Shown here: positions 1 through 34,909 of the stretch, one piece after another
Numbering within the stretch: the stretch's first letter is position 1
Layout of the letters: each line of letters opens with the position of its first letter
NCBI GenBank assembly: GCA_938038975.1
Contig: CALHVP010000182.1
Span: 1-34,909, forward strand
Source: an uncultured Maribacter sp.
GTDB lineage: Bacteria; Bacteroidota; Bacteroidia; Flavobacteriales; Flavobacteriaceae
Reading direction: 5' to 3'
DNA length: 34,909 nt
Translations under genes and position numbers: made by a program
Notes under the pieces: model-generated
What the model was told of the DNA's origin: nothing
Database searches by the model: none
The model's input: only the letters and a program-made list of their open reading frames with translations

Positions 1-141
1 GCTAAATGTTATGGTGGGGATATTTCACGTAAAAGAAAATTACTCGAAAAGCAGAAAAAAGGTAAAAAACGTATGCGTCAAGTGGGTAATGTAGAAGTGC
101 CACAGGAGGCCTTTATGGCGGTGCTTAAACTTAATGATTAA
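1..141 (+). CDS. lepA: Elongation factor 4 (LepA), C-terminal end only
   Basis: The first 46 codons are the C-terminal tail of a gene that begins outside the window; the TAA stop is at 139-141. The translated tail contains [20 protein letters not shown] and ends with [12 protein letters not shown]. This is the highly conserved C-terminal signature of LepA/EF4, the ribosome-associated GTPase that back-translocates stalled ribosomes. Only the C-terminal domain is visible, so the GTPase domain cannot be checked. The gene is followed by a strong hairpin terminator, so it is probably the last gene of its transcript. Confidence 0.93.
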
Positions 142-225
142 TATGTAAAAAGCTGCTTTCAATTTTTGTTTTTAAGCTATGCCACAACATTGTTAAGTAT
201 CTTTATTGTGGTTTGGAAAATTAAA

Positions 226-268
226 AAAAAGGTAAAGCCAATATGTATAATATTGGCTTTACCTTTTT
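226..268. terminator. Bidirectional intrinsic terminator
   Basis: Perfect inverted repeat: GGTAAAGCCAATA at 231-243 and TATTGGCTTTACC at 251-263, loop of 7 bases. It is flanked by an A-run on the left and a T-run on the right, so it can act on both strands. It lies between lepA (+) and the small lipoprotein (-), which converge here. Confidence 0.9.
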
Positions 269-296
269 AAAACTTGCTTGATATTTATTTTGTCAA

Positions 297-557
297 TTAT
301 GGGCATCCATCTTCTAAGGCCTGAACAAATTCAGCCGCTGTAGCGCCTTCTAATTCATCCCCTGAAACTACTTGTGATTCTCCGTTAACCGTTAAGGTGA
401 CCGAGCCATCTCCGTTGTCACAAGCTTCTGTTACTAGCGCTGTTCCTAAAAAATCTATAGAACATGTTGCACACTTATTTTTGTCATCGTCATCCTTGGA
501 ACACCCTGTGAATGCTATACAAGCTATTGCCATTAAACTAAATACTAATTTTTTCAT
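297..557 (-). CDS. Small cysteine-containing lipoprotein, function unknown
   Basis: This is an 86-residue protein with a clear lipoprotein signal peptide: MKK, a hydrophobic stretch, then the lipobox FTGC with lipidated Cys19. Directly after the cysteine comes S-K-D-D-D-D. An acidic cluster with lysine at this position resembles the lipoprotein export signal described in Bacteroidota, so surface exposure is likely (inference). The mature part is short and has four further cysteines (29, 32, 46, 85), including a CxxC pair, which could form disulfides or bind metal. I do not recognise a family. It is probably monocistronic, with a TAnnTTTG promoter motif upstream and a terminator downstream. 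Confidence 0.8.
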   Translation of the reverse strand: MKKLVFSLMAIACIAFTGCSKDDDDKNKCATCSIDFLGTALVTEACDNGDGSVTLTVNGESQVVSGDELEGATAAEFVQALEDGCP

Positions 558-585
558 TTGATCGGTTTATTTGTTATTATACCTG

Positions 586-593
586 CAAACTTA
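586..593 (-). promoter_or_regulatory. Promoter -7 element for the small lipoprotein gene
   Basis: Read on the minus strand this is TAAGTTTG, an exact match to the Bacteroidota -7 consensus TAnnTTTG. It is about 30 bases before the start codon of the lipoprotein gene. No good -33 TTTG was found at the expected spacing. Confidence 0.5.
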
Positions 594-732
594 ACTCGAC
601 ATGTCCTTACGGCGTAATTATTGTTGTGAATGTAGGAAAATACGTTGCGAAAAAGCGGTGTGGCGATTTTTTTAGCACTTGAGCGTGCTAAGTAGGTATA
701 GAAAATAAAAATCTTACTATATGTATACGCTG

Positions 733-2571
733 TTATTTGTTCTCTGTATCACTAGGAAAAGGCTTTCCAAGATAAGCAAGTTTATACCCTTCCTGAATAT
801 CTGTAAAATCGGTACTGAAAGCAGATATTATCTTAATATCCCCACTGGGAGTTTTTAGAAATAGTGGTATAATATCATGGTCTGCCTTTGTAATTTCTAT
901 TAAAGCATCATAATGTTCGCCGTCCTTTAAATCAACCTCATGAACTGTAGGGTTCTTTCTAGCCGCTTCGGTAAGTTTTATAAAATCATCCGTATGTGAA
1001 AACAATCCTTCTTTGGGATTATTCTCTGGGTCGTTCATCTCATCTGCATCTACTAGTCTAAAAGAGCCGTTCTCTCCAAAATCTTTCTGGAATTTATTTA
1101 TGGAGTATTTATTTATATCTGAGTTTCCTGTTAGAGCCATTAAGTAACCTACATCACTTAACTCAATAAAATCAGAAAGTGAATCAGCGTAAATGTTTGC
1201 AGAAAAAGCCTCAAGACCTAGTTTAGCTGCTTTATTTACATTTGACTCGTTATTATCAATAAGAACAACATGTCTGTTGTTCTTTTGAAGATAACTCGCG
1301 ATTAGACGTGACACTTTAGATGCTCCAATAATAAGGATGCCTTCAGACTTGTTCAAAAAGACCTTTACTGCTTTAGCAAATAATCTGGCTGTAGTGGCAT
1401 TAAGAAGCACTGTTCCTAAAACAATCATAAAAACCAAAGGTGTAATATATTCTGCTCCAGGAACACCATTCGCAATCAACTTTGAACCAAACAGAGATGC
1501 TATACCTGCGGCAACAATACCTCTAGGACCTACCCAACTTATAAAAAGCTTCTCTTTTAATAACAAATTGGATCCAGCAGAACTTAGAAAGACCCCCAAA
1601 GGCCTTATCATAAAAACTATAATAGCGAATAGACCAACAGTTTTCCAAGTTAAGATTAGCTCAAGGTCAGAAATATTAATATTCGCTGATAATAAAATAA
1701 ATAGTATCGAAATCAATAGTACACTTAGAGATTCCTTGAAATAAAGTAACTCTTTTCTATTGGGAAGGTCCATATTCCCCATAACCATTCCCATAACCAC
1801 AACAGCTAACAGTCCAGATTCATGAGCAAAGATTTCAGACTCTACAAAAACTAATAAAACTACCGATAATGAAACTACGTTTAAAAGGTAGTGCGGAATA
1901 AAATTCTTTTTAATGGCAAAAGCCAAGCCGTGAGCAAAAGTGAATCCGAAAGTGAATCCAAAGAGCAGTATTTTTCCAAACTCTATCAATGCCGTCATTG
2001 TATAGCCATCGCCACCACCAACACTTATAAACTCAAATACAAGTACTGCTGCCAATGCGCCTATTGGATCAATTAATATCCCTTCCCATTTTAAAATAGT
2101 AGAGACATCTTTTTTAAGGGGAATATTTCTAAGAATAGGAGTTATTACTGTAGGGCCAGTTACAATTATTAAAGCTGAAAATAAGAAAGAGATTTGTAAG
2201 CTGAGGTTAAAAATAAAATGAGCGGCTAAACCTGCAGACAAAAAAGTAACCAAGGAGCCTAATGTAATTAACTTAGTAATTACTGGGCCTACCGTCTTTA
2301 TCTCTGAGCGTTTTAGGGTGAGTCCTCCTTCAAAAAGAATAACGCTAATTGCCAAAGACACAAAATAATATAAACCCTCTCCTGGAAACAGTCCTTTTTC
2401 CCCGTTCCAAATAGGTTCTATTAATTTAGCCCCATCTTCTGTGTATAATGTCGCTAAAGGGCCTACTGCTAAACCTATTAAGATTAGGGGCAAAATAGCA
2501 GGCAACTTTAAACGCCAAGCAACCCATTGCGCAATAATTCCAAGAATAATAATTCCTGCTAATTCTAGCAT
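733..2571 (-). CDS. Cation:proton antiporter (CPA family) with C-terminal TrkA-N domain
   Basis: This 612-residue inner-membrane protein has about 12-13 hydrophobic segments within residues 1-405, followed by a cytoplasmic nucleotide-binding domain from about 411 (ILIIGASKVSRLIASYL, a Rossmann GxGxxG-like turn), typical of TrkA-N/RCK modules that gate ion transporters. It probably exchanges Na+ or K+ for protons. The conserved GPRGIVAAG segment (348-356) is present. The ion-binding motif reads EGILIDPIGA with Asp168; the residue before it is Ile, where classical CPA1 proteins have Asn-Asp. The start at 2571 is preceded by an AAAGGA-like ribosome site. It is transcribed divergently from the universal stress gene. 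Confidence 0.88.
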   Translation of the reverse strand: MLELAGIIILGIIAQWVAWRLKLPAILPLILIGLAVGPLATLYTEDGAKLIEPIWNGEKGLFPGEGLYYFVSLAISVILFEGGLTLKRSEIKTVGPVITKLITLGSLVTFLSAGLAAHFIFNLSLQISFLFSALIIVTGPTVITPILRNIPLKKDVSTILKWEGILIDPIGALAAVLVFEFISVGGGDGYTMTALIEFGKILLFGFTFGFTFAHGLAFAIKKNFIPHYLLNVVSLSVVLLVFVESEIFAHESGLLAVVVMGMVMGNMDLPNRKELLYFKESLSVLLISILFILLSANINISDLELILTWKTVGLFAIIVFMIRPLGVFLSSAGSNLLLKEKLFISWVGPRGIVAAGIASLFGSKLIANGVPGAEYITPLVFMIVLGTVLLNATTARLFAKAVKVFLNKSEGILIIGASKVSRLIASYLQKNNRHVVLIDNNESNVNKAAKLGLEAFSANIYADSLSDFIELSDVGYLMALTGNSDINKYSINKFQKDFGENGSFRLVDADEMNDPENNPKEGLFSHTDDFIKLTEAARKNPTVHEVDLKDGEHYDALIEITKADHDIIPLFLKTPSGDIKIISAFSTDFTDIQEGYKLAYLGKPFPSDTENK

Positions 2572-2688
2572 TCCTTTTGTTTTGGTTAAAAATAGTAATT
2601 AAACAGGAGTTCATTGTATAAAATTCAAAGTAATGATAGCATATAGAAGCCCTTATAAATTCTGTTCTTTAGTTATATATAATAATAG

Positions 2689-2778
2689 TATCTTGGGCCC
2701 AAGACCTTTTTTAAAACAAAACCTATCAAATCATTTAAAACCATCTTATTTGGATTTGCATTTTCTCCTTCTTTAAAG
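2689..2778 (+). other. In-frame N-terminal extension of the universal stress gene without a standard start codon
   Basis: The frame of the downstream universal stress gene is open back to the TAG at 2686-2688. Translation here includes FKTILFGFAFSPSL, which fits the first beta-strand and loop of a Usp domain (typically K-x-I-L-x-x-x-D-F-S). No ATG, GTG or TTG occurs in this stretch. The most plausible translation start is ATC at 2725 (giving x-K-S-F-K-T-I-L-F) or ATC at 2743. Loss of a start codon or a sequencing error are the alternatives. Confidence 0.55.
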
Positions 2779-3576
2779 GTGAATATTTTAGAATCTAACC
2801 GGATTGCTCATTTTTTTGAAGCTAAGCTTATACTGCTTCATGTAGGAGAAAAAACTAAAGAAAAACAATTTAAGTTAGCTGATGTTCTATCGGAAATAAG
2901 CTATCCTGATGTTCCCACAGAAATTGAATGGAAACAAGGAAATCCAGAAAAACTTATTCTAGAAACCTGCTCAATTGCAAAAATAGATTTGTTAATTCTG
3001 GGAGCGCTACAACATGAAAACAAATTTCAGTTTTATGTGGGCTCTATAGCTAGAAAATTAACTCGAAATGTTTGTTGCTCCGTCTTATTATTAATCAAGC
3101 CTTCTGCTAATAGAGTGCCTTGCAGACATGTTGTAGTTAATGGGTTAAATGACCCTGGAACTCCTTTTGCCATAGAACAGGCCTTTTATGTTTCCAGTGC
3201 ATTAGGCGCACAACAAATTACAATAGTGGAAGAAATTCTTCCAAAGGAAATACATGTTACGGTTGAGGATGACCGAACATTGAAAAAAGCGAACATCATT
3301 AAAGAGCGAATAGCTTTAAGAGAAGATTCTAGAATTAAAAGTATTATCTCTAAAATTCCAGAAAAATTCACCGTCAACCAAAAGGTAAAAACGCAAAGTA
3401 TATTTGGCAAAAGAGGCTACTCTATTGGACATTATGCGGAGGTGGTTCGTGCCGATTTACTCGTTATGAATGCCCCAAAAAAAACAGGGCTTTGGGACCG
3501 TATTTTTCCTCATGATATTGAATACATTTTATCAGATTTACCCACGGATTTATTAATCATTAGACAACAGAATTGA
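2779..3576 (+). CDS. Universal stress protein, tandem Usp domains
   Basis: A cytoplasmic protein with two tandem Usp (UspA-like) domains. Using the first standard start (GTG 2779) it has 265 residues, but the first beta-strand of the first domain is then missing; the true start is probably 2725 or nearby (see the extension entry). Usp signatures seen are AKLILLHVGE, LLILGALQHENKF...VGSIARKLTR..CCSVLLL in domain 1, and a C-terminal DLPTDLLIIRQ in domain 2. Such proteins often bind nucleotides and modulate partners under stress. Its TGA stop overlaps the TTG start of the SulP gene (TTGA), so the two are translationally coupled. A role in controlling that transporter is an inference from this coupling. 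Confidence 0.85.
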   Translation: MNILESNRIAHFFEAKLILLHVGEKTKEKQFKLADVLSEISYPDVPTEIEWKQGNPEKLILETCSIAKIDLLILGALQHENKFQFYVGSIARKLTRNVCCSVLLLIKPSANRVPCRHVVVNGLNDPGTPFAIEQAFYVSSALGAQQITIVEEILPKEIHVTVEDDRTLKKANIIKERIALREDSRIKSIISKIPEKFTVNQKVKTQSIFGKRGYSIGHYAEVVRADLLVMNAPKKTGLWDRIFPHDIEYILSDLPTDLLIIRQQN

Positions 3577-5789
3577 TAGCAAAAAAGAAACAAAGTAAGG
3601 TGTTTATTAAAACGCTACCAAAAAATTTATTTTCTGGTTTTGTTGTCTCATTAATTGCCTTACCATTAGGTTTAGGCTTGGCTTTAGCAAGCGAGGCTCC
3701 GCCAATTTCAGGAATTATTGCTGCTGTAGTTGGTGGCGTAGTTGTCGCTCTGTTGGGCGGTTCAAATGTCACCATTACTGGACCAGGCAACGGCTTGGTT
3801 ATTGTTCTATTGGGCGCTATAACCACATTGGGTGGCGGGGACCTGTATGCTGGTTATCTCTTTACACTTGGTGCTATCGTATGTTCTGGTGTGTTTATGC
3901 TTCTGCTAGGGTTTTTAAAACTAGGAAGACTTGCCGATTTCTTTCCTGCTTCAGCCATAGAAGGTATGTTAGCCGCTATTGGTTTGGGGATTTTAGCAAA
4001 ACAGTTTCATATTATGATTGGCCACAACAACGAACATGGCAGCATAATATCATTATTGATTCAAATACCGGAGGGAATAATTGGTCTTTATAATAACTTT
4101 CATTTAGAAGAAATAATTGCTGCTAGTATTGGTGTTGTCGCATTGCTTATTATGATCTTTTATTCCAAAATAAGGAATAAATACTTTCAGCTCATTCCTG
4201 CCCCTATGTGGATACTTATTCTTTCCGTAAGCTTTAGTTATGTTTTTCAATGGATAGAAGTTCCTTACCCAATGCAAGAACAGTTTTTGGTAAACATACC
4301 AGATAAAGTGTTATCAAACCTGGCTTTTCCTGATTTCAGTAAATTACGAGACTCGGATTTTATTGTGGCGGTTTTTGCTATTACATTGATTGCCAGTATA
4401 GAGTCTTTATTAAGCATTAAGGCGGTGGATAAGTTAGATCCACAAAACAGAAGGTCTAATGTGAATAAAGATTTAAAAGCTTTAGGTATTGCTACAACGA
4501 TTAGCGGTTTGCTAGGAGGCCTAAATGTTGTTACGGTGATAGCGAGAAGCTCAGTAAACGTAAATAATGGAGCCACAAACAAATCGGCAAATTTCTTCCA
4601 TGCGATTTTTCTAATTGTGTTTGTTTTATTATTCCAAGATCAGTTACGTCGTATCCCATTAGCTGCTTTAGCTGCTATCTTGGTGTATACAGGCTACAAA
4701 CTTGCCACTCCTAGAAATTTTAAAAAAATAGCTAAAATTGGAAAAGAACAAGTTGTTATTTTCCTTGTTACGCTGTTGACCACTCTATTTACAAACCTAA
4801 TTACGGGGATAACTGCAGGAATCTTAATAACCTTTTTAATACATATACTCATTAACAAAAGCATTTCCTTGTTTGTTACCCATCTGGCAAAACCAAACAT
4901 ATTAATGTTCAAAGAAAAAGATTCGAATAACTATTATATAAGTGTAAAGTATTTCTGTAGTTTTTTAAACTTTTACAAACTTAAAAATACCCTAGATGTT
5001 ATCTCAGAAGACCAAAACGTTGTATTAGATTTTTCTATGTGTGATTTTGTAGACCATACGGTAATGGAAGGTCTTGATAACTACGTAGACACCTTCTCAA
5101 ATAAAGAGGGAAACATTGAAATTATAGGCTTAGATAAACATGGTGCTGATTCCAAACACCCATTTGCCATTCGAAAACTAATACCACTTGCAAAAATAGG
5201 ATCAATAGAAAAATATTTTACCAAAAGACAAACGCTGCTTAAAACAACCGCGCAGGAGTTTGAATGGAATTATAATCCAAAAAGGGACAAAAAAACACAA
5301 TTTTTAAAGGGTTTTATATTCTTTAAAACTAGAAAAATACCCTACATATACAATGTAATTTCTGATCAGCAAAACAGGTATAACGTTTTTGATTTGGAGT
5401 TTACAGAAGGGGAGTTTATTGCACGTGAGGTTGTTAAAACAACACTGCTGCATATTGACTTACACCATCAAATACCGTTATTTACACTAGACAAAGAAGG
5501 ACTTTTAGATTTTGTATACGGTTTGGCTGGATTTAAAGACATAAAAATAGATAATCACCCTGATTTTAATAAACGGTTTTATCTGAGTGGTGAAAATGAG
5601 GCTGAACTCATAAATCTGTTTACTGATGAATTAATTCTATTTTTAGAAAGCAACCCTTATTATCATATTGAATCTAACGGAACTTCCTTAATTATTCTAA
5701 AAAAAGAGCGATTATTAAGCGTTCAGGAAATAAAAGCAATGATATACTTTGGCAAACAGCTAAGCGCTTTATTTCTAAAAGCACTTTAA
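3573..5789 (+). CDS. SulP family inorganic anion transporter with STAS-like domain and extra C-terminal domain
   Basis: This 738-residue membrane protein starts at TTG, four bases inside the end of the Usp gene. Residues 15-435 hold the SulP transport core, with ALPLGLGLA in the first helix and ASIESLLSIKAVDKLD, ISGLLGGL and VIARSSVNV later. SulP proteins carry sulfate, bicarbonate or other anions; the substrate cannot be read here. Residues about 450-525 (VVLDFSMCDFVDHTVMEGL) look like a STAS regulatory domain. The remaining about 200 residues (540-738) form a soluble extension ending in a block like that of some DUF3137-type proteins (FNKRFYLSGENEAELINLF...LIILKKERLLS); that resemblance is tentative. 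The Usp neighbour suggests stress- or nucleotide-linked control. Confidence 0.88.
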   Translation: MIAKKKQSKVFIKTLPKNLFSGFVVSLIALPLGLGLALASEAPPISGIIAAVVGGVVVALLGGSNVTITGPGNGLVIVLLGAITTLGGGDLYAGYLFTLGAIVCSGVFMLLLGFLKLGRLADFFPASAIEGMLAAIGLGILAKQFHIMIGHNNEHGSIISLLIQIPEGIIGLYNNFHLEEIIAASIGVVALLIMIFYSKIRNKYFQLIPAPMWILILSVSFSYVFQWIEVPYPMQEQFLVNIPDKVLSNLAFPDFSKLRDSDFIVAVFAITLIASIESLLSIKAVDKLDPQNRRSNVNKDLKALGIATTISGLLGGLNVVTVIARSSVNVNNGATNKSANFFHAIFLIVFVLLFQDQLRRIPLAALAAILVYTGYKLATPRNFKKIAKIGKEQVVIFLVTLLTTLFTNLITGITAGILITFLIHILINKSISLFVTHLAKPNILMFKEKDSNNYYISVKYFCSFLNFYKLKNTLDVISEDQNVVLDFSMCDFVDHTVMEGLDNYVDTFSNKEGNIEIIGLDKHGADSKHPFAIRKLIPLAKIGSIEKYFTKRQTLLKTTAQEFEWNYNPKRDKKTQFLKGFIFFKTRKIPYIYNVISDQQNRYNVFDLEFTEGEFIAREVVKTTLLHIDLHHQIPLFTLDKEGLLDFVYGLAGFKDIKIDNHPDFNKRFYLSGENEAELINLFTDELILFLESNPYYHIESNGTSLIILKKERLLSVQEIKAMIYFGKQLSALFLKAL

Positions 5790-5864
5790 ACTGTTAAAAA
5801 ACAGTAAAGTCAGATAGGTATAGGCCAAGCTTTTCTTAATTTGCACCTCTTTATATGTATTTAA

Positions 5865-6725
5865 ATGAAACTATATCCGGTAGAAACTGGTAATTTTAAA
5901 TTAGATGGAGGGGCTATGTTTGGAGTAGTTCCTAAAACCATTTGGCAGAAAACCAATCCTGCAGATTCTAATAACCGTATTGATATCGCTGCCAGAAGTC
6001 TTCTTATAGAAGATGGTAATCGCCTTACTTTGATTGATGCTGGTTTGGGTAATAAACAATCTGAAAAATTTTTTGGATACTATCATTTATGGGGTAATCA
6101 TAATTTAGATTCCTCATTAGAAAAACATGGTTTTCACAGAAACGATATTACAGATGTCTTTATGACGCATTTGCATTTTGATCATTGCGGAGGCTGTATC
6201 CAATGGAACAAAGACAGAACCGGATATGAGCCTGCTTTTAAAAATGCTAAATTTTGGACCAATAAAAATCATTGGCAATGGGCTACAGAGCCTAACGCCA
6301 GGGAAAAAGCTTCTTTCTTAAAAGAAAACCTGCTGCCAATGCAGGAAAGCGGACAGTTAAACTTTTTAAACTTAACAGAAACATCCTACATAGAGAAATC
6401 TAATTTAGGTTTTGGAATTCATCTTGTAGACGGTCATACAGAAAAGCAAATGTTACCCCAAATTACCTACAAAGGTAAAACCATTGTTTTCGTTGCTGAC
6501 CTAATACCAACAGTTGGCCATATACCTTTAATATACGTGATTGGATATGACACCCGTCCCTTAATCACCATAAAAGAAAAGAAAGTCTTTTTAGACTACG
6601 CAGCAGATAACAATATTTATATGTGTTTTGAACACGATGCTCACAATCAACTATGCACTGTTAAACATACCGAAAAAGGAGTGCGCTTGGATGAAATTTA
6701 CACTTTTAATGAGCTGTTTAATTAA
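5865..6725 (+). CDS. MBL-fold metallo-hydrolase
   Basis: This 286-residue protein has no signal peptide and is probably cytoplasmic. The metallo-beta-lactamase metal-binding motif is intact: THLHFDHCGG gives His102, His104, Asp106 and His107, with His191 (DGHTEKQ), Asp212 (ADLIP) and His257 (FEHDAH) completing a binuclear site. The overall plan resembles the lactonase-like/YtnP group of MBL hydrolases, but the substrate is unknown. It follows the SulP gene by 75 bases and may have its own promoter (a TTAATTTG sequence lies about 25-30 bases before the ATG). Confidence 0.85.
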   Translation: MKLYPVETGNFKLDGGAMFGVVPKTIWQKTNPADSNNRIDIAARSLLIEDGNRLTLIDAGLGNKQSEKFFGYYHLWGNHNLDSSLEKHGFHRNDITDVFMTHLHFDHCGGCIQWNKDRTGYEPAFKNAKFWTNKNHWQWATEPNAREKASFLKENLLPMQESGQLNFLNLTETSYIEKSNLGFGIHLVDGHTEKQMLPQITYKGKTIVFVADLIPTVGHIPLIYVIGYDTRPLITIKEKKVFLDYAADNNIYMCFEHDAHNQLCTVKHTEKGVRLDEIYTFNELFN

Positions 6726-6733
6726 TACCTTTG
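6726..6733 (+). promoter_or_regulatory. Promoter -7 element for the S8/M1 peptidase operon
   Basis: TACCTTTG matches the Bacteroidota -7 consensus TAnnTTTG. A T-run (TTTT, 6704-6707) lies 18 bases upstream, where the -33 TTTG is expected. The S8 peptidase ATG is at 6789, so the leader would be about 50 bases. Confidence 0.5.
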
Positions 6734-6788
6734 TTCGTTAAATAGAATTAGGAAATATTTACAAACACTTTAACCATAATACGCAGAT

Positions 6789-8420
6789 ATGACCAGTACG
6801 TTTTCAAAATCACTTTTTATAGTATCCTTATTAACTCTAGTCGCTTGTGGTAGCACTGGAGGATTGGTGCTTACCCCTGTTGAAAATATAGATACTACTC
6901 CTTTAAAAATAGGAGAGCTTAGTACAAAAGAAAAGCAAAATTGGGGTCATTTAGACTTAGTTTCCGATACTATCCCAGGTATGAGTGTAGACAAGGCCTA
7001 CGAGGAAATCATCAAAAATAAAAAAGGGACAAAAGTTATCGTTGCCGTATTGGATTCTGGAATGGATTTAAGTCATGAAGACTTAGATGGTGTGCTCTGG
7101 ACCAACAAGGGAGAAAGAGCTGGAAATAACAAAGATGATGATGGGAACGGCTATGTGGATGATATTCATGGATACAATTTTCTAGGAGAATCCTATAACG
7201 AGCAATTAGAATATGTTCGTATGCTAAGGCTAAATATTGGAGATCAAGCAACCTTGGCTAAGGCGAAAGCGAAGCTTGATAGCGAGTATCAAAAAGCGTT
7301 ACAGAACAAACAACAGTATGAAGAAATTTTGCAGGCCGTTAAGAGTGCTGATGCTGCGGTTAAAAAACAGTTAGGGAAGGACAATTATACTAAACAAGAA
7401 GTTGCCGCCATACAAACCACCGATGAAGGAATGATGAGAAACAAGGCGGTACTTGCTCAAATGTACGGCTTCAATGAAACCATACCTGAAGTTATTGAAG
7501 AGCTTGGTGACGGAATCACATATTTTACCGAACAATTAAACTACAACCTCAACAAAGATTTTAATGGTAGAGTAATAGTAGGTGACGATCCTTACGATTG
7601 GAACGATAGAAACTACGGAAACGGAAACCCTAACAATCGTAAAGATGACGAAAGCCATGGAACCCATGTAGCCGGAATTATTGGCGCAGAAAGAAACAAT
7701 GGTAAAGGTGCTAATGGGGTGGCAAACAATGTTGCTATTATGAGTATCCGCGCAGTACCAAACGGAGATGAGTATGACAAAGACATTGCTTTAGGCATAC
7801 GTTATGCAGTAGATAATGGAGCAAAAGTCATTAACGGTAGTTTTGGAAAATCATTCTCACCTAAAGCAGAATGGGTATATGACGCTATAAAGTACGCGGC
7901 AGAGAAAGGTGTTTTATTTGTACATGCAGCAGGTAACGATGGGGCAGATTTAGATGACCCATCCAATCCTAATTTTCCTAACGACCAGATAAACAATGGA
8001 GCTGAATTCGCAGATAACGTAATCACAGTAGGGGCTCTTGACTCTAAATACGGATCAACCTTGTTGGCAAGCTATTCCAACTACGGGAAAATAAATGTAG
8101 ATATTTTTGCTCCCGGAACAGATATCTATTCCTCGTATCCAAACAACGAATATGAATATTCGCCAGGAACTTCCATGGCATCACCTGCAGTTGCTGGCTT
8201 GGCAGCGCTATTGTTTTCTCAACATCCAACTTTAACAGCATCCCAAGTGAAAAAAATCATTTTGGCATCAGGACTGCCTATTAAAACAAAAGTTGTTTTG
8301 GGAGGTGATGCAAGCAAAAATGCTTCGCTAGAAACGATATCTGTTTCGGGTAAAATCGCTAATGCTTACAATGCACTTATTATGGCATCCCAAGTGACTT
8401 CTGGAAAAATGAAATTATAA
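6789..8420 (+). CDS. S8 family subtilisin-like serine peptidase, lipoprotein
   Basis: This 543-residue exported protease has a signal peptide ending in the lipobox LVAC, lipidated at Cys20. The S8 catalytic triad is complete: Asp89 in VAVLDSGMD, His290 in DDESHGTHVAG and Ser462 in GTSMASPAVAGLAA, with the oxyanion Asn in HAAGNDGAD. A segment of about 180 residues between Asp89 and His290 (about 100-285), rich in charged and coiled sequence, enlarges the domain compared with classical subtilisins. It probably degrades proteins at the outer membrane or in the periplasm. It is 17 bases upstream of the M1 peptidase gene, so the two are likely co-transcribed. Confidence 0.92.
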   Translation: MTSTFSKSLFIVSLLTLVACGSTGGLVLTPVENIDTTPLKIGELSTKEKQNWGHLDLVSDTIPGMSVDKAYEEIIKNKKGTKVIVAVLDSGMDLSHEDLDGVLWTNKGERAGNNKDDDGNGYVDDIHGYNFLGESYNEQLEYVRMLRLNIGDQATLAKAKAKLDSEYQKALQNKQQYEEILQAVKSADAAVKKQLGKDNYTKQEVAAIQTTDEGMMRNKAVLAQMYGFNETIPEVIEELGDGITYFTEQLNYNLNKDFNGRVIVGDDPYDWNDRNYGNGNPNNRKDDESHGTHVAGIIGAERNNGKGANGVANNVAIMSIRAVPNGDEYDKDIALGIRYAVDNGAKVINGSFGKSFSPKAEWVYDAIKYAAEKGVLFVHAAGNDGADLDDPSNPNFPNDQINNGAEFADNVITVGALDSKYGSTLLASYSNYGKINVDIFAPGTDIYSSYPNNEYEYSPGTSMASPAVAGLAALLFSQHPTLTASQVKKIILASGLPIKTKVVLGGDASKNASLETISVSGKIANAYNALIMASQVTSGKMKL

Positions 8421-8437
8421 CAAAACACAAAATTAAG

Positions 8438-10303
8438 ATGACAACTATGCGTTTACTTTTAACTATTCTATTATTTCAGGGGTTTGCCCTTGTTGGTTTA
8501 GCTCAAAATCAAAGTTCTTACTGGCAGCAACACGTAGATTATACCATGGAAGTGGACATGGATGTGGATAGCTTCCAATACACTGGTAACCAAAAATTAG
8601 TTTACACCAATAATTCTCCTGAGGAATTAAATAGAGTTTATTTTCATTTGTATTTCAACGCTTTTCAGCCAGGAAGTGAAATGGATATGAGGCTTCAAAA
8701 TATCGCAGATCCAGATAGGCGCATGGTTGACGAAAACAAGAAAAGTAGAATTGCTGCATTAAGCCCTACCGAAATTGGTTATTTACATGCGGAAACCTTA
8801 ACTCAAGACGGTGTTAATGTAACCTTTAATGAAGAAGGCACCGTGTTAGTGGTAAACTTGGCAAAGCCTATTCCTTCTGGCGGTAAAACCACATTTGAAA
8901 TGAATTTTAAAGGTCAAGTCCCTGTTCAAATTAGACGGTCTGGACGAAACAATAATGATGGTGTGGCGCTGTCTATGAGTCAATGGTATCCTAAGATGGC
9001 CGAATATGATTTTGAAGGTTGGCATGCGGATCCTTATATCGCAAGAGAATTTCATGGAGTATGGGGAGATTTTGACTTAAAACTTACTATAGATAAAAAT
9101 TACACAGTTGGCGGTACTGGATACCTTCAAAATGCGCAAGAAATTGGCCATGGGTATGAAACCCCAGGTAGTAAAGTAAAAAAACAAAAAGGCAAGACCC
9201 TGACTTGGCACTTTAAAGCTCCCATGGTACACGATTTTATGTGGGCGGCTGATCCAGAATATGTGCATGATGTCCTGAAAATGGAAAATGGAACTGACCT
9301 CCATTTTCTTTATAAAAATGACCAAAAATTTAAAGAAACTTGGGAGACTGTGCAGCCTATGACAGAAAAAGCAATGAATTTCTTTAATACGAACATTGGT
9401 GAATACCCATACAAGCAATATTCTGTTATTCAAGGAGGTGATGGCGGCATGGAGTATGCTATGTCTACGCTAATAACTGGTGGGGATAAACCAGGAAGTG
9501 TTGTGGGAACAATGATTCATGAACTAGCACACTCTTGGTTTCAACATGTTTTAGCAACGAATGAAGCAAAGCACGAATGGATGGACGAAGGTTTTACCTC
9601 TTTTATTTCAGCCTTATGTAGTAATGAAATACGTGAACAGAATAAAGAATTCCCTTTTGAAAATTCGTACAAGGGATATTATTATCTGGCCAAATCTGGC
9701 AAAGAACAACCACAGGCTACTCATGCCGATCGTTATGATTCAAACACGCCTTACGGTATCTCTGCATACAGCAAAGGAGCTATCTTTCTATCACAACTGG
9801 GCTATGTAATAGGCCAAGACGCATTAATGAAAACGGTGCGAAAATATTATGAAGATTTTAAATTCAAACACCCTATACCAAACGATATTAAAAGAACGGC
9901 CGAAAAAGTATCGGGTATAGAGCTAGATTGGTACTTAACAGATTGGACGCAAACTACAAACACAATCGATTATGGAATTAAAGAAGTTGTGGCGAAAGAT
10001 ACTGAAACGAGTATAACTTTAGAGCGCATTGGGCTTATGCCCATGCCTATGGATGTTTTAGTAATCTACGAAGATGATACAAGAGAAACGTTTTATGCTC
10101 CTTTGAGAATGATGCGTGGTGAAAAAGATAATCCTTATCCAAGCATTTCTAGAACTGTACTTAAAGATTGGCCTTGGACTAATTCAACTTATAATTTTAC
10201 GCTTAATAAACCAATGTCTAGTATAAAGGCTATTGTAATAGATCCTTCCAAACTAATGGCAGATGTGAATCCTGAGAATAACGCTTGGCAAGTAGAAGAA
10301 TAG
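8438..10303 (+). CDS. M1 family zinc metallopeptidase, secreted
   Basis: This 621-residue protein has an N-terminal signal peptide (to about residue 22, GLAQ). Zinc-binding and catalytic residues of the M1 (aminopeptidase N/gluzincin) family are present: HELAH at 361-365 and the third ligand Glu384 in WMDEGFTSF. The exopeptidase motif appears as GGMEYAM (336-342) in place of the usual GAMEN; this is a common variant in bacterial homologues. It likely removes N-terminal residues from peptides in the periplasm or outside. The start could be 8438 or the ATG at 8447. It sits in an operon with the S8 subtilase, which would supply peptides (inference). Confidence 0.92.
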   Translation: MTTMRLLLTILLFQGFALVGLAQNQSSYWQQHVDYTMEVDMDVDSFQYTGNQKLVYTNNSPEELNRVYFHLYFNAFQPGSEMDMRLQNIADPDRRMVDENKKSRIAALSPTEIGYLHAETLTQDGVNVTFNEEGTVLVVNLAKPIPSGGKTTFEMNFKGQVPVQIRRSGRNNNDGVALSMSQWYPKMAEYDFEGWHADPYIAREFHGVWGDFDLKLTIDKNYTVGGTGYLQNAQEIGHGYETPGSKVKKQKGKTLTWHFKAPMVHDFMWAADPEYVHDVLKMENGTDLHFLYKNDQKFKETWETVQPMTEKAMNFFNTNIGEYPYKQYSVIQGGDGGMEYAMSTLITGGDKPGSVVGTMIHELAHSWFQHVLATNEAKHEWMDEGFTSFISALCSNEIREQNKEFPFENSYKGYYYLAKSGKEQPQATHADRYDSNTPYGISAYSKGAIFLSQLGYVIGQDALMKTVRKYYEDFKFKHPIPNDIKRTAEKVSGIELDWYLTDWTQTTNTIDYGIKEVVAKDTETSITLERIGLMPMPMDVLVIYEDDTRETFYAPLRMMRGEKDNPYPSISRTVLKDWPWTNSTYNFTLNKPMSSIKAIVIDPSKLMADVNPENNAWQVEE

Positions 10304-10353
10304 TCCTTGAATTTAATAGCGCTTTGTATACTATAACGGTTAAATACTAATTT

Positions 10354-10737
10354 TTGAAAGTAGATACGGCTTACCCTAAAATTGAAAAACTAAAAAGCAA
10401 AAAACGTATTACACAGTTATTCGTTGAGGGCAAAACACTTACTGTTTTTCCCATTAAATTGATTTATCTCAACACGGAAAATCAAGAGGGGTTAATTCAA
10501 GCTGGGGTAACAGTCCCTAAAAAGAACTTTAAAAGCGCAGTTAAACGAAATCACATAAAAAGGCTTTTGAGAGAGTCTTATAGATTAAACAAAGCCTCTG
10601 TATTTAACAATACAGAGGGTAACTTTGCGTTTCTGTTTTTATACCTTGGTAAAGAAACGCTTCCTTTTGAATTGGTAGAACGTAAGATGAAACAACTTTT
10701 GAATAAGTTTAACAGCACTGAAGGTTCTATAGGTTAA
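10354..10737 (+). CDS. rnpA: Ribonuclease P protein component
   Basis: A basic 127-residue protein that binds RNase P RNA and helps mature tRNA 5' ends. The family signature is visible as KRNHIKRLLRESYRLNK around residues 66-82, with the N-terminal LKSKKRITQLFVEGK block. The start is TTG at 10354. In many bacteria rnpA sits with rpmH near the origin; here rpmH is absent and the gene is followed 76 bases later by an S41 protease gene. Confidence 0.93.
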   Translation: MKVDTAYPKIEKLKSKKRITQLFVEGKTLTVFPIKLIYLNTENQEGLIQAGVTVPKKNFKSAVKRNHIKRLLRESYRLNKASVFNNTEGNFAFLFLYLGKETLPFELVERKMKQLLNKFNSTEGSIG

Positions 10738-10813
10738 TTTTATGAAGGGCTTTAATGCTCTTTAAATAGGTAAGAAACAGTTGGCCACGAACTAATGTAG
10801 TAAACATCCTTAG

Positions 10814-12442
10814 ATGAAAAATATACTTAAAAAAAGAGTCCTTGTTCCTATAATTGCCCTTGCATTCTTAGTGGTTGGAAGTAGTTTTAAAAGTGATTTT
10901 TTTGAAATCGCAAAACAAATAGAAATTTTCACTACGCTATTTAAAGAGCTAAACATGAATTATGTGGATGAAACTAATCCCGCAGAATTGATGGATACAG
11001 CTATAAAAAACATGTTGGAGGGTTTGGATCCTTATACCAAATTCTTAAATGAGCAAGATGTTGAGGCTTATAGGATAAACAATGCAGGTGAGTATTCGGG
11101 TATTGGAGCTCTTGTAAGAACGTATAAGGACAGGTTGCTCATCGTAGAGCCACACGAAGGTTATCCTGCAGACAAAGCAGGGCTAAAAGCTGGAGATGAA
11201 ATTATCCAAATAGGAGATATTAAAGTGGCCGACTTTGAAAATAATGCTAGCGAACTTTTAAAAGGAGCTAACGGCACCTCCGTATTTATTACCTATAAAA
11301 GACAAGGCAAAATAGAGAGCACAACCATTAGCCGAGAAGGAATAGAAGTTGATGCGGTTCCTTTTCATAGCATGATTGATGAAAAAACAGGCTACATTGT
11401 ACTTTCAAAATTCAATGCAAAAGCTTCCGAGCAAACAAAATCAGCCTTAATAGATCTAAAAGGTAAAGGCGCTGAAAAAATCATCTTAGACTTACGTGAT
11501 AATCCTGGAGGCCTTCTTTCAGAAGCCATTAATGTAACTAACTTATTTGTTCCCCAGGGTGAAGTTGTGGTTACAACAAAATCTAAGGTAAAAAAATTCA
11601 ATAGGGAGTATAAAACCAAAAACAAGGCTGTAGATACAGAAATCCCATTGGTTGTGCTTGTTAATGGCAGCAGTGCATCTGCTAGTGAAATTGTATCCGG
11701 TAGTTTACAGGATCTTGATAGAGCGGTTATTATGGGTGCCCGTAGTTTTGGAAAGGGGCTGGTACAAAGACCATTGAAGCTTACCTATGGTACGCAATTA
11801 AAAGTGACTATCTCTAGATATTATACAGCTTCTGGTAGATGTATACAATCTCTGGATTATTGGAATCGAGATAAAAATGGTAAAGCAGTTAGAAACACCT
11901 CTTTTAATGATTTCACTACAAGAAACGGAAGAAAAGTACAAGACGGTGGTGGCGTCCTTCCAGATATTGAAATTGCTACGGTAAAAACCAACGACTTAAC
12001 AAAAGCACTTTTGCAAAATAATGTAATTTTTGACTATGCGACTAATTACCATTACAGCAACACTATAGCGAGTATTGATAACTTTAAGTTCTCAAATGCA
12101 GATTTCAACAGCTTCAAGAACTACATAAAATCAAGTAACTTTTCGTTTGAAACAAAGGCAGAAGAAGCCCTAAAAAAAGCGCTTACGGGTAGTGAAAACG
12201 ATTTCTTGGGCTCCGAAGTAAATGATAGCTATAAAGCCTTATTGGCTAATATTGAGAAAGGTAAAATAAATGCCCTTGATAAGTATCAAGACCAAATTCA
12301 GAAAAACCTAGAGGACGAAATAGTAAAGCGTTATTTCTACAGAAAAGGGCTTTACACGTATTATTTAAACCACGATGACGCTATTATGGCTGCAACAGAA
12401 TTACTTTCTAACCAAAGTAAGTATTCTGGTATTTTAAATTAA
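10814..12442 (+). CDS. S41 family C-terminal processing peptidase (CtpA/Prc-like)
   Basis: A 542-residue envelope protease with an N-terminal hydrophobic anchor or signal (residues 8-24). It has a PDZ domain at about 90-170 (EYSGIGALV...AGLKAGDEIIQIGDIKV) and the S41 catalytic domain with the Ser-Lys dyad: Ser289 in NGSSASASEI and Lys314 in RSFGKGLVQ. Spacing between the two (25 residues) matches characterised Prc/CtpA enzymes. It likely trims or degrades periplasmic proteins from their C-termini. The C-terminal about 130 residues are a helical extension without recognised motifs. Confidence 0.92.
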   Translation: MKNILKKRVLVPIIALAFLVVGSSFKSDFFEIAKQIEIFTTLFKELNMNYVDETNPAELMDTAIKNMLEGLDPYTKFLNEQDVEAYRINNAGEYSGIGALVRTYKDRLLIVEPHEGYPADKAGLKAGDEIIQIGDIKVADFENNASELLKGANGTSVFITYKRQGKIESTTISREGIEVDAVPFHSMIDEKTGYIVLSKFNAKASEQTKSALIDLKGKGAEKIILDLRDNPGGLLSEAINVTNLFVPQGEVVVTTKSKVKKFNREYKTKNKAVDTEIPLVVLVNGSSASASEIVSGSLQDLDRAVIMGARSFGKGLVQRPLKLTYGTQLKVTISRYYTASGRCIQSLDYWNRDKNGKAVRNTSFNDFTTRNGRKVQDGGGVLPDIEIATVKTNDLTKALLQNNVIFDYATNYHYSNTIASIDNFKFSNADFNSFKNYIKSSNFSFETKAEEALKKALTGSENDFLGSEVNDSYKALLANIEKGKINALDKYQDQIQKNLEDEIVKRYFYRKGLYTYYLNHDDAIMAATELLSNQSKYSGILN

Positions 12443-12446
12443 AGCG

Positions 12447-12740
12447 CTAATACAAAAAGGATTGACTTTTTTCGGCTATGAAATAGTCCTTATAATTTTT
12501 AGCTTTTGGGTCTTTGCTTCCAGCTAAGTTTCTAATTCTTATATTTCTAAAATCAATAGGTTGTCCTTCGCTTTGTAGCGCAATGAAACCCTCTTTGGGT
12601 AAGGTGCCTTCTATTTTAAATTTTGGATCAAAACCTTCTACAACTCCACCGCCAACCTGTGGTTTTGTGTATTCTAATACTGTTTCTCCATTTATCATAT
12701 GAGTAACTAAAGAATCGCTACGTTTCCTTGCCTTGGCCTA
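12447..12740 (-). pseudogene. C-terminal remnant of a DUF1080 (3-keto-disaccharide hydrolase-like) gene
   Basis: The minus-strand frame encodes DSLVTHMINGETVLEYTKPQ, then a block ending in FIALQSEGQPIDFRNIRIRNL. This is the last part of a DUF1080 concanavalin-like domain, a family that acts on glucosides in Bacteroidota. A TAG at 12738-12740 (read on minus) interrupts the frame just upstream, and the first two thirds of the domain and any signal peptide are absent. A short ORF of 83 residues can still be read from the ATG at 12698, but it cannot be a functional domain. The gene therefore looks 5'-truncated and decaying. Confidence 0.75.
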
Positions 12741-13090
12741 GAATGGTTCATTTGTCGCTTCCATCGGTTATAAAAATCATAACTTTTCTTCTTCGATTTT
12801 CTTTTGTAAGATGAAAACAGTGTGTTTTATGATGCGCAAGTAACAGTAAGTTGCTAAAAAAAATTAGTGTTTCAAGTAAAGGTTTGAAAAACACCACACT
12901 CAGTTGCGTTTTTTAGGGTAGCCATCTATAAAACATTTTGACGGTATTACATTGATATTCCCCTATATGGAAAGCCCAAATAATTTTCTTAGTTTAAGGC
13001 TTGGATTCTATTTTAAGGATTGTCGTTAAATTGAAATTGCGTTACAGAAAGATTTTTGATGGGTCCTGTGTAACATATATTCATTGCATT
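12741..13090. other. Gene-free spacer upstream of the SGNH hydrolase gene
   Basis: About 350 bases between the DUF1080 remnant and the SGNH hydrolase gene. I see no convincing coding frame. It may hold the scar of the deletion that truncated the DUF1080 gene plus the promoter of the downstream cluster. Related short words (CAGTGTG near 12817 and CACACTCAG near 12895) suggest a weak imperfect inverted repeat only. Confidence 0.4.
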
Positions 13091-14191
13091 ATGAAAAAAA
13101 TCTATCTTCTTTGTGTACTATTAAACTTCAGCTTTTACAATGTTATCGCTCAGGATACAGACAGTTATGTATGGCTAGACCCGTTAGAGTCCATAGATAA
13201 AGTAGAGGGTCAGGGTTGGTCAAATATTGACTACTCGCGTTTGCCTAACGCAGCAGAAACTACTGTTCGCAGCCCTGTTTGGAATCTTTCTAGACATTCA
13301 GCTGGACTTTCCATTCGTTTTATAACTAACGCAGAATCTATCAAAGTTAACTACGAGGTTGATGGAAATATAGCTATGAATCATATGTCTGCCACAGGAG
13401 TAAGTGGTTTAGATTTATATGGAAAGAGCGCGAATGGAAAATGGTTATGGTATAGGGGTCTTCATACTTTTAAAGATACTATTCAGTTTCGTTATACTAC
13501 AGGAGAAAGCCTTGGTTCAGGAAGAGAATATCAGCTCTATTTTCCTTTATACAACAATTGTAAAAATTTGAAAATTGGTGTTCCAAAAGGTAGTGTGATT
13601 ACATTTCTTCCACAACGTAAAGAAAAACCAATTGTCGTATACGGTACATCTATTGCTCAAGGCGCCTGCGCTTCTAGGCCCGGAATGGCTTGGACAAGTA
13701 TTCTAGGTCGTAAGTTAAATTATCCTATTGTTAATTTAGGTTTTTCAGGAAACGGAAGGCTAGAAAAAGAAGTGCTTACCTATGTTACAGATATAGACGC
13801 AGAAATATATGTTTTAGATTGTTTGCCCAACTTGAGTCCAAATGAGGTGTACACAGAAGAAGAAATCAAAAAACGACTACACCTTAGTATAGGACACATA
13901 AGGGACAAAAGACCTGCTGCAAAAATTCTTCTTACGCATCATGCTGGATATAGTGATGGGGAGGTAGACGATGACCGAAAATCGGTATATGAAACGTTAA
14001 ACCGTTGGACAAACGAGGCTTTTATTGAACTTCAACGAGATGGTGCTAACAACATCTTCATACTTTCCAAATCAGAAATTAATCTTTCAAATGATGCTTT
14101 TGTAGATGGCACCCACCCAACAGACTTAGGAATGGAGCAATATGCTAAAGCCTATGAAAAGAAGATTTTATCCTTGCGCTCAAAAGAATAA
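13091..14191 (+). CDS. Secreted SGNH/GDSL-family hydrolase
   Basis: 366 residues from the ATG at 13091, chosen because it gives a clean signal peptide (MKKIYLLC...NVIAQ); a longer frame from 13001 adds 30 unlikely residues. An N-terminal beta-rich domain (about 25-175) precedes the SGNH hydrolase domain. Catalytic blocks are GTSIAQGA with nucleophile Ser187, GFSGNG with Gly219/Asn221, and DGTHPTDLG with Asp339 and His342. This two-domain plan is typical of Bacteroidota GDSL-like lipase/acylhydrolase proteins of unknown substrate, possibly polysaccharide or ester deacylation. It is followed within about 30 bases by the S10-like peptidase, so is probably the first gene of a three-gene unit. Confidence 0.88.
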   Translation: MKKIYLLCVLLNFSFYNVIAQDTDSYVWLDPLESIDKVEGQGWSNIDYSRLPNAAETTVRSPVWNLSRHSAGLSIRFITNAESIKVNYEVDGNIAMNHMSATGVSGLDLYGKSANGKWLWYRGLHTFKDTIQFRYTTGESLGSGREYQLYFPLYNNCKNLKIGVPKGSVITFLPQRKEKPIVVYGTSIAQGACASRPGMAWTSILGRKLNYPIVNLGFSGNGRLEKEVLTYVTDIDAEIYVLDCLPNLSPNEVYTEEEIKKRLHLSIGHIRDKRPAAKILLTHHAGYSDGEVDDDRKSVYETLNRWTNEAFIELQRDGANNIFILSKSEINLSNDAFVDGTHPTDLGMEQYAKAYEKKILSLRSKE

Positions 14192-14224
14192 TACTGTTGA
14201 ACCTGTACCATTAACATGATTGAT

Positions 14225-15730
14225 ATGAAAAAAACACTGCTTTTAACTATTTTAATTAGTGCACACCTATCTGGTTTCGCACAAAAAAAGGATGAAAAAG
14301 AGGCGCTTAAACCCATTCCTAAAGCAAAGTCGTTTATCACAAAACATCAAGGTGTGTTTGGGGGAAATAGCGTTAATTATACTGCTACTGGGAAAGAAAC
14401 CTTTTTAACCAATAAAGAAGGAGATTCCATAGCCATGTTTTGGTCGGTTGCCTATACTAAAACCCCAATGGGTGATGTAGGTAAAAGACCTGTGACTTTT
14501 GTATTTAATGGCGGTCCAGGCTCCGCCTCTATGTGGCTGCATTTAGGTTTTTTTGGACCAAAGTTGGTTAAGGTAGATTCTGATGCAAAAAAAGATGATG
14601 GGGCTGCACCCTATAATTTAGTTGCAAACGAACACGGTTTACTAGATGTAACTGACTTGGTTTTTATAGACCCTGTTGGAACAGGTTATAGTAGGTTAAT
14701 AGGAAAAGGAAAGCCGAAAGATTTTTATGGCCTTAAAGAAGATGTGAATTCTTTCGCGCAATTCATACGCACATGGGTAACGGAAAATGAGCGCTGGTTT
14801 TCACCTAAGTACGTGGCTGGTGAAAGCTATGGAACAACACGCGCCGCCTATCTTGGAAAAGCACTAGAGGGTTCTGGTCAGAACATGGCTTTAAACGGGA
14901 TGATATTAATATCACAAGCGCTAGACTATGCAGGAAGCACTTCTGTTCATCACAATATTCCCTCATATATAACCTATCTACCAAGTATGGCGGCTACTGC
15001 TTGGTATCATAAGAAAGCTGGTGAAGGAAAGAGCTTGGAGGATTTTGTTGAAGAATGTAGAATATTTACCTACGAAACCTATACGCCCGCATTGTACAAA
15101 GGAAACCTTTTGAGTGACACAGAAAAAGAAGTAATTGCGGCAAAACTAAGCTACTTTACAGGTTTGGAAACGCAATATATATTAAACTCCAACTTACGTA
15201 TCTTAATGGGGCGTTTTCAAAAAAAACTCTTGGAAAAAGATGGCTTAGCTATTGGTAGACTGGATGGGCGATTTATGGGTAATGAAATAGATAAGGTTGC
15301 AGAAAAACCGCATTTAGGAGATGCGGCCAGCTACCAAATTAGCTCGGCTTATACTGCGTCTATAAATCATTATTTTTCTTCAGAATTAGGCATTAAAATG
15401 AATCGCCCCTACATTACGTCTGGCGGTGGCAGTGGCTGGCGGTGGCGCACCGTTCCTGATAGTCAATACTGGGAGCCAATGCCTGTAAATACGGCGCCTC
15501 ATCTTGGGGAAACAATGAGAAGAAACCCGGCGATGAAAGTAATGGTAGCCAGTGGATACTATGATTTAATTACTCCATTTTTTGATGCAGAATTCACCTT
15601 TGCTCGGAACGGTATAGATACAAGTCGTGTAGAAATGATGTATTATGAAGCTGGGCATATGATGTATACACATGAGCCAGATTTGGTAAAACTATCAAAA
15701 GACATACGTGCTTTTTTAACTAAAGAATAA
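14225..15730 (+). CDS. S10-like serine carboxypeptidase, secreted
   Basis: About 501 residues with a signal peptide (MKKTLLLTILISAHLSGFAQ); an in-frame ATG nine bases upstream (14216) is also possible. Alpha/beta-hydrolase features of the S10 family are clear: oxyanion region FNGGPGSASMW, nucleophile elbow GESYGTTRAA, Asp in ASGYYDLITPF and His in EAGHMMY. Counted from 14216, the triad is Ser204, Asp450, His481. Such enzymes remove C-terminal residues from peptides, here probably in the periplasm. Its stop overlaps by one base the ATG of the next gene (TAATG), indicating co-translation. Confidence 0.9.
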   Translation: MKKTLLLTILISAHLSGFAQKKDEKEALKPIPKAKSFITKHQGVFGGNSVNYTATGKETFLTNKEGDSIAMFWSVAYTKTPMGDVGKRPVTFVFNGGPGSASMWLHLGFFGPKLVKVDSDAKKDDGAAPYNLVANEHGLLDVTDLVFIDPVGTGYSRLIGKGKPKDFYGLKEDVNSFAQFIRTWVTENERWFSPKYVAGESYGTTRAAYLGKALEGSGQNMALNGMILISQALDYAGSTSVHHNIPSYITYLPSMAATAWYHKKAGEGKSLEDFVEECRIFTYETYTPALYKGNLLSDTEKEVIAAKLSYFTGLETQYILNSNLRILMGRFQKKLLEKDGLAIGRLDGRFMGNEIDKVAEKPHLGDAASYQISSAYTASINHYFSSELGIKMNRPYITSGGGSGWRWRTVPDSQYWEPMPVNTAPHLGETMRRNPAMKVMVASGYYDLITPFFDAEFTFARNGIDTSRVEMMYYEAGHMMYTHEPDLVKLSKDIRAFLTKE

Positions 15731-16701
15731 TGCGGAACTATTTATACCTTCTTATTCCTTTCAGCCTATTTGTTTCATGCAAAGGAGAAAAAGAAAACCA
15801 AAGCATATCAATGGAGGCTCTTGTACAGCAATCAACGGGTGTATCTTTACTACTATTGGGCACAGTACAAGATGCTGGGTCTCCACATATTGCATGTAAA
15901 AAAGACTGTTGCGCTGGTTTATTTGAAAACCCAAACCCTGATAGAAAGGTTGTTTCTTTGGGTGTTATAGATAATAAGAGTAAAAAAACATTCCTATTTG
16001 AAGCCACTCCAGATATTACCTCTCAATTAAAACACTTAAAAAGTTTAGCTCCCTGGGAAACAAAAGAACTTCCAGATGGCATCTTTTTAACACATGCCCA
16101 TATAGGTCATTACACAGGTTTAATGTATTTAGGAAAGGAGGCAACAAATGCCTCAAAAGTTCCTGTATATGCCATGCCTAAAATGAAACAGTTTTTAAAT
16201 AATAATGGCCCTTGGAGTCAATTGGTAAGTGGAGATAACATACGCATTCAAACACTCCAAAACCAAGAAGAATTAGTTCTTACAAAACAACTAAGTATTA
16301 TTCCTTTTACGGTACCGCATAGAGATGAGTATTCTGAAATGGTGGGTTATAAAATTATCGGTCCAAATAAAAGGGCGCTATTCATTCCGGATATTGATAA
16401 GTGGGAAAAATGGGGGGCTTCTATAGTTTCTGAAATTGGTAAAGTAGACTACGCTTTTTTAGACGCCACTTTCTATGATGGCGAGGAAATCAATACCAGA
16501 GATATTTCTCAAATACCACATCCATTTGTTATTGAAAGTATGAGCCTTTTCAATAGCCTTTCCGAATCAGAAAGACAAAAAATTTATTTTACTCATTTAA
16601 ACCATACCAATCCATTATTACAGGAAGACAGTCCGCAATCTATACATGTAACAGGTTCTGGTTTTCAAATAGCTCGCAAAGGAATGTTTTTTGAATTATA
16701 A
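15730..16701 (+). CDS. PqqB-like MBL-fold lipoprotein
   Basis: A 323-residue exported protein with a lipoprotein signal (LFVSC, Cys17). The body matches the PqqB branch of the MBL superfamily: LLLGTVQDAGSPHIACKKDC near the N-terminus, EATPDITSQL, then a metal-site-like loop THAHIGHYTGL. In the loop the Asp of the HxHxDH motif is replaced by Gly. PqqB normally takes part in pyrroloquinoline quinone synthesis, but no other pqq gene is nearby and this copy is lipid-anchored, so a different hydrolase role is more likely. It overlaps the S10 peptidase gene by one base and converges with the NlpC/P60 gene. Confidence 0.83.
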   Translation: MRNYLYLLIPFSLFVSCKGEKENQSISMEALVQQSTGVSLLLLGTVQDAGSPHIACKKDCCAGLFENPNPDRKVVSLGVIDNKSKKTFLFEATPDITSQLKHLKSLAPWETKELPDGIFLTHAHIGHYTGLMYLGKEATNASKVPVYAMPKMKQFLNNNGPWSQLVSGDNIRIQTLQNQEELVLTKQLSIIPFTVPHRDEYSEMVGYKIIGPNKRALFIPDIDKWEKWGASIVSEIGKVDYAFLDATFYDGEEINTRDISQIPHPFVIESMSLFNSLSESERQKIYFTHLNHTNPLLQEDSPQSIHVTGSGFQIARKGMFFEL

Positions 16702-16726
16702 AAAAGGCGCTGGTACTATATCTTGG

Positions 16727-17920
16727 TTAATTTAAGCTGTTAAAACTAAAGGAGTCCTGTATATCAACCAATCCTTTGTCCTCTTTTTGATTACGAACAC
16801 GCTTGGTTCTCAGGTATCTATTTACATTGTATTCATCGTAATTTTTTGCTTCTTTATCCACGCTGCTTACTCTAACCATATCAGAGGCATGAATAAACTC
16901 ATTGTTTCCAATCCACATGCCTACATGTACCACTTTCTCTAAAGTGCTATCCGTTGCTTTTCTGCCGAAAAAGAGTAAGTCTCCAGCCTCTAATTTTTCA
17001 AAACTTCCGGCATCGTCTATAGCTTTACCTGTATGCACCTGTTGTGAGGCATCTCTTGGTATAATCATACCGTTCATAAAGTAGATGGTTTTAGTAAACC
17101 CACTACAATCCATTCCTTTGGTTGATGTTCCTCCCCACAAATAAGGAACACCCATCAACTTTTTAGAAGTGTTTACCAAAGCTTTAGGGCTGCTGTCTAA
17201 ATTATCTAACCAAGAGTCCAGCTTTTCTGCTTCCTTATGATCTACATACCCTTGTCTTCCGTCTGGAAATTGAACAATATAAAATTCTGCTGCGTATTTA
17301 AGAACCGTCAAAATATTACCAGCAACCATATCAGACACAATCTCTTCTTTGTCGGGACCTAAATAAGAATGGCCATATGTTTTTGTGTATATAATTTTAT
17401 CTGCTTCTTGCCAATTCTTTACATCCATCTCATTACAAATGAATAAAGCCCCAGCATCTACCCAGGATAGGTAGTTGTCTGGTGTTTGCACGTAATACCA
17501 GTCCCCGTCTTGCTTTAAAAGCTTAACGGGCGTCCCCAAAGTAGCTTGTGTTGCTAATTCTGCACTGTGTTTAGGCTGGCTTCTTAAGTTGGCTACAGAT
17601 ATGGTGATAAATGCACGGTTCTTCTTGCCAAGCTTTGTTGAGGGTAACACACTAACACTATCTATAAATGGAATATTATTACTAGTTAAAGAGTCTAATA
17701 GCGCTTCTAAGCCTTTGGTTTGGTCTGTCTCCCCTCTAAGAATATAGTTTTCGACTTCTTTATCACTTGTGATATTAAATACCGCTACTCTTTTGTCTGG
17801 TGCAACCTCTTTTTTAATTACACCTATATACTGCTGTGTTTGGTTTGGTTTGGGTGTTTCCATTTTACAGCCAGCACATAAAAGAAAAAGCACAAGTACA
17901 TATTCAAATCTAAAAGCCAT
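16727..17920 (-). CDS. NlpC/P60 family peptidoglycan hydrolase lipoprotein with SH3 domains
   Basis: 397 residues from the ATG at 17920, chosen because it directly yields a lipoprotein signal (LFLLCAGC, lipid Cys18); an upstream GTG/ATG-type extension of 11 residues is less natural. Residues about 100-160 (ISVANLRSQPKHSAELATQA) and about 175-230 look like two bacterial SH3 modules. Residues about 250-370 are the NlpC/P60 papain-like domain with Cys272 in GMDCSGF, His332 in VHVGMW and His344 in FIHAS. The arrangement resembles YkfC-type gamma-D-glutamyl-L-diamino acid endopeptidases that recycle murein peptides. It ends 25 bases from the convergent PqqB-like gene. Confidence 0.9.
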   Translation of the reverse strand: MAFRFEYVLVLFLLCAGCKMETPKPNQTQQYIGVIKKEVAPDKRVAVFNITSDKEVENYILRGETDQTKGLEALLDSLTSNNIPFIDSVSVLPSTKLGKKNRAFITISVANLRSQPKHSAELATQATLGTPVKLLKQDGDWYYVQTPDNYLSWVDAGALFICNEMDVKNWQEADKIIYTKTYGHSYLGPDKEEIVSDMVAGNILTVLKYAAEFYIVQFPDGRQGYVDHKEAEKLDSWLDNLDSSPKALVNTSKKLMGVPYLWGGTSTKGMDCSGFTKTIYFMNGMIIPRDASQQVHTGKAIDDAGSFEKLEAGDLLFFGRKATDSTLEKVVHVGMWIGNNEFIHASDMVRVSSVDKEAKNYDEYNVNRYLRTKRVRNQKEDKGLVDIQDSFSFNSLN

Positions 17921-18055
17921 GATTTCTATTTTTAGTAAATAACCAGGGAACAAGCCCTAAATGCGTTTATAAATAGGAGGGGTAATAATAAAAACGTCCC
18001 CAAAAATATTTAATCCTCAATTATCAAGTAAAAATACATAATCCATTTTATGGCT

Positions 18056-18087
18056 TTTGATCCCACCTCAAAATTTTCTTACTTTAG
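18056..18087 (+). promoter_or_regulatory. Promoter of the restriction-modification pair
   Basis: TTTG at 18056-18059, a 20-base spacer, then TACTTTAG at 18080-18087. This fits the Bacteroidota consensus TTTG-N(17-23)-TAnnTTTG with one mismatch. Transcription would start close to the ATG at 18095, leaving almost no leader. The promoter overlaps a longer possible reading frame (from 18050), which argues that 18095 is the true start. Confidence 0.6.
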
Positions 18088-18094
18088 CACCTTA

Positions 18095-19321
18095 ATGAAG
18101 AAACTTAAGGTAATAGAACTTTTCGCCGGTGTAGGTGGTTTTCGATTGGGGCTGGAACAAGCTAAAAATTACAAGGTGGTTTGGAGCAACCAATGGGAGC
18201 CTAGTACAAAGATGCAGCACGCTTCTTTAGTTTACGAAGCGCGGTTTGGAGCAGAAAATCATAGTAATAAAAATATCTCCGAGGTCCTAACAGAACATAT
18301 TCCAGATGCTGATATAGTAGTGGGTGGGTTTCCTTGCCAAGATTATTCCGTAGCTACTACACTTCAAAATTCTAAGGGGTTAATTGGCAAAAAGGGTGTG
18401 CTATGGTGGACTATTCACCGCATACTTACAGAAAAAACAAACCCTCCAAAATACCTCTTTTTAGAAAACGTAGACAGACTCCTAAAATCACCCTCCAACC
18501 AACGTGGACGAGACTTTGCTGTTATGTTAAAAAGCTTAGGTGATTTAGGGTATGCTGTTGAATGGCGCGTAATTAATGCTGCTGATTATGGAATGCCTCA
18601 AAGACGTAGGCGTGTGTTTTTTATTGGATATCATAAATCAACTTCAGCATACAAGCAATTACAAAAAACCGATGGTTCTGATTGGATACATAGCGAAGGA
18701 ACAATGCCAAATGCATTTCCTATAGCAACCATTTCTGAAAAAAGAAATTCGTTTTCCATAACAGATGATCTTGTTCAACTTTCGGAAACCTTTAATGCCG
18801 GGCAAAAACTTTCCCCATTTCAAAATAGTGGAGTTTTTATAAACGGCACCGTTGTTACAGAAAAAACTACAGCGGCTTATGATGGTCCGCGCACCATACT
18901 TGGTGATATTGTAGATAAGAAAACTGTCTCAAAAGAATTCTATATTTCTCCAGATGATTATGCAAAATGGGATTATTTAAAAGGTGCTAAAAAAGAGGTC
19001 CGGACAGCAAAAACAGGATTTAATTACAACTATAGCGAAGGGGGAATGGTTTTCCCAGACGCATTAGATAATGCCTCTAGAACAATTATTACAGGAGAAG
19101 GGGGCAAAAGCGCCTCTAGATTTAAACATGTAGTGCAAACCACAAAAGGCTTACGAAGGCTTACACCGATAGAATTAGAACGTCTGAACATGTTTCCAGA
19201 AAACCACACTCAATTAGAAGGAATAACCGATACTAAACGCGCCTTTTTTATGGGTAATGCACTAGTTGTAGGTGTTGTTGAAAAGATTGGAAAAACGCTC
19301 TATAAAAAAATTAACCCTTAA
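18095..19321 (+). CDS. DNA (cytosine-5) methyltransferase, type II modification enzyme
   Basis: 408 residues from 18095. The C5-methyltransferase motifs appear in order: I (ELFAGVGGFRLGLE, 8-21), IV with the catalytic Cys81 (GGFPCQDYSVA), VI (ENVDRLLKSP, 124-133), VIII (PQRRRRVFFIGY, 168-179), and X near the C-terminus (FFMGNALVVGVVEKIG). The target-recognition region lies at about 190-330; the recognised sequence cannot be read from it. It methylates cytosine in DNA to protect against the partner nuclease. The next gene starts 4 bases after its stop. An upstream in-frame ATG at 18050 would add 15 residues but overlaps the promoter. Confidence 0.94.
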   Translation: MKKLKVIELFAGVGGFRLGLEQAKNYKVVWSNQWEPSTKMQHASLVYEARFGAENHSNKNISEVLTEHIPDADIVVGGFPCQDYSVATTLQNSKGLIGKKGVLWWTIHRILTEKTNPPKYLFLENVDRLLKSPSNQRGRDFAVMLKSLGDLGYAVEWRVINAADYGMPQRRRRVFFIGYHKSTSAYKQLQKTDGSDWIHSEGTMPNAFPIATISEKRNSFSITDDLVQLSETFNAGQKLSPFQNSGVFINGTVVTEKTTAAYDGPRTILGDIVDKKTVSKEFYISPDDYAKWDYLKGAKKEVRTAKTGFNYNYSEGGMVFPDALDNASRTIITGEGGKSASRFKHVVQTTKGLRRLTPIELERLNMFPENHTQLEGITDTKRAFFMGNALVVGVVEKIGKTLYKKINP

Positions 19322-19325
19322 TTAA

Positions 19326-19940
19326 TTGACCCTAGAAAGTAATTTTAACGGTGATTTAAAAAGGGAACAACAACTTGCCCCCCTTATAGACAACTATTAT
19401 TCTACTTGTTTAAATCAGTATACTTTTATAAGGGTTCATGATAGAAAAAATCAATTCGCTGGAATAGATGTCGTTTTTGAACACAAAACAAATGGCAGTA
19501 GTTATGCTGTAGATGAAAAAGCACAGTTGGATTATATTAACGAAGACCTACCAACTTTCGCGTTTGAAATCTCTTATAAAAAAGGGGGTGTCTTCAAAAA
19601 GGGCTGGCTTTTTGACGCTGCTAAAAAAACAGATTTTTACTCCCTTATTACAGCTATATATACTGATGAACCAAATATATTTACCAGTTGTAAGATAACC
19701 TTGGTAAACAGGTTAAAACTATTGGCTTTTCTTGATGATAGAAAAGTGACTACAGAAAGACTAAAAACCTATGTAAAAAATAGTAATATTATTCATGGTA
19801 AATTAAAGCTAAAGGAATTGAACGATAGAACAGAGGGCTACTTATACGTTTCTAGCAGAAATAAAGCTGAACAACCTATAAACCTAATTCTTCGTTTAGA
19901 TTTTCTACTTCAAAACGGGCTTGCTAAGCGTCTGGTTTAA
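19326..19940 (+). CDS. Putative type II restriction endonuclease (PD-(D/E)xK-like)
   Basis: A 204-residue protein starting at TTG, the first possible start after the methyltransferase stop. The segment FAGIDVVFEHK...YAVDEKAQLDY provides Asp48 and Asp63-Glu64-Lys65, with the spacing and hydrophobic context of a PD-(D/E)xK nuclease core; Glu24-like acidic residues upstream may contribute. I do not recognise a named enzyme, so the call rests on this motif and on the 4-base linkage to the methyltransferase. No controller (C) protein gene is seen. Recognition sequence unknown. Confidence 0.65.
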   Translation: MTLESNFNGDLKREQQLAPLIDNYYSTCLNQYTFIRVHDRKNQFAGIDVVFEHKTNGSSYAVDEKAQLDYINEDLPTFAFEISYKKGGVFKKGWLFDAAKKTDFYSLITAIYTDEPNIFTSCKITLVNRLKLLAFLDDRKVTTERLKTYVKNSNIIHGKLKLKELNDRTEGYLYVSSRNKAEQPINLILRLDFLLQNGLAKRLV

Positions 19941-20227
19941 GTAAAATTTTAAACTAACTAGTCTGTTTCTTTCTCAAAAAATGTCTTTTTACACATATTT
20001 AATTCCGATTATGGAGTTGATTAACCGTTCATCTGAAATTTACTTGTTCTACTTTGAAACGCTATTTATTAAAACCGACTCAACCGTTTATTTTAGGTTT
20101 TTAACTCGACTTAAATTTAAATCTGCCCCTGTAAGAGATAGCCCAGCAGAAGCTTGTACTGGGTTAAGGTGCTGTTAATCAACACTAAATATTTGCTTTT
20201 AATAAAAATAACACTATCTTATTAGCT

Positions 20228-20605
20228 ATGGTACAAGTAGATAAAACAGAAAATATAGCGTTTTTAGAAAAATCAATTCATCATTTAGAAGCCACTGGAT
20301 TCGAAAATATCAAAGCTGATATGGAGGGTTATGAGACTCCTAAATCCTATACAAGAAAGGATGCGGACATAAGAATTACTCCCGATATCGTGGCTATGAA
20401 AAATGGTAGAAAATACTTCTTCGATATTAGTTTAAAGTCAGAAAAACCAAGTTTGTTAAAATCAAAATGGTTATTCCTGGATACCTTAAGTAGAATGAAA
20501 TCTAATCGTTTTCGCATTATTACAACCAGAGGACATTATAAGTTTACAGATTCTATGTTAGAAGATATTAATTTAAGTAATAAAACACCTATTCGTATTG
20601 AATAG
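20228..20605 (+). CDS. Conserved hypothetical protein, nuclease-like fold possible
   Basis: A 125-residue soluble protein without signal peptide or membrane segment. The core ITPDIVAMKNGRKYFFDISLK places Asp53 before two beta-strands with Asp66 and Lys70; this looks like a PD-(D/E)xK-type core, but the D-x-x-x-K spacing is not canonical, so activity is uncertain. The sequence resembles small hypothetical proteins I associate with Flavobacteriaceae housekeeping regions, so a link to the restriction-modification pair 290 bases upstream is not implied. It converges with elaA across a strong terminator. Confidence 0.7.
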   Translation: MVQVDKTENIAFLEKSIHHLEATGFENIKADMEGYETPKSYTRKDADIRITPDIVAMKNGRKYFFDISLKSEKPSLLKSKWLFLDTLSRMKSNRFRIITTRGHYKFTDSMLEDINLSNKTPIRIE

Positions 20606-20628
20606 ATTACATAATAAGGTATTAACAT

Positions 20629-20656
20629 AAAAGAGGAGACTATGTCTCCTCTTTTT
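20629..20656. terminator. Bidirectional terminator between convergent genes
   Basis: AAAAGAGGAGAC at 20629-20640, loop TAT, GTCTCCTCTTTT at 20644-20655, then T-rich DNA. The stem is perfect and has A- and T-runs on the two outer sides, so it can serve both the hypothetical gene (+) and elaA (-). Confidence 0.9.
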
Positions 20657-21095
20657 ATTTTTTCATCATTGCTACATGTGGTATTCCGTCCTCCAGATAT
20701 TCTTCTCCATATTCCTTAAATCCAAGTCCATTATAAAACTTCTTAAGATAGGTTTGGGCAGATATCTTAATAGTATCTTCGTTGAGGTGTTCTTTAACCG
20801 CCTTTATAGAGGCATTCATTATTACTTTTCCATAACCGTATTGTCTTTGGTCTTTAGCAACAACGACTCTACCTATGCTTGAATGTTCAAAATAATCTCC
20901 TGATCTAAAAACCCTAGTATAGGCTACAACCTTATTGTTCTTCTTTCCAATTACATGTAATGCTTTCTGGTCTTTCCCATCCAAATCTTGGTACACACAA
21001 TCTTGCTCTACTACAAATATTTCACTACGTAGTTGTAGTATATCATAAAGTGTAGTTGTATTTAATTCATCAAACTTTTTTACTTCAATATTCAT
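20655..21095 (-). CDS. elaA: GNAT family N-acetyltransferase, ElaA-type
   Basis: A 146-residue GNAT acetyltransferase. The ElaA-type signature LYDILQLRSEIFVVEQDCVY is near the N-terminus, followed by DLDGKD. The acetyl-CoA binding region appears as SIGRVVVAKDQRQYGYGKVIM (Q/RxxGxG/A-like loop). Substrate unknown. It begins 3 bases after the stop of the CDF transporter gene and is the last gene of the rpiB operon; its stop codon touches the terminator stem. Confidence 0.85.
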   Translation of the reverse strand: MNIEVKKFDELNTTTLYDILQLRSEIFVVEQDCVYQDLDGKDQKALHVIGKKNNKVVAYTRVFRSGDYFEHSSIGRVVVAKDQRQYGYGKVIMNASIKAVKEHLNEDTIKISAQTYLKKFYNGLGFKEYGEEYLEDGIPHVAMMKK

Positions 21096-21098
21096 AAT

Positions 21099-22013
21099 TT
21101 AATCTTGTACTATGATTTGTTTACTGTCGCATTTTCCAAATTCTGGTTGAATATTCACATGATTAATACCATAATTATGAAATAGTTCTTCCTCTATGTC
21201 CTCTAAAATAGCATCAAATTGAGATAGCTTAATATTTTCATTAAAATCTATATGCGCCTCTAAATGTACTTCGTCTTCATTCAATTGCCAAATATGTACA
21301 TGATGCATGTTTTTTATGGCTTCTATTTTATTTATACTATTTACAATCTGATCTACCTCAATACTATTTGGGGTAAATAACATCAGCACCCTTGTGGCAT
21401 CCTTTAGTAAATCATATCCCATAAATATTAAATACAATGCTATGGCAAAAGTTAATAACGGATCTACCCAATACCATTTAAAAAACAACATTAGTAATCC
21501 GCCCACTAACACAGCCACAGAAGCCATCATATCTGTTAGTAAGTGTAAATAAGCAGATTTCATATTCATATTACTACTTGCCTCTTTCTTTAATAATAAG
21601 ACACTAAAACCATTTCCTAGTATGGCTACAATAGATAACCATATAACTAAACTAGAATCTATTTCTTGTGGATTTAAAAATCGTTCTACTGACTCTTTTA
21701 TTAATATAATAGCAACTATTATCAGTGATAAAGCATTCACAAAAGCCGCAATAATTTCTGCTCTTTTATACCCAAACGTTTTATTAGTAGACGCCTTTTT
21801 TTTAGAAAGCACTGTAGCTATATAGCTTATAATTAAAGAAAGTACATCGCTAAAATTATGTAGCGCATCAGATAATAGTGAAAGACTACCAGACAACAAC
21901 CCTCCTATAACTTGAGCAACTGTTATTACTATGTTTAATAAAATAGAAATAATAAGTTTTCTACCTGTTAAATCTGGATGATTGTGTGTGTGATTATGTG
22001 TTGTGCCTCCCAT
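21099..22013 (-). CDS. Cation diffusion facilitator (CDF) metal exporter
   Basis: A 304-residue inner-membrane protein with six transmembrane helices and a cytoplasmic C-terminal domain (about 205-304), typical of the CzcD/ZitB group. A His-rich N-terminus (HNHTHNH) precedes the helices. The metal site is visible in helix 2 (SDALHNFSD, with Asp49, His52, Asp56) and helix 5 (HLLTD, His157 and Asp161). It probably exports zinc, and possibly Co or Cd, in exchange for protons. The Fur-family regulator immediately upstream in the same operon is the likely controller (inference). Confidence 0.92.
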   Translation of the reverse strand: MGGTTHNHTHNHPDLTGRKLIISILLNIVITVAQVIGGLLSGSLSLLSDALHNFSDVLSLIISYIATVLSKKKASTNKTFGYKRAEIIAAFVNALSLIIVAIILIKESVERFLNPQEIDSSLVIWLSIVAILGNGFSVLLLKKEASSNMNMKSAYLHLLTDMMASVAVLVGGLLMLFFKWYWVDPLLTFAIALYLIFMGYDLLKDATRVLMLFTPNSIEVDQIVNSINKIEAIKNMHHVHIWQLNEDEVHLEAHIDFNENIKLSQFDAILEDIEEELFHNYGINHVNIQPEFGKCDSKQIIVQD

Positions 22014-22037
22014 TTTTTATCAAAAGTAAAGGGTTCA

Positions 22038-22460
22038 TCATGCAAACTGGTTGCATTCTTTACAAACGCCGTTTGCTATTATTTGAAATGACCCTATTTT
22101 AAACCCATCTGTTTCTTTAAATAAAGGTAAGCTTATGATTGGAACACAGAATAATTGGTTACAATGGTCACATTTTAAATGTCCATGAAAATGAGCATGA
22201 TTATCATCTAAACATTCGTCTGTACATAATGCGTAATTCCTAACACCATTTGAAGTAACTATACTATGTAGTAAACCTTTGCTTTCAAACAATTGTAATG
22301 TTCTAAAAATAGTTGATTTATCAGCATAAAAAAGATGTTCTTCTACACGACTTAGTGAAAAAGCACTATTGTAATCCAAAAATAATCTTAGTACTAACAA
22401 CCGTACTGATGTAGGTGTAATGGCTAGTTTTTCTAATATAAGTTCGGAATCTAAATACAT
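22038..22460 (-). CDS. Fur-family metal-responsive transcriptional regulator
   Basis: A 140-residue protein with an N-terminal winged helix (about 10-75; SVRLLVLRLFLDYNSAFSLS and KSTIFRTLQLFESKGLL as recognition helix) and a C-terminal metal-binding and dimerisation part. It carries HAHFHGHLKC and two CxxC pairs (CDHC, CKEC) for structural zinc. The co-operonic CDF exporter points to a zinc sensor (Zur-like), but Fur, Zur and PerR cannot be separated by eye. The gene starts 4 bases after the rpiB stop. Confidence 0.87.
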   Translation of the reverse strand: MYLDSELILEKLAITPTSVRLLVLRLFLDYNSAFSLSRVEEHLFYADKSTIFRTLQLFESKGLLHSIVTSNGVRNYALCTDECLDDNHAHFHGHLKCDHCNQLFCVPIISLPLFKETDGFKIGSFQIIANGVCKECNQFA

Positions 22461-22464
22461 TAAA

Positions 22465-22896
22465 CTATTGACAAGGAATTTTTTCTACTCTACGCTCATG
22501 TCTTCCTCCTTCAAAATCTGTATTTAAAAAGGTTTGTACCATTTCTAATGCTTGTGGTAAGGAAATAAACCTAGCTGGTAAACTAATAATATTAGCATCA
22601 TTATGAGCTCTTGCTAATGCTACAATTTCTTTGGTCCAGCAAAGTGCAGCACGAACTTTTTGATGTTTGTTAACCGTCATAGAAGCACCATTACCACTTC
22701 CGCAAATAATAATACCATAATCTACCGTACCTTCTTCTACATCCTTAGCAACTGGATGCACAAAATCTGGATAATCAACACTATCTGAACCATCTGTACC
22801 ATAATTAACTATTTCAATATTCATAGACTTTAATAGACCTACAATGGCTAATTTGTATTCTGTACCTGCATGATCATTACCAATAGCTATTTTCAT
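22465..22896 (-). CDS. rpiB: Ribose-5-phosphate isomerase B
   Basis: 143 residues from the ATG at 22896, chosen because MKIAIGNDHAGTEYK is the conserved start of the family; an 11-residue upstream extension to 22929 is unlikely. The active-site Cys lies in GIIICGSGNGAS, and NKHQKVRAALCW and ARAHNDANIISLPAR are characteristic. It interconverts ribose-5-phosphate and ribulose-5-phosphate in the pentose phosphate pathway. It is the first gene of the rpiB - fur - CDF - elaA operon and faces away from rnr across a 614-base AT-rich gap. Confidence 0.94.
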   Translation of the reverse strand: MKIAIGNDHAGTEYKLAIVGLLKSMNIEIVNYGTDGSDSVDYPDFVHPVAKDVEEGTVDYGIIICGSGNGASMTVNKHQKVRAALCWTKEIVALARAHNDANIISLPARFISLPQALEMVQTFLNTDFEGGRHERRVEKIPCQ

Positions 22897-23510
22897 ATTG
22901 TAATATTTACTTTGTATAATATGTAACAAATGTACGATATGAACTAGTTCACCACAAGAAAAGGCTATTTCACAACAATATTTTAAATGGTAGCTTTTTT
23001 AGTTGTTCATTAGTTGATTAAATAATAGGTTAACTCTGTTTATAACTGTTGATAAGTATAGTATTTAAAATTAGTTCTTTCCACCGCTACGCTGCTTACA
23101 TACTTATTACTTAAATAAAGAATATTTATATAAGAACTAGTCATGTACTTTTTAAGAATATTCTTTAGCTAGTGAATATAAATTTTAAATAAACTTATTA
23201 AAATTTACCTGTTAGTATAGGTTATTAACCACTACTAATAACTAGCCCATATTCCTGATTATCAAACTACAAATTAAGTTTTATACTGTGAACAAGTTTT
23301 GTTATTTAATATAATCAAGTAATCCCATAATAAGTTATAACGGTTATTAACAAGCTATAATAACCATCATTATTTAATTTAAAATTTAAAAAAAATAGAA
23401 AAATATGTTATTACTGTTAATAAGCTTCATTAAATTATAAAGTAAGCTTAAAATAGGACAACAATCGTAGTGGAATATAATTCGTAATTTTCCAACAAAT
23501 AGAAATTTTA
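22897..23510. other. AT-rich gene-free region, candidate chromosomal replication origin (oriC)
   Basis: A 614-base stretch between divergent rpiB and rnr with no plausible gene and very high A+T. It contains DnaA-box-like 9-mers: TTATCAACA (minus, 23047-23055), TTATTAACC (plus, 23222-23230), TTATTAACA (plus, 23344-23352) and TTATTAACA (minus, 23415-23423). A weaker TTGTTCACA lies on minus at 23287-23295. The stretch 23380-23410 is almost pure A/T, as in a DNA-unwinding element. Two parS-type sites lie 5.4 and 7.3 kb to the right. It must also hold promoters for rpiB and rnr. dnaA itself is not in the window, so the origin call is an inference. Confidence 0.45.
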
Positions 23511-25694
23511 ATGTCGAAGAGAAATAAGAAGGCGAGAAACCATAAAACAAACGAAATTACCAAGGGTATTTTTACGGTTCTAGAACAAGAGCCAAACAAA
23601 AGTTTTAATTACAAACAAATTGCAGCAAAGACTGGTATTACAGATGCTCAAGATAGAAATACACTCATCAAAAGATTAGTGCAATTAAAAGAAAAAAAAC
23701 GTATTAAAGAAGTAGATAGAGGTACTTATCAAGTATTAGAAGATACAAAAACCTACCATGAAGGAAGGGTTGATATTACAGGAAGAGGTAACGCTTATAT
23801 TATAATAGAAGGAATGGAAGAAGATGTCTTTGTTCCTAATAATAAAATAAATAAAGCATTCCATAAAGATATTGTTGAGGTGTTTATTTACCCTAGTAAA
23901 AAGGGTAAGAAATTAGAGGGAGAAGTTCATAAAATTATAGAGCGAAATAAAACCACTTTTGTTGGTATTGTGGATATGCAGAAGACATTTGCTTTTGTAA
24001 GGCCAACAGACTTTAGAATGTACACAGATATATTTGTTTCTAACGATAAACTTTCTGGCGCAGCTAATGGTGATAAAGTTATTGTAGAAATGACAGATTG
24101 GCCAAATGATGTAGGTTCTCCTTTTGGTAAGGTAACTGAAGTTTTAGGTAAGCCTGGAGAACATAATACAGAAATACATTCCATTTTAGCAGAGTATGGA
24201 CTTCCATATGAATTTCCTGTAGAAGTAGAACGGTTTGCAGATGAATTAGATACAAGTATTAAAGAGGAGGAGATTAAAAAGAGAAGGGATATGCGAGACG
24301 TATTAACCTTTACTATTGATCCTAAAGATGCTAAAGATTTTGATGATGCTCTTTCTTTTCAAATACTCCCTAATGAAAACTATGAAATAGGAATTCATAT
24401 AGCTGATGTTTCTCATTATCTTAAAGAAGATACGGTCTTGGATGATGAGGCATATGAGAGAGCAACTTCAGTCTATTTAGTAGATCGTGTTGTTCCTATG
24501 TTACCAGAAGTACTATCTAATAATGCATGTTCGTTAAGACCTAACGAAGAAAAGTATACATTTTCTGCAATTTTTGAATTAGATAAGAAATCTAATATCG
24601 TTGACCAATGGTACGGTAGAACAGTTATAAATTCAAATGAACGTTTTGCTTATGAAGAAGCACAACACATTATAGAAACTAGTACAGGTGATATTCCGGC
24701 AGATATTAGTATACGTGGTAATGCATATAAAGTAGATGATAACGTTGTAGAGGCAACGCTTATCATGGATAAATTAGCGAAAATAATGCGTGGTAAGCGT
24801 ATGGAGCAGGGTGCATTATCTTTTGATAAAGTTGAAGTTAGATTTAATTTAAATGAAAATAGCGAACCAGTTAGTGTCTATTTTAAAGAAGGAAAGGATG
24901 CTAATAAACTTATAGAAGAGTTTATGTTGTTAGCAAACAGAAAAGTTGCTGAGTTCATTGGAAAACAAAAAAAAACCTTTATTTATCGTATTCATGATGA
25001 TCCAAATGAGGATAAGCTAATTGCTTTAAATGGAATTGTATCCCGTTTTGGTCATAAACTAGATTTTAAAGATAAAAAATCTATAAGTGCTTCTTTAAAT
25101 AAATTATTAGCCGATGTAAAGGGTAAAAAGGAACAAAACCTAGTTGATACTTTAGCTATTAGAAGTATGAGTAAGGCAATATATACTGTAAATAATATTG
25201 GACACTATGGTCTAGCGTTTGATTATTATAGTCATTTTACTTCTCCAATACGTAGATACCCAGATGTTATGGTACATCGTCTATTACAACATTACTTAGA
25301 TGGTGGTAAAAGTGTAAAAGAGGAAGTTTATGAGCAGAAGTGTAAACATTCCTCTGATATGGAATATTTAGCCTCTAGTGCAGAACGTGATTCTATTAAG
25401 TATATGCAAATTAAATTCATGCAAGATAATGAAGATAAAGAATTTGTAGGTGTTATAAGTGGAGTTACAGAATGGGGAGTATATGTGGAAATTATAGAAA
25501 ATAAATGTGAAGGTATGGTACGTATTAGTGACATCAAAGGAGATTATTATACCTTTGATGCAAGTGAATATGCTATCACAGGTGAACGCACGAAGAAAAC
25601 ATATCAGCTAGGTGACGAGGTTATTGTAATGGTTAAAAACACAGATTTAGTAAAGCGCCATTTAGACTTTGCTTTGCTAGGTAAAAACGAATAG
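23511..25694 (+). CDS. rnr: Ribonuclease R
   Basis: A 727-residue 3'-5' exoribonuclease of the RNase II/RNB family. Order of domains: an N-terminal winged-helix-like region (about 15-75), cold-shock OB domains (about 80-225), the RNB catalytic domain (about 255-590) with the metal-binding motif TIDPKDAKDFDDALSF, and a C-terminal S1 domain (about 640-725, EFVGVISGVTEWGVYVEI). Slightly shorter than the E. coli enzyme, mainly because it lacks a long basic tail. It degrades structured RNA and takes part in RNA quality control. Upstream lies the candidate origin region. Confidence 0.95.
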   Translation: MSKRNKKARNHKTNEITKGIFTVLEQEPNKSFNYKQIAAKTGITDAQDRNTLIKRLVQLKEKKRIKEVDRGTYQVLEDTKTYHEGRVDITGRGNAYIIIEGMEEDVFVPNNKINKAFHKDIVEVFIYPSKKGKKLEGEVHKIIERNKTTFVGIVDMQKTFAFVRPTDFRMYTDIFVSNDKLSGAANGDKVIVEMTDWPNDVGSPFGKVTEVLGKPGEHNTEIHSILAEYGLPYEFPVEVERFADELDTSIKEEEIKKRRDMRDVLTFTIDPKDAKDFDDALSFQILPNENYEIGIHIADVSHYLKEDTVLDDEAYERATSVYLVDRVVPMLPEVLSNNACSLRPNEEKYTFSAIFELDKKSNIVDQWYGRTVINSNERFAYEEAQHIIETSTGDIPADISIRGNAYKVDDNVVEATLIMDKLAKIMRGKRMEQGALSFDKVEVRFNLNENSEPVSVYFKEGKDANKLIEEFMLLANRKVAEFIGKQKKTFIYRIHDDPNEDKLIALNGIVSRFGHKLDFKDKKSISASLNKLLADVKGKKEQNLVDTLAIRSMSKAIYTVNNIGHYGLAFDYYSHFTSPIRRYPDVMVHRLLQHYLDGGKSVKEEVYEQKCKHSSDMEYLASSAERDSIKYMQIKFMQDNEDKEFVGVISGVTEWGVYVEIIENKCEGMVRISDIKGDYYTFDASEYAITGERTKKTYQLGDEVIVMVKNTDLVKRHLDFALLGKNE

Positions 25695-25810
25695 TCGTTT
25701 TTGGAATGAATTTTGAATAATAGATTATCATGAATACAATATTGAACATCTGTTATTATAAACCTGAAGATGTAAAATCGGTTTTATATAATCTATATAA
25801 AGAAATCAAA

Positions 25811-26488
25811 ATGAAACATATTATCATTGCGCTATTTCTTTTTGGATTACAAACAGTAATTGGACAGGATAACAAAGTAGTTATAAATCTAGATGATTTT
25901 AAGGAGCTTAAAGGTTTTGATGGATTAGCAATTAATTTAATTAAATCTACGGAAAACAAAGCTGTAATTACAGGTGAGAATACGAACAAAGTTGCTATTG
26001 TAAATAACGATGGAGTTCTAAAAATTAGAATGCAATTAGATAAATTTTTTAGTGGATACAGAACATTTGTAGATATTTATTATTCTGGAAATTTAGTTGT
26101 TATAGATGTAAATGAAGATGCTAGAATTACCTCTAAAGGAACTATTGAACAGGAAATATTAGAGCTAAAAGCACAAGAGGGAGGAGAATTAGTAATTAGT
26201 GCTAAGGTAGAACAGATGCTTATAAAATCTGTATCTGGTGGGGTTATAGAAACTACAGGAGTATCTAATGTTCAAGATGTACAGATTAATACAGGTGGGG
26301 TTTACAAAGGGTCTAGTTTAAAAACCAATTTTACTACTATCAATGTTAATGCGGGTAGTAGAGCAGAAGTATATGCAGTTGACTATGTTAAAGCAAATGT
26401 AAAGGCAGGCGGAGAAGTTTTAATTTACGGGAATCCAAAAAAGGTAGACGAGAAAACTGTTTTTGGTGGTAGTATAAAAAGAATGTAG
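25811..26488 (+). CDS. Secreted head-GIN domain protein (DUF2807)
   Basis: 225 residues from the ATG at 25811, chosen for its clear signal peptide (MKHIIIALFLFGLQTVIGQ); the frame extends 27 residues further upstream but without signal character. The mature part repeats short beta-strand units (LELKAQEGGELVISAKVEQ, VQINTGGVYKGSSLKTN, INVNAGSRAEVYA), the pattern of the DUF2807 putative auto-transporter/head-GIN fold. Its function is unknown; it probably lies in the periplasm or outer membrane. It is 5 bases from the LysE gene, suggesting co-transcription. Confidence 0.83.
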   Translation: MKHIIIALFLFGLQTVIGQDNKVVINLDDFKELKGFDGLAINLIKSTENKAVITGENTNKVAIVNNDGVLKIRMQLDKFFSGYRTFVDIYYSGNLVVIDVNEDARITSKGTIEQEILELKAQEGGELVISAKVEQMLIKSVSGGVIETTGVSNVQDVQINTGGVYKGSSLKTNFTTINVNAGSRAEVYAVDYVKANVKAGGEVLIYGNPKKVDEKTVFGGSIKRM

Positions 26489-26493
26489 TTTAT

Positions 26494-27171
26494 ATGTTAG
26501 AGGATATACAGGGGGCTATTCCATTAGGATTTCTACTTAGCTTTATGATTGGGCCTGTCTTCTTCGTGTTATTAGAAACAAGTGCTTTAAAAGGATTTCG
26601 TGCTGCGCTTAGCTTTAATATAGGAGTTATCATTGCTGATGTCTTATTCATTTTAGCAGCATACTTTAGTAGTTATCAGTTATTAGAAAACCTAAGTAAT
26701 CAACCTGGTCTTTATGTGTTTGGTGGAGCTATATTATTGGTATATGGAATAACTACCTTCTTTAAAAAATCAATAAAAAACACAAATCAACAACCTATTA
26801 GGATTACAAACAGCGATTATCTAGGTTTATTAGTTAAGGGTTTTTTATTAAACTTTATTAATATAGGCGTACTGGTTTTCTGGCTTGGTGTAATTATAAT
26901 TGTTGGTCCAAGTTTAAATAACGAACCGGTTCGGATAAGACTCTTTTTTGGAACTATGTTGGCCTCGTATTTTATAATGGACTTGTTTAAAATACTATTA
27001 GCGAAACAGTTAAAACGTAAACTTACCTTTGATAGGATACGATTGCTAAAAAAGGCAATAGGAGTTATTTTGGTAGTATGTGGTATTGTGTTAATAGTAA
27101 AAGGGTTTCTTCCAAAGGATCAATTTACTATTGAAAAAGGTATTGAAAAAATAGAGGGAATTAGGGAATAA
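26494..27171 (+). CDS. LysE/RhtB family transporter
   Basis: A 225-residue inner-membrane protein with about six hydrophobic helices. The N-terminal GAIPLGFLLSFMIGPVFFVLLE block is characteristic of the LysE/RhtB exporter superfamily, which expels amino acids or related small molecules. The substrate is not predictable. It is the last gene of the rnr-side plus-strand group, ending exactly at the terminator hairpin. Confidence 0.87.
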   Translation: MLEDIQGAIPLGFLLSFMIGPVFFVLLETSALKGFRAALSFNIGVIIADVLFILAAYFSSYQLLENLSNQPGLYVFGGAILLVYGITTFFKKSIKNTNQQPIRITNSDYLGLLVKGFLLNFINIGVLVFWLGVIIIVGPSLNNEPVRIRLFFGTMLASYFIMDLFKILLAKQLKRKLTFDRIRLLKKAIGVILVVCGIVLIVKGFLPKDQFTIEKGIEKIEGIRE

Positions 27172-27203
27172 AAAAGACCAACTCACAAGTTGGTCTTTTT
27201 TAT
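27171..27203. terminator. Bidirectional intrinsic terminator
   Basis: AAAAAGACCAACT at 27171-27183, 4-base loop, AGTTGGTCTTTTT at 27188-27200. It separates the convergent LysE (+) and OmpH-like (-) genes and begins at the LysE stop codon. Confidence 0.92.
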
Positions 27204-27222
27204 ATAGTATGAAAAGGAAGAA

Positions 27223-27729
27223 TTAGTTCTTGTACTTATCGTTTAACATTTTTACGATTTCGTCTGTAAGATCATTTGTATCGGTTCCGTATAAAACACT
27301 ACCACCTTCACCACCACCTAAAATATAACTAAAACCTTGCGCTTTACCGTAAGCTTCTATTTCTTTTTTAACATGACTTATTACACTGTCCATTTCAACT
27401 TGTCCTTCTTGTTGAAGAATTTGGTCTTCTTGTTGTAACTGTTGACCAATAAATTGACCTTTTTGTTGGAAAGCAGCATATTCCTCTTGTGCTTTTTGTT
27501 GAGGCATGCTTTGAGCTTTTACTTGGAAAGCTTGAGCTTCTATTTGGAAAGCTTGAGATATACTATCACGCTTTTTTGTTAACGCATCTGCTTTTACTTT
27601 AAACTTAGCTTCAATATCAATTTTCTCTTGATAGTCTTGCATTAATTTTACGTTATCTACGTATCCAATTTTTTCTTGTGTGCATGAGACGATTGTCAAA
27701 AATGCCAAACCAAGGATAATTCTTTTCAT
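27223..27729 (-). CDS. OmpH/Skp-like periplasmic chaperone, predicted lipoprotein
   Basis: 168 residues from the ATG at 27729 (MKRIILGLAF); an upstream start at 27753 adds 8 residues before the signal. The signal ends in IVSC, a lipobox with Cys16, so the protein is probably lipid-anchored, unlike soluble E. coli Skp. The body matches the OmpH family: KIGYVDNVKLMQDYQEK at the start, a long glutamine-rich coiled-coil (about 40-130) and a C-terminal beta segment with GFSYILGGGEGGSVLYG. It likely escorts outer-membrane proteins. Confidence 0.86.
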   Translation of the reverse strand: MKRIILGLAFLTIVSCTQEKIGYVDNVKLMQDYQEKIDIEAKFKVKADALTKKRDSISQAFQIEAQAFQVKAQSMPQQKAQEEYAAFQQKGQFIGQQLQQEDQILQQEGQVEMDSVISHVKKEIEAYGKAQGFSYILGGGEGGSVLYGTDTNDLTDEIVKMLNDKYKN

Positions 27730-27750
27730 GTTTTTAATTTTATTATTGCG

Positions 27751-27758
27751 CAAAAGTA
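27751..27758 (-). promoter_or_regulatory. Promoter -7 element for the OmpH-like gene
   Basis: On the minus strand the sequence reads TACTTTTG, an exact TAnnTTTG match, about 22-30 bases before the ATG at 27729. No clear -33 TTTG was seen. Confidence 0.5.
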
Positions 27759-27792
27759 ATAAAGCTTTTCAGAAGGCCTCCATATTTTATGA

Positions 27793-28038
27793 ATTTATGT
27801 TAGGGTACATTATGGGACCGTTGTACTAAAAAACACAAAGTATAGAGGATATCTATCTCGTTTGCGTGAAACATTGATTTTTCTTATTAAAAATAAGCCC
27901 CATAAAATGAGTTTAAAGCGTTTTATTGATACTTATAACAACTATTATGACTCAAGGCGCTTAGTTAGCTTAGATGTGCTTAGAACAGGATTTAGCCTTT
28001 TCTTAGTATATAAATATGTGATGAATATTCTTTGGTGA
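27793..28038 (+). pseudogene. Protein-like open frame, possible small gene or C-terminal gene fragment
   Basis: A plus-strand frame open from 27793 to TGA at 28036-28038 encodes about 81 residues of protein-like sequence, including YLSRLRETLIFLIKNKP, SLKRFIDTYNNYYDSRR and LDVLRTGFSLFLVYKYVMN. The first ATG is at 27907 and would give only 43 residues; TTG codons further upstream are possible starts. The last 47 bases overlap the end of the methyltransferase gene on the opposite strand. I do not recognise a family. It could be an unannotated small gene or the surviving end of a truncated one; chance is also possible. Confidence 0.35.
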
Positions 28039-28819
28039 ACATTCCTTTAATATTTGAGGTTAAACCGGTAAGAAAAGCAGAAACATATTTATTTTTACCG
28101 TGTTTGTACTTTTCTGATAAGATGGATACGTAGAAGGAATCAAACCACATAGGTTTTGTTTTTTCTAAAGTATAACCATAAGGATGGAACAGTTGGTTTA
28201 TGGATTGTTTTGAAAAATGCCAAAAATGTCTAGGCACATCATAAGCAGCCCAATAGCTTTTATATTTTTTGGCGTCGTAAGATTTAAAGTTTGGCACAGC
28301 TATTATAAGCACACCATCTTCTTTTAAAAGCTTAGTGATATCTCTAATTTGTTCGTTAAGATTTGGCAAATGTTCTAATACATGCCATAAGGTGATGACA
28401 TCGTACGAGTGATTTGAAAGTTCGGATAATGATTCATGTAAGAGTATTCCCTTTTGTTCAGAATTGGTTCTAGCAATTTTATTAGGCTCTACACCATCTA
28501 TCTTCCAGGTTTGTTTTTTAGCTGTTAGTAAAAATTCTCCAGTTCCCGCACCAATGTCTAGAAGTGTTCCTTTGTTTTTAACTAGTGAGTTTATTAATCT
28601 AACTTTTTTGGACACACTATATCGCTTGACGAGAAGATATATCTTATCAATAAAGGAAGCTGATTGGTCGGAATGGGATATGTAAGATTCGCTTTGATAA
28701 TACTGTTCTGGTTCTTTAGGTTGAGGATGCGTTAAAAGCATGTCAAGGTCGTTATCGTATAGTAAACTAAACTCTTCTTGTGAATAGAAATGATCTATAA
28801 GTGTTAGGTATGCTTTCAT
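27992..28819 (-). CDS. Class I SAM-dependent methyltransferase
   Basis: A 275-residue cytoplasmic enzyme of the Methyltransf_23/UbiG-like type. Motif I is LLDIGAGTGEFL (86-97), followed by an acidic turn in DGVEPN, motif LWHVLEHLPN and post-motif PNFKSYDAKKYKSYWAAYDVPRHFWHFS, which is typical of Bacteroidota family members. The N-terminal about 80 residues lack the zinc-finger cysteines some relatives carry. Substrate unknown. It is 144 bases downstream of mnmG, with a parS site in the gap, so it may be transcribed separately. Confidence 0.87.
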   Translation of the reverse strand: MKAYLTLIDHFYSQEEFSLLYDNDLDMLLTHPQPKEPEQYYQSESYISHSDQSASFIDKIYLLVKRYSVSKKVRLINSLVKNKGTLLDIGAGTGEFLLTAKKQTWKIDGVEPNKIARTNSEQKGILLHESLSELSNHSYDVITLWHVLEHLPNLNEQIRDITKLLKEDGVLIIAVPNFKSYDAKKYKSYWAAYDVPRHFWHFSKQSINQLFHPYGYTLEKTKPMWFDSFYVSILSEKYKHGKNKYVSAFLTGLTSNIKGMFTKEYSSHIYILRKG

Positions 28820-28941
28820 AGGATTAATGACGAATACAAGGAATTATGATGTCTATTGTTTGCTTGTGGCAGACTTCTTTATTTTAAACTAAGCTTTTAG
28901 TTATAAGCATTGGTATTAGTTTAACACTTAAAATAACATAT

Positions 28942-28957
28942 TGTTCCACGTGGAACA
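28942..28957. promoter_or_regulatory. parS: parS-type chromosome segregation site 1
   Basis: Perfect 16-bp palindrome TGTTCCACGTGGAACA, the consensus ParB-binding parS form known from many bacterial chromosomes. The dyad symmetry continues outward, making a 24-bp perfect palindrome at 28938-28961. It lies in the gap just downstream of the mnmG stop codon. Confidence 0.85.
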
Positions 28958-28963
28958 ATATAA

Positions 28964-30832
28964 TTACCTACCCATAAAAACGAGTAATACACTTATGTCG
29001 CTTGGTGTAACTCCGCTTATTCTTGATGCTTGGGAAATAGTCACGGGTTGTATTGCGGTTAGTTTTTCACGAGCCTCATAGGATAAAGATTTTAGTTTGT
29101 AGTAATCAAAATCGCTTGGTATTTTTACAGACTCCAGTCTGTGAATTTTGTCAGCATTTACTCTTTCCTTTGCAATGTAACCGGAGTATTTAACCTGTAC
29201 CTCTGTTTGTTCGAGCACTTCGTTATCTAGATTTTGTTCGCTAACAAACGCAGAAACCGGCTCTAGTTCTAGCATATCTTGCATGGTTACTTTTGGTCTA
29301 GAAAACGCTTTAAACATTTTATCTGATTGCTTAACCGGAGCTGAACCAACACGTTCTAAAATTGGATTTATGTCTTCAGGCAAAACACTAGTCTCTTTAA
29401 AAAACTTAATAAACTTATTAGAGTTAGATAGTTTTTGTTCCATTCGCTTTAATCGAGTGTCATCTGCAAGACCAATTTTATGACCCATAGGTGTTAATCG
29501 TAAATCGGCATTATCTTGGCGCAATAAGGTTCTATATTCAGCTCTGGAAGTAAACATACGATATGGTTCTTCCGTTCCCTTTGTTATAAGATCATCAATG
29601 AGGACACCTATATAGGCTTCATCTCTTTTAAGTATGAATGGTTCTTCTTCAGCCGATTTTAGGTGTGCGTTTATTCCAGCCATTAATCCTTGAGACGCTG
29701 CTTCTTCGTATCCAGTTGTTCCATTTATTTGTCCTGCGAAATAAAGATTCTCAACCAATTTAGTTTCTAAAGTGTGCTTTAATTGTGTAGGTGGAAAGTA
29801 GTCATATTCTATAGCGTATCCCGGCCTAAAGAACTTTACGGCTTCAAACCCAACAACAGATCTTAGCGCTTTGAATTGTACATCCTCAGGCAAGGACGTA
29901 GAAAAACCATTAACATATACCTCAACGGTATTCCATCCTTCAGGCTCTATAAACATTTGGTGACTGTCTTTGTCTGCAAAACGATTTATTTTATCTTCTA
30001 TGGATGGGCAGTATCGTGGTCCAATACTTTGTATTCTGCCGTTAAACATTGGAGACCTGTCAAAGCCTTCTCGTAGCAAATCATGTACTAATGCGCTGGT
30101 GTGCGTCATATGACAATCGCGTTGGACGTCTAATGGTTTCGTATTGGTGTATGAAAATTTTTCAGGAACCGCGTCACCAGGTTGTACTAGCATTTTTGAA
30201 TAATCTAATGATCTGCCGTCTACCCTTGGAGGAGTTCCGGTTTTCATTCTGCCGCTTTCAAAACCTAAACCTACAAGCTGTTCTGTTATTCCTGTGGCCG
30301 CCTTCTCTCCTGCTCTGCCACCGCCAAATTGTTTTTCGCCAATATGGATGAGTCCGTTAAGAAAAGTTCCATTGGTAAGAACGACAGCTTTACTCTTTAT
30401 TTCTATTCCTAATGATGTACGAACACCCGTTACTTTTCCGTCTTCAACGACTAATCCAGAAACCATTTCTTGATAGAAATCAACATTTGGTGTTCGTTCT
30501 AAAGCCAGTCGCCACTCTTCTGCAAATCGCATACGATCGCTCTGTGCTCTTGGACTCCACATTGCAGGTCCCTTAGACTTATTAAGCATCTTAAATTGTA
30601 TTGCAGATAGATCGGTTATGATTCCGCTGTATCCTCCAAGCGCGTCAATTTCTCTTATGATCTGGCCTTTTGCTATTCCACCCATTGCTGGGTTGCAAGA
30701 CATTTGACCTATATTCTGCAGGTTCATTGTGACCAGTAAGGTTTTGGACCCCATATTGGCTGCTGCTGCTGCTGCCTCTGAACCCGCATGGCCTCCTCCT
30801 ACTACTATAACATCGTATTTTTCTCCGAACAT
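28964..30832 (-). CDS. mnmG: tRNA uridine-5-carboxymethylaminomethyl modification enzyme MnmG (GidA)
   Basis: A 622-residue FAD enzyme that, with MnmE, modifies U34 of certain tRNAs. The N-terminal FAD site is VIVVGGGHAGSEAA (8-21), followed by NPAMGGIAKGQ. The conserved GPRYCPSIEDKI segment and GQINGTTGYEEAA are intact, and the C-terminal helical domain ends with SGVTPSDISVLLVFMG. Full length for the family. It begins 5 bases after the end of ybeY and is flanked by two parS sites. gidA genes are frequently near oriC in bacteria. Confidence 0.96.
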   Translation of the reverse strand: MFGEKYDVIVVGGGHAGSEAAAAAANMGSKTLLVTMNLQNIGQMSCNPAMGGIAKGQIIREIDALGGYSGIITDLSAIQFKMLNKSKGPAMWSPRAQSDRMRFAEEWRLALERTPNVDFYQEMVSGLVVEDGKVTGVRTSLGIEIKSKAVVLTNGTFLNGLIHIGEKQFGGGRAGEKAATGITEQLVGLGFESGRMKTGTPPRVDGRSLDYSKMLVQPGDAVPEKFSYTNTKPLDVQRDCHMTHTSALVHDLLREGFDRSPMFNGRIQSIGPRYCPSIEDKINRFADKDSHQMFIEPEGWNTVEVYVNGFSTSLPEDVQFKALRSVVGFEAVKFFRPGYAIEYDYFPPTQLKHTLETKLVENLYFAGQINGTTGYEEAASQGLMAGINAHLKSAEEEPFILKRDEAYIGVLIDDLITKGTEEPYRMFTSRAEYRTLLRQDNADLRLTPMGHKIGLADDTRLKRMEQKLSNSNKFIKFFKETSVLPEDINPILERVGSAPVKQSDKMFKAFSRPKVTMQDMLELEPVSAFVSEQNLDNEVLEQTEVQVKYSGYIAKERVNADKIHRLESVKIPSDFDYYKLKSLSYEAREKLTAIQPVTISQASRISGVTPSDISVLLVFMGR

Positions 30833-30837
30833 ATCTT

Positions 30838-31257
30838 CTATTGTTCCACGTGGAACATTTTAATTTTCTCCTCTTCCTTCACTCTCATTTGAGCAGTGTG
30901 CTCTTCGCTTTTGTCTTTGTAACCCATTAAGTGGAGTACGCCGTGCGCCATAACTCGCAACAATTCATTTTCAAACGAAACAGCAAAGAGGCCTGCATTT
31001 TCTTTAACCCGCCCCACCGAAATGTAGATGTCTCCAGAAGCAACCTTACCTATGGTATAATCAAACGTAATGATGTCTGTATAATCATCATGTTGTAAAT
31101 AGGTTTGGTTAATCTTCAAAAGATAAGCATCATCGCAAAAAATATAATTTAACTCTCCTAAATTAAAACCATCTGATTCACACACAGCGCTAATCCATTC
31201 TTTATAGCTATCCTCATTTACTAACTTAAAACTTGCCTCGTAGTTGAAATTAATCAT
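30838..31257 (-). CDS. ybeY: Endoribonuclease YbeY, rRNA maturation factor
   Basis: 139 residues, a single-domain UPF0054 protein acting in 16S rRNA 3' processing and ribosome quality control. The zinc motif is AHGVLHLMGYKDKSEEH: His105 and His109 are present, but the usual third histidine (GYDH) is replaced by GYKD, with His120 further on. Its last codons (MFHVEQ-stop) are encoded by the parS site. Its ATG overlaps the end of the DUF4175 gene by 8 bases and mnmG follows after 5 bases, so the three form an operon. Confidence 0.93.
   Translation of the reverse strand: MINFNYEASFKLVNEDSYKEWISAVCESDGFNLGELNYIFCDDAYLLKINQTYLQHDDYTDIITFDYTIGKVASGDIYISVGRVKENAGLFAVSFENELLRVMAHGVLHLMGYKDKSEEHTAQMRVKEEEKIKMFHVEQ
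30842..30857. promoter_or_regulatory. parS: parS-type chromosome segregation site 2
   Basis: A second perfect TGTTCCACGTGGAACA, exactly 1900 bp from site 1. It lies inside the 3' end of ybeY and is read as part of the peptide MFHVEQ, just ahead of the mnmG start. A ParB bound here could affect transcription of mnmG, but this is not shown. Confidence 0.85.
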
Positions 31258-34200
31258 TGTTATTAAAATATGCTTTTATCTTGGTTTGAAAATTTTGGCG
31301 CAAAGGTAAGCTTTGTCGGTTTAAAATTTCAACCTCGTTTCGATAATTATCTAACAATGAGGGCTTAGTCGTTATGGGGTTTATAAAATCATTTTTATTG
31401 GAATTACTTTCTCTTTCCGATTTCTTTCCTTGTTTTAAGGCAGCGTTTTCCAGCTTTAAAAGCTCATATTGTATGTTATTTGCTTTGTTAATTGTTCGCT
31501 GTGTTATTCCGTTTTCTAACAGGTCATTTTCAAAATCTTCCATTTGCCTAACTAGTTTTTCTCCTAATTTACGATCGCCCGCATTGATTAAATTCTCTAG
31601 TTGTTTTTCTAGCTCCTGTCTTATTTTTTGTTGCTCCTGGTAAATTTCATAAATTTCTTTTAGCTCTGCCTCGGACAAACCTTCACCAGAACCATCGCCC
31701 CCACCTTCTCCATTGCCTTGTGATTTTCCTTCTACGTTTTCTCCTTCTCCATTCTTTCCGCCATTCCCCTTTTCTCCACTATTTCCTTCCTTTCCTCCTT
31801 GACCTTCTTTTCCGTTGTTTCCTTGCTGGCCCGATTGTCCTTGTTCTCCCTGTTCTCCTTTTTCCCCAGATTTACCGTCTTTTCCAGACTTTCCTTTTTC
31901 TCCCTGCTCACCATTTTTTCCTTCTTTTCCTTTTTCGCCCATTTTCTCACCTACTGATTGTTGGCCTTTAATAATATCAGGAAGCTGAAACCCTTCTTTA
32001 CCTTCACCCTCTCCCTTTCCTGGCTTCATACTTTCGTTCATGTTTTCTAATGTTTTGGCAAGGAAATCTGCCAAATTATTTGAGGCGGTTAGGGCATATT
32101 TTTGATAAGAAACACCTTGGTACATTTGGCCATCTGCCATACTTTCCAAGGACTTATCTATGTTATAATAAACCTCTGTAATTTGTTCATTTACAAATTC
32201 GGATAGTTCTGCTTGTCTTAGGGATAAGCTAAAAAGGCTGTCATCTACATGTTCAAAAAGCCCACGTAACCTTTGTTGATTACGAACTGTTTCTCCGTAC
32301 TGTGACACGTCATCTGGGTCTTGGGCTTGGAGTTTATCAAAAAGGCCTTCTTGCTTAAACGAAAAGATGATAAGATTATCTAAAATTTGACGTAGCATCT
32401 CTGCATCTTCAGCTACAGAGGAACCCCCACCTCCACCAGAGGAGGATTCACTAAGCGCCTCACTCATTTCTTTCATTTTTTCAGCAGCAGACTTCTGGTT
32501 TTGTTTGGCACTAGAAGCGTTCTTTTCCATTTTTTCTATGTCAGACGCTTGCTGATTTCCCCTATGTTTTAGGATTTCTTCAAGTGCTTTTTCTTGGTTG
32601 TCTAGAACTCCTTGTTTCTTCTCTTCACTTATATTTAGGTCCACAGGTTTTTTAAGATCCGCATTATCTTTTTGAAGCTCCTCTAACTCCTGCGCAATTT
32701 TTTTAAATTTTTCATTGAGTTTTTCCTGCTCTTGCGTAGCGAACTTTTCTGTTAATTTAAGATCAGAAAGGAGTTCCTGCTCTTTGGCTAGTAATTCTAG
32801 GTCTTTGGCCAACTGTGCCGCTTTTTCAGTAACATAATAGCGTTTAGTAAGTTCTACTAATTGCTCTAGGCTACGTTGAGAATTTTTTTGCTTTTTAGCA
32901 ACCTCTTCAAGCTTCTTAGTAAGCTCCTCTTTATTAATTTTATCTGCAATCTTGTTAAGCTCTTCTAATAATTTTTCGTTTTTTCGAGCCTCTATTTCTT
33001 GACGCTCAAGCCTTTCCTGAAGTAGTTCATTTAGTTTGTCGTCTTTCTCGGTCTTGTTTAAGTTTTCTTTGAGCTCTTTGCTAAACTTTTGCATCAACTG
33101 CTCTTGCTGCTCCTGTTTCTTTAGGAAGTCTTTTACTTGGTTTTTATCATTAAAGTTCAAACTGTTTTTCTCTTTTTGCTTCTTGTTTAATTCCTTTAAA
33201 GCATCCTCCTGTTTTTTCGCCTTTTCCAAGGTCTTATCTAAATTCTTAATTAGACCCTGTTGAGACTCTAACTCTTTGTTTTTCAGCTGGTTATCATCTA
33301 ATAAAAATTGTCTAAAAACCTGACTTTTAGCTGTTTTGCCCTGTCGGATGCCATCATTATCCGTTACTAAGAAATAGAATTCATAATCTTTACTCGCATC
33401 AAGCGCTAAACCAGACGGAAAGGTGTAATAAAATTGATTAAAGTTCCCTTTACCTTCAGCTATAGAAATGCTAGATGTAGGGGCGTTGCTTCCTATTTCG
33501 TAATAAACAAGGACAACACTAGAAACACCATAATCATCAGAAGCTTCTCCAGAATAGTATGAAACATTCGGGTTAAGAGAATCTAGTACTTGTGCCACTT
33601 TAATACTTGGATACCCATCTTTGATTATCTTAAAATTATAGTCTAATTTTTCATAATCTTTTACGTTCCTGTTGGAAGTTGTAAGCTGGTACTGCATATC
33701 AGAATAAACGCGTTTTGTAAGTTCAAAAGCAGAATTCTGTTTCGTAAAGCTTAATGAGGTGTCTTTCGTAATTAGTTTTATTTGTTCTGTATCCTGCCCA
33801 GTAATTTCCCATGTCACTTTTGTTCCTTCCGGCATTAAAGCATTTCCTGTGCTTTTTAATGTTTCACTTGGTTTATTTAAATAGGCAGGATAGTCCAGAT
33901 TAATCTTGAAATCTACAATCGCTGGTGCTTTTAGTGCTATTAATTCATATTCTTTGGATCGCACATCATTTGCACTAAAGCTAAATGTTGATGTGGGTAT
34001 TGGAGGAGACAGTGTGTATTGATACGCCCCGTCATTTGCTTGTAATAGAATTTGTTTATCACCCAAAAGCAGATATACATTTTCGGGTTTTATATCACCT
34101 TTAGTCGTTACTTGAAATGTAAAAGGCTCGCTTTCCATTACCCTTAAATCAGTGGATAACAATTCAAATTGAAAAGGAGCTGGTGGCTCGTAGGCTAAAT

Positions 34201-34756
34201 CATAATTTACTACGCGTTCATAGGAGCCAAAAAAGGAATTCCAATTGCCAGAAACCCAAAGTAATCCAACCAGAATTAATGGAATACTAGTGTATTTGCC
34301 ATAACGCATTGCATCTTTGTAGGTAATGGCATTAGAAAACGGAATAGGTTGTAGTTGTTCTGAACGCTGCTCAATACTTGCAAGTAATAACTCAGACTTT
34401 TCTGGGTTGTCTGCAAGATCTAAAAGGTTATACAGCTTGTCTCCTACTTTTGGAAAATGCTTTCCAATCAACAATGCTGCGTCTTTTGGGCTAATACCCT
34501 TTTTAACTTTAAATAGATAGAAAAGAGGTGTTAGGATATATCTAAAAAGCAGAAACAATTCTGTGCTAATAAAGAGTAAGAATAGTATGAGCCGGCCAGT
34601 AGAACTTAACCACATAACATATTCTACCCCCATAACCGCTAAAAAGAAAAGCAGGCCAAAGGCTAAGAACAACAGAATGCCCTTAATTAATTTTTGAGTG
34701 TAATGCTTTCGGATGAACTCGTTAAGTTTATCCAGTATGTTATCGTAAATGCGCAA
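31250..34756 (-). CDS. DUF4175 family membrane protein with coiled coil and collagen-like segment
   Basis: A 1168-residue protein starting at TTG. Two membrane helices occupy residues about 22-75 and a third about 155-172; the long remainder is probably periplasmic. Residues about 190-480 are beta-rich. Residues about 485-800 are charged, Lys/Glu/Gln-rich coiled coil. Residues 940-1005 are 22 uninterrupted Gly-X-Y triplets (bases 31742-31939), a collagen-like segment, followed by a Gly-rich linker and a C-terminal helical region. I recognise the architecture as the DUF4175 family of Bacteroidota, whose role is unknown. It is the first gene of an operon with ybeY and mnmG. Confidence 0.87.
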   Translation of the reverse strand: MRIYDNILDKLNEFIRKHYTQKLIKGILLFLAFGLLFFLAVMGVEYVMWLSSTGRLILFLLFISTELFLLFRYILTPLFYLFKVKKGISPKDAALLIGKHFPKVGDKLYNLLDLADNPEKSELLLASIEQRSEQLQPIPFSNAITYKDAMRYGKYTSIPLILVGLLWVSGNWNSFFGSYERVVNYDLAYEPPAPFQFELLSTDLRVMESEPFTFQVTTKGDIKPENVYLLLGDKQILLQANDGAYQYTLSPPIPTSTFSFSANDVRSKEYELIALKAPAIVDFKINLDYPAYLNKPSETLKSTGNALMPEGTKVTWEITGQDTEQIKLITKDTSLSFTKQNSAFELTKRVYSDMQYQLTTSNRNVKDYEKLDYNFKIIKDGYPSIKVAQVLDSLNPNVSYYSGEASDDYGVSSVVLVYYEIGSNAPTSSISIAEGKGNFNQFYYTFPSGLALDASKDYEFYFLVTDNDGIRQGKTAKSQVFRQFLLDDNQLKNKELESQQGLIKNLDKTLEKAKKQEDALKELNKKQKEKNSLNFNDKNQVKDFLKKQEQQEQLMQKFSKELKENLNKTEKDDKLNELLQERLERQEIEARKNEKLLEELNKIADKINKEELTKKLEEVAKKQKNSQRSLEQLVELTKRYYVTEKAAQLAKDLELLAKEQELLSDLKLTEKFATQEQEKLNEKFKKIAQELEELQKDNADLKKPVDLNISEEKKQGVLDNQEKALEEILKHRGNQQASDIEKMEKNASSAKQNQKSAAEKMKEMSEALSESSSGGGGGSSVAEDAEMLRQILDNLIIFSFKQEGLFDKLQAQDPDDVSQYGETVRNQQRLRGLFEHVDDSLFSLSLRQAELSEFVNEQITEVYYNIDKSLESMADGQMYQGVSYQKYALTASNNLADFLAKTLENMNESMKPGKGEGEGKEGFQLPDIIKGQQSVGEKMGEKGKEGKNGEQGEKGKSGKDGKSGEKGEQGEQGQSGQQGNNGKEGQGGKEGNSGEKGNGGKNGEGENVEGKSQGNGEGGGDGSGEGLSEAELKEIYEIYQEQQKIRQELEKQLENLINAGDRKLGEKLVRQMEDFENDLLENGITQRTINKANNIQYELLKLENAALKQGKKSERESNSNKNDFINPITTKPSLLDNYRNEVEILNRQSLPLRQNFQTKIKAYFNNND

Positions 34757-34829
34757 TTTGAACTATATTTAATACCAAGATACTTCTTATTGAATTTTTC
34801 AATTAGAAAATAGTGTTAAAAGCATCCAG

Positions 34830-34909
34830 ATGAAGGATTTAAAGTACCTAGCAGCGTTAACATTGCCGCTATCCGCCATCCTAAGTTTCTATTTTAAGGA
34901 ACAATGGAG
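34830..34909 (+). CDS. Start of a membrane protein gene, possibly alkane 1-monooxygenase-like
   Basis: An ATG at 34830 opens a frame running off the window edge, encoding MKDLKYLAALTLPLSAILSF and a few more residues. The hydrophobic N-terminus suggests a membrane segment. It faces away from the DUF4175 gene. The beginning resembles that of some AlkB-type alkane monooxygenases of Flavobacteriaceae, but 26 residues are too few to decide. Confidence 0.4.
   Translation, partial: MKDLKYLAALTLPLSAILSFYFKEQW

Follow-up and report, generated by a model that had tools for sequence, protein, structure and literature searches.

Probable chromosomal parS sites bracket mnmG near a candidate replication origin in Flavobacteriaceae

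The window analysed here, a whole stretch of 34,909 nucleotides from an uncultured Maribacter sp., carries the tRNA-modification gene mnmG (gidA) as an open reading frame on the reverse strand at 28964-30832 (TIGR00136, 840 bits). Among the best 80 of 587 named relatives, a set that may omit the records closest to the window, the closest MnmG is that of Maribacter litoralis, at 88%. On the upstream side of mnmG lies the open reading frame of ybeY, encoding an rRNA maturation RNase (30838-31257, reverse strand; TIGR00043, PF02130), and on the downstream side that of a methyltransferase gene (27992-28819, reverse strand; PF13489). Two further genes, at the edges of a candidate origin, served as markers: rpiB (22465-22929, reverse strand; PF02502), which was present in all 32 genomes searched, and rnr, encoding ribonuclease R (23511-25694, forward strand; TIGR02063, 726 bits). 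Elsewhere in the window, at 18050-20605, a 423-aa open reading frame resembling by eye a DNA cytosine methyltransferase is followed by frames of 204 aa and 125 aa, possibly forming a restriction-modification unit.

Two copies of the 16-bp palindrome TGTTCCACGTGGAACA bracket mnmG, both exact (0 mismatches at either place), as the preliminary description of this DNA had reported. Site D (28942-28957) lies on the downstream side of mnmG, between this gene and the methyltransferase gene, and is contained in a perfect 24-bp palindrome, ATATTGTTCCACGTGGAACAATAT (28938-28961), whose outer bases are less conserved across relatives. Site U (30842-30857) lies upstream of mnmG and in frame within the last codons of ybeY, where ATG TTC CAC GTG GAA CAA TAG encodes MFHVEQ and the stop. 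Both the longer intergenic palindrome and the copy embedded in ybeY, each pointed out before, are read directly from the sequence. Both sites are 16-bp palindromes of the TGTTYCACGTGRAACA form, as is characteristic of chromosomal parS. They are the sole matches to TGTTCCACGTGGAACA in the window within 3 mismatches. In 100 dinucleotide shuffles of the window the mean was 0.07 matches and 2 matches were never reached (0/100), in agreement with the earlier view that a 16-bp palindrome twice in 2 kb is not expected by chance.

The preliminary description had also stressed the 1900 bp between the sites. This distance is exact in the window but reflects no constraint: the 146 loci with two sites, window included, span 1888 to 2386 bp, and a fixed spacing was accordingly rejected as a feature. 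The spacing is the length of mnmG plus variable margins.

In the source genome (3.29 Mb, 279 contigs, 85% complete) the two window sites are the sole exact copies of the 16-mer. The genome-wide search at up to 2 mismatches that had been proposed thus returned few exact copies, namely these two, together with 2 further places at 2 mismatches. A reversed control pattern likewise gives two, and because the numbers are equal the additional places are treated as chance.

The same genome encodes a single ParB (C214; TIGR00180, 170 bits) with ParB_N, HTH_ParB and ParB_C domains (PF02195, PF17762, PF23552). Its gene directly follows that of an AAA_31/ParA-type ATPase, so that ParA and ParB, both characteristic of chromosomal parS systems, occur together in this genome. 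The lack of a ParB homologue, named earlier as a possible objection, is not the case: a three-domain ParB stands beside ParA. The earlier expectation that parA, parB and more copies would be found nearby held in part, as the genes are in the genome but not near the sites, and no further exact copy was found in the 85% complete assembly. The letters LGRGL and GERR, which we take to be ParB motifs, are present in the protein. The protein aligns through its helix-turn-helix with ParB and Spo0J chains of solved structure (among them 6sdk, E 3.7e-46), and against the nucleoid-occlusion model TIGR04285 it scores 233 bits, under the model cut-off of 315. According to the available text of PMC7383237, R173 and G201 (Caulobacter numbering) are absolutely conserved among ParB proteins but differ in Noc. 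The Maribacter ParB has R and G at the equivalent places, which we located through alignments to Spo0J and other ParB chains, the Caulobacter chain itself not being shown aligned. It therefore bears the specificity residues that accompany chromosomal parS.

The sites are widely conserved in the family, taken to be Flavobacteriaceae because the mnmG of three loci is identical to that of named records, two of them titled Flavobacteriaceae and one Salinimicrobium catena. The exact 16-mer occurs in 102 of 149 family genomes, in 1-3 copies each, and the reversed control in none (0 in 149/149). For a comparison of the mnmG locus, 161 loci were assembled from the window, 80 stretches of family genomes and the best 80 of the 587 named relatives. 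The 80 family-genome stretches were drawn from 147 genomes with an mnmG match; 46 were picked for having no exact copies and 34 among copy carriers, so the sample is weighted towards genomes without the exact 16-mer. Removal of 3 duplicates left 158 loci, of which 154 have both flanks of at least 700 bp. Sites were called parS-like when they differed from either consensus by at most 2 mismatches, and were counted up to 600 bp from mnmG. Such a site was found upstream in 149/154 loci, downstream in 145/154, on both sides in 143/154 and on at least one side in 151/154. Eleven loci thus miss one or both flanking sites, with L068, L091 and L215 having neither within 600 bp. Beside mnmG the density of parS-like sites reached 1.85 per kb, about 190 times the 0.0097 per kb measured more than 1.6 kb away. 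The core GTTYCACGTGRAAC is almost constant in the sites selected with a limit of 2 mismatches, whilst position 5 varies between C and T and its partner between G and A. Three loci (L174 and L179, both Flavobacterium, and L067, from genome G102) have 6-12 parS-like sites arrayed upstream of mnmG, compared with the usual one or two.

Complete genomes were used to place the sites on the chromosome. The core GTTYCACGTGRAAC occurs 63 times in 29 of 30 complete relatives (1-4 each; control 0). All 63 cores lie within 57.4 kb of rpiB, where 3.4% would be expected under even placing in these 29 genomes. The copies are therefore few and clustered, as is typical of chromosomal parS, and the even spread round the genome that had been raised as a counter-indication is not seen. 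In the 29 genomes the distance between rpiB and the sites or mnmG ranges from 8 to 57 kb, with a median of 21 kb (28 are single-contig; for G018, with two contigs, the large one was measured, and the size of G124 is rounded). The distance from the sites to dnaA is 0.21-0.49 of the chromosome, and that to parB, unlike in the textbook layout, 0.17-0.47. Both genes stay remote from the parS locus in all 29 genomes. A further complete genome of one contig (G099, 2.74 Mb) has ParB and rpiB but lacks a parS core, and a search for mnmG gave no match at 1e-100.

We also sampled GC skew, in 20-kb stretches, in four of the genomes. In G044 the minimum falls at 2.77 Mb and the sites at 2.733-2.735 Mb, and in G011 the skew changes sign between 0.81 and 0.985 Mb, with the sites at 0.932-0.934 Mb. 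The sampled minimum lies about 0.17-0.4 Mb from the sites in G115 and about 0.1-0.25 Mb from them in the noisy series of G132. At none of the four skew minima was dnaA found. Two published genomes of the family point the same way. For Mariniflexile litorale, the available text of PMC11278836 gives an Ori-Finder prediction of oriC beside mnmG, in line with GC skew, although a figure legend of that paper contradicts its text by putting ter at mnmG. By the same method, again with GC-skew agreement, oriC is predicted at mnmG in Algorimicrobium bowmanii in the available text of PMC12843772. The earlier statement that parS sites cluster near oriC is thus borne out in the relatives, rather than in the draft genome itself, by skew (tight in two genomes, rough in two), by a box-rich gap described below and by these two predictions, as far as the available texts go. 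Since both published genomes are Flavobacteriaceae, an origin near mnmG is not new. For parS around mnmG in this family, we found no report in the open-access literature searched. A survey of parS was reportedly made by Livny and others in 2007.

The candidate oriC (22930-23510) is the AT-rich stretch separating rpiB from the divergent rnr. It lies 5.4 kb from the closer of the two parS sites and holds repeated TTATTAACA/TGTTAATAA boxes, and in the relatives rpiB lies near the skew minimum. The TTATTAACA box is two letters off the usual DnaA box. Of 18 cases (the window and the named loci reaching rpiB), 16 have its densest cluster on the upstream side of rpiB, at most 700 bp away, the exceptions being L220 and L225. 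The longest gap read borders on rpiB in 19 of the 22 genomes covered, and its box count was matched by at most 8/100 shuffles in those 19; in the remaining three (G148, G130 and G017) the gap picked does not adjoin rpiB. The top 8-mer over the 22 gaps is TATTAACA, present in 19/22 against 3.0 expected, a result to be read in the knowledge that the TTATTAACA motif was first noticed by eye in the window and that the 22 gaps include the window's own. When larger stretches of four genomes were sampled, the rpiB gap was densest in TTATTAACA boxes in G044 (7 vs next 4, 800 kb), G115 (7 vs 6, 400 kb) and G132 (10 vs 7, 400 kb), and tied in G011 (7 vs 7, 400 kb). The rpiB-rnr gap of the window is probably the replication origin, with DnaA predicted to bind there.

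The canonical box, TTATCCACA, showed no consistent enrichment in rpiB gaps. It was also tried and rejected as an origin marker within 10 kb of mnmG, where the pooled peaks over 158 loci were modest, at most 0.69 per kb. Four such boxes within 500 bp occurred at 9/158 loci, eight of them downstream of mnmG by 2.5-4.5 kb and one, in a Flavobacterium, upstream. The downstream TTATCCACA-like clusters (L217-L220, L227, L229, L233 and L234) belong to Chryseobacterium, Kaistella, Algoriphagus and Roseivirga.

The closeness of the sites to mnmG raises the question of whether they serve mainly in the regulation of mnmG and ybeY, as operators for ParB or another DNA-binding protein, with segregation secondary. 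Of the 153 loci with a site upstream, 98 have the nearest one ending 5-16 bp short of the mnmG start codon, and a protein bound there could affect expression. Genomes in which sites and gene have parted argue against such a role. In G017 no site occurs up to 4 kb on either side of mnmG; the three core sites of the genome are 0.28 Mb away from the gene and have stayed close to rpiB, at 43-45 kb. Next to the one parS site read there is a homologue (L025:140-961) of the methyltransferase gene usually found after mnmG. In this genome the sites have kept to the origin region rather than to mnmG. Similarly, G097 has one extra site that is closer to rpiB (40 kb) than to mnmG (56 kb), and in two genomes of another family (G305 and G216, family f9) the listed site shares a contig with mnmG at a distance of 25-27 kb. 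We regard regulation as the main function of the sites as very unlikely.

A search across the phylum found the degenerate 16-mer in 144/198 genomes and the reversed control in 1/198 (G218). Site positions were listed for 41 of the 144, and in 34 of these, by hand comparison, a site lies at most 1 kb from mnmG; outside the family this was the case in 18 of 24 listed genomes. The seven exceptions are four genomes of family f5 (one with the site 118 kb off on the same contig, three with it on other contigs), the two f9 genomes and G171, where the site is on another contig. The association of parS with mnmG therefore reaches past the family and can be lost.

Less probable still is that the palindromes act as RNA hairpins, either terminators or mRNA processing sites of a ybeY-mnmG operon, and not as protein-binding DNA. 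Their position, as perfect palindromes right before the mnmG start and right after the mnmG stop, would suit such elements. Their variation does not: in 153 sites upstream of mnmG and 148 downstream of it, GTT, CACGTG and AAC are held at 99-100%, a result that picking by consensus similarity favours, and at the one freely variable pair the stem-breaking C/A combination is found in 73/343 core sites against the wobble T/G in 50. It is the frequency of these stem-breaking combinations that disfavours the hairpin. That site U is kept for the C-terminal peptide of YbeY (FHVEQ), with its parS likeness incidental, can be dismissed almost outright, for although 63/155 ybeY genes end in (M/L)FH(V/M)(E/K) and the frame is the same in 55/58 loci whose mnmG-nearest site falls inside ybeY, all 63 such tails are parS DNA (61 core, 2 CACATG variant) that uses one codon per residue except for Phe (CAC 63/63, GTG 61/61, GAA 50/50, AAA 13/13) where the same ybeY bodies use CAC for 113/287 His and GTG for 88/462 Val, and in 94/155 loci the mnmG-nearest site follows the ybeY stop. 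As related genomes are not independent, these tallies are counts and not probabilities.

Taken together, the comparative sequence evidence indicates, with a probability of about 0.92, that the two palindromes are chromosomal parS sites and form the centromere of this Flavobacteriaceae chromosome. From known ParABS systems, we infer ParB binding, clamp spreading and ParA-driven segregation; the exact place of the origin is likewise a prediction. The single ParB, encoded elsewhere beside ParA, would bind each 16-bp site as a dimer and, with CTP, close into a clamp. From the sites the clamp would slide onto the intervening and surrounding DNA, mnmG and ybeY included, and ParA would move the ParB-covered region such that newly copied origins part first. 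We further infer that the sites bracket mnmG because the mnmG locus stayed near the origin, the bracket reflecting this persistence and not a fixed spacing. A fuller picture, in which the whole Flavobacteriaceae centromere is the site pair at the housekeeping gene mnmG, the non-standard origin beside it is the rpiB-rnr gap with its TTATTAACA boxes, dnaA and parAB lie well away, segregation does without canonical SMC and ParB loaded between the sites may tune mnmG and ybeY in step with replication, is unlikely to hold in all its parts at once.

With the parS reading, Flavobacteriaceae would have a centromere defined at sequence level and an origin open to testing. The usual marker of the replication start is dnaA, and assemblies may begin there, as does that of Lutibacter profundi according to the available text of PMC5219744. 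Origin calls and coverage-based growth-rate estimates would be corrected, dnaA being 0.21-0.49 of the chromosome off. The sites would also offer a small, mostly two-site system for studying ParB action without canonical SMC.

In Bacillus subtilis, Spo0J and parS serve in SMC loading, whereas no canonical SMC was found in the 85% complete source genome, where SMC_prok_B had no match over its cut-off (best 18 bits vs 567). SMC loading, one half of the usual model, may therefore be absent here or be done by another protein. This agrees with the available text of PMC10197239, in which no known condensin was found in two gut Bacteroidetes, Bacteroides caecimuris and Muribaculum intestinale. B. subtilis resembles the present case in its homologous ParB (6sdk) and related site TGTTNCACGTGAAACA, but differs in having ten sites, eight of them in the origin domain, as given in the available text of PMC7022226. 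For the 12 gut bacterial genomes of PMC10197239, the available text places most parS at the origin and finds the origin not systematically with dnaA, both as in the genomes studied here. The word gidA is absent from that text, and it is the present analysis that describes the bracketing of mnmG in Flavobacteriaceae. The chromosomal ParABS of Pseudomonas aeruginosa and P. putida has the same 16-bp form, TGTTCCACGTGGAACA being listed in a table in the available text of PMC7022226. According to this source, the number of sites is also small in P. aeruginosa, where 4 of 9 fall in the origin domain. By contrast with Pseudomonas, the complete relatives have 1-4 core sites, mostly two round mnmG, with parB and dnaA far away. 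The sites are most probably ordinary chromosomal parS, unusually arranged: the two stand close together on either side of mnmG, and dnaA and parAB are remote.
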